The translations under genes and the position numbers were made by a program. A DNA stretch of 49,603 nt from a virus. The notes under the pieces were generated by a model. The model ran no database searches, was not told where the DNA came from, and was given only the letters and a program-made list of their open reading frames with translations. The DNA is taken from the IMG/VR virus record IMGVR_UViG_3300013102_000039, positions 1-49,603 of that record, one strand, 5' to 3'. Position 1 is the stretch's first letter, and every line of letters begins with the position of its first letter. Of the stretch, positions 1 through 49,603 are shown piece after piece.

Positions 1-43
1 CTCTCCCGCTTTCGGCTAACCCCGAAGGCACTAGCAACATCGT

Positions 44-120
44 CGGGGCGTAGCGCAGCCCGGTAGCGCACTTGCATGGGGTGCAAGGGGTCGAGTGTTC
101 GAATCACTCCGTCCCGACCA
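44..120 (+). tRNA. tRNA-Pro (anticodon GGG), prophage target gene
   Basis: A complete 77-nt tRNA with encoded CCA. The acceptor arms CGGGGCG and CGTCCCG pair over seven positions with one G-U. The anticodon stem CTTGC/GCAAG closes a seven-base loop ATGGGGT, giving anticodon GGG (proline). The T arm GAGTG-TTCGAAT-CACTC is intact. Its 3' part, from position 76 on, is the left copy of the prophage attachment core, so integration leaves the tRNA functional. Confidence 0.97.
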
Positions 121-122
121 AA
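76..122 (+). repeat. attL core, left 47-bp direct repeat
   Basis: It is identical over 47 bp to 49481..49527. It begins at the anticodon loop of tRNA-Pro and runs two bases past the CCA end; the bases on either side differ between the copies, which fixes its limits. Strand exchange by the tyrosine integrase must occur inside this stretch. Confidence 0.95.
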
Positions 123-131
123 ATACCCTAG

Positions 132-165
132 AAAATCCAAGCACTTAGCGGTGCTTGGATTTTTT
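132..165 (+). terminator. Terminator after tRNA-Pro / integrase end
   Basis: A 13-bp perfect stem (132..144 with 151..163) around the loop TTAGCG is followed by a T run. On the minus strand the arm is followed by only a short T run, so it mainly serves the tRNA transcript but may also stop leftward transcription past the integrase. Confidence 0.85.
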
Positions 166-178
166 CATTTCAGGGCTT

Positions 179-209
179 GCGCAAAACTGGCGCAAAACCT
201 GCGCAAAAC
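179..209. repeat. Three direct repeats, candidate integrase arm-type sites
   Basis: GCGCAAAAC occurs at 179..187, 190..198 and 201..209, each start 11 bp from the next (one helical turn), between attL and the integrase stop codon. A fourth copy lies at 49354..49362 near attR. Periodicity and placement on both sides of the core match arm-type binding sites of lambda-like tyrosine integrases. Function is inferred. Confidence 0.6.
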
Positions 210-1321
210 TATCCCGCGATAGAGCTGATATCCAGATCTGGAATCGCCTCAGACCAGACCACATCGGCGTGGTCGCGCTGGTAGTTTTTCGTCATCTCCT
301 CGCTGGCATGCCCGGCGATCTTCTGACCGTCTTTCCCGGCCTTCTTGTAGAGGTGCAGGGACAGGGCGCGTATCTCGTGGAACCCTGGTTGTTCCTCCTC
401 CTTCCAGCTCGCGTAACAGCCTGCTGCCTCCCGTGCTTCCTTGAATGCCCTCGTCAGGTAACGCTCCTCGATCTTCGTCCAGTGCGCTTTTTGCTCGGCC
501 TGCTTTTGCCTTTTGCGCTCCGGACGGCGGTGCACCAGGTAGGGTGACGGCACGTTGTCACGGCAGCGGCTGATCACTGCCTGCAGCTGTGGCGTCAGCG
601 CGAAACGAATCCACGCCGCGTCGCTGGCCTTGGCCGTTTTCTGCTGCACCACGTACAGGTGGCCATCGCGCACGTCTTCGAAGCGCATCGCCAGGATGTC
701 CGTGCGGCGCTGGGCGGTGATCAGTGCCAGGTCGATCGCGTGCTGCAGCCAGGCTGGCGCTGCCTTGCGGATGGCCGCCAGGCCTTCCACTGTGTGTCGC
801 TTGCGCTGTTTGGTTTCCAGCTTGGCGATGGTGTTGGCGGCTGGGTTGTCCGGGCACAGCCCTTTGGCGATCGCGTGGTTGAAGATGTCGACCAGCAGCG
901 CCCGCGCCTGGTTTGACGCCCTGGGCGTGAGCGTGTCCAGAAACTCGGCCACCATGCGGATGGTGATCTGGTCGATTGCCTTGCCTTCGAAGGCCGCCCG
1001 GAACTGCCGGAAGCGCACCGCGTACAGGTCCAGCGTACCCTTGGCGAGGCTGCGCGGTGGCAGCACTTCGTTCTCGTAGTTGTCGAGGAAGACGCTGAAC
1101 AGGTCAGCGGCCAGGCCCTGCACCTTGGCCACTAGGTCGCCGCCCTGCATGAAGGCACTGTTCAGCTGCTTGGCGGCATCGATGGCCTTGGCGCGGTCGG
1201 CCCCGAACTGGAACCACTTGCCGTCGGTGGGCCGCCGGTACCGGAATGTTCCACGGCGCTCGTCCAGATAGAGGTTGGGGGGCAGTCCCTTGCTAGCCTT
1301 GTTACGCGGGCGCGGTACCAT
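209..1321 (-). CDS. int: Tyrosine integrase of the prophage
   Basis: A 370-aa site-specific recombinase that inserts and excises the prophage at tRNA-Pro. The N-terminus (1-55) looks like an arm-binding domain, residues 65-160 like a SAM-like core-binding domain, and the C-terminal half is catalytic: R205 in TAQRRTDIL, K228, H315-x-x-R318, H338 in AGHAS and nucleophile Y347. The start chosen is the ATG at 1321, which overlaps the excisionase stop (TGATG). A longer reading of 56 more residues would cover the excisionase gene in another frame and is unlikely. It is the last gene of the leftward operon and ends in the candidate arm sites. Confidence 0.95.
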   Translation of the reverse strand: MVPRPRNKASKGLPPNLYLDERRGTFRYRRPTDGKWFQFGADRAKAIDAAKQLNSAFMQGGDLVAKVQGLAADLFSVFLDNYENEVLPPRSLAKGTLDLYAVRFRQFRAAFEGKAIDQITIRMVAEFLDTLTPRASNQARALLVDIFNHAIAKGLCPDNPAANTIAKLETKQRKRHTVEGLAAIRKAAPAWLQHAIDLALITAQRRTDILAMRFEDVRDGHLYVVQQKTAKASDAAWIRFALTPQLQAVISRCRDNVPSPYLVHRRPERKRQKQAEQKAHWTKIEERYLTRAFKEAREAAGCYASWKEEEQPGFHEIRALSLHLYKKAGKDGQKIAGHASEEMTKNYQRDHADVVWSEAIPDLDISSIAG

Positions 1322-1533
1322 CAGGCGGCTCCTTTCAACACCATGGCAACCAGATCGTTGCCGTTCGAACGGCTGAAGGCCGTCCAGTCTACATACCACA
1401 GCTTGCCAATCTGCTCGCCCGGCAACTCGCCATTGCGCAACTGGTTGCGGATGGCCTGCGAGCACATCGGTGTGCCGTTGTCGCCCCACCGGCGCCGGCG
1501 GAACTCACTGATTTTGATCAGCTCTTTTTTCAT
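1321..1533 (-). CDS. xis: Excisionase-like small DNA-binding protein
   Basis: A 70-aa basic protein directly upstream of int and overlapping its start by one base. The pattern resembles small winged-helix phage excisionases: an N-terminal KISEFRRRRWG segment, a helix with QAIRNQLRNGELPG, and a WYVDWTAF strand corresponding to the wing-like R-x-W-x-V region. It would bind the attachment arms and bias the integrase toward excision. Assignment rests on size, pattern and position; no catalytic residues exist to check. Identity as a regulator of the AlpA kind cannot be excluded. Confidence 0.75.
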   Translation of the reverse strand: MKKELIKISEFRRRRWGDNGTPMCSQAIRNQLRNGELPGEQIGKLWYVDWTAFSRSNGNDLVAMVLKGAA

Positions 1534-1569
1534 GGCGACCTCGATCCCGGCCGTGGCCGGGGCGTGGGG

Positions 1570-2256
1570 TTATTGTTCGATGCGTTTGAATGCGACGACC
1601 CAGACCCAGGGGTTGGCCTTCCACGAGGCATCGCCATTGATCCCGGACCACAAACACTCGAACAGCTGCTTTGCTGTAAGCGTCTCGTCGGCCTCTGGGG
1701 CGTGCCGAAGGAAATCCACCCCTTCCGCCTCGGCCTGTTCTTCACTGATGTCCTGCAGCCGCTCCACACGCACCGAGGTGATCTCCAGCAGGAGGCGGCT
1801 AGACCAACGGGGCATGTGGATGCTGGGGCGTGAGCGACGCGGGTAGTCCCAGTGGGCGACACTGCCGGTGTAGTCAGGATTTTCACAGCCTGAATAGAGA
1901 ACCGGCTGTTGGTCGGCCGCGTATCGGGACAGCGCCACCCTGTCGCACGTTTGCTCATCGATCTCCGTCGTCTCGCGCACCCACAGCCTCTCGCCGTAAT
2001 GCCCGTATGGGCATGCGCCGAACTCGCCGAGCTCCATGGCGCAAGCCTGTTCCGTTTCGCCAAATACACAGAATCCGTAGCGCGGATCACGTTGACCTAC
2101 AGCGCTCCAGCGCTGGCGGGTCTCGCCCATCGCCGGATCTTCCTTCGGAATCTGCAGGCCTTTGACTGGTCGGCGCGTGACCGTTTTCCGACCGTCGAGA
2201 ATGGCGCGGACCATGGGGCCGCTGAACAGGATGGGTCTTTCCTTGATTGCTGACAT
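1570..2256 (-). CDS. ASCH/PUA-like phage protein
   Basis: A 228-aa protein beginning with the pattern RPILFSGPMVRAILDGRKTVTRR. Proteins with this opening (short strand, MVRAILDGRKT helix, TRR) are common in tailed phages and are usually described as ASCH-domain, PUA-like proteins, sometimes loosely as morphogenetic protein. The fold suggests binding to RNA or modified nucleotides, but no role is established. It lies 36 bp upstream of xis in the leftward operon, so it is an early gene. Cysteines are scattered with no clear metal site. Confidence 0.7.
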   Translation of the reverse strand: MSAIKERPILFSGPMVRAILDGRKTVTRRPVKGLQIPKEDPAMGETRQRWSAVGQRDPRYGFCVFGETEQACAMELGEFGACPYGHYGERLWVRETTEIDEQTCDRVALSRYAADQQPVLYSGCENPDYTGSVAHWDYPRRSRPSIHMPRWSSRLLLEITSVRVERLQDISEEQAEAEGVDFLRHAPEADETLTAKQLFECLWSGINGDASWKANPWVWVVAFKRIEQ

Positions 2257-2265
2257 AGCGACTCC

Positions 2266-2658
2266 TCAGGCCTGGGCTGCCAGGGCGGGCTGGTTGGTGG
2301 GTGTTGGCGCGCGAAACTCGTCCGCGTCGATCAGGAATTTGTGGTTGGTGAAGACGGGGATGCCGAGTTGCTTGGCGCGGGCGACTTCGGCGAGGGTGCC
2401 GGTGCTGTTCTGCCAGCCAGGCACCAGGACGACGGCGGCACACTTCTCCATCAGCAGCATGGTGCCGGCCAGCCAGAAGTCGTCGAGGTGGTCGAGCTGC
2501 TCTTCCATATGAGCGGTGTTGAGGTGCGGGCACACGGGGAACCAGCCTTGGGCGGCAGCCTGGACGGCGATGGCCCGGGCGTTGGCGATGTTGCAGGTAA
2601 TGGCTACCCGGTCCGGCCCGCGGTACGGGCCAGCGATGTAGATCAGGTGCATGGGCAT
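2266..2658 (-). CDS. DUF4406 / nucleoside 2-deoxyribosyltransferase-like protein
   Basis: A 130-aa protein with the opening LIYIAGPYRGP, then ANARAIAVQAAAQGWFPVCPH, and later a VVLVPGWQNSTGT-AEVARAK segment. This is the Rossmann-like pattern of DUF4406, related to nucleoside 2-deoxyribosyltransferases: an AGPY nucleotide-binding loop and a conserved W-x-x-S-x-G. It may act on deoxynucleotides or modified bases during infection, which is inferred. Two in-frame ATGs compete (2658 and 2652). It ends 10 bp before the next gene of the leftward operon. Confidence 0.75.
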   Translation of the reverse strand: MPMHLIYIAGPYRGPDRVAITCNIANARAIAVQAAAQGWFPVCPHLNTAHMEEQLDHLDDFWLAGTMLLMEKCAAVVLVPGWQNSTGTLAEVARAKQLGIPVFTNHKFLIDADEFRAPTPTNQPALAAQA

Positions 2659-2707
2659 GACGAGGCCTCACCGCCGGCGGGGCCGGCAGCCTGGTTGAGG
2701 GGTGTGT

Positions 2708-2794
2708 TCAGGGTTTGGCGGGTGGGGTGCAGCGCAGGCAGGTGCAGTCGATGACTTTCAGGCCGGTGCCGCGGCAGTAGGTGGGGCTGGTCAT
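2708..2794 (-). CDS. Tiny Cys-rich phage protein (28 aa)
   Basis: A 28-aa reading frame whose ATG overlaps the stop of the preceding 56-aa gene (ATGA). It holds four cysteines (YC, DC, C-x-x-C near the end), consistent with a minimal zinc knuckle. It is supported by the tight translational coupling seen throughout this operon and by similar small Cys-rich proteins in early operons of other phages. No function is recognised. It is too short for coding statistics, so confidence is modest. Confidence 0.45.
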   Translation of the reverse strand: MTSPTYCRGTGLKVIDCTCLRCTPPAKP

Positions 2795-2961
2795 CGCTTC
2801 ATCTTCATGATGTGGAGCAGGATCTGGTTGCCTTGCGTCGTCGCGCTCGCGGTGGCGCCGCAGATGTTTCGCCAGAAGAAAAGCCACGTGCGCTCCTGGG
2901 CCTGCCAGCAGCACGGGTCGATCCCTTTTTTCTTGATATGGATGATCCGGTACCTGGGCAT
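2791..2961 (-). CDS. Small basic phage protein (56 aa)
   Basis: A 56-aa protein starting with an ATG that overlaps the TGA of the 247-aa gene upstream (TGATG) and ending in ATGA overlap with the next gene. Its composition is basic and aromatic: MPRYRIIHIKKKGIDPCCW, then a TWLFFWRNICG segment. The exact stop/start overlaps on both sides are the main evidence that it is real. Function unknown; not recognised as a family. Confidence 0.6.
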   Translation of the reverse strand: MPRYRIIHIKKKGIDPCCWQAQERTWLFFWRNICGATASATTQGNQILLHIMKMKR

Positions 2962-3704
2962 CAGGCTGCCCCCCCTTCAACACCGCTCGCTGCCTCAAGT
3001 GCGTGCTCCACTGCATCGTTGACCGTGTAATCCAGTCGTTCATTGTTGCTCGCAAAATTCTCGATTTGGTTACCGGTCTCGTCGAACAGCTCAACACATC
3101 CGCCATCTCGCTCAATGTTCAGGCAGATGCTCCAGCCCTCGGGAAGTACGCCAGCCGCCCAGTTTATTGCCTCGTACAGGGGAACCTGTTTTTCCTGCTG
3201 ATCACGGGCCTCGGCAAGTTGCCGGCGCATCGCCTCGACGCCGGCAGCGATCGGGCCCCAGCTTGGAATGCCGCCCAGGATCTCGCCGACTTCGCGGGTG
3301 ATTGCCTGCTGGGTTTTCGCCTCTCCAGCCCATACCCGGGCCTGTAGCAGGATGGCGTCGCGCTGGTTGGTAAGTCGTGCGTTCTCAGCCCGCAACTGCG
3401 CCACCTCGGACGGTTCGGCGTGGGTGTAGAGCGGCGTAATGTGCAGCTCAGGGCAACCATCGCCGCGATATCCAGCAACGTGCGCATTCGCAGCTCGCTT
3501 GTTGGAGTAGGTGGCGCTCAGGTCGTGGACTTTCCCGGGTTCGTGACAGATTGCCCAAGCCACCGGCTCCTGCTCAGGCGCGGCGCTGGCCTGGGCAATC
3601 TCTTTCAGCAGTGCGGTTCGGTACTGCCCCAGGCTCTGGAAGCTGGCGGCGTGGCCGTCGTTGGCGATCAGTGCGGCCAGGTGTTGCAGGTGTGGTGCGG
3701 ACAT
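2961..3704 (-). CDS. Hypothetical early phage protein with central coiled coil
   Basis: A 247-aa protein with three regions. Residues 1-35 are helical. A segment PVAWAICHEPG to PELHITPLYTHAEP at about 47-95 is typical of variable early phage proteins. A heptad-like helix (SEVAQLRAENARLTNQRDAILLQ) follows at about 98-125. The acidic C-terminus holds a DYTVNDAVEHALEAA helix. Similar mosaic proteins are frequent in Pseudomonas prophages next to integrase-proximal genes, but their role is unknown. It starts the run of overlapping genes toward xis and int. Confidence 0.7.
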   Translation of the reverse strand: MSAPHLQHLAALIANDGHAASFQSLGQYRTALLKEIAQASAAPEQEPVAWAICHEPGKVHDLSATYSNKRAANAHVAGYRGDGCPELHITPLYTHAEPSEVAQLRAENARLTNQRDAILLQARVWAGEAKTQQAITREVGEILGGIPSWGPIAAGVEAMRRQLAEARDQQEKQVPLYEAINWAAGVLPEGWSICLNIERDGGCVELFDETGNQIENFASNNERLDYTVNDAVEHALEAASGVEGGAA

Positions 3705-3875
3705 AGGTTCACCTCGCCGCGAGAGCGGCCATGGTTGGTGTGGAATTTGGAATGCTGCAGGCCGGCGGATGCGGCGTGCAGGGGGGCTTGTAGCAATTGG
3801 CTACTACTTCGGCGTTGCGCCGATGAGGAGGCTGGCTAGGATTGGTGCAGGATCACCCACGAGAAGGAGCTCGAT

Positions 3876-4109
3876 ATGCCGAACAGCGCATCTGCTTTTG
3901 CCGTCATCGACGAACCCATCACCCCGGAGAAGATCGCCCGCGATACGGGCCTTGACCTGAGCTTGGTCAGGGACTGGGTGACGCATGCCAGGTCCTACGA
4001 GGACGGCAGCGGTTACCTGGTGTTCTTCAAGCCGGACACCCCAGCCGAGGTGCGGGAGATGGTTCCGCGGCTGTCACCGACGAACCTGCTGATCATCCTG
4101 GCAGCATGA
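3876..4109 (+). CDS. Small opposite-strand phage protein (77 aa)
   Basis: A 77-aa protein read against the surrounding operon, with a good ribosome site (GAAGGAG) six bases before the ATG. The sequence ITPEKIARDTGLDLSLVRDWVTHA has the spacing of a helix-turn-helix, followed by a short strand region SGYLVFFKPDTPAEV. It may be a small DNA-binding regulator; no family is recognised. A possible promoter, TTGCGC-N16-TAGGAT, lies at 3815..3842. It ends 3 bp before the converging 116-aa gene. Confidence 0.7.
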   Translation: MPNSASAFAVIDEPITPEKIARDTGLDLSLVRDWVTHARSYEDGSGYLVFFKPDTPAEVREMVPRLSPTNLLIILAA

Positions 4110-4112
4110 CCG

Positions 4113-4463
4113 CTATAGCAGCTCGTCCAGCGGGCCGCGGGGGCAGAGGGTCCAGGGCACCTGGATCTTGTCTTCTGGCGTGCGGCAGTGCCAGGCCTGC
4201 TGGTACATCTGGCCGTCGACGAACTCGATGCCCTCGATGGTGAATGCGAGCACGGCGATGCTTTTGACCTGGGCGTCGTAGAGCTCGGGCAGGTCAGATA
4301 CGCCTGGGCCGGTGTAGGCGTGGGCGACGGTGGCCTCGCGGCCCAGGGGCGTCTGCATCGACTTGTTCATCTGCACGCAGGCGCTGATGCGCGGCGCGCT
4401 GCTGTAGGCCTTCTTGGGCTTGCGCTTGCCGCGCTCGAAGAGGGGGAGCACTTCGTATTGCAT
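4113..4463 (-). CDS. Hypothetical protein behind a LexA-like box (116 aa)
   Basis: From the ATG at 4463 the product is 116 aa: a basic start (MQYEVLPLFERGKRKPKKAYSS) and a folded remainder ending WTLCPRGPLDELL. A longer frame from 4538 would read through the candidate LexA box at 4481..4496, so the inner start is preferred. It would be switched on by DNA damage. Function is not recognised. The short basic stretch RGKRKPKK could contact nucleic acid or protein. Confidence 0.65.
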   Translation of the reverse strand: MQYEVLPLFERGKRKPKKAYSSAPRISACVQMNKSMQTPLGREATVAHAYTGPGVSDLPELYDAQVKSIAVLAFTIEGIEFVDGQMYQQAWHCRTPEDKIQVPWTLCPRGPLDELL

Positions 4464-4480
4464 GGCCGAACCGTCAATAA

Positions 4481-4496
4481 CTGTATGGATGACCAG
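4481..4496 (-). promoter_or_regulatory. Candidate LexA (SOS) box
   Basis: CTGTATGGATGACCAG fits the LexA core CTG-N10-CAG, and its first seven bases equal those of three other intergenic boxes in this prophage (12058, 35579 and 36647). It lies 17 bp upstream of the ATG at 4463, where it would block a minus-strand promoter until host LexA is cleaved. Confidence 0.7.
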
Positions 4497-4880
4497 TATT
4501 CTAGGTTCGGCTTTGGCTGGGCGTCGAGGGCTGTTCATCTGCTGCTCAGCGGGTGCCGGTCTTGAGGCCGTCGAGGTAATCCGACTCAGCTTGCTGCTGT
4601 GGCTGCTCGCGGGCTGGCGCTTTAACAGTCTGGCGGCATGACCTGCTAGAAATCTTGCGGGTCAGGCGTCATTTCACAGGTTCTAGAACACTCGGCTCTA
4701 CTATTTCGGCATGCGAAAAAGGCACGTCTGTTGCTATGTCTAGCAAAGCAGCAGTTTCCGCTTTAGGATTTACTCTAGAGATCTGGGCAGTCGAGCATCT
4801 CTCGAACCCTTAATTTTCGCCCAGCTGCGATTCAGGAATTAATTTTTTCTAACGTTAATCTTCTCACCCTAGGTGCTAAT
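4497..4880. other. Intergenic stretch without a convincing gene
   Basis: About 380 bp between the LexA box and the AT-rich membrane-protein gene. The base composition changes here: the left half is GC-rich like the phage, and the right half from about 4640 is AT-rich like the downstream gene, suggesting the boundary of an inserted segment. No tRNA, long hairpin or clear promoter is recognised. A weak ribosome site (AGGTG) precedes the ATG at 4881. Confidence 0.6.
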
Positions 4881-5660
4881 ATGGATTATACGACTAGGGC
4901 CGCTCAGAGCCTTATGAAGGAATGTATCATCTTTGAGTTGCCAGATTCTGCGGCGAAAATTAAAAAGACTTTAATCATTCTCTCTTTGTTGCTTGTCGTA
5001 TTAGTCATGGGTGAGGTGGAAGCTAAAAACCTTGCTTTTTTTGGCGTTTCATTCAGTGGTTTTTCTTCCGGAAAACTAATTGGTTTCATATTTTTCTTAC
5101 AGTTTTTGTCTTTTTTCCATTATCTTTGGTATTGCTATGACACATGGATGCAGTTTCTCATTAGAGTGACCGGCGTAAATGTTGCCTTTCATCCGGCTAT
5201 ATCGCATAGAAGAAGCTCGGATGGTGAGTTTGCGAACCCATCGCAGCTAAGCCTGTACTCTTGGTGGGTATCGCAGGCACGCTCGCTGCAATCATATCGT
5301 CAGTTAGCGGAAATGCTTGAAACTCAGCACTCTGAACTCGCCGAGTTAATTCAACAGGCCCATGATGAGTTTTGCGCAAGATTAGAGTCTGGGCAGGAAG
5401 TGACCTCAGGGTTGGGGGACTTTACATCGAGATTCAGGGAATATGGACATTCCGTTGAATCAGTAATTACCGAGATTCGTCTCGCAAAAGTAATTCCCAT
5501 GGATTCGGTGTTGCTCGAGTCTATTGCAAGCTTCGACTCAAAGTATCGATTATTCAATAGGTCGCAAAATTTAAGAGTGTTGATCTCCGATATATTGTTT
5601 CCAATCCTTTTGTCTGTATATGCTGTTTTCCTTAGTTTGAAATATCTCGGTTACCTCTAA
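4881..5660 (+). CDS. AT-rich inserted membrane protein, three TM segments
   Basis: A 259-aa protein with hydrophobic helices at about 28-44 (TLIILSLLLVVLVMG), 65-85 (LIGFIFFLQFLSFFHYLWY) and 236-257 at the C-terminus. Between them lies a soluble region of about 140 residues with long helices (QLAEMLETQHSELAELIQQAHDEF). It stands alone on the plus strand, and its codon use is far more AT-rich than its neighbours, which marks recent transfer. Lone membrane proteins of this kind in prophages often act in lysogenic conversion or superinfection exclusion; that role is inferred. No family is recognised. Confidence 0.8.
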   Translation: MDYTTRAAQSLMKECIIFELPDSAAKIKKTLIILSLLLVVLVMGEVEAKNLAFFGVSFSGFSSGKLIGFIFFLQFLSFFHYLWYCYDTWMQFLIRVTGVNVAFHPAISHRRSSDGEFANPSQLSLYSWWVSQARSLQSYRQLAEMLETQHSELAELIQQAHDEFCARLESGQEVTSGLGDFTSRFREYGHSVESVITEIRLAKVIPMDSVLLESIASFDSKYRLFNRSQNLRVLISDILFPILLSVYAVFLSLKYLGYL

Positions 5661-5710
5661 TCTACGTCATAGAAATATGGTTGGCTTGCATCCTGTTCAT
5701 GGCTCCCAGC

Positions 5711-7750
5711 TTATGCAGGAATCTTGCACGGAGCGAGCCAGCCTGCCCAGGGATTATTCGCCCGGGCGATCGCGGCCATCGGCGGCGGGCTGACGCTGTT
5801 GCCGCACATGTGCACCTGCTCAGTTTTGGTGAACCGCTTGCCGTCGGCGCCCTTGTCGATGATGTAGTCGGCAGGGAAGCCTTGGGCGCGATACAGCTCG
5901 TGCGGCTGCAGCATGCGCAGGCAGATGTCGACGATCACGTACGGCGTGCCCTGGACCATAACCGTGACCAGGCCGAGACGATCCTTGGTGGTGACCGTGG
6001 GCGCCGGGCTGGCGCAACTGCTCATGTTCTCGGTGCCGTAGTAGCTGATCAGGAATGCGGCGACCCGTAGCGCACCGGCTTCGTGCTCTGGCGACAGCTT
6101 CAGCTCTACTATGGAGCTTTTGCCGCCACCGCCGGCGGTGACAGTTGGCGCCGGTTCGTCTGCCGGTTGGCCGATGCTGGCGCCGAACTGACGCTCCAGG
6201 AACGCCGATATCAGCCCGTGGTGAGTGCCGCCGGCGCTGATGGTGTGCAGCGGATCAGCCGCGTACCGTGCATCGCAGTTGCCGCGCAGGTGAAGCAGGC
6301 TGGCGGTGACCAGCTGCTGCTGGCTGCCGGTGTTGGTCACCGTGGTCATCGGCTCATCCATACCCTTGGCGTGGGTGGTGTTAAAGCCGCCATTGGCCTG
6401 GGCCATGAAAGCTGTTGCGACCGCACGGTGACTTTGAGCCATCAGAGTTCCGATTGGTTGGCCGCAATGCGTGGGCTTGCCGGCGTAGACGGGGCCGCCG
6501 GCCCCGACCATCACCGGGCTGGCCATCATTAACTCGCCGCGATTCGCCGCAGTTACAGTCGGCAGAGGCTCGGCAGGGTCATTCACCCGATCTGATCCGT
6601 GGTGAGTTGCCGGCATGATCACTGCGCTAGTCAGTGCATGCTTGGCCCCGCCTGCGACAACAGTGCCGAGCGGCTGATCCAGGCCAGGCACTCGAGGCTG
6701 CTGCCCCTCGCGCTCGCCGTATCCTGTCTGCACGAGGGTAGGGCTGGCCATGGCGAACGATCCGCCGCGCGGCCAGGCTGTGACTGTGCGCAGCGGCTCA
6801 TTGCCAGGCTGAACGCTGGCGCCTGACCAATTGGCGATCGGCACGATGAAAGGCTGTGCGCTATCGATCACGAACTTCTTCATGCCCTTGGCGACGCGGC
6901 GAAGGGTGGCGTCGGCCAGTGGCTTCTTGCGGCCGAAGATGCTCTGGCTGGGCAGGGACCAGTCGATGCACTCGGCAGCGGTGCGCCAGGGCAATTGACC
7001 CTTGGCGGGTTTCTTCGCGTGGGTCGGCTCCGGCCAGACGATTGGCTGGCCATCGCAGCGGGCAATCATAAAAAGTCGCTCGCGGCTGGTCGGTGCGCCG
7101 AAGTCGCAGGCCTTGATGATGCGCCATTCGACCGAGTAGCCCATTGCCTCCAGCAGCTGCACGAAGCGGCGCCAGGTGGTGCCGCGGCGTTTCGGGTCTG
7201 GCACCAGAAACTGCTGGTGTACCGGCACGCGCTCGGCAGGTGCAGCCACGCTGCCATCGAGCTTTACCACCCGGCCAGTGGCCTTGCAGCGCTTGGCGAT
7301 CAGGCGGCCCCATTGCAGGATCTGCTTCACGTTCTCCAGGCTGATCACCCGGGGACGCTTCTTGCCGGCCCACTTGATGCCGATCCACGATAGGTTGCGT
7401 ATCTCGCGCTTGCGCGGCTGGCCGCCCGCCGCCTGACTGTGGTGCGTGCAGTCCGGGCTCATGTGGAACCAGCCCACTGCACGGCCTTGGCATTCCTCGT
7501 CGGGATCACCATCGAACACGTCGGTGGTGTAGTGGCGGGCGTGCGGGTGGTTGGCGGTGTGCATGCTGATCGCCGCCGGGCTGTGGTTCTTGGCGACCGT
7601 CACTGGTCGACCAAGGCCCATTTCCAACCCAGTGCCGGCGCCGCCGCCACCGCAGAAGAAATCGACGACAATCTCATCGTCCTGGCTGGTGAAGCCCAGG
7701 CTGTACTGGGTCTTGAAATCGAAGGGTGCGGGCTTCTTCAGTGAAGTCAT
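5711..7750 (-). CDS. C5-cytosine DNA methyltransferase with repeated recognition region
   Basis: A 679-aa enzyme transferring methyl groups from SAM to cytosine C5. Motif I is VVDFFCGGGGAGTGLEMG (28-45), the catalytic cysteine is C101 in SPDC, motif VI is ENV (139-141), motif VIII is TSRERLFMIA (221-230), and motifs IX-X are QPHELYRAQGFP (615-626) and GNSVSP (650-655). Residues 318-588, normally a single target-recognition domain, contain eight copies of an [EQDS]P-x-x-T[VIL]-x-A element about 35 residues apart. No partner endonuclease is adjacent, so it probably protects phage DNA or alters host marks. It is longer than the usual 330-450 aa. It lies in the leftward operon. Confidence 0.93.
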   Translation of the reverse strand: MTSLKKPAPFDFKTQYSLGFTSQDDEIVVDFFCGGGGAGTGLEMGLGRPVTVAKNHSPAAISMHTANHPHARHYTTDVFDGDPDEECQGRAVGWFHMSPDCTHHSQAAGGQPRKREIRNLSWIGIKWAGKKRPRVISLENVKQILQWGRLIAKRCKATGRVVKLDGSVAAPAERVPVHQQFLVPDPKRRGTTWRRFVQLLEAMGYSVEWRIIKACDFGAPTSRERLFMIARCDGQPIVWPEPTHAKKPAKGQLPWRTAAECIDWSLPSQSIFGRKKPLADATLRRVAKGMKKFVIDSAQPFIVPIANWSGASVQPGNEPLRTVTAWPRGGSFAMASPTLVQTGYGEREGQQPRVPGLDQPLGTVVAGGAKHALTSAVIMPATHHGSDRVNDPAEPLPTVTAANRGELMMASPVMVGAGGPVYAGKPTHCGQPIGTLMAQSHRAVATAFMAQANGGFNTTHAKGMDEPMTTVTNTGSQQQLVTASLLHLRGNCDARYAADPLHTISAGGTHHGLISAFLERQFGASIGQPADEPAPTVTAGGGGKSSIVELKLSPEHEAGALRVAAFLISYYGTENMSSCASPAPTVTTKDRLGLVTVMVQGTPYVIVDICLRMLQPHELYRAQGFPADYIIDKGADGKRFTKTEQVHMCGNSVSPPPMAAIARANNPWAGWLAPCKIPA

Positions 7751-7866
7751 GTTTTGCTCCAGTCGTGCAGGTGCCGGCCTCCATGGCTGGATGCGGCGTG
7801 GTGGCGAATTGGAATGGGATGGGCTATTACAGGAGACCGGCGTTGGGCCGGATCAAGGAGACTTAT

Positions 7867-8061
7867 ATGTCAACGAAGGAAGAAATCGTCCGCCGCCTAG
7901 ATCAAAAACATAAGCAGGTAGTCGAGGCGCTTATGGCGAACGATATGACCCGCTTCAGAGAGCTTTTCGAAGAAGAAGGCGTTTTGATTGACGAGCTGAA
8001 TAGCCTCTACTGGGGAGACGAGCCGGTTCCGGTTGATCACCCCCGTGGAAGCAGAGGCTGA
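7867..8061 (+). CDS. Small helical opposite-strand protein (64 aa)
   Basis: A 64-aa acidic protein, two predicted helices (KEEIVRRLDQKHKQVVEALMAND and MTRFRELFEEEGVLIDELNSL), read against the leftward operon with an AAGGAG ribosome site eight bases before the ATG. It sits in the divergent gap upstream of the methyltransferase and ends 4 bp before the converging 102-aa gene. Function unknown; the size suggests a small regulator or inhibitor. No family is recognised. Confidence 0.7.
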   Translation: MSTKEEIVRRLDQKHKQVVEALMANDMTRFRELFEEEGVLIDELNSLYWGDEPVPVDHPRGSRG

Positions 8062-8065
8062 AGCT

Positions 8066-8374
8066 TTAATCCCCCGGATCCCGCCGCAGCTCCGGCTCGC
8101 TCTCTTCTTTGAAGCGCCGCGCCACGCTTTCCGATAGCTGTATTTCGTGGCGCGGTAGGGCGAGGGCGGCGGCGGATGCTTCCGGGCCCAGGGCGTGGGC
8201 GTTGAGGATGAGCAGTTGCACGGCTTCAGCCTTTTCGGTGATGCCGTGCCAGGCCATGAGCTCGGCGAGCTTGGCCTTGGTGCCGGGCCGCACGCGGTGG
8301 CGCAGCTCTTCCTCGCCCAGGGCCTTGCGCTTGGCTTCGGCCTTGGCGTCGCGGTCCTTTTGGGATTGGGGCAT
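8066..8374 (-). CDS. Small phage protein, possible ribbon-helix-helix (102 aa)
   Basis: A 102-aa protein with a charged N-terminus (KDRDAKAEAKRKALGEEELRHRVRPGTKAKLAELMAWHGI) and a C-terminal RHEIQLSESVARRFKEE segment that looks like the strand-plus-helix of a ribbon-helix-helix or plasmid-repressor fold. Similar proteins recur in Pseudomonas prophage early operons. The ATG overlaps the stop of the GIY-YIG gene by one base. A DNA-binding role is inferred. Confidence 0.7.
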   Translation of the reverse strand: MPQSQKDRDAKAEAKRKALGEEELRHRVRPGTKAKLAELMAWHGITEKAEAVQLLILNAHALGPEASAAALALPRHEIQLSESVARRFKEESEPELRRDPGD

Positions 8375-9129
8375 TAGGCCTCCTTGGCGAATATTTCGCC
8401 CTGGCGCGTGTCGACGATGATCACCGGGCGCACAGTGTTGAAACCTGTCTCGACCGCCTTGAGCTCGTTTACCCAGTGCGCTTCGCGCTGGGTGATATAT
8501 GCGGCCCGGTTGTCACAGTCCGCGGGGTAGGTGATGACCTCGATCACCGAGAACTCCCAGTCGGTGATGTCAGTGCTCCTCAGCGCCATATGAAACTTGC
8601 AGGCGCTAGGGTTGCTCAGGTGCTGCCACCAGCGCAGGGTGAATGCCTGCGTGGTCTGGCCGACGTAGACTCGCCCGGTCGATCGCTGGCGTACCTGGTA
8701 GATCACTGGAGGTGCCAAACCGTCATTGACCAGCCGGAACTCCGACAGCTCGCGCTCACGCGCCGCCTTTTTGCACGCTTCAGTGCAGTAGTCGTGGCTG
8801 GTGGTTTCGGTGTTGGGGTCGTTGTACTTGTCGATCAGCCGAAAGACCGTGCCGCATTCCTTGCATGCTGTGTCTTCGAAGCGGCGCAGCAGGTAGGTGT
8901 CCTTCTCGGTCAGCTCCTGGATGTTGAGCAGGTAGGCGTGATCGTTCATGTCGGTGCGCAGGACGCGCATCGGAAACTGTCGCTCGTAGAGCTCTTCGAT
9001 CTGTGCCTTCGCCTGCTTACGGTCGACTGCCTCGACCATGCCGCTGAACACTGGAGGCCAAGCCCATTCGGCCTCTCGGTTAGGGCCGGCCGGCTGGCGG
9101 CCTTTGATCTGGTAGTAGAACTTCTTCAT
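8374..9129 (-). CDS. GIY-YIG nuclease-domain protein with zinc finger
   Basis: A 251-aa protein. Residues 86-122 form a likely zinc finger (C89-x2-C92 and C115-x3-C119). The C-terminal part carries a GIY-YIG fold: IYQ at 143-145, VYVGQT at 154-159, the conserved arginine R166 and the metal-binding glutamate E216 in QREAHW. The first tyrosine motif is degenerate (IYQ for GIY), as in many active members. It probably nicks DNA, as a homing-type or phage-processing nuclease. It is placed mid-operon, upstream of the 102-aa gene. Confidence 0.85.
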   Translation of the reverse strand: MKKFYYQIKGRQPAGPNREAEWAWPPVFSGMVEAVDRKQAKAQIEELYERQFPMRVLRTDMNDHAYLLNIQELTEKDTYLLRRFEDTACKECGTVFRLIDKYNDPNTETTSHDYCTEACKKAARERELSEFRLVNDGLAPPVIYQVRQRSTGRVYVGQTTQAFTLRWWQHLSNPSACKFHMALRSTDITDWEFSVIEVITYPADCDNRAAYITQREAHWVNELKAVETGFNTVRPVIIVDTRQGEIFAKEA

Positions 9130-9150
9130 GCGTTGCTCCGTGCGTGCGAC

Positions 9151-9543
9151 TCACGCCTCCAGATTCATCTTCGGCCCACGCTTGATGCGGTGATCGCGCA
9201 GGCGGTCCATCACGGTCTTGGGGCTCAGGACGGTGGCGTCGCACATGTCGTTGATGCTGGCGCCGGCGGGTGCCATGCGCTGCAGGATGGCCAGGCGCTC
9301 GGCGGCCTTGCGCTTTTTGGCGGTGTTGAGCTCGACGCGCTTGTGATCCAGCTGGCGAAGGGCGGGGCTGGGTTTGGCCTTCGGCTTGCCGGGGCTGGTG
9401 ATGACGAAGGGCAGTTGCTTGTTGCCGGCGGTGACGATGGGCAGCGTTTGCACGGGGCCGTGCTGGCGCTCGTAGGTGGCCATGAGGGCGGCGAGCTCAG
9501 CGCTTTGTTGGGCGCGGGGCTGCAGGCTGGGTGCGTCGATCAT
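9151..9543 (-). CDS. Phage HTH protein (130 aa)
   Basis: A 130-aa protein from the ATG at 9543; a longer reading upstream is a frame shadow of the two neighbouring genes. The middle is basic (KPSPALRQLDHKRVELNTAKKRKAAERLAILQRM). The C-terminal 30 residues, SINDMCDATVLSPKTVMDRLRDHRIKRGPK, have helix-turn-helix spacing. It probably binds DNA as an early regulator. It is followed by the GIY-YIG gene after 21 bp and preceded by the 84-aa gene after 2 bp. Confidence 0.75.
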   Translation of the reverse strand: MIDAPSLQPRAQQSAELAALMATYERQHGPVQTLPIVTAGNKQLPFVITSPGKPKAKPSPALRQLDHKRVELNTAKKRKAAERLAILQRMAPAGASINDMCDATVLSPKTVMDRLRDHRIKRGPKMNLEA

Positions 9544-9545
9544 GG

Positions 9546-9800
9546 TCAGGCCTCCAGGGGTTGGGCGCCTTCGAGCTGCTGCTGCAGCCAGCGGGCTTCC
9601 TTGATGGTTTCGCGGAAGCCGAGCACGCGGCCGGTGTCGGCGTCGACGACGCGCACCATGCCGCTGCCGGTGGCGATCAGCTGGGTTGCGCGGGGCTTGA
9701 TGGCGATGCGCTGCTGGGTTTGCTTGCGGGCCTCGGCGCTGCGGCGCAGGAGTGCCGGGATGGCGTCGAGAGTGGCGCGGGCGCGTTGGAATGCGTTCAT
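9546..9800 (-). CDS. Hypothetical early protein (84 aa)
   Basis: An 84-aa basic protein whose ATG overlaps the stop of the exonuclease gene (ATGA). It has a helical N-terminus (NAFQRARATLDAIPALLRRSAEARKQTQQ), a strand region SGMVRVVDADTGRVLGFRET, and a terminal helix KEARWLQQQLEG. The DADTGRVLG pattern occurs in many small phage proteins without known role. It is well supported as a gene by the coupled start, but no function is recognised. Confidence 0.7.
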   Translation of the reverse strand: MNAFQRARATLDAIPALLRRSAEARKQTQQRIAIKPRATQLIATGSGMVRVVDADTGRVLGFRETIKEARWLQQQLEGAQPLEA

Positions 9801-10408
9801 GCTGGGCTCCTTGCGATGTGCAGTTTGAGGGCGGCCACGAGGATGCGGGCTTCGTGCATGGCGTCGTCGAGGGCGTGGTGCTTGAGGCCAACGAACGGCA
9901 CGCTTTTCTTGGCCTCGGGGTAGAGGTCGGTGATGGTGCGCAGGTCGCGGTCGTTCCGGTTCTGCCAGGGGCGTGGGATGTGGGCGCGTCGGAAGGCGGT
10001 GCTGATGATGACGTTGTCGAAAGTTGCGCCGTTGCCCCACACGTAGGTTTCGCCGTAGATGGCGGCGGGCCTGTCGATGAAGTCGGCCAGCTGGATGAGG
10101 GCGTTGTTGATCTTGACGCGGTTGAAACCGTGGTGGATCTCGCGCTGCGCTTCCTCGCTCTGCCTGAGCCAGAAGTCGATGGTGCTGGCGTCGGTTTCGC
10201 CGCCGAAGCCGATGGCGCTGTCTACGTCGACGCGGATGTAGAGGCCGTCGCCGATGACGCCGTTCTCGATGCGCACGCAGCCGATGGTGGCGATGGCAGC
10301 GTTGGGGCCTTCGCCGAGGGTTTCGAGGTCGAGGACGTAGTGGGTGGCGCGCAGGAGGGGGTGGAGGGTTTCGAGGGCTTGGGTGATGGGGTGCAGGGTT
10401 GGGGTCAT
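9797..10408 (-). CDS. DEDD-type 3'-5' exonuclease
   Basis: A 203-aa RNase H-fold exonuclease. The metal ligands are D27 and E29 in YVLDLET, a middle acidic site near ATFDNVII, and the DEDDh ending H177-H-A-L-D-D182. The pattern fits the Rv2179c-like 3'-5' exoribonuclease family (DUF5051) better than the DnaQ proofreading subunit. It may degrade RNA or single-stranded DNA ends during infection. It starts at the ATG at 10408, overlapping the preceding stop (ATGA), and is coupled to the next gene likewise. Confidence 0.88.
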   Translation of the reverse strand: MTPTLHPITQALETLHPLLRATHYVLDLETLGEGPNAAIATIGCVRIENGVIGDGLYIRVDVDSAIGFGGETDASTIDFWLRQSEEAQREIHHGFNRVKINNALIQLADFIDRPAAIYGETYVWGNGATFDNVIISTAFRRAHIPRPWQNRNDRDLRTITDLYPEAKKSVPFVGLKHHALDDAMHEARILVAALKLHIARSPA

Positions 10409-10860
10409 GGTTGCTCTCCCTGGTGGTCGCGGTTGGCTTCGATATGTTCGCTGACCAACAGGACGTACCGGGCGCCGCATTTTGGACATGCTGCTGCCAT
10501 GCAGTTTTCACTCTGACAGCCTGGGCACTTGTCAGCAGCTGGATCGGGACCAGTCCAGTCACAATCGTGACATGCAGCTTCACCGGTTGCCGCGTCGTTA
10601 AGGCCGCTGTGCAGGCATTCGTCGCACTGGCGTACCTCTACATAGGAAAATGCATTCGCCGCATTATTCGGGTAAGGCTGCTGAGCGCGAAGCTGCCAGC
10701 CTTTCCACTGCCCATTCAGATAAGCCCGGTCACCGTACGTTTCTCCGGTACGCATCGACACAAGAGTGTCGGCAGTGAAGTCATCTACTACTCTGATTTT
10801 TCGGTATTCAGCCGCATACGCTTGCTCGAACAGGGCGCGCTCTTGATCAACAGCACTCAT
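10405..10860 (-). CDS. Zinc-ribbon early protein (151 aa)
   Basis: A 151-aa protein. The second half holds a dense cysteine array: C-x2-C near CDECLHSG, C-x2-C in CHDCDW, C-x2-C in CPGCQSENC and C-x2-C in CPKCG, so two treble-clef or rubredoxin-like zinc sites are likely. Proteins of this layout occur in Pseudomonas phage early operons; some are compared with Lar restriction-alleviation proteins, but that link is weak here. Start at 10860, 15 bp after the LuxR-like gene. Confidence 0.7.
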   Translation of the reverse strand: MSAVDQERALFEQAYAAEYRKIRVVDDFTADTLVSMRTGETYGDRAYLNGQWKGWQLRAQQPYPNNAANAFSYVEVRQCDECLHSGLNDAATGEAACHDCDWTGPDPAADKCPGCQSENCMAAACPKCGARYVLLVSEHIEANRDHQGEQP

Positions 10861-10875
10861 GACGATCTCCTTGCC

Positions 10876-11250
10876 TCAGGCAACGAACGCCAGCTCGTCC
10901 ACTTTTCGGGCCACGCGCACCTGGTAGGTGGTGCGCGGCCCGGTGGGGCGGCGGATGGGGTTGGTGGGTTGGTGGTGGCCGCTGCCCAGCAGCAGGGCGA
11001 TTGCGAGCGGGGCGATGATTCCGCGCTTCCAGGCTTCGAGCACGGTGCCGCGGGTGGTGCGCTGCATGCCGAGCTTGAAGCGGGCGGCGTCGAGCAGCTG
11101 GCGCGCGCCGTCGGGGCTGATGGTCATGGCGCGGGCGATTTCCTTGGCGGTTTTGTCCTCGGCGGCCAGCAGCACGGCTTCGAGCTGGCGGCGCGGCAGG
11201 CCTGCATCGAGCCGGCCCTTCCAGCCGGCGACGGTGATGGTGTTGGGCAT
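10876..11250 (-). CDS. LuxR-type HTH regulator with hydrophobic tail
   Basis: A 124-aa protein from the ATG at 11250 with ribosome site GGAAG. Residues 16-65 match a GerE/LuxR helix-turn-helix (LPRRQLEAVLLAAEDKTAKEIARAMTIS, then GARQLLDAARFKLG), where the TAKEIA turn is diagnostic. It lacks a receiver or ligand domain. A hydrophobic stretch, IIAPLAIALLLGSG, follows at about 78-91 and could anchor it in the membrane. It is a likely early transcription regulator. It lies directly downstream of the structured RNA at 11271..11351. Confidence 0.8.
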   Translation of the reverse strand: MPNTITVAGWKGRLDAGLPRRQLEAVLLAAEDKTAKEIARAMTISPDGARQLLDAARFKLGMQRTTRGTVLEAWKRGIIAPLAIALLLGSGHHQPTNPIRRPTGPRTTYQVRVARKVDELAFVA

Positions 11251-11270
11251 GGTGCTTCCTTGTCGTGGGT

Positions 11271-11351
11271 AACCGCATTGGCCCAGCCGCCAAGCGCGGG
11301 TGACCAAACCCTGCGTGAATAGCGCAGGCTTGGCGGCTGGCCGATGCGGTT
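11271..11351 (-). ncRNA. Candidate three-way-junction RNA in the leftward operon
   Basis: Arms 11271..11295 and 11328..11351 pair over about 24 bp with one G-U and one bulged base. Inside are two short hairpins: GGT/ACC (11299..11301 with 11308..11310) and CTGCG/CGCAG (11311..11315 with 11323..11327) around a seven-base loop. It fills most of the 111-bp gap between two early genes, and no T run follows, so it is not a simple terminator. It may be an antitermination element like HK022 put, a processing site, or a stable RNA. The fold is read directly; the role is inferred. Confidence 0.6.
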
Positions 11352-11361
11352 GCGGTGTGGT

Positions 11362-11709
11362 TTAGGCTTCCGGCTTGTCGGCCTGGGCGAGGTGAGCGCG
11401 GTACAAATCACTGGCGCCGCGGATCATTTTCAGAGCGGTGCTTGAGTTCCAGTGAGCCTCGCTCTTTACGTGACTGCGGAGCGATGCCTTTGTGACGCCC
11501 AGGCGTTTGGCGTGCCAGGCAAACCAATCGTCTGGCAGCTCAGCGACGGCGGTTTTTGCAGCTGCTCGCAGCTCATCCCGCTCAGCCTTGAATGCCTTGT
11601 TCGCCTTCTTTTTGTTGGCCGCCTCAGTTGCCTTGTAGCCGTCAATCTCTGCGTCGATGTCACCGCGCTTGTTCAGCGGAATATTCAGAACTCCGTGATC
11701 GAGTGCCAT
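11362..11709 (-). CDS. First gene of the leftward operon, hypothetical (115 aa)
   Basis: A 115-aa protein starting at the ATG at 11709 behind a GGAGAA ribosome site; an upstream in-frame ATG has no such site. A lysine/alanine-rich helix (ATEAANKKKANKAFKAERDELRAAAKTA) is followed by a folded part with WFAWHAKRLGVTKASLRSHVK, which could be a helix-turn-helix. As the first product made from pL it occupies the place of lambda N, but it shows no arginine-rich N-type motif. Function unknown. Confidence 0.75.
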   Translation of the reverse strand: MALDHGVLNIPLNKRGDIDAEIDGYKATEAANKKKANKAFKAERDELRAAAKTAVAELPDDWFAWHAKRLGVTKASLRSHVKSEAHWNSSTALKMIRGASDLYRAHLAQADKPEA

Positions 11710-11956
11710 TTCGGTTCTCCGGTTGGATTTCCCAAAGCACCCTGTCGCCAAGGTGCTTCAGTGAAATCTTTCATCGCCGCGCGCAGCTACTGGCCTCTTG
11801 CGCGGCGTCGTTCATGTCAAAGATCCCGCGGCTCTGTGGCCGCTTATGGCTACCAGTCGGTCTCCGGTTAGGAGGCTGGTGGGTTCTATCGCTCTTCCCA
11901 TGCGTTCCGGCGTGTCCGGCTTGTATCGGCGCGGTGTTTTGCGCTGCGATGGATTT
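11710..11956 (-). other. Leader of the leftward early transcript
   Basis: About 250 bp between pL and the first leftward gene. It holds one clear stem-loop (AAGCACC at 11735..11741 with GGTGCTT at 11752..11758) just upstream of the first gene and no convincing reading frame above about 30 aa. A long leader with a hairpin is what an antitermination (nut-like) or leader-RNA control region would look like. Confidence 0.5.
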
Positions 11957-11985
11957 AATCTACAACTGAAAATTGTACTCTGCAA
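11957..11985 (-). promoter_or_regulatory. pL, early leftward promoter
   Basis: On the minus strand a -35 TTGCAG (11980..11985) and a -10 TAGATT (11957..11962) are separated by exactly 17 bp. The hexamers overlap operators at 11961..11977 and 11981..11997, so repressor binding would exclude RNA polymerase. The arrangement mirrors pR at 18222..18250. Confidence 0.75.
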
Positions 11986-12021
11986 GCGAAAATTGTAATT
12001 CATATGCAAGCGATAATTGTA
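11961..12021. promoter_or_regulatory. OL operator cluster (three 17-bp sites)
   Basis: There are three imperfect inverted repeats of form TRCAA-N7-TTGTA: TACAACTGAAAATTGTA (11961..11977), TGCAAGCGAAAATTGTA (11981..11997) and TGCAAGCGATAATTGTA (12005..12021). The centres are 20 and 24 bp apart. The same motif occurs three times between CI and Cro, so these are the CI/Cro operators of pL. Confidence 0.85.
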
Positions 12022-12031
12022 GTAGTACCCC

Positions 12032-12073
12032 TTGAGCAAGGTCGCGGCTGTGAAATACTGTATGTCTATACAG
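12032..12073 (+). promoter_or_regulatory. SOS promoter with LexA box for the DUF1654-UmuD-UmuC operon
   Basis: A -35 TTGAGC (12032..12037) and a -10 TACTGT (12056..12061), 18 bp apart, are overlapped by CTGTATGTCTATACAG (12058..12073), a near-palindromic LexA box. The GGAGG ribosome site and ATG of the first gene follow within 17 bp. Binding of host LexA would cover the -10 element. Confidence 0.88.
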
Positions 12074-12089
12074 TAATCTGGAGGTGTTT

Positions 12090-12413
12090 ATGGCAGCGCA
12101 GAACGTGATGTTGAAAACCGAACAGGAGCCGCTGACGGGCTCGGAGATACTGGGGTTGCGGGTGTCAGCGATGATCAATTCGCCTATTGCGCAGCTGGGC
12201 AGGCGGGTGCGAATTCACCGGCTGGACACGGACGAGGAAGAGGCTTGGGGCACGATCATGGATCTGCTGGCCGAGACGGACGGCCTGCAGATGGATTTCG
12301 ACGATGAGGGGTCGGTGATCCTGCAGTGGGAGAAGCCAGGCGATATGGACGCGGTGTTCGACAGGGAAGAGGGCGGTGCAGCTACGGCTGATGAGGAGGC
12401 TGCTCCGTTCTGA
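12090..12413 (+). CDS. DUF1654 protein, first gene of the SOS operon
   Basis: A 107-aa acidic protein with the pattern of DUF1654: LGLRVSAMINSPIAQLGRRVRIHRLDTDEEEAWGTIMDLLAETDGLQMDFDDEGSVILQW. In Pseudomonas and its phages this family commonly precedes umuDC-like genes. Its biochemical role is unknown; position and LexA control suggest a helper or modulator of translesion synthesis. The ATG at 12090 has GGAGG five bases upstream; a GTG two codons earlier is less likely. The acidic C-terminus (EEGGAATADEEAAPF) looks disordered. Confidence 0.85.
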   Translation: MAAQNVMLKTEQEPLTGSEILGLRVSAMINSPIAQLGRRVRIHRLDTDEEEAWGTIMDLLAETDGLQMDFDDEGSVILQWEKPGDMDAVFDREEGGAATADEEAAPF

Positions 12414-12440
12414 CGGCGCGTGCTTCGAGGTTTGGTGTAA

Positions 12441-12884
12441 ATGGCAATTATCGATGGCGTGAAAGTGGTTGGTGGGGCATTCGCCCCGGGCGCCAAGCTG
12501 CCGCTGTATTCGTTCAAGGTGCCGGCTGGCTTTCCCAGCCCGGCACAGGATCACCTGGAGCAGGAGATCTCGCTCGACGAGCTGTTCCAGCTTCGCGCGC
12601 CGCATACCTACCTGGTGCGCGTGTGCGGGGAGAGCTTGAAAGGCGCCGGCATCTTCGACGGTGACCTGCTGGTGGTGGACCGCTCGTCCGAGGCCAAACC
12701 CAGGGATATCGTGGTCGCCGCCCTCAACGGTGAGCCGATCGCCAAGCGGTTCTGCCGGGAGAACAACCAGATCGTCCTGCGTTCGGAGAACCCGGAATAC
12801 GCGCCGCGCTACATTCTGGACGGCGACGAGCTGGCGATATGGGGCGTAGTGCGCTTCAGCGTGAGGTGCCACGACGTTGGCTGA
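12441..12884 (+). CDS. umuD: UmuD-like S24 protease subunit of DNA polymerase V
   Basis: A 147-aa protein. The predicted RecA-stimulated cleavage site is A29-G30 in KVPAGFPSP; the catalytic dyad is S65 (CGESLKGAG) and K102 (EPIAKRF). All three are shifted by five from E. coli UmuD, so spacing is conserved. After self-cleavage it would associate with the downstream UmuC to form an error-prone polymerase. It lies 27 bp after the DUF1654 gene under the same LexA box. Plasmid homologues are called RulA/MucA. Confidence 0.93.
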   Translation: MAIIDGVKVVGGAFAPGAKLPLYSFKVPAGFPSPAQDHLEQEISLDELFQLRAPHTYLVRVCGESLKGAGIFDGDLLVVDRSSEAKPRDIVVAALNGEPIAKRFCRENNQIVLRSENPEYAPRYILDGDELAIWGVVRFSVRCHDVG

Positions 12885-14151
12885 CCGGGTATTCGCGCTG
12901 ATCGACTGCAATTCGTTTTACGCCAGCTGCGAGCGGGTGTTCCGGCCTGACCTGCAGCGCACGCCAATCGTGGTGCTGAGCAATAATGACGGCTGCGTGA
13001 TCGCGCGTAGCGCCGACGCCAAACCGTTCGTGAAGATGGGCGCGCCTTACTTCCAGATCCGCGACGTGCTGGAGCAGCACGGCATTCTGGCGTTCAGTTC
13101 CAACTACGCGCTGTATGGCGACATGAGCCAGCGGGTGATGACGGTAATCGAGGGTCTGGTGCCGGCACTCGAGGTGTACAGCATCGACGAGGCCTTTGCG
13201 GAACTCACGGGCATACCGCGCGGGCAGGTGGAGGCGCTGGGGCGAACGCTGCGCGCCCAGGTGCTGAAGCTGACGGGCATCCCGACCGGCGTAGGCATCG
13301 CCGGCACCAAGACGCTGGCCAAGCTGGCGAACCACGCGGCCAAGCGTTGGCAGCGGCAGACGGGCGGAGTAGTGGATATTCTCGACCCGGAGCGGCGCGA
13401 CAAACTGCTGCGCGCTGTGGATGTGAGCGAGGTGTGGGGGATTGGCCGGCGCATGACCGAGCACCTGCAGGCGATGAACATAAAAACGGCCTGGGACCTG
13501 GCCCAGGCGGATGCCTGGACGCTGCGCTCGAAGTTCAGCGTGGTGGTGGAGAAAACAGCACGGGAACTGCGCGGTACCTCGTGCCTGGAACTGGAAGAAG
13601 CGGCGCCGCCGAAGCAGGAGATCTGCTGCAGCCGCATGTTCGGCAAGCGGCTGAAGGAGCTGGCGCCGATCCGCGAGGCCGTGGCCACCTATGCCACGCG
13701 GGCCAGCGAGAAGTTGCGCAGCCAGGGCTCCAGCTGCAAGCGCGTGCGGGTGAGCATCCGCACCGGCATGTTCAACCCGGACGAGCCGAAGTTCGCCCGC
13801 GGGCAGGTGATGGAGCTGCCATACCCGACGGACGACACGCGGCTGATCACCAAGGCTGCGGTGCAGGGGCTGGAGGCGCTCTATCGGCCTGGTTACGCCT
13901 TCAGCAAGGCTGAGATCCTGCTGCTGGACCTGCGGCAGCGTGGCGAGTACACCGACGACCTGTTCGCGCCGGTGCAGCCGGCGGCGACGGAGCGGGTGAT
14001 GGGCGTGCTGGATAGCATCAACGCCCGGTGGGGCCGTGGCACGCTGCGCCCGGCAGGCGTGCCCGCCACGCCGGAGTGGGGCATGCGGCGGGACCTGATG
14101 AGCCAGAGTTACACCACGCGGCTCGACCAGTTGCTGCGCGTGCAGTCATAG
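12877..14151 (+). CDS. umuC: UmuC-like Y-family DNA polymerase (Pol V catalytic subunit)
   Basis: A 424-aa translesion polymerase of normal family length. The palm motif D10-C-N-S-F-Y-A-S-C-E-R is followed by the catalytic D104-E105 in YSIDEAFAEL, a helix-hairpin-helix region (TGVGIAGTKTLAKLANHAAK, later VWGIGRRM) and a UmuC-type C-terminal domain. The start is probably the TTG at 12877, overlapping the end of umuD by 8 bp. It probably raises phage and host mutation and survival after DNA damage. It converges with the SRAP gene, overlapping by 6 bp. Confidence 0.95.
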   Translation: MADRVFALIDCNSFYASCERVFRPDLQRTPIVVLSNNDGCVIARSADAKPFVKMGAPYFQIRDVLEQHGILAFSSNYALYGDMSQRVMTVIEGLVPALEVYSIDEAFAELTGIPRGQVEALGRTLRAQVLKLTGIPTGVGIAGTKTLAKLANHAAKRWQRQTGGVVDILDPERRDKLLRAVDVSEVWGIGRRMTEHLQAMNIKTAWDLAQADAWTLRSKFSVVVEKTARELRGTSCLELEEAAPPKQEICCSRMFGKRLKELAPIREAVATYATRASEKLRSQGSSCKRVRVSIRTGMFNPDEPKFARGQVMELPYPTDDTRLITKAAVQGLEALYRPGYAFSKAEILLLDLRQRGEYTDDLFAPVQPAATERVMGVLDSINARWGRGTLRPAGVPATPEWGMRRDLMSQSYTTRLDQLLRVQS

Positions 14152-14835
14152 CAGCGGGTCGTCGATCGGCTCGATCAGGTGCGCGCCCTTGTTGCGCACG
14201 TTGCCGACTTCCCGGCTGACCGGGTACCACTCGAACGATTCGGCGGGCAGCTCCTGGTGCTCGGCGATGTGGAGGGCATCGTCCGCCGAGGTGTCGCCGG
14301 ACAGCCAGCTCAGGGAGAAGTCCGGCGAGAGCACCAGCGGCTTGCGGTCGTGCACGTCGACCAGGCCGGCGTCGGCGGCCCCGGTGAGGATGACGAAGCC
14401 ATCGCTGGCGCTGGGATCCTCGTCGCCGTGGGGTAATTGGCCGATGCACGCGAACAGCAGCGGCTCGCCGGACTTGAGGCGGATGAAGTAAGGTTGCTTG
14501 CGCTTCTTGTCTTCCGGGTCCGTCTTCCATTCGTACCAACCATCTGCGCCGACAATGCAACGGCCGCTCTTCCAGATCGGGCGGAAGAAGGGTTTGGTGG
14601 CAACCGTTTCAAGGCGTGCGTTGATCGGACCAGGCCGGCCACCGGTTGCCCAGTGCGGCTTCCAGCCCCAGGGCACCACCGAGTCTCGGTAGCGATCACC
14701 CACCTGGTGGATGACGTGCACGCCGGTGGTGGGCGCCACGTTATAGCGGCCGACGGGCGCAGTATCGAACAGGTCGAGGTTCAGGCTCTGGGCGTATTCG
14801 GCGGGGGATAGCGATTGGACGAAGCGGCCGCACAT
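14146..14835 (-). CDS. SRAP (HMCES/YedK-like) abasic-site shielding protein
   Basis: A 229-aa SOS response-associated peptidase. The catalytic Cys2 follows the initiator Met (MCGRF), N32 lies in YNVAPT, N72 in PINARLETV, E102 in GWYEW and H162 in VHDRKPLVL; these are the conserved active-site residues. The family forms a thiazolidine crosslink with abasic sites in single-stranded DNA. A CAGGAG ribosome site precedes the ATG. It has no LexA box of its own that I can see, but sits beside the translesion polymerase genes, which fits a joint damage-tolerance role. Confidence 0.93.
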   Translation of the reverse strand: MCGRFVQSLSPAEYAQSLNLDLFDTAPVGRYNVAPTTGVHVIHQVGDRYRDSVVPWGWKPHWATGGRPGPINARLETVATKPFFRPIWKSGRCIVGADGWYEWKTDPEDKKRKQPYFIRLKSGEPLLFACIGQLPHGDEDPSASDGFVILTGAADAGLVDVHDRKPLVLSPDFSLSWLSGDTSADDALHIAEHQELPAESFEWYPVSREVGNVRNKGAHLIEPIDDPLL

Positions 14836-14991
14836 GATCAGCTCCTGAAAACAAGTATTAGTTGATTGGTGTCAGACTATGCCCCTATAGTTCCATTATG
14901 GCGCATCGCCAGCCAAAGGCGTTTTCTAACTAAATTCGTGACGCGCTCATAACACTTTGAAAAAAGTACCTATATTACAGGATGTAATTTC

Positions 14992-16326
14992 TTGATTAAA
15001 AAATTTAAGTTTAATGGGATGGATCATTCCTTCATAACTGATGGTGTGGATCTAAATCAGAATACTTTCACTACAATAATAGGTAAAAATGGATCCGGTA
15101 AGAGCAGGATGCTTAGACAGCTCATTGACAGCTGTCTTAATGCCAGACTGTGCGGCAAGTCTCTAGATGGCCAATCGTTGCCCTCTAGCGTCATTGCTGT
15201 TTCAACAAGCCCCTTTGACCGTTTTGAACTTGTTGATTCACCCTTCGAGCGGCAGAGCGAAAGATTAATTAATGTACGCGATTACTATTTCTACCAAGGG
15301 CTGCGAGGGATCTTTAGTGTGAACTTGGGTATGTCCTACATGGTTAGGACAATGTCGTCGCTAATAAGGGCTCTTGATAACAATTCTGAACGATTGATTA
15401 CTGTTCTTGATGTGCTGGACTATTTAGGGTTCAAGAAAGGAATCAGAGCTAAATTTAGATGTGAGATTACGACGCCCACATTGAATAAACTGGCTGCTGG
15501 TAACCTAATAATGGATCAAGTCGATATCCAGCGCTGGGGTAACGAAGCTAGGCGATTAATGCACAGATTGGAGGATTCTGCTCCTGGATATAGGGAGGAA
15601 GTTGCGAGTGCTATTAGTCATTATGTGACAGTCTCGCGTGGAGTAGGATTAGATATTGAGATTTCTGAATTAGGTGTTATTGATCTTGCGTCTGGCCTTC
15701 CAATTGATGTTAGTGCCGTGACTTTGATTGAGTGCGGTGTGTTGAAGCTAAGGTCATTATCGCTGCAGAAAAAAAGCGATGAGCGAGAATTCAAAATAAG
15801 TGATGCTAGCTCTGGTGAGCAATGCGTTGTTTTGACAATGCTCGGAATCGCTGCACGGATAAAAGACGGATCTTTAATTTGCATTGATGAGCCCGAGATA
15901 TGTCTGCATCCTGAGTGGCAAGAAAAATTCATCGAGTTGTTGATGTTGACATTCAGAGACTTCAGGTCTTGCCAGTTTATAATCGCGACTCACTCTCCTC
16001 AGATAGTTTCTCGCCTGGGAAGTAAGAATTGCTTTGTACTTACCATGCACGACGGCCAAATTGAGGATGCGGTAAAATACAATAATAGGTCGGCGGATTT
16101 TCAGTTGGCCGAAGTTTTTAATACGCCTGGATTTAAGAATGAATACCTGATGAGGGAGCTTCTTTCTATATTGGTATCGCTTTCATCGGGCAAGGAACTA
16201 AGCAATGAAAATAGGGATTTTATTGCAAATGTCATTGGTTTAAAGGAAAGCATCAATCATGGTGATCCCGTTCTTGACTTAATCGTGCTTTTGGAGGAGT
16301 CGATTCGTGGCCAAGAACAATATTAA
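14992..16326 (+). CDS. AAA/ABC-type ATPase, candidate PtuA-like defence protein
   Basis: A 444-aa ATPase: Walker A GKNGSGKS at 31-38, ABC-type signature SSGEQ at 273-277, Walker B LICIDEPE at 295-302, and a conserved histidine in ATHSPQ at about 334. The central 230 residues form a variable lid. This is the OLD/SMC-like pattern of defence ATPases. The start is a TTG at 14992. It overlaps the HNH nuclease gene by 20 bp, which is the gene order of Septu (PtuA-PtuB). Codon use is strongly AT-rich compared with flanking phage genes, so the pair was acquired. A defence role is inferred. Confidence 0.88.
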   Translation: MIKKFKFNGMDHSFITDGVDLNQNTFTTIIGKNGSGKSRMLRQLIDSCLNARLCGKSLDGQSLPSSVIAVSTSPFDRFELVDSPFERQSERLINVRDYYFYQGLRGIFSVNLGMSYMVRTMSSLIRALDNNSERLITVLDVLDYLGFKKGIRAKFRCEITTPTLNKLAAGNLIMDQVDIQRWGNEARRLMHRLEDSAPGYREEVASAISHYVTVSRGVGLDIEISELGVIDLASGLPIDVSAVTLIECGVLKLRSLSLQKKSDEREFKISDASSGEQCVVLTMLGIAARIKDGSLICIDEPEICLHPEWQEKFIELLMLTFRDFRSCQFIIATHSPQIVSRLGSKNCFVLTMHDGQIEDAVKYNNRSADFQLAEVFNTPGFKNEYLMRELLSILVSLSSGKELSNENRDFIANVIGLKESINHGDPVLDLIVLLEESIRGQEQY

Positions 16327-17041
16327 GAAAACTGTGTATTATCTTGCGCAAGTAGAGTATTCGGGCAAGGCAAAGGATTACGTGGATGCTTTCGGTAAGA
16401 AAAAAACCGAAGATAAATCTGGATGTCAGTGGGAGGTTAAAGGTGACAAGGATTTAATAGCTCTAAAGAAAGTGATAAAAAAGCACTATTTAAAAGCTCA
16501 AGATTTCCGATGCGCCTATTGCAGGCAAAAAGTTGTTGTTAAACATAATGCGGCCTGGGATACAGAGCATATTCTATGCAAGGATCAATATCCTCAGTTT
16601 ATGTTTGAGCCCAAGAATCTCTGCGTAAGTTGCAAAGACTGTAATAATATCAAGCGGGCAAAAAATGTACTAACCAATAAGGGGCGCACAACCTTTCCAG
16701 ATGCGCCTGATGACTATATTATTTGCCATCCTCACCTGCATAATTACGCGGATCATATAAGGGTGATCCGAGAAGCGGTTCTTTATCTGCCTATATCTAA
16801 AGAAGGTAGGCAGTTGATTGAGATTTGCGGGCTGCTCAGATTTGTATTCGACTTTGCAGGCTACCAAATTGAATCGATTGAAATTGGACAAACCATAATT
16901 GAGTTAGCTTCACAGCTCCAAAAATCTACAAACTCCCTCGAGAAAGTGGCCATTATGAGCATAATGAAAACATTGCTGGAGCAGAGGATTACCAGTGATT
17001 TGGTACCCATTTCTAAAGGTTACCTCTCAACATCAGCTTGA
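16307..17041 (+). CDS. HNH endonuclease, candidate PtuB-like effector
   Basis: A 244-aa protein with an HNH core: C69-x2-C72 (CAYC), D85-T-E-H88, N104 followed by L-C-V-S-C109, then K-D-C112-N-N-x-K. The four cysteines would bind structural zinc, and H88 with the asparagines forms the metal-dependent active site. The C-terminal half is helical and unrecognised. The start is GTG at 16307 with GGAGG ten bases upstream, nested in the ATPase gene, so the two are coupled. It is AT-rich like its partner. It probably cuts nucleic acid when the ATPase senses infection (inference from Septu). Confidence 0.88.
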   Translation: MAKNNIKKTVYYLAQVEYSGKAKDYVDAFGKKKTEDKSGCQWEVKGDKDLIALKKVIKKHYLKAQDFRCAYCRQKVVVKHNAAWDTEHILCKDQYPQFMFEPKNLCVSCKDCNNIKRAKNVLTNKGRTTFPDAPDDYIICHPHLHNYADHIRVIREAVLYLPISKEGRQLIEICGLLRFVFDFAGYQIESIEIGQTIIELASQLQKSTNSLEKVAIMSIMKTLLEQRITSDLVPISKGYLSTSA

Positions 17042-17096
17042 ATACTGTCCGTGTCCGGGAAGCGGCGAGGTCATGTAATAAGCGGATGATGTGATC

Positions 17097-18173
17097 TCAA
17101 ACCCGTTTCGCTGACCACACGAGAAGTATCCTTCCCTGAACAAACACTTCATTGATGCTGATAACCCGATCTTTGTGCTGCGGGTTGTCAGAGATCATCT
17201 CGAAGTGCTCTGCATCGGCGATCTGCAGGCGCTTGATGTAGAAGTGGCCTTGCCAGGCGAAGGCGTAGATGCCGTCTCCAGTGAACTCACGCACGCTGGC
17301 GTCGATGATCATCGGGTCTTTGTCTTGGATGGTCGGCGCCATGGACTGGCCTGAGCCGGTGATCAGCTTCAGGTGGGCCGGATCCTTATAGGTGACGCCG
17401 AGCTCACGCAGGTGCTGCTGGCTGACGGTCACGTCGCGGAACATCTCGGGAAAGTCGTGCACTACCTTGCCGCCACCCATGGCGCCCTGGACGTCGTAGT
17501 GCGCGATGCGGATCTCATCGCCGCCGGTGGGACGGCGGTGGAAGTCGGCCACGATGACGTTATCGGCTGACGCCGAGGTGGGATATGTGTCGTTCAAGGT
17601 TTCAGTGACGGATTTCTCCAAACGCTCGAGCTGATCCGGGCGCAGGTTCTTGCCCTGCAGCATTTGCAGCACCTTCTCCGCGGCACCGGACGGCTGCTTA
17701 CGGCGTGGTGGCTCGCCCTTTCCTGATAGCAGCCAGTCGACGGTGGTGTCGTATCCCTCGGCGAGCGCTGCCAGGTTCTCGTTCTTGATGTTGCCGGTGT
17801 CGCCGGCAAACCACTGCCGCACTGCTTCGTAGCTGACGCCGCAAGTGGTGGCGATATCGCGCTTCACACCGCGGGTGCCGATGCCTGGCCGGCGCGCGAT
17901 TACCAGCTTGGTGATGCGGCTGGTGATGAAACTGTCGTCTGGCTCTGGAGCAGCGTCGAGCGGCTCCTCTTCGTCAGAGAGATCAATGAGCGATGAGGGG
18001 TTGATGCCCAGCGCATGGGCGATCTCGACCAGGCGCTTGTGCCTGGGGATGTTCTTGCCCGACTCCCACGCTTGCACCGACTGCGGGCGGACACCAAGCA
18101 GCCTGCCCAGCTCGGATTGGTTGAGCCCTAGTTTCTCTCTGGCCGCCGTAATGCGGCTTGCGATGGTTTCCAT
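17097..18173 (-). CDS. cI: CI-like repressor with two HTH domains and S24 domain
   Basis: A 358-aa lysogeny repressor. An XRE-type HTH at 1-65 (LNQSELGRLLGVRPQSVQAWE) is followed by a second HTH at 84-150 (VKRDIATTCGVSYEAVRQWFAG, then TVDWLLSGKGEP). After a linker comes a LexA/S24 domain with S277 (GSGQSMAPT) and K314 (YIKRLQ). Typical CI proteins have one HTH and about 210-260 residues. No clear Ala-Gly cleavage site is seen near 230. The ATG at 18173 was chosen because a longer frame would run through the operators. It faces Cro across OR. Confidence 0.93.
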   Translation of the reverse strand: METIASRITAAREKLGLNQSELGRLLGVRPQSVQAWESGKNIPRHKRLVEIAHALGINPSSLIDLSDEEEPLDAAPEPDDSFITSRITKLVIARRPGIGTRGVKRDIATTCGVSYEAVRQWFAGDTGNIKNENLAALAEGYDTTVDWLLSGKGEPPRRKQPSGAAEKVLQMLQGKNLRPDQLERLEKSVTETLNDTYPTSASADNVIVADFHRRPTGGDEIRIAHYDVQGAMGGGKVVHDFPEMFRDVTVSQQHLRELGVTYKDPAHLKLITGSGQSMAPTIQDKDPMIIDASVREFTGDGIYAFAWQGHFYIKRLQIADAEHFEMISDNPQHKDRVISINEVFVQGRILLVWSAKRV

Positions 18174-18184
18174 GCGCGCAACGA

Positions 18185-18246
18185 TACAACTAACGGTTGT
18201 AGCTGGCATTGCAATTCTCGCTTGTAAATTACAATTTTCGGCTGTA
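18185..18246. promoter_or_regulatory. OR operator cluster (three 17-bp sites)
   Basis: TACAACTAACGGTTGTA (18185..18201), TGCAATTCTCGCTTGTA (18210..18226) and TACAATTTTCGGCTGTA (18230..18246) share TRCAA-N7-YTGTA with the OL cluster at 11961..12021. Start-to-start distances are 25 and 20 bp. They fill the 108-bp gap between the divergent CI and Cro genes. Confidence 0.85.
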
Positions 18247-18250
18247 GCTT
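18222..18250 (+). promoter_or_regulatory. pR, early rightward promoter
   Basis: A -35 TTGTAA (18222..18227) and a -10 TAGCTT (18245..18250), 17 bp apart, overlap the second and third OR sites. Transcription would begin about 25 bp before the Cro-like start codon. The repressor-maintenance promoter in the opposite direction could not be placed with confidence. Confidence 0.7.
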
Positions 18251-18281
18251 TGCGGGGTAGTTCACCAGCGAGATCACAACC

Positions 18282-18506
18282 ATGACGCAGAACGCTGCGA
18301 CTAAAGCCGCCCAGGCCGTCGGCTCGCAATCCGCATTGGCGCGGGCGATTGGCTGCTCACCTCAGTTCGTTCAGCAGATGTGCGCCAAGGGGCGCATTCC
18401 GGCGGAGCGGGTGCTGGCCATCGAGTCTGCCTCCGGCATTTCTCGCCATGAGCTGCGGCCCGATCTTTACCCGGAAGAGAGCGCCGTGGAGAAGCCGGCC
18501 GCCTGA
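18282..18506 (+). CDS. Cro-like regulator (YdaS-type HTH)
   Basis: A 74-aa protein divergent from CI and first in the rightward operon. AAQAVGSQSALARAIGCSPQFVQQMCAKGRIPAERVLAIESASG is the YdaS/Cro-like helix-turn-helix with the usual ending RHELRPDLYP. It would compete with CI at the shared operators and commit the phage to lysis. It is named Cro by position and fold; YdaS members are also discussed as antitoxins, but no toxin partner is adjacent. Confidence 0.9.
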   Translation: MTQNAATKAAQAVGSQSALARAIGCSPQFVQQMCAKGRIPAERVLAIESASGISRHELRPDLYPEESAVEKPAA

Positions 18507-18595
18507 CCACGATTCGCATCCTACCGATCCACTGCCGTAGCCGACAGACGGCTGGAAGGGATGGGGATTTATACAGTGCCCGGATCGCGGGCAAT

Positions 18596-18642
18596 AAAAA
18601 GCCCGGTGGCTAGACCGGGCTCCATGTAACGCAACATCACGA
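18596..18642 (-). ncRNA. Candidate OOP-like antisense RNA
   Basis: A leftward transcript is predicted from the minus-strand promoter at 18649..18677, starting near 18642. It would end at an intrinsic terminator: stem AGCCCGGT/ACCGGGCT (18600..18607 with 18614..18621) followed, on the minus strand only, by five T. The plus strand has no T run after this hairpin. Position between cro and the O-like gene, size of about 45-50 nt and direction match lambda OOP RNA. Expression is not shown. Confidence 0.5.
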
Positions 18643-18648
18643 GGCCTG

Positions 18649-18677
18649 ATTATGGGCATTTCCCTTTTTCCCCGCAA
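18649..18677 (-). promoter_or_regulatory. Candidate pO-like promoter
   Basis: On the minus strand a -35 TTGCGG (18672..18677) and a -10 CATAAT (18649..18654) are separated by 17 bp. It reads leftward into a terminator about 45 bp away, so it could only make a short RNA. Confidence 0.5.
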
Positions 18678-18747
18678 CACAGGATGTGGCGCGCCACGTT
18701 CTGGCGTTGTGTGTTTCGTGGCGCGTGGTGATAGCCATGGCCGGTGA
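18652..18747 (+). CDS. Possible 31-aa leader/small protein upstream of the O-like gene
   Basis: A short frame beginning MGISLFPRNTGCGAPRSG and ending ARGDSHGR, overlapping the O-like start by 11 bp. The ending ARGDSH recalls the C-terminal motif of small Ash/Icd-like phage proteins. A GAGG lies eight bases upstream of its ATG. The frame also crosses the antisense promoter region. Coding is plausible but weakly supported; it could serve translational coupling. Confidence 0.35.
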   Translation: MGISLFPRNTGCGAPRSGVVCFVARGDSHGR

Positions 18748-19525
18748 CTGGATCAAGTTCGAGCTGGCCACGCTCGATAAGCCCGAGGTGTGCCAGATCG
18801 CTGACCTGGCGAACATCGACCTGGATGCGGTGGTGGGCAAGCTGCTGCGCGTGTGGGGCTGGTTCGACCAGCAGACCGAACTAGGTAACGCTCCGGGCGT
18901 TACCAAAAAGTTACTGGATCGTTTGGTTGGCGTTATCGGCTTCTGCGATCACATGGTTTCGGTCGGTTGGCTGCTCGAGGTGGACGGGGTGATCAGCATC
19001 CCGAATTTCGATCGCCATAACGGCAAGACCGCCAAGAATCGCTCTCTCACGGCCCTGCGCGTGGCCAGCCACAAAAAAGGTAACGGCAAAGGTAACGCTG
19101 CGAGCGTTACTCCTGCGTTAGCAGATGCGTTACCTAAAGAAGAGAAGAGAAGAGATAAAGAACAACAACAACAGGCGCCGAGCCCGACAGCGGGAATTGA
19201 GGCTCGCCAGCGGTTCGAGATGTTCGAGGGCTGGGCACCCGACGAGGTGAGCCTGGCGCCGCACCTGAAGCTGATCGGCGTGCCTGGTGACCAGGTGACC
19301 AAGCAGGCCATCGCGGAGTTCGTGTCGTACTGGATGACCCGCGACGCCTCGCACAACCAGGGCAGCTGGTGCCGCGAGCTGGTGGCGTCGATCCACCGCA
19401 ATGCCGTGCGCACTGCTGCCACCCAGGGTACTCGCCCTGGCCGCACCAGCCAGCACACCGGGCTGGCCAACCAAGAACCACATGCCGGCCTGGAGGCCAA
19501 TGCCGATGGAACGTTCCAGCTCTAA
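18737..19525 (+). CDS. Replication initiator, lambda O-like, with DnaT-type domain
   Basis: A 262-aa protein. The N-terminal 100 residues (GDWIKFELATLDKPEVCQIAD, later VVGKLLRVWGWFDQQT) form the winged-helix DNA-binding part seen in phage initiators. A hydrophilic linker (115-150) is encoded by repeated GTAACGC sequences. Residues 165-221 (WAPDEVSLAPHLKLIGV to GSWCRELVASIHRN) match the DnaT DNA-binding domain that contacts ssDNA and the helicase loader. It is followed directly by the DnaC-like gene. Start at the ATG at 18737; the in-frame ATG at 18686 has no ribosome site. Confidence 0.88.
   Translation: MAGDWIKFELATLDKPEVCQIADLANIDLDAVVGKLLRVWGWFDQQTELGNAPGVTKKLLDRLVGVIGFCDHMVSVGWLLEVDGVISIPNFDRHNGKTAKNRSLTALRVASHKKGNGKGNAASVTPALADALPKEEKRRDKEQQQQAPSPTAGIEARQRFEMFEGWAPDEVSLAPHLKLIGVPGDQVTKQAIAEFVSYWMTRDASHNQGSWCRELVASIHRNAVRTAATQGTRPGRTSQHTGLANQEPHAGLEANADGTFQL
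19079..19176 (+). other. Candidate replication origin within the O-like gene
   Basis: Five GTAACGC-type elements in both orientations lie at 19079, 19091, 19104, 19115 and 19127. They are followed at 19135..19176 by a purine-rich, A-dominated tract (AAGAGAAGAGAAG-type, then CAA repeats) that would melt easily. Another inverted pair, GGTAACGC/GCGTTACC, lies at 18884..18904. Iterons plus an easily melted tract inside the initiator linker is exactly the lambda ori layout. This is inferred from pattern. Confidence 0.55.
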
Positions 19526-20318
19526 CCCGTTGGGCGCAAGCCTGGCGCGCCTGCAGCAGTCCGCCGGGATATCCGGCACCCAGCCGGCGAAGTGCCCGAG
19601 CCATGGCGATTACATCGCGACGGTGCTGCGAGAGGGCCAGCTTTCCGGCTGCCCGGAGTGCTCACGCCAAGCCCAGGCCGTTGCCGAGGCGCAAGAGCGC
19701 GACGAGCAGCTACGCCAAGCGGTGTCGGCTCGCCTCGAGCGGCAACTGGGGCAGGCGCTGATCCCGCCGCGCTTCAAGACCAAGACCTTCGAGAACTACC
19801 GGGCCGCGACCGATGGCCAGCGCGTGGCGTTGGCTGCAGCACGGCGCTACGCCGTGGACTTCCCGGCCAATGCAGCGGCGGCGCGTTGCCTGATGCTGCT
19901 GGGGCACGTGGGCAACGGCAAGACGCACCTCGCGGCGGCGATCGCCAATGTGGTGATGGTCGAGCACCGCCGCAGCGTGCTGTACACGACCGTTTCGCGG
20001 GTGTGCCAGCAGGTGAAGGCGAGCTATGGCAAGGAGGCGCAGCAGAGCGAGCGGGAGGCGATCGAGATGTTCCGCACGCCGGATCTGCTGATTCTCGACG
20101 AGGTTGGCGCGAGCTACGGCACGGACTTCGAGCGGATGGTGATGTTCGAGGTGATCAACGCCCGTTACGAGGAGATGAAGCCAACGCTGGTGATCTCGAA
20201 TCTGTTCGCCGAGGCGCTGGCCGGCGCCCTGGGCGACCGCACCGTGGACCGCCTGCGCGAGGGTGGCGGGGTGGTGGTGGTGTTCGATTGGCAGAGCGCG
20301 CGCCGAGGTGTGGCATGA
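19506..20318 (+). CDS. DnaC-like helicase loader ATPase
   Basis: A 270-aa AAA+ protein. An N-terminal zinc site (C30-x2-H33 and C49-x2-C52) is followed by Walker A GHVGNGKT at 133-140 and Walker B LLILDEVG at 194-201; the sensor region is near VISNLFAEAL. It would load the host DnaB helicase at the origin bound by the O-like protein. The ATG at 19506 was chosen because GGAGG lies nine bases upstream. It overlaps the O-like gene by 20 bp. Confidence 0.92.
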   Translation: MERSSSNPLGASLARLQQSAGISGTQPAKCPSHGDYIATVLREGQLSGCPECSRQAQAVAEAQERDEQLRQAVSARLERQLGQALIPPRFKTKTFENYRAATDGQRVALAAARRYAVDFPANAAAARCLMLLGHVGNGKTHLAAAIANVVMVEHRRSVLYTTVSRVCQQVKASYGKEAQQSEREAIEMFRTPDLLILDEVGASYGTDFERMVMFEVINARYEEMKPTLVISNLFAEALAGALGDRTVDRLREGGGVVVVFDWQSARRGVA

Positions 20319-20473
20319 CCGTCGCGCAGGCGCAGGCTCTAGTGCAGCTGCTGCACGTCGGCTTTCGGGTTGAGCAGATGGGCAGGCGGGTGATCAGGGT
20401 GCAGCGCGGGAACGATTACCGGCTTGTGCTGCAGGACGGTGGGTTGAAGCGGGCGATGGGGGCGAGGCGATGA
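20315..20473 (+). CDS. Small phage protein after dnaC (52 aa)
   Basis: A 52-aa basic protein beginning MTVAQAQALVQLLHVGF and ending LKRAMGARR. Its ATG overlaps the DnaC stop (ATGA), and its own stop overlaps the next start in the same way. Two-way coupling is the main evidence. It has the strand-rich pattern FRVEQMGRRVIRVQRGNDYRLVLQDGG. Function unknown. Confidence 0.65.
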   Translation: MTVAQAQALVQLLHVGFRVEQMGRRVIRVQRGNDYRLVLQDGGLKRAMGARR

Positions 20474-20766
20474 GGCAGTGGGATACCAAAAAACACTTCA
20501 GGCCACGTTACGCATTTGTCGCGAAGCTGGTCTTTGCCGGCCTCTGGATAGCGGTCACGCAGCCCAATTGGCGCTACGCGGTATCCACCTTCTTGGAGGG
20601 CTGTCGTGAGTTGTCACTCCACGTGTTCGGGGTTGCACTCGCAGTGATTCTGCTCGTAACCAGCCCAATTGCGTTTCCGGTGCTGTGCCTCGCCGAGTTT
20701 CTGACCGCACGAAAGCGAAGATTGGCTTACCTCAAGCGAAATCGCGCCTGCGATGAGGATATCTGA
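20470..20766 (+). CDS. Small membrane protein of the replication operon (98 aa)
   Basis: A 98-aa protein with two hydrophobic helices at about 17-35 (FVAKLVFAGLWIAVTQ) and 51-75 (VFGVALAVILLVTSPIAFPVLCLA), and basic ends (MRQWDTKKHFRPR and TARKRRLAYLKRNR). Coupled by ATGA to the previous gene. It may be an early inner-membrane protein that affects the host or incoming phage. No family is recognised. Confidence 0.7.
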   Translation: MRQWDTKKHFRPRYAFVAKLVFAGLWIAVTQPNWRYAVSTFLEGCRELSLHVFGVALAVILLVTSPIAFPVLCLAEFLTARKRRLAYLKRNRACDEDI

Positions 20767-20976
20767 ATGAGCAACCTCCTGCGCATCCGCATCGTCCCGA
20801 ACCGCCAGCACTGCTACCGCACTCCCGACGGCTACGTGCTGTTCAGCTGCCGCTACCAGCATGCCCGGGTGGCAGTCATCCGCCCGGGCGAGAGCGTGCC
20901 GTTCGTGTATCGCCTGTCCGCCTTCGGCGCAACCGATTCAATCGAGGCGGATCGTGCCGCCAGAGGAGTTCGCTGA
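20767..20976 (+). CDS. Hypothetical early protein (69 aa)
   Basis: A 69-aa protein, strand-rich (LLRIRIVPNRQHCYRTPDGYVLFSCRYQHARVAVIRPGESVPFVYRLS). It starts one base after the previous stop and overlaps the next start by one base. Similar short proteins appear in Pseudomonas phage replication operons. Function unknown. Confidence 0.65.
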   Translation: MSNLLRIRIVPNRQHCYRTPDGYVLFSCRYQHARVAVIRPGESVPFVYRLSAFGATDSIEADRAARGVR

Positions 20977-21206
20977 TGGCAAGCCCAACAATCGAAGATT
21001 TGCTGACGCTGGCTGAGGCTGCTCCATACGTGGAGAACCCTAAATTTCCCGGGTCACGTATTTGGAGTGATGCGGCAAGTCATTACGTCGACCTTGAGCA
21101 GCATATGTTCGGCGATCCTATCGAAATGGCAAAGGCGCTGATCGGGCAGATCCACGCGCTGCAGTCGCAGATCAGAGCGATGCGTGCCCAGCAGGAGGCC
21201 CGCTGA
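20976..21206 (+). CDS. Hypothetical early protein with C-terminal helix (76 aa)
   Basis: A 76-aa acidic protein. It has an N-terminal helix (TIEDLLTLAEAA), a short polar middle, and a long C-terminal helix (DPIEMAKALIGQIHALQSQIRAMRAQQEAR) that could form a coiled-coil dimer. The starts and stops overlap by TGATG on both sides. Function unknown. Confidence 0.65.
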   Translation: MASPTIEDLLTLAEAAPYVENPKFPGSRIWSDAASHYVDLEQHMFGDPIEMAKALIGQIHALQSQIRAMRAQQEAR

Positions 21207-22237
21207 TGGCCAAGAAACCAGGCTTCCGCAGCCTCGGCGATGTTGTCGAGTGGTGGCTGTCGCGCATCGAGGGTGACCGCACGCGCAGCGAGAAGTACCG
21301 GGCGAGCATGGGCTGCCTGATGCGTAAGCATGTGCTGCCGCGCGTGGGTAAGGTGGCGCTGCGCAAGGTGGACCGTGTGACGTTGGATGACCAGCTGGTG
21401 TTCCCCATGCATCAGGATCTGGCGCCGCGCACCGTGCAGAAGGCACTGCAGGGGCTGCGCCAGGCGTTCGCCATGGCCGAGACGCAGAAGCGCATGGACA
21501 GCAACCCCCTGGCCGGCACGACCTTCCGGGATTTCTACAAGGGCAAGCTGCGGCCGAAGCCGGCGGCGTTGTCGCGCGTCGACCTGGCCGAGTTGGTGCA
21601 GCACCTGGTGGAAGTGTTCAACGCGGACCCGGCCAAGGGCATGTTGCCGCTGATGATGCTGGCCCACGGCACGCGAATCGCCGAGACGCTGGCGGCGCGC
21701 TGGGGCCATGTGTCGCTGGATGAGCGGGTGTGGGTGATCCCGGAAGCGAACACGAAGAGCCGCCGTGAGCATGTGCTGCCGCTGACTACCCAGGTGCTGG
21801 GCCTGCTGCGCCGGTACCGCGCCGCGCTGCCGGATGCTCGCTTGAAGACGGCCTGGCTGTTCCCAGTGCGCGGCGGTGCTGGCATGGCGCTCACCAGCGG
21901 CCATGCCCTGATGCGTGAGGTGAGCGGCCGGCAGTGGACGAGCCACGACCTGCGCAAGCTGATGCGCTCCAGCCTGGCGGACATCGGCGTCGATCACATG
22001 GTGGGCGAGCTGCTGATCAACCATGCCCTGGGCGTGACCACCGAAACCTATCTGACCCGCGACGCGATGGACCGCCGCCGCGAGGCCTTGGAACGCTGGC
22101 ATGCCCGGCTCGATGAGTGCGGCTTTTCCGATGCGCACGGCCAAAAAGTGGTCGTTCCTGCACTTCTTAAAAATGACTGCAAGCCAGAAGCGGCGGGCGA
22201 TAGCGCCGTTTCCGGTATTTCTACGTGGGGAGGGTGA
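21206..22237 (+). CDS. Second tyrosine recombinase, in the early operon
   Basis: A 343-aa integrase-family protein, distinct from the prophage integrase. It has an N-terminal SAM-like core-binding domain (ending about 110). The catalytic residues are Arg in AHGTRIAETLA, Lys in ANTKSRREHVLPL, H-x-x-R in SHDLRKLM, His in INHALG and Tyr in TETYLT, so it looks active. No att-like repeat adjoins it. It could resolve phage DNA multimers or act in recombination during replication. It is coupled to the genes before and after it, so it belongs to the operon rather than to a separate inserted element. Confidence 0.92.
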   Translation: MAKKPGFRSLGDVVEWWLSRIEGDRTRSEKYRASMGCLMRKHVLPRVGKVALRKVDRVTLDDQLVFPMHQDLAPRTVQKALQGLRQAFAMAETQKRMDSNPLAGTTFRDFYKGKLRPKPAALSRVDLAELVQHLVEVFNADPAKGMLPLMMLAHGTRIAETLAARWGHVSLDERVWVIPEANTKSRREHVLPLTTQVLGLLRRYRAALPDARLKTAWLFPVRGGAGMALTSGHALMREVSGRQWTSHDLRKLMRSSLADIGVDHMVGELLINHALGVTTETYLTRDAMDRRREALERWHARLDECGFSDAHGQKVVVPALLKNDCKPEAAGDSAVSGISTWGG

Positions 22238-22240
22238 AAA

Positions 22241-22552
22241 TTGGGTAATCAGCTGCAGCAGGGCGATACCGCGGTGATCATCGGTGCCTTCAGCCTGGTG
22301 GAGAACATCGGGCGGAGCGTCGAGCTCGTTCACTTCATCCCGCCGTTTGGTGAGGCGTTTTGCCAAGACGGGTACTTCGAAGCTGATGGCGATGGGCTGT
22401 GGATCGTCAGTGGTGAAAATCTCGCCCGCAATGCGGAGGGCGGCAAGGTGATCAGCAACCTGGCCGGTTGCGCGCCTCAGCACTTGCGACCACTCCTTGG
22501 CGACTTCGAGCCGGAGCAGCAGAAGCAGCGCGAGGCCTCGCCATGCGCCTGA
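22241..22552 (+). CDS. Hypothetical early phage protein (103 aa)
   Basis: A 103-aa protein starting with TTG at 22241 behind a strong GGGAGGGTG site. It has the pattern GDTAVIIGAFSLVENIGRSVELVHFIPP, then DGLWIVSGENLA and a terminal ACAPQHLRPL-like stretch. It is typical of small beta-barrel early proteins encoded between DnaC and VRR-NUC genes in Pseudomonas prophages. Function unknown. Confidence 0.7.
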   Translation: MGNQLQQGDTAVIIGAFSLVENIGRSVELVHFIPPFGEAFCQDGYFEADGDGLWIVSGENLARNAEGGKVISNLAGCAPQHLRPLLGDFEPEQQKQREASPCA

Positions 22553-22836
22553 CCGCCACCCAGCAGCACCAGCGCTGCGAGATCTGCCATGGCTCCGGCG
22601 AGTACCAGGGCATCTACCACCGGAGCGGCTGCGTCGCCTGCAACGGCGCCGGCGTGGTGCTGGCCGGCGGCGAGGCGATGAGCCCAGAGCAGGCGATCGC
22701 CTACCTGCGCCAGGAGCTGACCGCCGCCGAGCGCGGAGCACCACGCCCAGCCCGCAAGGTCATTGCCAGCGATGCCGAGCAGTACCAGCAACCAAACACA
22801 CGCGGCCCCGGCGGCACGCACTACACAGGGGATTGA
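22543..22836 (+). CDS. DnaJ-type zinc-knuckle protein (97 aa)
   Basis: A 97-aa protein with two C-x2-C-x-G-x-G knuckles: CEICHGSG near residue 12 and CVACNGAG near 32. These are the zinc elements of the DnaJ cysteine-rich region, here without a J domain. A helix with SPEQAIAYLRQELTAAE follows. Early phage proteins of this type occur near nin-like genes, with unknown role. It overlaps the preceding gene by 10 bp. Confidence 0.75.
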   Translation: MRLTATQQHQRCEICHGSGEYQGIYHRSGCVACNGAGVVLAGGEAMSPEQAIAYLRQELTAAERGAPRPARKVIASDAEQYQQPNTRGPGGTHYTGD

Positions 22837-22838
22837 AC

Positions 22839-23288
22839 ATGGCCGCACCCATCAAGAATTGGCAGCTCACCAAGCCAGCGGCCCGCCGGCCATCGGTGGA
22901 CTACGAGGGCATGGAGCAGGCAGCTCTGTTCCGCTGGCTGCAGGTTCGCCACCCGGTTGCCGCCGCGCTGGCGTACCACGTGCCGAACGGCGGGCACCGT
23001 GTGAAGGCGGTGGCCGCCAAGCTGAAGGCGCAGGGCGTGAAGGCAGGCGTGAGCGACATCGTGCTGCCCATGGCGCGCGGCGGGTTCTTTGGTCTGTACA
23101 TCGAATTCAAGGCCGCAGCGCCGCACAGCGCGGTAGTGAGCGAAACGCAGCGGGCATTCCTGCACGACGTCCAGCAGCAGGGCTACAAGGGCGTGGTGTG
23201 CCGGGGGATGGACGAGGCAATGAAGGTGTTCGAGGCGTATCTGGCGAGCGCGCCGACAGTGGTGATGGTTGAGGGGGAAGGGCGATGA
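22839..23288 (+). CDS. VRR-NUC domain nuclease
   Basis: A 149-aa PD-(D/E)xK-type nuclease of the VRR-NUC family: YHVPNGGHR near 47, the metal-binding D73 in SDIVLPM, and E89-x-K91 in YIEFKA. Standalone phage VRR-NUC proteins probably process branched or damaged DNA, in the position where lambda-like phages carry Rap or RusA. It starts two bases after the preceding stop and is coupled (ATGA) to the next gene. Confidence 0.88.
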   Translation: MAAPIKNWQLTKPAARRPSVDYEGMEQAALFRWLQVRHPVAAALAYHVPNGGHRVKAVAAKLKAQGVKAGVSDIVLPMARGGFFGLYIEFKAAAPHSAVVSETQRAFLHDVQQQGYKGVVCRGMDEAMKVFEAYLASAPTVVMVEGEGR

Positions 23289-23839
23289 TCTATCCAAGCG
23301 TACAGAGCGCGGTGGTGTCGGCGTTGGCGGCCGAGTGCATCGACAACACTAGTAAGCAGGCCTGGCAGAAGTTGATCGACCTGGACACGGTGCGCGTCGG
23401 CTCCGGCGTGTCCGGTTCGGATCGCATGCAGGCCGATTGCTGGGTGTTCGCCCGGTTGCACAGCCAGCTGATCCCCAGGCACTGGAACGCGCTGGTGGCG
23501 AAGTTCAGCACGCACAAGGGGCGGAAGGTGCAGGCGATCAGTGCTCTGGTGCCTGTGGTGGCGTCTCCGTCAAAACAGCTGTTCAAGGCCAAGGCGGTGA
23601 CGGTATGGGCTATCCCGAAGTTGCGAGGCGTGGAGGGCAAACGCTCAGCCGACATCATCGTGCTGCCGGCTGAGTTCTACGATATGAACACCTGGGACCT
23701 CGACGGCCGCCCGGAGTCGACCCGGCGCGAGTGGCGGCGCAACATCCACAAGGTGCTGGAGGAGATGGTTGGCGAGGCTCTGAAGGCTGCCGAGCAGATC
23801 CTCCTGGCCGAGGGTGTTCTGCATCAGCAGGCCGCGTAA
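23285..23839 (+). CDS. Last early gene, positional candidate for a Q-like late regulator
   Basis: A 184-aa protein with no motif I recognise. Features are a WAIPKLRGVEGKRSADIIVLP segment, a basic STRREWRRN stretch near 150, and a C-terminal helix (IHKVLEEMVGEALKAAEQILLAEG). It is the final gene of the rightward operon, just before a promoter (23847..23875) and a terminator (23921..23946), the place of lambda Q. That is an argument from position only. Confidence 0.7.
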   Translation: MIYPSVQSAVVSALAAECIDNTSKQAWQKLIDLDTVRVGSGVSGSDRMQADCWVFARLHSQLIPRHWNALVAKFSTHKGRKVQAISALVPVVASPSKQLFKAKAVTVWAIPKLRGVEGKRSADIIVLPAEFYDMNTWDLDGRPESTRREWRRNIHKVLEEMVGEALKAAEQILLAEGVLHQQAA

Positions 23840-23846
23840 ATACCTG

Positions 23847-23875
23847 TTGACACAACGCCAGCGCTCCATCACTAT
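23847..23875 (+). promoter_or_regulatory. Candidate late promoter pR'
   Basis: A consensus -35 TTGACA (23847..23852) is followed after 17 bp by CACTAT (23870..23875). It lies 8 bp after the last early gene and about 45 bp before an intrinsic terminator, so in the absence of antitermination it would make only a short leader RNA. Confidence 0.6.
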
Positions 23876-23920
23876 TTTTCACATCCTGCCGATCTTACGT
23901 ATGAAGGATCGTCACACAGA

Positions 23921-23946
23921 AGCCCCGCCAACGAGCGGGGCTTTTT
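23921..23946 (+). terminator. Intrinsic terminator before the lysis/late genes (tR'-like)
   Basis: An eight-bp perfect GC-rich stem AGCCCCGC/GCGGGGCT (23921..23928 with 23935..23942) with loop CAACGA is followed by TTTTT. It sits between the candidate late promoter and the first holin gene. Confidence 0.88.
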
Positions 23947-23979
23947 CGTTTCTGGCCCATGGCCGCATGGGAGGTTTCA

Positions 23980-24339
23980 ATGAGCGAGCCAGCAACCGTC
24001 GCGGCTGTGACTGTGGCCGGTGCCGCAGGTCTTGGCGTGGCGAGTGCTCTGGCTGGCGTCGACGGCAACGCGGTGGCCGGCTCGGTGTGTGGCGCGCTCG
24101 TATTCGTTATGACGCGACATGACCTACCACTCGCCAACCGGCTGGTGTTCTTCTTCATCAGCGTTGTGATGGGCTATCTGTTCAGCCCTGCGCTGACCGA
24201 CCTCCAAGTTTGGGGGATCCGGCCATTCGCTTACTCGGGCCCGGCGGCGTTCGTTGCCTCGGCACTCGCCGTCACTCTGATCGTTGCGGCGATCAGCAGG
24301 CGAGGCGCGCCGCCCGTGCAGGGAGACCCCAATGGATAG
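23980..24339 (+). CDS. Holin-like membrane protein 1
   Basis: A 119-aa protein with four predicted hydrophobic segments (about 7-26, 30-45, 54-70 and 86-106), starting behind GGGAGG. As the first late gene, ahead of a second small membrane protein and the packaging genes, it fits a phage holin that permeabilises the inner membrane. Its size and TM number match Pseudomonas-type phage holins. An in-frame ATG seven codons earlier has no better site. The endolysin lies far downstream at 48306. Confidence 0.75.
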   Translation: MSEPATVAAVTVAGAAGLGVASALAGVDGNAVAGSVCGALVFVMTRHDLPLANRLVFFFISVVMGYLFSPALTDLQVWGIRPFAYSGPAAFVASALAVTLIVAAISRRGAPPVQGDPNG

Positions 24340-24679
24340 CTTGAGCATGTTCCTCGACCAGGCCACGTTCTGGCTTTGCCTGGTGCTGTTCCTGCGCCTG
24401 TTCACGTTCCAGCGTGGCGCGCTGAGATTCCGCCGCAATATCTCTTTCCTGGCATGGGTGACGATGGCAGGCGCGGCGGCTGCGGTGATCTACATCGCCA
24501 CCGGCAAGCTTACGCTCCCCGCGTTGGCATGGCCTTTGGTGCTGATCCTGGCTGTGTTCACCTGGTTGGTGTGGCGCGCCAAGGGCAACCTAGCCGCCGT
24601 GCTCCGGCCTGCGGCTGGGTGGAATGGGGTCGACCGCCGCAAGGAAAGAGGGGCGCCAGATGCCAGTCCGCCCCCTTAA
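24332..24679 (+). CDS. Holin-like membrane protein 2 (three TM)
   Basis: A 115-aa protein with TM helices at about 10-27 (ATFWLCLVLFLRLFTF), 37-56 and 61-81, and a hydrophilic C-terminus ending in DRRKERGAPDASPPP. The pattern resembles the putative three-TM phage holin family (Phage_holin_3_7). It overlaps the previous gene by 8 bp, so the two probably act as a holin/antiholin or a two-component holin; which is which is not clear. Confidence 0.75.
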   Translation: MDSLSMFLDQATFWLCLVLFLRLFTFQRGALRFRRNISFLAWVTMAGAAAAVIYIATGKLTLPALAWPLVLILAVFTWLVWRAKGNLAAVLRPAAGWNGVDRRKERGAPDASPPP

Positions 24680-25061
24680 GCCCTGCGCCTGGCCCGGCTG
24701 CAGCACGTTGGTGCGTGGCGATTACTATTGCCCGCGGCACGCGCCGCTGGCCGCCGAGAAGCAGCAGGCAGCCAAGCGTACAGTGCACAAGCGCTACAAC
24801 GAGCGACGTGATGAGTCGGACGCGTTCTACAAGACTGAGCGCTGGAAGAAGCTGAGCGCCTATTACCGGAAGAAGCATCCGGTGTGCGAGCACTGCGATA
24901 ACGCCGCAAGCGACATCACCGACCACATCAAGCCTGTGAAGACGCACCCGGAGCTTGCGACGGACTGGGACAACCTGCGAGCGCTGTGCCGTGCGTGCCA
25001 CAACAGGATCGGCCAGCGTGTCGGTCTGGTGGCTGAAGGAGCGGCCCGACCGGCGGGTTGA
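24660..25061 (+). CDS. HNH endonuclease of the packaging module
   Basis: A 133-aa protein with an N-terminal zinc site (CAWPGCSTL and YYCPRH) and an HNH core: VCEHCDNAASDITDHIKPV, then DNLRALCRACHNR. HNH proteins next to terminase genes in HK97-type phages stimulate cos cleavage by TerL. The start at 24660 overlaps the holin gene by 20 bp. Confidence 0.93.
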   Translation: MPVRPLKPCAWPGCSTLVRGDYYCPRHAPLAAEKQQAAKRTVHKRYNERRDESDAFYKTERWKKLSAYYRKKHPVCEHCDNAASDITDHIKPVKTHPELATDWDNLRALCRACHNRIGQRVGLVAEGAARPAG

Positions 25062-25171
25062 ACGACCAGCGGGGTGGGGGTGGGTCAAAAGTCTGGAGCT
25101 GCAGACCGCCCGAACGACGGGGGGAGCCAAATTTTCATACCCGCGAAAAATGAAATTCAGGAGTTCGGCCC
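25062..25171. other. Candidate cos / packaging-site region
   Basis: A 110-bp gap between the HNH and small terminase genes with G-rich runs (GGGGTGGGGGTGGGTC at about 25069, GGGGGGAG at about 25120) and then an A-rich stretch. In HK97-type phages with this gene order the cohesive-end site lies here. No exact nick site can be assigned by eye. Confidence 0.4.
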
Positions 25172-25645
25172 ATGCCTGGTGTTGCAGGGCGATCCGGCCG
25201 GCGCCCGAAACCCACGGCCAAGAAGGCTCTGGCGGGCAATCCTGGTAAGCGGGCGCTCAATAAAACTGAGCCCAAATTTACCGAGATAACGCACGTCGAT
25301 CCGCCCGAGTGGATGCAGCCGCTGGCCATCCAGATGTGGCAGACCGTCGTGCCCGAGCTGCTAGCGCAGCACATCGTGTGCATTACCGATCTACACAACG
25401 TCGAGGCGTTCTGTACCGCGTATGCCAACTGGCGTTCCGCCCAGGAACTGGTCGTTCAGCACGGTCCGATTGTCGAGTCTGCGATGGGCAGCCCCATGAA
25501 GAATCCGGCGCTGACTGCTGCCAAGGAGGCCATGTCGCAGATGGTGACCTTCGGCGCGATGCTCGGCCTTGATCCGTCGAGCCGTTCCCGTCTGATCGGC
25601 GGCAAGAAGGCGAAAGCCAACAACCCATTCGCAGATCTCGTCTGA
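25172..25645 (+). CDS. terS: Terminase small subunit (P27 family)
   Basis: A 157-aa protein with the P27-type opening GRSGRRPKPTAKKALAGNPGKRALN, then PPEWM, helical central segments and a C-terminal LGLDPSSRSRLIG motif typical of phage terminase small subunits. It recognises viral DNA and directs the large subunit to it. It is followed 12 bp later by TerL. Confidence 0.95.
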   Translation: MPGVAGRSGRRPKPTAKKALAGNPGKRALNKTEPKFTEITHVDPPEWMQPLAIQMWQTVVPELLAQHIVCITDLHNVEAFCTAYANWRSAQELVVQHGPIVESAMGSPMKNPALTAAKEAMSQMVTFGAMLGLDPSSRSRLIGGKKAKANNPFADLV

Positions 25646-25657
25646 CCGCAGGCTCAC

Positions 25658-27385
25658 ATGGCAACGAAGTACCCCAACGTCGAATCCGCGATTCGGTGGG
25701 GGAAGCGTGTCATTGCCGGCAAGGTGCCGTGCTGCAAGTACGTGCGGGAAGCGGTAGAGCGGCACTTCTGCGACCTTGCCAAGAGCCGGGGCGCCAGGTT
25801 CCCGTATCGCTTCGACCCGGCCAAGGCCGAGAAGAAGCTGCGGCTGATGCAGATGCTCCCGCACACCAAGGGCGAGTGGGCATTCAAGCGGCAGCTGGTC
25901 ACGCTCGAGCCCTGGCAGCTGTTCGGCTTCGCCATGACGTTTGGCTGGGTGCGCAAGCACACGGGCTTTAGGCGCTTCCGCGTCAGCTACTGGGAAGTGC
26001 CCAGGAAGAACGGCAAGAGCGTGGTCGCTGCGGGTGTTGGCATCGGTATGTTCACCTCTGACGACGAGTTCGGCGCAGAGGTGTACGCGGGTGCGACCAC
26101 CGAGAAACAGGCGTGGGAGGTGTTCCGTCCGGCGCGGCTGATGGTCAAGCGCTCGCCCATGCTCATGGAAGCGGCCGGCATCGAGGTCAACGCCTCGAAC
26201 ATGAACCGCCCGCTGGATGGCAGCCGGTTCGAGCCGCTGATCGGTAACCCGGGCGACGGTGCTTCGCCGAGCTGCGCGATCGTCGACGAATACCACGAGC
26301 ACCAGAGCGCCGCGCTGTACGAAACCATGCTCACCGGCATGGGCGCCCGGCGGCAGCCGCTGATGTTCGTGATCACCACCGCCGGTTCTGACATCGAAGG
26401 CCCGTGCTACGACCTGCGACGCCAGGTGATCGAGATGCTCGCAGGCGACGTGCCGGACGAAGAGCTGTTCGGCTGGATCTGGACCATCGACGAAGGCGAC
26501 GACTGGACCGACCCCAAGGTGCTGGCCAAGGCCAACCCCAATTTTGGCATTTCTGTGTTCCGCGAGTACCTGGAGAGCCAGCAGCAGCGGGCCATCCGTA
26601 CCGCGCGGTTCACCAACACATTCAAGACCAAGCACCTCAACATCTGGGTGTCGGCGAAGGCGGGCTTCTACAACATGGAAGCCTGGCGCAACAGCGCCGA
26701 CGCCAGCCTGACCCTGGAGCAGTTCGAGGGGCAGGACTGCGTGCTGGGCTTCGACCTGGCCCGTAAGCTCGACATGAACAGCATGGCGCGCCTTTTCTGG
26801 CGCGTGATCGACGACCGCATCCACTACTTCTGCGTGGCGCCGCGCTTCTGGGTACCGGAAGACACCGTGCGCAGCGTCGACAACCAGCGCATGTCAGAGC
26901 GGTACCAGGCCTGGGTCAACACCGGCGACCTGATCGAAACGGCAGGCGCCGAGGTGGACTACCGCGAGATCCTGGAAGAGGCCAAGGACGCAGGCCGGCT
27001 GAGCGCAGTGAAGGAATGCCCAATTGACCCCCACGGTGCCACGGGCCTGTCGCACGAGCTCGAAGACGAAGGGCTGACGCCAGTCGTCATCACCCAGAAC
27101 TACACCAACATGTCCACGCCAATGAAGGAGCTGGAAGCCGCCATTCTGAGCGGCCGCTTCCACCATGACGGCAATCCCATCATGACCTGGTGCATGGGCA
27201 ACGTGATCGGCAAGAACCTGCCCGGCAACGACGACGTCGTGCGACCGATCAAGCAGGGCAACGACAACAAGATCGACGGCGCAGTAGCGCTGATCATGGC
27301 AGTGGGCCGGGTGTTGGCCCAGGCCACAACGCCCAACACTGACGACGACTGGTTCGACGCCATACGGAATCCCATCATCACATGA
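25658..27385 (+). CDS. terL: Terminase large subunit
   Basis: A 575-aa DNA-packaging motor. The ATPase has a Walker A-like PRKNGKS at 115-121, Walker [11 protein letters not shown] at 206-215 and coupling motif ITTAGS at 239-244. The C-terminal nuclease has its first metal Asp in [13 protein letters not shown] near 366. It belongs to the Terminase_1 (HK97/P27-partner) group and has the usual length. It pairs with the upstream TerS and HNH protein. Confidence 0.97.
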
Positions 27386-27543
27386 ACGCCTTCTATGCAT
27401 TCCTGCTGGTCAGCCTGGCCGGCTTCGCGTTGCTATGCGCGGGCGTTTGGCTGCTGGTTGGCACCGGCTGGGCGCTGATCGCCGGCGCCTGCTCGCTGTT
27501 CTGCATTGCAGGCTTCATCCGCCGGGGTATGACCAATGGGTAA
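27382..27543 (+). CDS. Small membrane protein between terminase and portal (53 aa)
   Basis: A 53-aa protein with two hydrophobic segments ([19 protein letters not shown] and [17 protein letters not shown]). The ATG overlaps the TerL stop (ATGA), and its end overlaps the portal start by 8 bp. Such tiny membrane proteins between terL and portal are frequent in this phage group; role unknown. Confidence 0.75.
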
Positions 27544-28840
27544 AAGCCTCATGCAGGCGCTGGTCACCTCGGCGCAGCGGCCTGCCGCCAGCCTAACCGA
27601 GTGGGTCGGCAAGCCGATTCGCCTGAGTGACGGCGGGTTCTGGAGCAGCTATTTTGGTAGTCAGTCCAGCTCCGGCAAGACCGTGAACGTCGACAACGCC
27701 ATGCGCCTGTCCACCGTGTGGGCCTGCGTGCGCATCATCTCCATGTCCGTCGCTGGCCTGCCGCTCAACATCTACCGCCGCAAGGCTGACGGCAGCCGCG
27801 AGACAGCGCGGGACTTCCCGCTCTACGACGTGGTGCACACCAGCCCCAACGAAGACACGACAGCCTTTCACTTCTGGCAGGCTGTCGTCGCCTCGATGCT
27901 GCTGTGGGGCAACGCCTACTGTGAGATTCACCGCTCAGCCGGCCGCGTGATCGCCATCGACTTCCTGCTGCCTGGCCGCGTGAATCCCGAAACGGACGAT
28001 AACGGCCGGCTGCGCTACTGGTACTCGCCCAAGAAGGGCCCGCGCCGCGAGATTCTGCGCAAGGACATGCTGCACATTCCGGCGTTCACCCTGGACGGCA
28101 AGATTGGCCTTTCCGCCATCCGCTATGGCGCCGACGTCTTCGGCTCGGCGATGTCGGCGGATGACGCGGCAAACAGCACGTTCAAGAACGGCATGATGCC
28201 CACCGTAGCGTTCAAGATGGACCGGGTGTTGAATCCAGAGCAGCGGACCGACTTCCGCGAGTACGCCAAGACCATCAGCGGTGCCATGAACGCCGGCAAG
28301 TCGCCGGTTCTTGAATACGGCATCACGCCCGAGGCGATCGGTATCAACCCCGCCGACGCGCAGCTGCTGGAGTCCCGCGGGCACAGCGTCGAGGAAATTT
28401 GCCGCTGGTTCGGCGTGCCGGCCTGGATGGTCATGAAGACCGACAAGGGCAGCAACTGGGGCACTGGCCTGGAGCAGCAGCAGCTGGCGTTCCTCACCTA
28501 CTGCATCATGAGCTACACCGCACCCATTGAGCAGTGCGTCGAGAAGAAGCTGCTCACCGCAGTGGATCGCATCACCTATTACGCCGAGTACTCGCTCGAA
28601 GCCTTCCTGCGTGCTGACAGCGCAGGCCGCGCCGCTTACTACGCAACCATGACCCAGAACGGGAACATGACCCGCGGCGAAGTGCGGCGCAAAGAGAACC
28701 TGCCCTCCAAGCCCGGCGACGACATCCTCACCGTTCAATCCAACCTCGTGCCGCTCGACCAACTGGGCAAGCAGAGCGAAAGCCAATCCTTTCGCGCCGC
28801 CCTGATGAATTGGCTATCCGCCGAACCGCTAAAGGAATAA
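27536..28840 (+). CDS. Portal protein (HK97 family)
   Basis: A 434-aa protein that forms the dodecameric ring at the capsid vertex through which DNA passes. Family signs are the opening after DNAMRLSTVWACVRIISMSVAGLPLNIYR, the GKIGLSAIRYG segment, EICRWFGVPAWMV and the LTVQSNLVPLDQLG ending. Its length is usual for Phage_portal. It is followed 3 bp later by the protease gene. Confidence 0.96.
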   Translation: MGKSLMQALVTSAQRPAASLTEWVGKPIRLSDGGFWSSYFGSQSSSGKTVNVDNAMRLSTVWACVRIISMSVAGLPLNIYRRKADGSRETARDFPLYDVVHTSPNEDTTAFHFWQAVVASMLLWGNAYCEIHRSAGRVIAIDFLLPGRVNPETDDNGRLRYWYSPKKGPRREILRKDMLHIPAFTLDGKIGLSAIRYGADVFGSAMSADDAANSTFKNGMMPTVAFKMDRVLNPEQRTDFREYAKTISGAMNAGKSPVLEYGITPEAIGINPADAQLLESRGHSVEEICRWFGVPAWMVMKTDKGSNWGTGLEQQQLAFLTYCIMSYTAPIEQCVEKKLLTAVDRITYYAEYSLEAFLRADSAGRAAYYATMTQNGNMTRGEVRRKENLPSKPGDDILTVQSNLVPLDQLGKQSESQSFRAALMNWLSAEPLKE

Positions 28841-28843
28841 CCC

Positions 28844-29680
28844 ATGAAGCTGAAGATCCAGTCTCGCGGCCTGCGCAGCGAGCTGAGCCCGCGCGCGCTC
28901 GAGAAATGGAACCCCGCCATCCAGGCTGCGGTGGATAGCACCTCCGACACCATCACCATCTATGGAGTGATCGGTGAAGACTGGTACGGCGAAGGCGTGA
29001 CCCTCAAGCGCATCGACGCAGCGCTGCGCGCCATTGGCGATCGGGACGTGACCGTCTACATCAACTCGCCTGGCGGTGACATGTTCGAAGGCATCGCCAT
29101 CTACAATCGCCTGCGCGAGCACAGCCACAAGGTCAGCACCAAGGTGCTGGGCATGGCCGCCAGTGCTGCCTCGGTGATCTACCTGGCCGGCGAAGAGCGT
29201 CAGGTGGCCAGCAGCGCGTTCCTGATGATCCACAACTGCTGGACCATCCTGGGCGGTAACCGCCACTACCTGCGCGACGTCGCCGACGACATGGAAGAGT
29301 TCGACGCCGCCATGGCCGACCTCTACGCGGAAACCAGCAGCCAGACGGTCGAGAGCATGGCCGAAATGATGGACGACGAAACGTTCATCCGCGGCAAGCG
29401 CGCCGTCGAGCTCGGCCTTGCCACCGGCCTGCTGGCCGCTGACGAAGTGACCGAACGCACCACCACCGAAACCCAGCAGAACAACGCCCTCAAGGCCATG
29501 GACATCGCCCTGGCCAAAGCCGGCGTGCCGCGCTCCGAGCGCCGCGAACTGTTCGCCAATTTCAAGTCCGGCACGCCTCGCGCTGCCGGCGGGGACACGC
29601 CGCGCGCTGTCCCGACCGATAAGCCCCGCGCTGTCGCGCTCGACCTGCAGCCACTCCCGAAAATCACTTTTCCCGCATAA
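28844..29680 (+). CDS. ClpP-like prohead protease (S14 family)
   Basis: A 278-aa head-maturation protease. The ClpP fold is shown by VYINSPGGDMFEGIAIYNRL, nucleophile S107 in GMAASAAS and H130 in LMIHNCW. The C-terminal 70 residues are a phage-specific tail rich in A, P and R. It removes the scaffold (delta) part of the downstream capsid protein. It stands between portal and major capsid genes as expected. Confidence 0.95.
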   Translation: MKLKIQSRGLRSELSPRALEKWNPAIQAAVDSTSDTITIYGVIGEDWYGEGVTLKRIDAALRAIGDRDVTVYINSPGGDMFEGIAIYNRLREHSHKVSTKVLGMAASAASVIYLAGEERQVASSAFLMIHNCWTILGGNRHYLRDVADDMEEFDAAMADLYAETSSQTVESMAEMMDDETFIRGKRAVELGLATGLLAADEVTERTTTETQQNNALKAMDIALAKAGVPRSERRELFANFKSGTPRAAGGDTPRAVPTDKPRAVALDLQPLPKITFPA

Positions 29681-29691
29681 GGAACAACACC

Positions 29692-31077
29692 ATGAAATTC
29701 CGTCTCTCCCCGCTGTTCCTGATGGCTGTGCTGGCCGTCGCAGCGCTGATCCCGCTCACCTTCGGCATCACTGCCGAATCCATCCTCGGCACCTTGCTGT
29801 TCCTCGGCGCCGCTACCGCCCTGGTGCAGCCAGGCAAGTCCAGCTACCGCGCCTGGAACGCCCAGATGGGTAAGGTCGGTGAAGAAGGCATCGAAGAGCA
29901 GTACAAGCAGGTGCAGGCCAACCTGAAGGAGGTTGGCGACAAGCTGAAAGCGCACGCTGAGCAGGCTCAGAAGGATGTCGACAGCCACAAGGCCATGAGC
30001 GCGGAAACCCGCGCCAAGGTCGATGAAATGCTGACCAAGCAGGGTGAGCTGCAGGCCCGCCTGCAGGAAGCCGAGCAGAAGCTGGTGAACGCCAACAGTG
30101 ATCGCGGCCAGGGCGAGCGTCAGCACTCTGCTGGCGAGCTGGTCGTCAGCGCCGAGTCCATGCAGGGCGTGAACAGCTCCTTCCGCGGTTCGCGCCGCGT
30201 CTCGGTGCCACGTGCGGCGATCACCTCCGTTGGCAGCTCTGGTGGCTCCCTGGTGCCGGCTGATCGCCGCCAGGAAATCATCATGCCGCCGGAGCGCCGC
30301 CTGACCATCCGCGACCTGATCGCCCCCGGCACCACCACCAGCAACTCCATCGAGTATGTGCGTGAAACCGGCTTCACCAACAATGCGGCAGCGGTAGCAG
30401 AGGGGGGCGCCAAGCCGTACTCGGACATCACCTTCGCGCTGGAGAATGCGCCGGTCCGCACGCTGGCTCACCTGTTCAAGGCAAGCCGCCAGATCCTCGA
30501 CGATGCCGCCGCGCTGCAGAGCTACATCGATGCGCGTGCTCGTTACGGCCTGCTGATGGTGGAAGAATCCCAGCTGCTCTACGGCAACGGCACCGGCGCC
30601 AACCTGCAGGGCCTGATCACCCTGGCCCAGGCGTACGCCGCGCCGGGTGGCATTGTCGTCACCGGCGAGCAGCGCATCGATCGCCTGCGCCTGGCGTTGC
30701 TGCAGGCTGAGCTGTCCGAGTTCCCGGCAGACGGCATCGTCCTCAATCCGATCGACTGGGCAGCCATCGAACTGACCAAGGATGGTGAAGGCCGCTACAT
30801 CGTCGGCCAGCCTCAGGAGGGCACCGCAGCTCGCCTGTGGAACCGCCCTGTGGTTTCCACCCAAGCCATGCAGCAGGACGAATTCCTCACCGGTGCGTTC
30901 CGCCTCGGCGCGCAGATCTTCGACCGCATGGACATCGAGATCCTGGTCTCCACCGAGAACGACAAGGACTTCGAGAACAACATGGTGACCATCCGCGCGG
31001 AGGAGCGCCTGGCCTTCGCCGTGTACCGCGACGAAGCCTTCGTTACCGGCCCGCTGACCGGCGCTGCCGGCGGCTGA
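29692..31077 (+). CDS. Major capsid protein (HK97 fold) with hydrophobic N-terminus
   Basis: A 461-aa protein. Residues about 60-125 form the coiled-coil delta/scaffold region (QYKQVQANLKEVGDKLKAHAEQAQKDV). The HK97 capsid domain begins near 165 (SSGGSLVPADRR, then RDLIAPG, the Phage_capsid pattern) and ends near NNMVTIRAEERLAFAVYRDEAF. Unusually, the first 45 residues contain two hydrophobic stretches (SPLFLMAVLAVAALIPLTFGI and ILGTLLFLGAATALV). The ATG at 29692 has an AAGGAA site, so this leader appears to be translated. It is expected to be cut off with the delta domain. Confidence 0.95.
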   Translation: MKFRLSPLFLMAVLAVAALIPLTFGITAESILGTLLFLGAATALVQPGKSSYRAWNAQMGKVGEEGIEEQYKQVQANLKEVGDKLKAHAEQAQKDVDSHKAMSAETRAKVDEMLTKQGELQARLQEAEQKLVNANSDRGQGERQHSAGELVVSAESMQGVNSSFRGSRRVSVPRAAITSVGSSGGSLVPADRRQEIIMPPERRLTIRDLIAPGTTTSNSIEYVRETGFTNNAAAVAEGGAKPYSDITFALENAPVRTLAHLFKASRQILDDAAALQSYIDARARYGLLMVEESQLLYGNGTGANLQGLITLAQAYAAPGGIVVTGEQRIDRLRLALLQAELSEFPADGIVLNPIDWAAIELTKDGEGRYIVGQPQEGTAARLWNRPVVSTQAMQQDEFLTGAFRLGAQIFDRMDIEILVSTENDKDFENNMVTIRAEERLAFAVYRDEAFVTGPLTGAAGG

Positions 31078-31136
31078 TCCTCACCCGTCGATAACTCAAG
31101 GCGCCCGATCAGGGCGCCGAACACGAGGGCATTCCC

Positions 31137-31526
31137 GTGGAAGGTACCGAGAACAGCAACACCCAGGGCGCGCCGGACCCTGGCGATGTCGCGAATGGCG
31201 CAGCGGCTGCAGCAGCTGGCCAAGCGACCGCACCAGCCGCCGCTGCTGCACCAGCCAAGCCTGCCGCTGCCAAGGCTGCCGGCAAGCCGGGCAAAAAGAA
31301 CGGCGGCACCGCTGGTGAAGCCGAAGCAAACCCAGCTGCCAAAACCAACCCCAACCCGCAAACCGTCGAAGTCTGGCCCCTGCGTTCCTACCAAGACGCC
31401 GGCGAGATCAAGCGCCGCGGGGGCAAAAGCTACAGCGTACCCAAGCGGCACGCCGATGCACTGATCGCCCGTGGCCTGGCCACTGACGAGCAGCCGGCTA
31501 AGGCCAAAACCGACAGCACCGAGTAA
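31137..31526 (+). CDS. Ala/Pro-rich head-region protein (129 aa)
   Basis: A 129-aa protein starting with GTG. Residues 20-65 are a low-complexity Ala/Pro/Lys linker; the C-terminal 50 residues (VEVWPLRSYQDAGEIKRRGGKSYSVPKRHADALIARGLA) form a small conserved domain found in phage proteins between capsid and connector genes. It may decorate or stabilise the head; that is inferred. A GGCGCCC/GGGCGCC hairpin without T run (31100..31118) precedes it and may tune expression after the capsid gene. Confidence 0.7.
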   Translation: MEGTENSNTQGAPDPGDVANGAAAAAAGQATAPAAAAAPAKPAAAKAAGKPGKKNGGTAGEAEANPAAKTNPNPQTVEVWPLRSYQDAGEIKRRGGKSYSVPKRHADALIARGLATDEQPAKAKTDSTE

Positions 31527-31537
31527 GGAGCCATCCC

Positions 31538-31846
31538 ATGCCCATGCCGACCCTCGCGGACCTCAAAACCCACCTGCGGATCCGGCATGGGCATGAGGAT
31601 GCCGATTTGCAGATGAAACTGGACGCGGCCATCGACAACGCCAGCCAGTTCATCAACCGCCCGATACCCTGGGCGGACGAAGCCGGCGAGCCCGTGGACG
31701 TGCCCAACAGCGTGCGCCTGGGCATCCTCATCATCGCCGCCGAGCTGTACACCAACCGCGAACAGTCGGTGGTGGGCACCATCTACACGTCCATCCCCAA
31801 GGCCGAGAACATGCTGCACTTCTACCGCGTGGGGCTGGGCATATGA
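31538..31846 (+). CDS. Head-tail connector (HK97 gp6-like)
   Basis: A 102-aa protein matching the gp6-like/QLRG connector pattern: TLADLKTHLRIRHGHEDADLQMKLDAAIDNASQFI, then PNSVRLGILIIAAELYTNRE. It would form the ring below the portal. The opening is helical, as expected for the adaptor family. It overlaps the next gene by 4 bp. Confidence 0.88.
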   Translation: MPMPTLADLKTHLRIRHGHEDADLQMKLDAAIDNASQFINRPIPWADEAGEPVDVPNSVRLGILIIAAELYTNREQSVVGTIYTSIPKAENMLHFYRVGLGI

Positions 31847-32391
31847 GAGCAGGGCGCCTCAACACCCCGGCCACGCTGCTGGAGCTGAACGCCGAGATCC
31901 AGGCCTGCGAGCTCGACTGGATGTGGTTCGGCATCGACACCAAGGAGAGCGCCGAGCCGCCGTACCCCACCGGCCTGCGTAATCCCGCCAAGGTCGCCAT
32001 TCGCGCCTGGTGGGACGAACGGCTGCGCCAGGGCCGCTACCTGCGTACCGAGCACCGCCTGTTTCACATCGACAGCGCGCGCGACTACCGCGGCGACCGC
32101 GCCGAACTGGCGATCACCGCCACCGAGTTCATCGGTGAGCCTGCCCAGCTGGTGAGGGCTGGTCGGCCTCCGCGCAGGGTGCGGGTGTTCCTTGACATGC
32201 AGAGCCCCTGGCGTGACGAGAACGGCCAGGTCATCGACTACCGCACCCGCGCCGAGATCGCGCTGATCGAGGCGGGCAGGGTGCACACAGACGACAGGCT
32301 TACCGTCGGCGGTGTCACCTACCTGGTGACCGCGTTGCCCAACGACATGGACGACGGCATCGTCCGCAACATCTGGTTGGAGCCGCTCTGA
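31843..32391 (+). CDS. Head closure / head-tail joining protein
   Basis: A 182-aa protein with the opening MRAGRLNTPATLLEL of head-closure (stopper) proteins and the strand segment RTEHRLFHIDSARDYRGDRAELAITATEFIG. A second half (VRVFLDMQSPWRDENGQ to LTVGGVTYLVTALPNDMDDGIVRNIWLEPL) reads like another small joining domain, so two head-tail joining modules may be fused. It is coupled to both neighbours. Confidence 0.8.
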   Translation: MRAGRLNTPATLLELNAEIQACELDWMWFGIDTKESAEPPYPTGLRNPAKVAIRAWWDERLRQGRYLRTEHRLFHIDSARDYRGDRAELAITATEFIGEPAQLVRAGRPPRRVRVFLDMQSPWRDENGQVIDYRTRAEIALIEAGRVHTDDRLTVGGVTYLVTALPNDMDDGIVRNIWLEPL

Positions 32392-32999
32392 TGGACATGG
32401 GAGTACGGCTGGTGGGCAATGAGCTTGCCCGGGCCAGGCTGGCCCAGATCAACCGCAGCATCGAACCAGTGCTGCGCGGCGCGCTGAATACCACGGCTAC
32501 CAAAACTCGCACCGAGCGCTATGTGAAACGCATGGGCGGCGTGTTCAAGTCGTCCATCCTCGGCGCCCGCCTGGGCAGTGCGGATGTCCGCGGCAAGCTG
32601 ACCATCAAGCGCGCCCGCAAAGGCCGGATGAACAGCCGCATCATCCCGTCCAGCTCCGGCGTGCGGGTCGACGATTACCGGCGTTGGTTCTTCGAGTGGG
32701 TCAGCCCGACTCGTGCCCGGGTGTATGTAATGGGGCTGCGCGGCAAGAAGCTCGCCGCTGGCTTCGTCAACCCGGCCAGCATCGGCCAGAAGCCTCTGGC
32801 CACCCGCGGTGACAAACGCACAGCCAACAAGAACTACCGGCGCAACCTCAAGCTGCAGACCGCCATGGGCCCTTCGATGGCCTACTGGTTCCTGCAACTG
32901 ACGGGCGCCGAAACCATCCGCTGGACGAACACCTTCCTGCGGCAAGAATTCGAACGCCGTGTGCGGCGAGAGATCGCCCGATACGGCGGAGGCGTCTGA
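32391..32999 (+). CDS. Neck/minor tail protein (gpZ-like)
   Basis: A 202-aa basic protein in the position of lambda Z or HK97 gp10. It has an N-terminal helix (NELARARLAQINRSIEPVLRGALNTTATKTRTERYVKRMGG) typical of neck proteins, a central strand region, and a C-terminal FLRQEFERRVRREIARYGGG helix. It helps complete the tail before joining to the head. The ATG overlaps the previous stop (TGATG). Confidence 0.75.
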   Translation: MDMGVRLVGNELARARLAQINRSIEPVLRGALNTTATKTRTERYVKRMGGVFKSSILGARLGSADVRGKLTIKRARKGRMNSRIIPSSSGVRVDDYRRWFFEWVSPTRARVYVMGLRGKKLAAGFVNPASIGQKPLATRGDKRTANKNYRRNLKLQTAMGPSMAYWFLQLTGAETIRWTNTFLRQEFERRVRREIARYGGGV

Positions 33000-33142
33000 T
33001 GCGAACCACCTCTGTTCCGCCCGCGCCTCCGGCGCCGCCACCGTGCCGGCTGGTCTGCACCGCATGTGGGGATATCACGGAAACGCGGCGGCACACGCAT
33101 TGGCTGTGTCGGCTGCGGGTCTGGTTGGGAGGTGAGCCATGA
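32999..33142 (+). CDS. Tiny Cys-containing protein (47 aa)
   Basis: A 47-aa frame starting at the TGATG overlap with the neck gene and ending in ATGA overlap with the next gene. The N-terminus is proline-rich (PPAPPAPPPCR), followed by C-x2-C (CTACGD) and a further HTHWLCRL, enough for one zinc site. Both-side coupling supports it. Function unknown. Confidence 0.6.
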   Translation: MRTTSVPPAPPAPPPCRLVCTACGDITETRRHTHWLCRLRVWLGGEP

Positions 33143-33573
33143 TCAAGGCCACCCAGGTCACCAAGGCGCTGCGCGATCAGCTCGAGCAGATCCGCTCGGC
33201 CAACGGCTACTACACCGACCTCAAGGCAGTGTACGGCCCCCAAGACAAACCCAGCGAAAGGCCGCCGCTGCCCTACGCCCTGGTGCGCTGGGCCAGCGAC
33301 GTGCGCACCGACCTGGCCGTGACCCAGGCGCTGCGCGCGCGCAGCTTCGAGATCGAGGTGTTCTTCAGTAAGGCCTGCGACGAAGAGGATCTCGACGCCG
33401 TGCACGTCGACATCCTGCGTTGCCTGGGCATCGGGCAAGACCAGCCCGACCGCAAGTTCCCGGGCCTGCTGGAAGGTGAAGACGAGGCCATCCCGCGCTG
33501 GGCCAGCAACGGCGAAACCACCCACAGCATCACCATCACCGTCGGCGTGCAGTACGCGCAGACCTACAACTGA
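33139..33573 (+). CDS. Tail terminator-like protein (gpU-like)
   Basis: A 144-aa protein in the tail-terminator position between neck and tail-tube genes. ATQVTKALRDQLEQIRSANGYYTDLKAVYG, then PLPYALVRWASD and SFEIEVFFS, is the usual pattern for phage tail terminator/minor tail U proteins. It caps the growing tail tube and contacts the head. Coupled by ATGA to the small gene upstream. Confidence 0.78.
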   Translation: MIKATQVTKALRDQLEQIRSANGYYTDLKAVYGPQDKPSERPPLPYALVRWASDVRTDLAVTQALRARSFEIEVFFSKACDEEDLDAVHVDILRCLGIGQDQPDRKFPGLLEGEDEAIPRWASNGETTHSITITVGVQYAQTYN

Positions 33574-33596
33574 CGGCCCCAGGCCAGGAGAAGCAC

Positions 33597-33776
33597 ATGA
33601 AGCTGAAGGCGATCACGCCCCAGTACGTCGAGGGCCGCCTGGTGCCGCCCGGCAAGCAGTTCGAAACCACTGAAGCCGACGGTGCGCGGCGCATCGAGGA
33701 GGGGGGGGCCAAGCCAGAAATCCCCACTACTACCAAGACCACCAAAGCCAAGGCCTCGGCCGAAGGCGCCCAGTAA
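33597..33776 (+). CDS. Small tail-region protein (59 aa)
   Basis: A 59-aa protein with an AGGAG ribosome site. A short fold (LKAITPQYVEGRLVPPGKQFETTEADGARRIEEGGA) is followed by a Thr/Lys/Ala-rich tail. Its folded half resembles the C-terminal domain of the 129-aa head-region protein at 31137 in style (short SH3-like element). Role unknown; it precedes the tail-tube gene by 12 bp. Confidence 0.65.
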   Translation: MKLKAITPQYVEGRLVPPGKQFETTEADGARRIEEGGAKPEIPTTTKTTKAKASAEGAQ

Positions 33777-33788
33777 GGAACCGCCAGC

Positions 33789-34577
33789 ATGCTTTACACC
33801 CAACTTTTCCGCGGCCCTTGCGGCGTCGCGCCGTATCCGTCGTTCGCGTTCGAAGAGCTGTTCAAGCTGCAGAACGTTACCGCCGAACCCGAGCAGACCG
33901 AAATCGTCATCCAGGACCCGAGCCGAATTGGCTTGCCGGAGCTGGACGGCGTCAATTCCGTGACCGCCATCAACATCACCGGCGAGGCCGTGAGCTTCAG
34001 CCCAGCGGCTGCCGCCGTGGCCCTGTACGGCTCAGTCGAGCGCGTTCCGGCCGGCACCGCCGAGGAAGAGCAGCACGACGCCTACGTCGACCGCACCATC
34101 CGCCTGGCAAACATACCCCTTGTGGTCACCAGTGTGACCGCCGTGGGCGGCGGCACGACCTACACGCGCGGCGTCGACTACTCCGTCACCCCGGGCGGCA
34201 TCCGCGTGCTGATCGGCGGCGCCCTGGCCGCTGCCATCAACGCCACCGTCGCCCCAGCGGATGGCGGGCTCAAGCGCCTGCCGATCGAGGTGAACTACAG
34301 CTACCCGACCGTGGATGTCATCAAGCCATTCACACAGGGCCGCAAGTTCTTCCGCGTGATGTTCGAGCAGATCAACGAAGCCGGCGACGGCGAGAAGCGC
34401 CGCATCACCTGCTTCTACGCACGCATCAGCCTCAACGGCGGCATGCCGCTGAACCAGGCTGCTGAGTTCGGCGTGATCCCGGTATCCATTCGCCTGCTGT
34501 CGGATCCGAACATCTTCGACGTCGGTGAGGCATCGATCTGGGAATGGGAAGTGCAGAACACCGATGAAGCGGCGTGA
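33789..34577 (+). CDS. Major tail (tube) protein
   Basis: A 262-aa protein located between tail terminator and chaperone genes, as for siphophage tube proteins. Beta-rich throughout, with repeated Val/Thr strands (SVTAINITGEAVSF, VTSVTAVGGGTTYTRGVDYSVTPGGIRVLIGG) and an acidic C-terminus. Assignment is by position, size and strand pattern; no unique motif is available. A terminator follows at 34698, allowing high expression of the tube gene relative to later genes. Confidence 0.8.
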   Translation: MLYTQLFRGPCGVAPYPSFAFEELFKLQNVTAEPEQTEIVIQDPSRIGLPELDGVNSVTAINITGEAVSFSPAAAAVALYGSVERVPAGTAEEEQHDAYVDRTIRLANIPLVVTSVTAVGGGTTYTRGVDYSVTPGGIRVLIGGALAAAINATVAPADGGLKRLPIEVNYSYPTVDVIKPFTQGRKFFRVMFEQINEAGDGEKRRITCFYARISLNGGMPLNQAAEFGVIPVSIRLLSDPNIFDVGEASIWEWEVQNTDEAA

Positions 34578-34697
34578 AATAAGTTCATTGGCTGGCAATT
34601 GCTGAAATAATGCTCACAGCCACACTAGATGTAGTGTTTGAGCGCAGCAGGTAAGAGGACCTTTACCTATGCGTAAAGTGTTCCAAGCCAAAAAGCA

Positions 34698-34734
34698 AAA
34701 CCCCCGAGAGGCTGGCACCTTCGGGGGTTTCTCA
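34698..34734 (+). terminator. Terminator after the tail-tube gene
   Basis: A ten-bp stem AAACCCCCGA/TCGGGGGTTT (34698..34707 with 34721..34730) with an inner AGG/CCT pair in the loop, followed by a weak T run (TTTCTCAT). It separates the tail-tube gene from the moron block and probably reduces readthrough. Confidence 0.7.
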
Positions 34735-34811
34735 TCCCACACCTTGAGTCAGCAAGGGGCAGAACATTGCTCAATTATAGGCCCAAACACCGGGTCAAGG
34801 TAGAAGGACAT

Positions 34812-34922
34812 ATGCATCCAGAAGACGCAGGCGTCGTCGGGAAAAGGCTGGCCAATGCAGCGATGCTCGCCGCTCTGCTCTTCGGCGTTGCCGCAATTCT
34901 TTACGCTGTGCGCTGGTGGTGA
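34812..34922 (+). CDS. Tiny membrane protein (36 aa), moron
   Basis: A 36-aa frame with one hydrophobic helix (LANAAMLAALLFGVAAILYAV) and an RWW end, preceded by AAGGA close to the ATG. It lies after the tail-tube terminator and converges on the 199-aa membrane-protein gene. Single-helix peptides like this can be toxins or phage inhibitors, but nothing more can be said. Confidence 0.5.
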   Translation: MHPEDAGVVGKRLANAAMLAALLFGVAAILYAVRWW

Positions 34923-34928
34923 GGCATT

Positions 34929-35528
34929 TCAGTGCCACCACCGCCAGATCCGCACCTTATTCCGGTACCTAAGCAGCTGGGTCGCTCGCCCAGAGAAGCG
35001 AAGCCACGCCAGCTCGAAGGCATACATCGGTGCACCCGCAATAGCAGCCTTGGCTGGCGACGCTGCCAGTGGGCCTTCGGGAAGATAGACAATCTCTTTC
35101 AGCCCTAGCGCCAATACCCATATTCCTAGCCAAAGCACCATGATGATGAAGCAGGTGTGACCTCGGCTCTGCTCACGATTAATCCACGGTTCATCGAACC
35201 GGTACTTCCTGATCCACACAGCGTCCTTCTTCTTCCAACGCCTGACTTCTCGCCTGAACCAGCCTCGAGCATCGCGGATGGCGATTCGCTGTTGTCCTGT
35301 CAGCAGTAGCGGCTTCTTCGGTTCGCGTCTTGGACGGCCGGAGAGGCGCGCCGCAAGTCCTGATAGGCGAACCCTTAGCCGGCCAAACCAGGCTTTGATT
35401 TTTCCTGCCATGGCCAGAACGAAAGCAAGTGCCAGGTATTTGATGCTCTCGGTGAAACCGAGCTCGAAAGCCAGTTCAACAAGCCATGCCCAGAAGGCGC
35501 TTGGCGATGACAGAAAGTCCATATTCAC
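34929..35528 (-). CDS. Membrane protein moron under a LexA-like box (199 aa)
   Basis: A 199-aa very basic protein with hydrophobic segments at about 29-41 (KYLALAFVLAMAG) and 125-143 (CFIIMVLWLGIWVLALGL), and a long Arg/Lys-rich region between them (KAWFGRLRVRLSGLAARLSGRPRREPKK). It is read against the late operon from a GGGAG site. A LexA-like box lies 50 bp upstream, with a GTAGTAG element in exactly the same arrangement as for the gene at 36105. Function unknown; inner-membrane cargo is likely. Confidence 0.75.
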   Translation of the reverse strand: MNMDFLSSPSAFWAWLVELAFELGFTESIKYLALAFVLAMAGKIKAWFGRLRVRLSGLAARLSGRPRREPKKPLLLTGQQRIAIRDARGWFRREVRRWKKKDAVWIRKYRFDEPWINREQSRGHTCFIIMVLWLGIWVLALGLKEIVYLPEGPLAASPAKAAIAGAPMYAFELAWLRFSGRATQLLRYRNKVRIWRWWH

Positions 35529-35578
35529 TCCCGGGCTAAAGGCGGGCGAACCTACTACCCATCGCCGTCCGGGGGTAG

Positions 35579-35594
35579 CTGGAGTTTCATACAG
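35579..35594 (-). promoter_or_regulatory. Candidate LexA box in the moron block (left)
   Basis: On the minus strand CTGTATGAAACTCCAG fits CTG-N10-CAG and shares CTGTATG with the boxes at 4481, 12058 and 36647. It lies 50 bp upstream of the 199-aa gene and about 60 bp upstream of the divergent GNAT gene, so it could control either. Confidence 0.62.
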
Positions 35595-35655
35595 CTCAAC
35601 GTTGGAGCAGGCGGGGAAAGGTAGTAAGGTTCAGGCTTCAAATAGGAGCCGGGGA

Positions 35656-36078
35656 ATGGCGAAGGAAACCAATCTGCAATTTGCAGCAGCTCACGAAATA
35701 GAGATCCTTCAGGAGTTACTGGACAAGGATACGAATAACGCGATCAAGCGCGTTCGTAACGGCAGCCCGATTCTTGGTGAGGTTGTGCTGGTTGTCGAGT
35801 ACGGAGGTGAGATTGCCGGTTTTTTGACATACCGAAGTAGCGCTCCAGAAATCTTCCCGCTGGTAATCTTCGACGAATACCGCAGGCTGGGTATTGGAAT
35901 CTCGGCTGTTCGACTGCTTGTGAATATGCTGAGAAATGAGCGAATTTCCGAGTTGATAATTGATGTAGTAGAGGGCGCTGAGCGCTTCTGGGAGAAGGCT
36001 TTTGATGGCTTTGAAAGCAAGCATGTCGACGGTCGTAAGTACAGGATTTCGATATTAAGCAATGAGGGTGGAACATAG
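35656..36078 (+). CDS. GNAT-family acetyltransferase, moron
   Basis: A 140-aa protein with GNAT features: strand VLVVEYGGEIAGFLTYR, then PLVIFDEYRRLGIGISAVRLLVNML, where R76-R-L-G-I-G81 is the acetyl-CoA pyrophosphate loop (R/Q-x-x-G-x-G), and a C-terminal AERFWEKAFDGFE segment. It would acetylate a protein or small molecule; the target is unknown. An AGGAG site lies nine bases before the ATG. It is an inserted gene between tail tube and tail chaperone and does not look structural. Confidence 0.88.
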   Translation: MAKETNLQFAAAHEIEILQELLDKDTNNAIKRVRNGSPILGEVVLVVEYGGEIAGFLTYRSSAPEIFPLVIFDEYRRLGIGISAVRLLVNMLRNERISELIIDVVEGAERFWEKAFDGFESKHVDGRKYRISILSNEGGT

Positions 36079-36104
36079 GCCTTTATTGAGGAAGCCTAAC
36101 GGCA

Positions 36105-36596
36105 TCACGTTAGGACTGTACGAATTAACTCGACTGCTCGGGGCAAATTGTCCATACCTAAGTCCAATAGTCGAGTCGTGAGGTGTTTTATGGAATCGGC
36201 AGGAAGTTCTCTTACAGATTGAAGAAGGCGATTCTTCTCTTCGCTGGGAATGGGCGCCTCTGAAAGTCGAAGCTCAATCAGATCTTTCAGGGTATCTTCG
36301 TGGAACCTAACTGTTACCACGCCTCGAATGGCAGTAAGCCCACCGTCGTCAGCCAAGAAGTCGAGGCCGGACGCAGTAATCTGCGGGGAATTAGAGAAGT
36401 CGACGCCGTCCGAATGTTTGATGAATTTGGCGAAAACCAATTTATGTTCTGCGAGGTAAGCCATGTTGGCAATGCCAACTTCGTAGTCGCAGCCCACGTT
36501 CTCAATCACATGGAAATCTGAGTTGGGATAGACGGAGGCGAGCTGTTTTAAGAGCTGTAGCTGAATGGCACGGTCGAGCTTCACTATGGCCTCCAT
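36105..36596 (-). CDS. Hypothetical moron under a LexA-like box (163 aa)
   Basis: A 163-aa protein. The N-terminal half looks like a winged-helix unit (KLDRAIQLQLLKQLASVYP, then AYLAEHKLVFAKFI, then ITASGLDFLADDGG). The C-terminal half is a long helical region (HLTTRLLDLGMDNLPRAVELIRTVL) with a VTVRFHEDTLKDLIELRL segment. It may be a transcription regulator or toxin-like cargo. Upstream it shares a LexA-like box and GTAGTAG spacing with the gene at 34929. Confidence 0.78.
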   Translation of the reverse strand: MEAIVKLDRAIQLQLLKQLASVYPNSDFHVIENVGCDYEVGIANMAYLAEHKLVFAKFIKHSDGVDFSNSPQITASGLDFLADDGGLTAIRGVVTVRFHEDTLKDLIELRLSEAPIPSEEKNRLLQSVRELPADSIKHLTTRLLDLGMDNLPRAVELIRTVLT

Positions 36597-36646
36597 GGCC
36601 TGATTCGTAGGGTATGAGGCTACTACTCGGCAGCTACCACGGGAAG

Positions 36647-36662
36647 CTGGGCTTTCATACAG
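36647..36662 (-). promoter_or_regulatory. Candidate LexA box in the moron block (right)
   Basis: On the minus strand CTGTATGAAAGCCCAG. It lies 50 bp upstream of the 163-aa gene, with a GTAGTAG element 23 bp before the start codon. Both distances are identical to those of the box at 35579, so the two upstream regions are copies. The divergent zinc-ribbon gene begins 84 bp to the right. Confidence 0.62.
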
Positions 36663-36745
36663 CCCGCCAGAGCCTAGAATCTTCCTGGGTTTCGGCGTTG
36701 GCTCTGCAGTGTTAGATTCCGCCTATTGAATGGGAGGGAAGCCAC

Positions 36746-37081
36746 TTGAAGTGTCCTAATTGCCAGTACGACCCGACAATGTCTGAGATCCAGCGAAGCC
36801 CTGCCGATTGCGTGAAGTGCGGTATCCACTACGACGCTTTCTACAAGCAGCAGGCAGAGAAGGCCGCGCAATCGGCAAGCGCGCCAGAGGTATCGGGAGC
36901 ACTAGCGAATTATCCTGGCGCTAGGCCCGTCGTGGTGATGGACATCAACATGAGCTTCGGCTCGATGGTTCGTTTCATGGTGAAGTGGGCGATCGCCTCA
37001 ATACCGGCGCTGCTGATCCTATTCCTGCTGTTGGTGGGTCTATCGTCGGTTTTCAAAGTTTTAATGATGCTGCTCCGCTGA
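36746..37081 (+). CDS. Zinc-ribbon membrane protein moron (111 aa)
   Basis: A 111-aa protein starting with TTG behind GGGAGGGAA. Its N-terminus holds C-x2-C (CPNC) and a second C-x2-C (CVKC) that form a zinc ribbon; the C-terminus is one long hydrophobic helix (about 78-108, ASIPALLILFLLLVGLSSVF). Such zinc-ribbon/TM proteins are often encoded as cargo in prophages. Role unknown. A terminator follows at 37100. Confidence 0.78.
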   Translation: MKCPNCQYDPTMSEIQRSPADCVKCGIHYDAFYKQQAEKAAQSASAPEVSGALANYPGARPVVVMDINMSFGSMVRFMVKWAIASIPALLILFLLLVGLSSVFKVLMMLLR

Positions 37082-37099
37082 TCGCATCATCAGTCCAAT

Positions 37100-37122
37100 A
37101 ACCCGCTTAGGCGGGTTTTTTT
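37100..37122 (+). terminator. Terminator between the moron block and tail chaperone
   Basis: AACCCGC (37100..37106) pairs with GCGGGTT (37111..37117) around TTAG, followed by seven T. It closes the moron block and lies only 12 bp before the chaperone start, so late transcription must pass through it. Confidence 0.88.
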
Positions 37123-37133
37123 ATGGGTGAAAT

Positions 37134-37499
37134 ATGGCAAACCTCAAACAACTTTTTGCCGACGCTGAGCCGGTCGAGCTGCGCGGGCGTCAGGTGCTGG
37201 TGCGGTCGGTGGCACTGCGACATTTCGAACTCTATGGGCGTTCCGCTTCTGCGCTTGTCGAGGTGCTGGCCAGCGCCTCGGTACAGAAGATCAACCACTA
37301 CGCGGCCACGCACACCGGCGAGCTGAAGAAGATGCTGCGCGTGACAACCAACCTCAACTGGTTTGCGCTGTGGCGCCTTTCTGCCAGTGATGCCGTGCGC
37401 CTGGCTGCAGAGGTAGTACGGGTGAACTCCGGGTTTTTCGCCGAAGCCCTTCCGGATCTGGCAAGGGCGCTGAATGGAGCACCGTTGTCCAGCGACTGA
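37134..37499 (+). CDS. Tail assembly chaperone (gpG-like)
   Basis: A 121-aa protein directly before the tape measure gene, the position of lambda G. The fold is helical (VRSVALRHFELYGRSASALVEVLASASVQKINHY, then DAVRLAAEVVRVNSGFFAEALPDLARALNG). An overlapping frame shifted by -1 extends it by about 60 residues. It is expected to keep the tape measure soluble during tail assembly. Confidence 0.82.
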   Translation: MANLKQLFADAEPVELRGRQVLVRSVALRHFELYGRSASALVEVLASASVQKINHYAATHTGELKKMLRVTTNLNWFALWRLSASDAVRLAAEVVRVNSGFFAEALPDLARALNGAPLSSD

Positions 37500-37675
37500 T
37501 AAGCGCTGGGCACTCTCTGCATGAAGTGCGCGAGTACACGCTGGCCCAGGTGGAGGCATACCTCGACGCCATTGCGGCGAGCGAGAAAGAGCACCGCCGT
37601 TTCCGGCTGATCAGCCTGCGCGCCGCCAAGGCCAAGCCCGACACGTTCAAGCGCTTACTGAAGGAGTTCGACTGA
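37391..37675 (+). CDS. -1 frameshift extension of the tail chaperone (gpT-like part)
   Basis: The -1 frame is open from 37391 (after a stop at 37388) to the TGA at 37673. It lacks a good start codon, but encodes a phage-like segment (VREYTLAQVEAYLDAIAASEKEHRRFRLISLRAAKAK) ending KRLLKEFD directly at the tape-measure ATG. Siphophages make a G-GT fusion by programmed -1 slippage here. The best slip candidate is GTTTTTC (37433..37439, codons TTT TTC), which is not an ideal heptamer, so the exact site is open. Confidence 0.7.
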   Translation, partial: CRAPGCRGSTGELRVFRRSPSGSGKGAEWSTVVQRLISAGHSLHEVREYTLAQVEAYLDAIAASEKEHRRFRLISLRAAKAKPDTFKRLLKEFD

Positions 37676-39834
37676 TGGCAGGCAAGGTAACAACCCAGCT
37701 GGTCATCGAGGGGAAGAACAACTCGAAGGCGGCGTTCGATCAGGTAAACCGCCAGCTCGACGACATGAGCAGCAAATTGGCAACTGCTGGCCGTGCCCTG
37801 GTCGCTGCGTTCTCGGTCTCCGCGCTGACCGGCGCTATCCGGGCGGTGGGGGAAGCGGCCGACAACTACAACCTGATGAATGCTCGTCTGAAGCTGGCCA
37901 CCGGCAGCCAAGAAGAGTTCAACACGGCCCAAACGGAGCTCCGGCGGATTGCCGTTTCAACCCAGACGCCGCTGAGCTCGCTCGCAACCCTTTACGGCCG
38001 CATCAGCCGCCCGCTGCGCGAGGCCGGCCGCTCCCAAGCGGACATCCTGAAGGTCACTGAAGCGGTGGCGACATCCTTCCGGGTGTCAGGCGCTTCTGCT
38101 CAGGAGGCTGAGAACGGCGTCATTCAATTTGCCCAGGCACTGGGTGCCGGCGCATTGCGAGGTGACGAATTCAATTCGGTGGCCGAGCAAGCACCCCGAC
38201 TGATGCAGGCGCTGGCCGACAGCCTCAACGTGCCGATTGGCTCTCTGAAGGAAATGGCTGCTCAGGGTCTGCTCACGGCGGATGTTGTTACAACCGCACT
38301 GGTCGATCAGCTCGATACATTGCGAGCAGAGGCAGAAACGTTGCCCGAGACAATCGGAGGGGCTATGACAGCCTTGACCGACAGTATCAACCAGGCGATT
38401 GGCAGCGCCAATGTGCAGCCCCTGATCGACGGTATCAACGAGCTAAATAAAGTCGTTCAGGATCCCTCCACCGTTGAGGGGCTGGCATCTCTCAGTGGGG
38501 CACTGACCCGAATCGGCGCGGGCGCTGTGGGCTCGGCGGCTGATCTAGGCTTGATTGGCCAACAACTGGGGCTTTGGGCGGCTCAGTTGACCGGGTCAGC
38601 GACAGAGCTCGACAGGGTAAATCACGAGATCAAAGAGCTGGAGAAGGTTCGCTCCGAAAGCGGACTTTTCGACATGTTCGCCGCGAAGTTTTTCGAAGAC
38701 GGTGAGCTTGATGCGCAGATCGCTGAATTGAAGCGATACCGCCAGCAGTTGATCGAACAGCAGAGCGGGCTGAACTTGGAGATGCAGTTTCTAGCCGAGG
38801 TTGGCAAAGCCGTACAGGAGGCAGTTCGTGAGCAGGACATCAATTCCAGGGTGCAATACGTTGCTCGGGTAAAAGGCATTCAAGCCGACTACATCAAGGC
38901 TGCTGACACGGCATCCAAGGAGCTGGTTGCCGCTGAGCGCCGAGCTACTACCGAATTGGGGCGCGTGCGTGAAGAGCGGCTCGGCATCGAGAAGCGCTAC
39001 AGCACCGTGTTGGCAACGCTTGGCCGAGGCCAGGGCGGAAGCTTCGGTGATGCTCAGAACCTCAAGGCAGCAGCCAACCAGGCGCTGCGTTCCGGCGACG
39101 TTGAGGCAGCAAAAGCCAACGCCCAAGCAGCTTTGCAGATCCTGCAGCAGCTGGCCAGCGCTGGCGAAAGCACTTACGGCTTCGAAGGCTTCATCAAGGA
39201 GCTGCGTGGTGTTGAGCTGGCGGCAAACGACATTGAGAACACCAGGGCCGAGGACAAGGTCAAGGCGATCCAGCAGAGCATGCGCGACTTGAAGGCTGAG
39301 GCCGACAAGCTCAAGGACATGCCCGTCTCTGTGAAATCGGACGACGCCAGCCTTGAGGCAATACGTGGGCAGATTCAGGCTCTGGTTGAGCAGCTCAACA
39401 AGACCGAAATCGTCCTCCCGGTGCGCCTCGCAACTCCTCAAGGCACCGACGCGAATGGCTGGTACACCTTGCAAGATCCTGGTCCTGCGCCCACTGGTTT
39501 CGCCACCGGCGGCCACGTTCAAGGCCCTGGATCTGGCACCAGCGACAGCATCCTGGCGCGACTTTCCAACGGCGAATACGTGATGCGCGCCGCGGCGGTG
39601 AAGCAGTACGGCACCACGCTGCTCGATCGTATGAACGGCCTGCACATGCCGGCCTTCGCCGACGGCGGCATGGTCGAAGCGGCCATGTCCGCGCCCTCCA
39701 CGCCCAGCTTCCCGAACCTGGGGCGGATGGTGCTGGAGGGTGGTGGCGAGCAGGTGCAGATATACGTGGCACCTGATCAGGGGCCCAACTTGCAGCGCCT
39801 GGCCATGAAACACGGCCGCACCACCCGTCGTTGA
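37675..39834 (+). CDS. Tape measure protein
   Basis: A 719-aa protein that sets tail length and passes into the cell at DNA ejection. The tape-measure N-terminal domain spans about 35-240 (RALVAAFSVSALTGAIRAVGEAADNYNLMNARLKLATGS, then FAQALGAGALRGDEFNSVAEQAP). A helical region follows, and the Gly-rich C-terminus includes the motif FATGGHVQGPGSGTSDSILARLSNGEYVMRAAAVKQYG. At about 0.15 nm per residue it predicts a tail of roughly 110 nm. The ATG overlaps the chaperone-extension stop. Confidence 0.95.
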   Translation: MAGKVTTQLVIEGKNNSKAAFDQVNRQLDDMSSKLATAGRALVAAFSVSALTGAIRAVGEAADNYNLMNARLKLATGSQEEFNTAQTELRRIAVSTQTPLSSLATLYGRISRPLREAGRSQADILKVTEAVATSFRVSGASAQEAENGVIQFAQALGAGALRGDEFNSVAEQAPRLMQALADSLNVPIGSLKEMAAQGLLTADVVTTALVDQLDTLRAEAETLPETIGGAMTALTDSINQAIGSANVQPLIDGINELNKVVQDPSTVEGLASLSGALTRIGAGAVGSAADLGLIGQQLGLWAAQLTGSATELDRVNHEIKELEKVRSESGLFDMFAAKFFEDGELDAQIAELKRYRQQLIEQQSGLNLEMQFLAEVGKAVQEAVREQDINSRVQYVARVKGIQADYIKAADTASKELVAAERRATTELGRVREERLGIEKRYSTVLATLGRGQGGSFGDAQNLKAAANQALRSGDVEAAKANAQAALQILQQLASAGESTYGFEGFIKELRGVELAANDIENTRAEDKVKAIQQSMRDLKAEADKLKDMPVSVKSDDASLEAIRGQIQALVEQLNKTEIVLPVRLATPQGTDANGWYTLQDPGPAPTGFATGGHVQGPGSGTSDSILARLSNGEYVMRAAAVKQYGTTLLDRMNGLHMPAFADGGMVEAAMSAPSTPSFPNLGRMVLEGGGEQVQIYVAPDQGPNLQRLAMKHGRTTRR

Positions 39835-39836
39835 TC

Positions 39837-39860
39837 AGCCCGCCACCTGGCGGGCTTTCT
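39837..39860 (+). terminator. Hairpin after the tape measure gene
   Basis: AGCCCGCC (39837..39844) pairs with GGCGGGCT (39849..39856) around ACCT and is followed by TTCTGTTT. It is a moderate terminator or mRNA-stabilising hairpin lying 3 bp after the tape measure stop and 20 bp before the next start. Confidence 0.75.
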
Positions 39861-39878
39861 GTTTCTGGAGCAGTACCC

Positions 39879-40382
39879 ATGGCACACCTCCACATCATGC
39901 TCGGCGGTGTGCCGATCGTGACGCATGCCGGCGCGCCCGAGCAGAGCGAAGCGCCAATCGGCGGCAGCAGCTTGCTGCGTATGAGTGATGGCAGCGGCGT
40001 AAAGCAGCAGCACTGGGCGAAGGCATCCGGCAGCGTGAGCGGGAACGGCATGATGCCGCCTGGCCTCGACGGCCTGGATTACTCGCTGCCGCTGGAGCTC
40101 CGCCTGACCGAAGTGTCGAACATGGTCGGCGCCGGGCCTGACTTCGTGCTCACCAGCACACCGCGGCCGGACAAAGCGCCCTGGGCGTTCTACCAGCTGG
40201 ATGACGAACGCTGGTACCACTGTGCCTGCAGCTTCGCCGATGGCGTGGTCACCGTGCCGCCGGTGGCCGGCGCGGTGCGCTACCAGGTGGCGTGGCTGCC
40301 GGTGTACTCGGTGTTCACCGACAAGCCGAGCAAAACGCAGAGCACCAGCCACGGCTGGTCATTCTCCTGGGAAGAGGCCTGA
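39879..40382 (+). CDS. Tail protein after the tape measure (167 aa)
   Basis: A 167-aa beta-rich protein (IMLGGVPIVTHAGAPEQSEAPIGGSSLLRMSDGSGVKQQHW, later VVTVPPVAGAVRYQVAWLPVYSVFTDKPSKTQ) starting behind GGAG. It occupies the distal-tail (Dit, lambda M-like) position, so a tail-tip role is likely, but the sequence does not match Dit motifs that I know. Together with the next protein it forms a module seen in Pseudomonas prophages. Confidence 0.7.
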   Translation: MAHLHIMLGGVPIVTHAGAPEQSEAPIGGSSLLRMSDGSGVKQQHWAKASGSVSGNGMMPPGLDGLDYSLPLELRLTEVSNMVGAGPDFVLTSTPRPDKAPWAFYQLDDERWYHCACSFADGVVTVPPVAGAVRYQVAWLPVYSVFTDKPSKTQSTSHGWSFSWEEA

Positions 40383-40383
40383 C

Positions 40384-42093
40384 ATGATCAACGGATCCCC
40401 GCTCAATAGCGGCCCGCTGAATACGCTCCGGGCCGGGGCGGCGCCGCAGCCTGAGCCGGAGTATCGGGTGCACGGAACTTCGTACGTGTGGCGGGTGCGG
40501 CTGCTGGTCGGTGGCGTGGACATGACGGCCATCCTCACCGGCCAGCTGGACGTCGACCGGGAAGAGGGCGCCGCCGCGGTGGCCGGCTTCAGCCTGTACC
40601 TGGCGCCAGGGCAGCCGGTGGTGCCGACGCAATGGATCGGCAAGACGGTGACGCTCGACTACATCAGCCGCGACCGCTACGGCGTCGTGACCGAAGCGCG
40701 CCTGTACACCGGCCTGCTCGAGCTGCCCACCTGGGACGCCACCACCCGCGTGCTGGGCTGCGAGTGCAGCGACCAGCTGCAGCAGCGCATCGAGGGCCTG
40801 ACCCTGGAGCAGATCGACGATCTGTGCGGCGGCCACTGGTCGGCGGACGTGTTCGAGCCCTTGGAGGGCCGCAGCCGCTGGGACTACGCCGGCGAGCGCA
40901 TGAGCACCCGCCCAGCCAGCCTGGATGCCGACACCTACGGCAACCTGCGCACCACCAGCTGGTACGCGGCCGCCACGCCGCACTTCGTGTTCGGCCCAGG
41001 CCAGACGCTGGACGGCAGCGTGCAGCTCGAGCTGCAGGCTCACGGCGGCACCACGAACTATGTCGAGATTTCGCTGGACTATCGGTATAGCCGGTTGTGG
41101 CAGCTGGCCCAGGGCTTCGGCTGGACGCATGACGGCATGGCGGGGCTTAGCGGCCTGCAGGGCTTCTGCCAGTGGCGCCGCGATTCGACTGAGCTGCCGA
41201 CCACCGAGATGGTGGAGTCAGCCATTACTGGTGCCGGCTTGACCATTGTCGGCGGTGTTGGGGGTTACAAGCTGCCGCCAGGCATGACGAACCCCTGTGG
41301 CGATGGCATACCCTGGATCAATACCTTCGACAACCTCTGGCTCAGCGTGAGCGTTACCGGCTCGCGTCGCTGGGTGCAGACGGTAACCGAGCAATACAAG
41401 CTCGAGATGTATACGCCTCTGGGTGAGGACGAAGCCACCCGAGTGATCAGCCGCGAGTCGACGAGCTTCGAGGTGGAGAACAGCCGTGCCGACGACTGGG
41501 AGAGCAGCAACCCCGACGCCGGCTCCCGGCACGAGGATCTGACGGACGACGGCCGGCTCTTCTCAGCGCTGGTCTGCTTGCTAAACCGCGGCAACACCAC
41601 GCTGAACGGTGCGCACCGAGGTACGACGCTGAACTGGCAGGTGCCGACGGATATGGCGCTGGATATCGACCTAGTGCACACCCTGAAGCTGAGCGACCGT
41701 GCGAACGGGCAGGGCAAGTGCCGGCGCATCCAGCACGTGCTTGACCTGGGTGCCGGCACGGCGATTACCACACTCAGCGTGGCGCTTGCCCAGGGCGGTG
41801 GCGAAAGTGACCCGCTCACGCCGCCGGCCGCGCCGGACACCGATCTGCCACCCATGCCAGGCGGTGCGCCGTTGCTCACCACCCATATTGGCGGCCGGCC
41901 AGATGCCCCGCCGTACAACGAAAGCTGGATGGGCTTCACCGGTAACTACTCGTTCACCACGAGCGATAACACCTACCCACGCCAGTTCAAAGCCCAGGCG
42001 CGGGACATCCCGGCCGAGTACCGCGACGAGCGCACGGCCACGGCTGAGCGCTCGTACCGGGTGGGCGTCCCCGTTGATCTGCTGGAGCTGTAA
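40384..42093 (+). CDS. Large tail-tip/baseplate hub protein (569 aa)
   Basis: A 569-aa protein following the Dit-position gene; by size and place it is the tail hub candidate. It has the strand motif VWRVRLLVGGVDMTAILTGQLDVDREEG near the start, which resembles baseplate hub domains, and a central cysteine pair (GCECSDQLQQRIEG). A Pro-rich linker (LTPPAAPDTDLPPMPGGAP) precedes the C-terminal segment. It would bind the tape measure end. No lysozyme or protease motif is seen. Function is inferred from context. Confidence 0.72.
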   Translation: MINGSPLNSGPLNTLRAGAAPQPEPEYRVHGTSYVWRVRLLVGGVDMTAILTGQLDVDREEGAAAVAGFSLYLAPGQPVVPTQWIGKTVTLDYISRDRYGVVTEARLYTGLLELPTWDATTRVLGCECSDQLQQRIEGLTLEQIDDLCGGHWSADVFEPLEGRSRWDYAGERMSTRPASLDADTYGNLRTTSWYAAATPHFVFGPGQTLDGSVQLELQAHGGTTNYVEISLDYRYSRLWQLAQGFGWTHDGMAGLSGLQGFCQWRRDSTELPTTEMVESAITGAGLTIVGGVGGYKLPPGMTNPCGDGIPWINTFDNLWLSVSVTGSRRWVQTVTEQYKLEMYTPLGEDEATRVISRESTSFEVENSRADDWESSNPDAGSRHEDLTDDGRLFSALVCLLNRGNTTLNGAHRGTTLNWQVPTDMALDIDLVHTLKLSDRANGQGKCRRIQHVLDLGAGTAITTLSVALAQGGGESDPLTPPAAPDTDLPPMPGGAPLLTTHIGGRPDAPPYNESWMGFTGNYSFTTSDNTYPRQFKAQARDIPAEYRDERTATAERSYRVGVPVDLLEL

Positions 42094-42095
42094 GC

Positions 42096-42590
42096 ATGGC
42101 AACGAACGAGGAGATTCGCCGGGGCATCGGAAAGACCAACGAGGCCAACCGGCGCAGCATCGGGAAGAACAACGAGGCTCAGCGGCGCCAGATCGGCCGC
42201 GACATGATCGAGCGCCGTACCGGCCAACAGCAGGTGCAGGACATCAACGCGGTGGTCAAGCCGCCACGTCAGCAGCGCACTCTGCAGCTGCAGGAGCCGC
42301 GTGGAGGGCTGAGCGGCTCGGTTGGCACCGGCACCTATACGCCGCCGCCTGCAGCTGCCGGCGGCGGCATCGCCAGCCCGCTGACCGAAAAGACCAAAGT
42401 CGTGCAGGACGAAGAGGGCAACAGCAAAACCGTGCCCGACCGCGACTACTACGCAGGCGGCTTCACCAGCAGTGACGGCCTGTTCGTGCTGCCAGCCATC
42501 AGCATGCAACGCATGACCGACGCCAACGGCGCCGAGGTGCAGTTCATCTTCGCCAACCCGCAGGGCAGCGTGCCGCCGGAGGCGCCATGA
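42096..42590 (+). CDS. Tail-tip associated protein (164 aa)
   Basis: A 164-aa protein. The N-terminus is a charged, repetitive helix with the recurring unit I-G-K-x-N-E-A (EIRRGIGKTNEANRRSIGKNNEAQRRQIGRDM), about 10 residues per copy, three copies. A Gly/Pro linker follows (GTGTYTPPPAAAGGGI), then a C-terminal beta region (FTSSDGLFVLPAISMQRMTD). A fibrous attachment or trimer role is likely. It overlaps the next gene by 4 bp. Confidence 0.7.
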   Translation: MATNEEIRRGIGKTNEANRRSIGKNNEAQRRQIGRDMIERRTGQQQVQDINAVVKPPRQQRTLQLQEPRGGLSGSVGTGTYTPPPAAAGGGIASPLTEKTKVVQDEEGNSKTVPDRDYYAGGFTSSDGLFVLPAISMQRMTDANGAEVQFIFANPQGSVPPEAP

Positions 42591-43984
42591 GCACGCCCGG
42601 GGTGCCGCCGTGGGGTTGCCCGTGGCATGGGCTGGTGCGCGCTGGCGAGCTTGAATTGCCCAATGGAAAAAGGATGGAGTTCCCGCAACCGCTGAGCGGC
42701 GACACTACCCTGATTCGGGTGCCGGACCTGCCAGCACCATCAAGCACCCCACAAGATGTCGAGGCCGGCCGCCAATGGTGGCGTGAGGCGATCCTAGCAG
42801 GCGGCACGCTACATGGCCGGGCCATAGGCGGCAGTGGCTGGATCTACGTGGATTCCGGCCAGCGGGCTTGGCTGGTGCGGTTGCAGTCCCCGAATGACGG
42901 GAGTGTCAACCTGACGATCAGGCGCTTCGGAGTTCTAAGTGGGGAGCTTGAGCAGTATCAGCTGACAGTCGCTATGGATCGCCCTGTAGGAGGTAGCGGG
43001 CAGGTACGTTTCGCGCATGCCACGCCGACAGGCAACAAGGCGGTCTGGCAATGCCATGGTGGATGGCTGCAGGTCAGCCTGGCAGGTTCTGCCGATACGC
43101 TTTCTGCCACGGCGCAGGTGCTGAAGAACGCGGCCGAAGCCGAGGGCGGCACCACAGGTGCGAATCAACAGCCTATGCCAGTGTATGCCGGTAAAGCCCG
43201 GAACGTTATCTCCGGTTTTCCTAACTGGGAGATCGAGTCATGGTTCGACCTTGGAGCCGGCATCGAAGCAGGGGCGCCAATCGGTGAGAACGGTGAGCGC
43301 CTGGTAGAAGACGTTTCGACCGACCGCACAGTGGCGATGTACTACGGCGAAGATGGTGGCTTGGTTACCATCACTTCCGATGTCGGGGTTCGGTACACCG
43401 GAACCTACAGCCTGGCTGCCCAAACGGGGGGACGGGGTTACTACAAGACGCTGCCCAGCGGAGAGCCTGAAACCAGCTTCGCCACGCTCAGTTACCAGGG
43501 AGCGGGGGAGGAATTCAAAGAGGCGTTCATCAGGCTGTATCGCAATGGCACCTTGGTCTTGGATGAGACCGCAAGCTGGACGAGAGTCTTCAGCTACACC
43601 CGTGAGCTCTCCTATTACTACTCGCCCAGCGGTGATGTTGACGGGCCGACCACAGGTACGGACGAAGGCACAAGCACCTATTCGTCGGGCTGGGTGGCAG
43701 ACGGCGGTGTGCCAACGCTGGCCCGAGTGGGCCAGCAGCTCCTCCTTCAAAGCTGGTACCTGGCCGACGGCCAGAGCGTTGATATGGAGATGTCGCTGCT
43801 GCTGCTAAGCAACGTGGTGCAGGCGCCGGTGAGCCGTTGGAGCGGCAGCGTGTACGTCACGCAAGCGCTGAGCCCAAGCGGCCCGGCCACTCAAGACATT
43901 ACGCACCAAGGCAACCTATTCGGAAGCTGGTGCCCAGTCACCCGCGAACTCCGCGTGGACATCGCCCCCATCTGCTACACCTGA
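42587..43984 (+). CDS. Large tail protein (465 aa)
   Basis: A 465-aa beta-rich protein with many aromatic and Gly residues (GWIYVDSGQRAWLVRLQSPNDGS, RELSYYYSPSGDVDGPTTGTDEGTSTYSSG). It is flanked by tail-tip and fibre genes, so it is probably a structural part of the tail tip or a side fibre. No enzyme motif or known receptor-binding fold is recognised. Coupled to the preceding gene by ATGA. Confidence 0.7.
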   Translation: MSTPGVPPWGCPWHGLVRAGELELPNGKRMEFPQPLSGDTTLIRVPDLPAPSSTPQDVEAGRQWWREAILAGGTLHGRAIGGSGWIYVDSGQRAWLVRLQSPNDGSVNLTIRRFGVLSGELEQYQLTVAMDRPVGGSGQVRFAHATPTGNKAVWQCHGGWLQVSLAGSADTLSATAQVLKNAAEAEGGTTGANQQPMPVYAGKARNVISGFPNWEIESWFDLGAGIEAGAPIGENGERLVEDVSTDRTVAMYYGEDGGLVTITSDVGVRYTGTYSLAAQTGGRGYYKTLPSGEPETSFATLSYQGAGEEFKEAFIRLYRNGTLVLDETASWTRVFSYTRELSYYYSPSGDVDGPTTGTDEGTSTYSSGWVADGGVPTLARVGQQLLLQSWYLADGQSVDMEMSLLLLSNVVQAPVSRWSGSVYVTQALSPSGPATQDITHQGNLFGSWCPVTRELRVDIAPICYT

Positions 43985-43991
43985 GGTCCCT

Positions 43992-44678
43992 ATGAACTTC
44001 ATCAACAACTGGATGCAGCCGGTCACGCTGGCTGCTGGTGTGACTTCCATCGCGCTGGATTTGGCCGATGGCCGCTACCGCTTGAGCATCGCCGACAGCG
44101 GGACGGCGGCAACGCGCTGGGAAATCGTCGAGGCTGTGCTTGAAGGAGGTGAGGCGACGCTGGCCCGCGGGCTCGAGGGGACGCTCGATCAAGGCTGGCC
44201 AGAGGGCAGCGTGATTTACGCCGGCATCACCGCAGGAATGCTTGCTGAGTTGTACCAGCGCATCAGCAGCCTTGAAGCGCGTGTTACTGCGCTTGAAGGT
44301 GGTGCAGGTATCTCGGTCACGGTCGGCCAATTCAGCGAGGCGGGCCAGACCCTGCATGGTTTCTACGATGATTTAAGCGTCGGTGCTGTTGACCCTTCGG
44401 TAGTGGATGTACCCGGGATCGGCTCGGCCAACGTGCTCGTAACAGCGTTCGCGGAGTACGAAGGCGCGGGCAGCTTTTTCGTGATCGCCTTGGCCGGCGA
44501 GATACCTCAAGGCACTCTTCAGGCAGTGGACCTCGACGGATATCAGTTTCTCAACACCTCGGCTACTTACGGCTTTGACGAGCCAACCAACAAGAGCCAA
44601 TGGCTTTGGCCGGTCGATGTTCCCGCATTGCCCTGGGCTGCCGGCGAGCAACGCCGCGTAACACTTACCTTCAACTGA
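43992..44678 (+). CDS. Tail fibre-like protein with short coiled coil (228 aa)
   Basis: A 228-aa protein. It has an N-terminal domain (MNFINNWMQPVTLAAGVTSIALDLADGRYRLSI) like the head of phage tail fibres, a short heptad segment (ELYQRISSLEARVTALEGG, about 78-97) that would trimerise, and a beta-rich C-terminal domain that may bind a receptor or another tail part. Located among fibre genes. Confidence 0.72.
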   Translation: MNFINNWMQPVTLAAGVTSIALDLADGRYRLSIADSGTAATRWEIVEAVLEGGEATLARGLEGTLDQGWPEGSVIYAGITAGMLAELYQRISSLEARVTALEGGAGISVTVGQFSEAGQTLHGFYDDLSVGAVDPSVVDVPGIGSANVLVTAFAEYEGAGSFFVIALAGEIPQGTLQAVDLDGYQFLNTSATYGFDEPTNKSQWLWPVDVPALPWAAGEQRRVTLTFN

Positions 44679-44703
44679 CGCCCCATAAACGGAGAAGCCA
44701 GCC

Positions 44704-45285
44704 ATGCAGCCGGCCTGCCTAGACCTGCCCGTGATAAAAGGCGCCACGCTGCGCAAACCGTTGCTGCTGATGCAGCCCACCTACACCTACCGGCCGATCA
44801 GCGCGATTATGCCGACCGCGCCGCTGCAAATCACTGTGCCGGCGCACGGCCTGCCGGGCGAGTGGCCAACATGGATCGAGGGCGTAAGCCAGTGGTCGGC
44901 CCTGAACCGCGACAAGGCCCGCGAGCCGTTCCGCATCGCCATGCCAGTGGATGCGGACACCATCGAGTACAACGACCTCAATGGCCTGGGCCAGCGCGCC
45001 ACCGGCGGCACACTCGTTTACCAGCTGCCCGTCGACCTCACCGGCTGCAGCGCCGAGCTGGTGATCACGCCGGAGCAGGGCGCCGAGCTGGTGTTCAGCA
45101 CGGCAAACGGCGGACTGGCCATCACAGGCCTCGGCCGCCTGCTGCTGGAGATGACTGCCGAGCAAACGGCCGCTATCGACTGGAGCGAGGCCCGCTACAA
45201 CCTGGACATCACCTTCAGCGACGGCAGCGTGCAGCGCTGGCTGCAGGGCAAGGTGACCCTCAGCGGAGGCTGCTGCCATGGCTGA
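44704..45285 (+). CDS. Tail protein (193 aa)
   Basis: A 193-aa protein with two beta-rich parts: TYTYRPISAIMPTAPLQITVPAHGLPG near the start, and a C-terminal half (LTGCSAELVITPEQGAELVFSTANGGLAITG, then YNLDITFSDGSVQRWLQGKVTLSGG) that resembles an immunoglobulin-like or baseplate wedge domain of phage tails. It overlaps the collagen-like fibre gene by 8 bp. Structural role inferred. Confidence 0.7.
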   Translation: MQPACLDLPVIKGATLRKPLLLMQPTYTYRPISAIMPTAPLQITVPAHGLPGEWPTWIEGVSQWSALNRDKAREPFRIAMPVDADTIEYNDLNGLGQRATGGTLVYQLPVDLTGCSAELVITPEQGAELVFSTANGGLAITGLGRLLLEMTAEQTAAIDWSEARYNLDITFSDGSVQRWLQGKVTLSGGCCHG

Positions 45286-45766
45286 CGGCCCGATCGTGAT
45301 CGTCGACACCGTGCCGCATGTGCTGGTGGCCGAGCCTCAGCAGACGGGCGCGGTGCTGGTGGCCAGCGGTGAGCAGGGGCCGCCGGGCCGCCAGGGTGAC
45401 CCAGGCCCTGCCGGTGGCTCTGCTGTGCAGCGCCTCGCCGGCGAGCAGCTCAGCGCCCTGCGCGTGGTTTATGAATGGTCCGGGCTGGTGCGCTACCTCG
45501 ACCTGCAGGACGCCGAGCATATCGACCAAGTGGCGGGCGTCACGCTCACGGCAGTCGAGATGGGCGAGCTCGTCAACCTGCAGCTGTCCGGCCCGCTCGA
45601 TGACGCCGCCTGGAACTGGCAGCCCGGGCCGGTATGGCTCGGCGCCGCCGGCACCCTGACCCAGATACCGCCGCTGGATGGCCACCTGCTTTTCATCGGC
45701 AACGCCGTTTCATCCACCCGCATCATCATCAACATCGACCAGCCGATCGCGCTGGCAGAGGAGTAA
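45278..45766 (+). CDS. Tail fibre protein with collagen-like repeats
   Basis: A 162-aa protein. Residues 32-48 hold collagen-type G-x-y triplets (GEQGPPGRQGDPGPAGG), common in trimeric phage fibres. A globular C-terminal domain of about 100 residues follows (LSALRVVYEWSGLVRYLDLQDAEHI), similar to capping domains after collagen stalks. The N-terminus (MADGPIVIVDTVPHVLVAEPQQTGAVLV) would attach to the tail. Confidence 0.78.
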   Translation: MADGPIVIVDTVPHVLVAEPQQTGAVLVASGEQGPPGRQGDPGPAGGSAVQRLAGEQLSALRVVYEWSGLVRYLDLQDAEHIDQVAGVTLTAVEMGELVNLQLSGPLDDAAWNWQPGPVWLGAAGTLTQIPPLDGHLLFIGNAVSSTRIIINIDQPIALAEE

Positions 45767-45770
45767 CACC

Positions 45771-46292
45771 ATGGCTGTACAAGGCTTCGTGGCAATCGTC
45801 GGCGGCAAGTTCAAGCAGCTGCTGGGCATCCAAACCAGTCAGGGCGCGGCCGACGCTGGCAAGCTCATTGCTGCCGACGATACCGGCAAACTCGACCCTA
45901 GCTTCCTGCCGGCCGGCATCGGCGCCAACCAGGTGGTGGCTACCGCCAGCGAGGCGCTCAGCCCTGGTGACTTCATTAACCTGTACTCGAACGCAGGTGC
46001 GCTGGCGATGCGGAAGGCGGACAACAGCAACGGCCGTGAGGCCTGGGGCTTCGTCGAGTCCGCGGTCGCCAACGGCGCCCCCGGTACCGCCAAGCGCCTC
46101 AACGTGACGAATGCCGCTCGCTCCGGCCTGACCGCAGGCGCTGAATACTGGCTGGGTACCGCCGGCGGTGTGGTCTCAGCCGCGCTGGATGCAGCGGACG
46201 TGGCGAATGCCAACAAGGTCAGCCAGTACCTGGGCCGGGCCAAGTCGGAGACCGAGCTGGTGACCGTAGAATACTCGCCGGTGATCCTGTAA
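45771..46292 (+). CDS. Tail fibre/decoration protein (173 aa)
   Basis: A 173-aa Ala/Gly-rich protein from the ATG at 45771. It has the pattern VGGKFKQLLGIQTSQGAADAGKLIAADDTGKLDPSFLPAGIG, which is seen at the start of many phage fibre and receptor-binding proteins (the KLDPSFLP segment is typical). The rest is short beta strands. It shares its KFKQL opening with the next gene. Confidence 0.75.
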   Translation: MAVQGFVAIVGGKFKQLLGIQTSQGAADAGKLIAADDTGKLDPSFLPAGIGANQVVATASEALSPGDFINLYSNAGALAMRKADNSNGREAWGFVESAVANGAPGTAKRLNVTNAARSGLTAGAEYWLGTAGGVVSAALDAADVANANKVSQYLGRAKSETELVTVEYSPVIL

Positions 46293-47032
46293 TGGCCGCC
46301 CGCCGTCCTGTGGTCCTCGCCGGCGGGCGCTTCAAGCAGCTGCCGGCGGGTGATCGGCTGGACGTCCCTGCCGAGTGGGACGCCCTCAAAGCCCCGGCCA
46401 TCGCCAGCGGCGCCCTGGTCATCGACCTGGCCACGCCCGCCGGCTTTCGCGTGGCGCTCAATCAGAATGTCATCGCTCTCAGCTTTGCCAACGTGCCGAG
46501 CGGACGCGTGGTGGTGTTCACCGTCACCTGGGTGCAAGACGCCACCGGCGGGCGCGCTGTCTCCTTTCCGGCCAGCGTAAAGGCCGACGGCGGCGGGATG
46601 CCTGTGCAGCCGGCTACCGGCGCAAACGCGGTGACCGTGCAGTCGTTCTACACGGACGATGGTGGGGCAACAGTTTGGCAGGCTGGCGCTGGAGCCGCTG
46701 ACCTCGCTACCAGAGTTTCAGCGCTGGAAAATAGACCAAGAGGAGTCGGGGACGGCCAGTCTTGGGCTTCCTACAAGGCGAGCCGGGCTTACTCCACTAC
46801 CTTCACAAACTCGACAGGGCGGCCTATTCAAATCGCCGTTTTTGGTGGGCCATCCAGTGCAAACAATGGGGGGCTTGGCCTGAAAATAAACGGAATGGAT
46901 ATCTACAACGCTTATGCGCCGTCTGGCCTATACACCAGCTGCGCTGTGGCTGTAATCCCAACTGGCGCTACCTACCAGGTCGTTCAGTTCAATGCCTCTC
47001 TTCCGCTTTATGACTGGTGGGAGCTCAGATGA
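46292..47032 (+). CDS. Tail fibre / probable receptor-binding protein (246 aa)
   Basis: A 246-aa protein with an N-terminal part matching the previous gene (AGGRFKQLPAGDRLDV) and a C-terminal beta domain after residue 150 (STTFTNSTGRPIQIAVFGGPSSANNGGLGLKINGMDIY, ending VVQFNASLPLYDWWEL). The ending resembles the C-terminal module common in variable phage fibres. It is directly followed by a fibre assembly gene, so it is the best candidate for the adhesin. It overlaps that gene by 4 bp. Confidence 0.78.
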   Translation: MAARRPVVLAGGRFKQLPAGDRLDVPAEWDALKAPAIASGALVIDLATPAGFRVALNQNVIALSFANVPSGRVVVFTVTWVQDATGGRAVSFPASVKADGGGMPVQPATGANAVTVQSFYTDDGGATVWQAGAGAADLATRVSALENRPRGVGDGQSWASYKASRAYSTTFTNSTGRPIQIAVFGGPSSANNGGLGLKINGMDIYNAYAPSGLYTSCAVAVIPTGATYQVVQFNASLPLYDWWELR

Positions 47033-47523
47033 TGAAATACTTCAGGGATAGAGACGGCGGGATCCATGCATTCGAAGATGACGGCTCCCAAGACCACCTG
47101 ATTGATCAGGCCTTCGAGTTGCTTGGGCAGAGAGAGGTCAGCGTTCACTTAATGACCAACGGCCCTCAGAACCCTTACGACGGCGCCCTTTCATCTATTG
47201 AGCGGTGGCGTTCAGCGGAAGAGGCTGTTGAGGTGGTTTTCGAACATCAGAACCGCTCATGGGACGCCGGACTCAAGAGTCAATCACGCATCGAGCCTCT
47301 GCTAAAGCTCGGTGTCCTTCCTGATGGGTTCTTCTGGACTGACCACGATAACAACGACGTGCCGGTGACCATTGGGGAGCTGCGGGAAATCGGTGCCGCG
47401 ATGAACCTGGCCATCGTCGAGCGCGGTTTCTCCATCCACCAGAGGCAGCGGGAGATGAAGCAGCAGATTGAGTCGATGACGGCAGAGGAATTGATTGCCT
47501 TCACGCCTGGGTGGCCGGGTTGA
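47029..47523 (+). CDS. Tail fibre assembly chaperone-like protein (DUF4376 type)
   Basis: A 164-aa acidic protein with the opening MMKYFRDRDGGIHAFEDDGSQDHLI typical of fibre assembly proteins, where a Y-x-D/E-GG/D pattern is usual. A helical C-terminal half follows (IGAAMNLAIVERGFSIHQRQREMKQQIESMTAEELIAF) ending in FTPGWPG. Two adjacent ATGs, at 47029 and 47032, are possible; the first overlaps the fibre gene stop. It probably helps to fold the adhesin encoded immediately upstream. Confidence 0.82.
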   Translation: MMKYFRDRDGGIHAFEDDGSQDHLIDQAFELLGQREVSVHLMTNGPQNPYDGALSSIERWRSAEEAVEVVFEHQNRSWDAGLKSQSRIEPLLKLGVLPDGFFWTDHDNNDVPVTIGELREIGAAMNLAIVERGFSIHQRQREMKQQIESMTAEELIAFTPGWPG

Positions 47524-48248
47524 GGTCGGGGCTATACGGCCTCGTGCGGCAGATCAGCTATACGCCTCCTGTCGCACCTGGGCAGGTGACGGGGCTTGCG
47601 GCTGGGCCTGCTGACTCTTCCAGCGTTCCGCTCACCTGGCAGGCTGCTACCCTTGGCACTCCGACGATCAGCTACCGGATCGAGTACAAGCGCGCGGCAG
47701 ACTCTTCATGGGTGTTCGATACCACCCAGACCGGGACTAGTCGCATCGTGACAGGATTACTGGCGAGTACGGCGTATCAGTTTCGGGTGCGCGCTGAGAA
47801 CGCGGTTGGAGAGGGGGCGTACTCGGCGATTGTGAGCGCCACCACGGCGGCGGCGCTGGTGGTCGACGGGACAAGTAGGCGATATAACGCCTACTCGTGG
47901 GTTTCTTCACCTGGACAGGTCGGCAGCACCACCCCGGCAAGCCTGAGCGTTGTGCCAGGAGCTGGAGGCACCCCAGGGGTAGTGGGGGAAATCCTCAGCC
48001 TGCAGTTCGCAAGCAGCGGCGGAAGTCTCGGCACGCTGCTGCTTTACGTCCGCGGCGAGGGCAGTACAAGCAACTCGCCTGGGTCGTTCGCCTCAAGAGA
48101 CTCCGTGCCGTTCACCACAATGGTGATCGACGGAGTTACCTATCGCAAAGCCGATGCCACATTCCAGAACGGCTACCAACTGGCATTCGCTAACGTCCCG
48201 GATCCATTCGGCGGCTCCTCGCTGAGCCACTCGATCCGATTCACCTGA
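47511..48248 (+). CDS. Fibronectin type III tail protein
   Basis: An approximately 245-aa protein. Residues about 20-112 form an FN3 domain: PGQVTGLAAGPADSSSVPLTWQAA, ISYRIEYKRAADSSW, TSRIVTGLLASTAYQFRVRAENAVGEGAYSAIVSATT. A second beta domain follows with many Ser/Gly. FN3 modules on phage tails probably bind cell-surface carbohydrate. The start is GTG at 47511 or TTG at 47520; neither has a strong ribosome site, so translation may be coupled to the fibre-assembly gene it overlaps. Confidence 0.8.
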   Translation: MAGLRSGLYGLVRQISYTPPVAPGQVTGLAAGPADSSSVPLTWQAATLGTPTISYRIEYKRAADSSWVFDTTQTGTSRIVTGLLASTAYQFRVRAENAVGEGAYSAIVSATTAAALVVDGTSRRYNAYSWVSSPGQVGSTTPASLSVVPGAGGTPGVVGEILSLQFASSGGSLGTLLLYVRGEGSTSNSPGSFASRDSVPFTTMVIDGVTYRKADATFQNGYQLAFANVPDPFGGSSLSHSIRFT

Positions 48249-48264
48249 CCACAACCCTCAGCCC

Positions 48265-48289
48265 AAGCCCGCTCTGTGCGGGCTTTTTC
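48265..48289 (+). terminator. Terminator between tail and lysis genes
   Basis: AAGCCCGC (48265..48272) pairs with GCGGGCTT (48278..48285) around TCTGT, followed by TTTTTC. Late transcription for lysis genes must read through it or restart. Confidence 0.88.
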
Positions 48290-48305
48290 ATGCCCGGAGA
48301 AAACC

Positions 48306-48752
48306 ATGAGCATCAGTCGCGGCATCCGCAACAACAACCCTGGCAACATCGATTTCAACCCGCGCAACAAGTGGAATGGTCAGCTCGGCCTGGAGCTCGG
48401 CGTTCCTCGCCCGCGTTTCGCTCGCTTCGACGAGCCAGAGAACGGCATCCGCGCCCTGGGCAAGCTGCTGCTCAACTACCGTGGCAAGGACGGCATGCCG
48501 GGGGTCGGTGGCCCGGGTATCGATACAGTCCGTGAAACGATCAACCGCTGGGCGCCCGGGCACGAGAACGACACCGATGCCTACATCGCCTCAGTGGCAA
48601 AGGCGTTGCGCGTGAGGGCTGACGACATCATCGATGTGCGAAAGCCCGACGTGCTCCGCACCTTCGTTGTGTCGATCATCAAGCACGAGAACGGCGCGCA
48701 GCCATACAAGCCGGAAGTCATCGAGGAAGGCATCAGGCGGGCACTGGCATGA
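48306..48752 (+). CDS. Endolysin / peptidoglycan hydrolase (structural protein P5-like)
   Basis: A 148-aa protein beginning ISRGIRNNNPGNIDFN, the usual start of phage lytic hydrolases described as structural protein P5 or muramidase, with RFARFDEPENGIRALGKLLLNYRGKDG and TVRETINRWAPGHENDTDAYIASVAKAL. These are the conserved core segments of that family. It lies next to Rz/Rz1, so lysis is the likely job. The active site cannot be assigned with certainty. It overlaps the spanin gene by 4 bp. Confidence 0.85.
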   Translation: MSISRGIRNNNPGNIDFNPRNKWNGQLGLELGVPRPRFARFDEPENGIRALGKLLLNYRGKDGMPGVGGPGIDTVRETINRWAPGHENDTDAYIASVAKALRVRADDIIDVRKPDVLRTFVVSIIKHENGAQPYKPEVIEEGIRRALA

Positions 48753-49327
48753 CCTGGCTGAAGCTGATCCCCGGCAAGGCCATTGCTGTGCTGGCCACCG
48801 TGCTGCTGTTCATGACCCTGGCCGCCGGCAGCGCCTGGCGCTACCAGGAGAAGAGCTACAGCCTGAAGCTGAGCGATCAGGCCCTCGAGCACGAACGCCA
48901 GCTCAGCAAGCGCGATGACCTGCACGCCGCAGCCCTGGCCGAAATCGGCCGTGCGGCTGCCGCCCAGGAACGACGCAACCAGGAGCAACGCCTGCTGCTC
49001 GAGCAGCAGCTGCAGGCATCCTCCCAAAATGAATACAGGAAGCTGACCGATGCTGAGAAAACTGCTGCCCGCCTGCGCGATAGCCTCGCTACTGCTGAGC
49101 TCCGGCTGTCAGTCCTCGTCGCCAACCCCGCCGCAGGTGGTGGCAGTGGCAACGGAGTGCCAACGTCCGCCGACGCCGGACGCCTGGTGGATGGCGCCGG
49201 CCGAGCCGACATTGACCCAGGAGCTGCTCAACGAATTGTCGGCATCGCCAACCGAGGCGACCGAGCGATCATCGCCCTGACGGCCTGCCAGGCGTACGTG
49301 GAAAAGGTGTCGAAAGGGGGAGGGTGA
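48749..49327 (+). CDS. Rz-like inner-membrane spanin
   Basis: A 192-aa protein. It has an N-terminal signal anchor at about 11-28 (AIAVLATVLLFMTLAAGSAW), a periplasmic coiled coil (HERQLSKRDDLHAAALAEIGRAAAAQERRNQEQRLLLEQQLQ) and a C-terminal globular end with VEKVSKGGG. This is the Rz/DUF2514 layout. Together with the nested Rz1 it spans the periplasm and fuses the outer membrane at lysis. It is the last gene before attR. Confidence 0.92.
   Translation: MTWLKLIPGKAIAVLATVLLFMTLAAGSAWRYQEKSYSLKLSDQALEHERQLSKRDDLHAAALAEIGRAAAAQERRNQEQRLLLEQQLQASSQNEYRKLTDAEKTAARLRDSLATAELRLSVLVANPAAGGGSGNGVPTSADAGRLVDGAGRADIDPGAAQRIVGIANRGDRAIIALTACQAYVEKVSKGGG
49050..49280 (+). CDS. Rz1-like outer-membrane lipoprotein spanin, nested in Rz
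   Basis: A 76-aa lipoprotein encoded in the +1 frame inside Rz. The signal peptide is MLRKLLPACAIASLLLSSGC, with lipobox LSSGC and lipidated Cys20; the mature part is Pro/Ser-rich (SSSPTPP, RPPTPDAW). Complete nesting of Rz1 in Rz is the classic lambda arrangement. Confidence 0.92.
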   Translation: MLRKLLPACAIASLLLSSGCQSSSPTPPQVVAVATECQRPPTPDAWWMAPAEPTLTQELLNELSASPTEATERSSP

Positions 49328-49480
49328 ATGTGCCCAGAACGGGCGAGAAGGATGCGCAAAACCTCCGCTGGAGGCCGCATTGCTACGTTTGCGAAACGCC
49401 TAAAACGCTCGATATTTGCGTGTATTGTTAGGGTGTATATCGCTTTAAAATCAACAGCTTACATTTCGTATGCTGCTAAT
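49328..49480. other. attP arm region beside attR
   Basis: A 150-bp gap between Rz and the attR core, AT-rich near the core (CTTTAAAATCAACAGCTTAC region). It contains one GCGCAAAAC element at 49354..49362, identical to the three beside attL. Besides a frame that would run through the tRNA remnant (see rejected), it holds no gene. It probably contains integrase/IHF binding sites. Confidence 0.6.
49354..49362. repeat. Fourth GCGCAAAAC element, candidate right arm-type site
   Basis: GCGCAAAAC followed by CT, as at 190..200 near attL. Found 118 bp from the attR core, on the phage side, in the same orientation as the three left copies. It supports an arm-type integrase site. Confidence 0.5.
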
Positions 49481-49527
49481 ATGGGGTGCAAGGGGTCGAG
49501 TGTTCGAATCACTCCGTCCCGACCAAA
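49481..49527 (+). repeat. attR core, right 47-bp direct repeat
   Basis: A perfect copy of 76..122 holding only the 3' 45 nt of tRNA-Pro plus two bases. There is no 5' half upstream, so this is an attachment remnant and not a second tRNA gene. It marks the right end of the prophage. Confidence 0.95.
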
Positions 49528-49542
49528 TAATCCCAACATTAG

Positions 49543-49572
49543 AGCCTGGTCAGTGATGACCAGGCTTTTTTG
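49543..49572 (+). terminator. Terminator on the host side of attR
   Basis: A ten-bp perfect stem AGCCTGGTCA/TGACCAGGCT (49543..49552 with 49557..49566) with loop GTGA, followed by six T. It is probably the original terminator of tRNA-Pro, displaced by prophage insertion, or belongs to a neighbouring element. Confidence 0.88.
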
Positions 49573-49603
49573 TTTCAGGGACTTTTGCGGGACATTTTTC
49601 ATC

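Follow-up and report, generated by a model that had tools for sequence, protein, structure and literature searches.

The early operons of temperate phages can carry signals that act as RNA as well as genes that act as protein. The one considered here contains, in a gap between two open reading frames (ORFs), a segment predicted to fold as RNA into a compact three-way junction, which we call W. It lies in a stretch of viral DNA (IMG/VR record IMGVR_UViG_3300013102_000039) that we analysed at its full length of 49,603 nt, 'the window' in what follows. Is the fold of W real, is it selected as RNA or as DNA, and what might it do for the phage?

The W element as a structured RNA

The operon is directed leftward, and the minus strand corresponds to the transcribed RNA of W. 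On this strand W folds into a three-way junction of -51.3 kcal/mol, compared with a mean of -32.9 for shuffled sequences (z -5.48; none of 200 shuffles equalled it). An outer helix, P1, encloses two hairpins, P2 and P3 (Table 1). A preliminary description, made from the letters of the window, had recognized a compact three-way junction with two inner hairpins, one with a loop of 7 nt, in a leftward early operon, and had placed it in an 81-nt span of a 111-bp gap. The fold bears out the first of these claims, and the ORF coordinates (gap 11251-11361, between two minus-strand ORFs) the second. For the outer arms it had counted about 24 bp, a single bulge and a single G-U, which is correct for the plus strand; on the transcribed strand P1 comprises 23 pairs (8+4+11), one C.A mismatch and one bulged G. 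The absence of a T run, from which W had been judged to be no plain terminator, holds as well: the transcribed strand has no terminator-like site at W, and the sole terminator-like match there belongs to the opposite strand and is no better than chance. Neither a promoter nor a terminator of its own was seen for W in the window. ARAGORN reports only a tRNA-Pro in the window, at 44-120, and no tRNA or tmRNA match at W.

Table 1. Features of W and of its surroundings in the window
Feature	Coordinates	Strand	Description
W, whole three-way-junction RNA element	11271..11351	-	Fold z -5.48; model matches; covariation
P1 5' arm	11328..11351	-	AACCGCAUCGGCCAGCCGCCAAGC; basal ACCGCAU nearly invariant across the W family (alignment A6, pair counts)
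Hairpin P2	11312..11326	-	UGCG-CUAUUCA-CGCA in the window: 4 bp, 7-nt loop
Hairpin P3	11298..11311	-	GGGU-UUGGUC-ACCC: GGGU/ACCC stem, 6-nt loop UUGGUC
P1 3' arm	11271..11295	-	GCUUGGCGGCUGGGCCAAUGCGGUU; one bulged G and one mismatched A; AUGCGGU nearly invariant
Shine-Dalgarno-like AAGGAAG	11255..11261	-	From sequence; outside the W helix
Downstream ORF, small LuxR/sigma-region-4-like HTH protein (phrog_3282)	10876..11250	-	ATG 20 nt past the W 3' arm
Upstream ORF, function unknown	11362..11709	-	Other genes in its place upstream of W in most relatives
H, companion hairpin 5' of the first ORF	11725..11769	-	Model R3, 63.4 bits; covariation
Weak boxA-like sequence	11815..11826	-	GGATCTTTGACA, 9/12, operon leader; in many relatives CGCTCTTTAACA, 11/12

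Close relatives were located via the protein encoded downstream of W. In all of them W lies ~20 nt before this same gene, and the upstream gene is different in most; in one (L008), a stem of W is rewritten on both sides. A covariance model, R1, was built from five copies of W, a second model, R2, was also used, and a search of viral contigs with a degenerate core pattern matched at least 120 stretches. Alignments made with a model lean toward the structure of that model; 28 diverse copies were aligned by MAFFT without one (alignment A6). Of the 30 pairs of W, 16 are changed on both sides in these 28 copies, versus 6.4 by shuffling (0 of 500 shuffles), and the cells so changed number 58 versus 12.3, counts that are not to be read as probabilities, since the copies share ancestry. 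Paired cells make up 94.2% of A6, versus 28.6-39.1% when partners are slid, and RNAalifold independently predicts the outer helix and P3. The covariance check over Pseudomonas that the preliminary description had proposed thus comes out in favour of the fold, with compensatory changes in the homologues of W. G-U pairs outnumber A-C mismatches by 46 to 14. The complementary strand would swap these two classes; what has been selected is therefore the strand that is transcribed, and hence an RNA.

Conservation is uneven within the element. The basal helix ACCGCAU/AUGCGGU is nearly invariant, whereas the middle of P1 and the stem of P2 vary but covary, and the loop and length of P2 differ between copies. 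The stem of P3 covaries too (G-C to C-G, G-C to A-U), around a loop motif, UGGUC, that is invariant in A6; the core-pattern loci were selected on the core, and this invariance rests mainly on copies from the model-based genome search, in which the loop is shared as well. Judged by these alignments, W is a real RNA family and not a chance fold. A further interaction is possible within it: the P3 loop UUGGUC could form 6/6 pairs with GRCCAA in the 3' arm in 22 of 28 copies, compared with 0.3% of other arm positions. Covariation lends such a pseudoknot, a possible switch, little support, the loop being constant where the arm changes.

The family is found in a single genus. Model R1 detects W in 47 of 399 Pseudomonas species genomes; model R2, with strict filters that could miss weak relatives, has no match in 293 genomes from elsewhere in the order or in 273 from elsewhere in the class. 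Of 50 phage records, 48 contain W just once. The two exceptions are a tandem duplicate 0.5 kb apart and a 95-kb record with two copies 47 kb apart. As a rule there is one W per phage, and we reject a multi-copy regulon element on this ground. In L163, W and its gene are duplicated in tandem (2277-2364 and 2769-2856), and the first gene copy is broken. Rfam 15 has no match at gathering score to W of the window or to 12 relative loci, and its sub-threshold matches over W at E up to 10 are at chance level. Searches by blastn of W against plasmids, and of the copy of a relative against sequenced phages, returned no match and no annotated relative. Structured cis-acting RNAs of phage operons are already known as a broad kind; we found no description of W in open-licence papers, nor of its combination of a single copy with indifference to the gene that follows.

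Position of W in the early operon

Two properties could not be seen by the preliminary description: the family-wide distribution just given, and a fixed distance between W and the start codon that follows it. Among the 130 copies with a callable ORF (genes and starts in relatives were called by a simple home-made script), 121 have 12-25 nt between the end of the 3' arm and a start codon, nearly always ATG and accompanied by a Shine-Dalgarno match. On its other side W has no such fixed spacing, its distance from the upstream stop codon varying widely. The ORFs downstream of W form 23 BLAST clusters; with a few calling artefacts set aside, no fewer than 15 unrelated families remain, for the most part PHROGs without an assigned function. 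Comparison of the copies thus establishes W as a selected structure on the mRNA strand, as a rule single-copy and syntenic, that is fixed to the next ribosome-binding site whatever the ORF. Such a placement, before changing genes, suggests that W exerts a general control over the early viral message. We reject autoregulation by the LuxR-like protein as a general role, since the family of the downstream gene changes. Unrelated small proteins downstream of W (e.g. in L077, L075, L116, L067 and L115) have a common C-terminal end, ARVKP, perhaps because the ribosome-binding site of the next gene is embedded there.

The operon itself is the early recombination operon under CI control, with a CI-type repressor (S24 + HTH) upstream and ERF and YqaJ recombination genes downstream in relatives. 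The same CI-type repressor is present in the window at about 17.1-17.9 kb. In a comparison of 14 phage records with W, all whole or nearly so, none of the protein families is common to all at the BLAST level (the best reaches 11/14), a result limited by remote homologues and incomplete records. This suggests that W works with a host factor or as RNA alone.

Riboswitches and translational operators that sequester the Shine-Dalgarno sequence pair it in one of their states; here it lies outside the fold of W, which may have other states. In most relatives, W is directly preceded by a G-poor, C-rich flank (e.g. CACCCCUUCCCUUCAC), 72% pyrimidine over 30 nt, a tract not seen in the window's own close lineage. 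The mean duplex energy of this flank with the Shine-Dalgarno region is -6.4, versus -7.1 for shuffled flanks. Sequestration of the Shine-Dalgarno sequence by the 5' flank, being no better than shuffled, gains no support, and a simple on/off switch of this kind was not found.

Upstream of W, the operon contains a second undescribed RNA family, H, a hairpin of about 43 nt with a bulged A and near-invariant U.G pairs. H, too, covaries (402 both-side-changed cells versus 130 by shuffling) and favours G-U over A-C, 249:10. Of 149 Pseudomonas genomes, 86 have H; of 184 other gammaproteobacteria, none. Every locus in which both elements were found has one to three H above threshold, all 5' of W and on its strand, and none 3' of it; from the first H, in the leader, to W is about 0.4-2.8 kb. 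Most copies of H end 17-25 nt before a start codon, a geometry like that of W. Further copies are found, for example, in L099 (1636, 1874 and 2188), L106 (3435-4019) and L004 (5908-5952). In relatives, the region before the first H looks like an early promoter, has repeats and includes a boxA. This boxA, CGCTCTTTAACA, is situated downstream of the early promoter and about 110-305 nt before the first H (e.g. L099, L014, L012 and L121). Matches of at least 10/12 to the rrn boxA occur within 320 nt before the first H at 35 of 85 loci (41%), compared with 3.5% of random windows. The preliminary description had seen no boxA; this is so at W itself, but not in the operon leader, where relatives have a near-perfect rrn-type boxA and the window a weak one.

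Possible roles of W

We tentatively favour the view that a host factor reads W as a cis-acting 5'-UTR element of the early (pL-type) mRNA in temperate phages of Pseudomonas. W would act after transcription, at its boundary with the ribosome-binding site of the next ORF. Its strong helix would keep upstream RNA away from this site and leave the Shine-Dalgarno sequence free, and the invariant UGGUC loop and nearly invariant basal ACCGCAU/AUGCGGU helix would be presented to the host factor—the ribosome, an RNA-binding protein or a nuclease. This factor would in turn determine how well the remainder of the early message, downstream of W, is translated or how stable it is. Some considerations tell against this. 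The tight 3' spacing could follow from the insertion of any RNA element directly before a minimal ribosome-binding site. And a lone W that keeps its place while the genes after it change is explained by an operon-wide or trans role no less well than by control of one gene.

The main rival to reading by a host factor in cis is that W is an RNase III-like processing site, at which the 23-bp helix is cut, the upstream early transcript is separated, and a defined 5' end is left before the ribosome-binding site. RNase III sites are near-perfect helices of about 20 bp or more, and W, with 23 pairs, one mismatch and one bulge, has such a helix, near two turns in length, kept in relatives and placed directly before start codons. 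The RNase III sites of the T7 early region, and the RNase III hairpin in the lambda N leader, are likewise long intercistronic or leader hairpins in early operons, directly upstream of ribosome-binding sites. The lack of a common phage protein agrees with such a site, as do H and the long closing stems further upstream (described below), which look alike, and the rrn-like boxA leader. What processing leaves unexplained is the invariant UGGUC loop, the nearly invariant base, and the restriction to one genus. What sets W apart from the T7 and lambda sites is its pair of conserved inner hairpins, its invariant loop and its nearly invariant basal helix, together with a distribution confined, in the samples searched, to Pseudomonas. 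On balance, we consider a processing site rather unlikely.

W might instead be a small stable RNA, excised or independently made, that acts in trans on the host or on a rival phage. A compact closed fold, an invariant loop, a single copy per phage and changing neighbours would all suit such an RNA. Against it, W nearly always abuts a ribosome-binding site, neither a promoter nor a terminator of its own was seen in the window, and Rfam has no relative; we regard this role as improbable.

More doubtful still is a role as an RNA antiterminator that acts on RNA polymerase, as put of phage HK022 does, with a different anatomy. HK022 put suppresses termination via the zinc-binding domain of the RNA polymerase beta' subunit. 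It comprises two adjacent stem-loops; putL is just downstream of pL, and putR is about 270 nt from the start of pR (PMC9378689). Like put, W is a structured cis RNA of about 70-80 nt in the early operon of a temperate phage and apparently does not require a dedicated phage protein; its early position, its single copy and the boxA-type leader in the same operon also accord with antitermination. The preliminary description had proposed a put-like element, but the resemblance does not extend to anatomy: put lacks a closing helix and is near its promoter, whereas in W a 23-bp helix closes a three-way junction, and the leader is hundreds of nt away, with one or more ORFs or other RNA modules in between. 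Nor does antitermination need a fixed distance to a start codon. The lambda nut site (boxA/boxB), in which boxA is no more than tens of nt from a short hairpin with a GNRA-like loop, has a parallel in the boxA near the early promoter in the leader of relatives. Reading the sequence finds no boxA beside W, however, the boxA-like sequence being before H in the leader; the hexaloop UUGGUC is unlike the GNRA-like loop of boxB, and an N-like protein common to the phages with W was not found.

That W is a DNA element—a cruciform, a recombination or cassette site of the attC kind, or a MITE/REP repeat—is highly improbable: the genes on both sides of W change between phages, as at mosaic boundaries, but the 46:14 asymmetry and the fixed orientation and start-codon distance reject a cruciform or mobile repeat, W is not dispersed within the phage genome, and its outer ends (AACCGCA...TGCGGTT, followed by ACCC in the window and by varied sequence in relatives) lack the GTTRRRY core of integron attC sites (RYYYAAC ... 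GTTRRRY).

W resembles the cis-regulatory RNA motifs found by comparative genomics (PMC2864571, PMC8040213) in its covariation and its fixed position before genes. Most of those motifs keep one downstream gene function, whereas W changes gene family, and it has no match in Rfam 15. It is a genus-wide structured RNA family, absent from Rfam, in phages without a common protein at the BLAST level, and it opens the little-studied early-left region of Pseudomonas temperate phages to tests of RNA-level control.

Possible untranslated RNA in the early operon

In 45 of 97 relatives a long-stem RNA stands between H and W (one copy in 44, two in one); the window has an ORF there instead. These RNAs (e.g. 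L168, L166, L141, L165, L097 and L117) combine an invariant foot, GCAUCGG/CCGAUGC, which was itself the search pattern, with a long, near-perfect stem, and the interiors of 42 distinct copies fall into 29 unrelated clusters. ARAGORN and Rfam find nothing in them; two carry T-arm-like GGTTCGA motifs.

H, present in more than half of the sampled Pseudomonas species genomes, the rrn-like boxA and the hypervariable long-stem RNAs suggest, as neighbours of W, that the cargo of these phages includes untranslated RNA besides genes. A broader reading, to which we give limited credence, is that W is the 3' boundary of an island of untranslated RNA in the early operon, in which the rrn-like boxA leader would protect structured RNAs, and the long-stem RNA of about half of the relatives would be moron-like cargo in the form of RNA. 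If so, W would set the end of the RNA part of the message and the start of the translated part.

One homologue of the LuxR-like gene, in Stutzerimonas (L018), has a multi-branched RNA instead of W, within the 190 nt before the match at 4001. This RNA, with the foot GAGTGATCTGG/CCAGATCACTC, resembles the long-stem modules.
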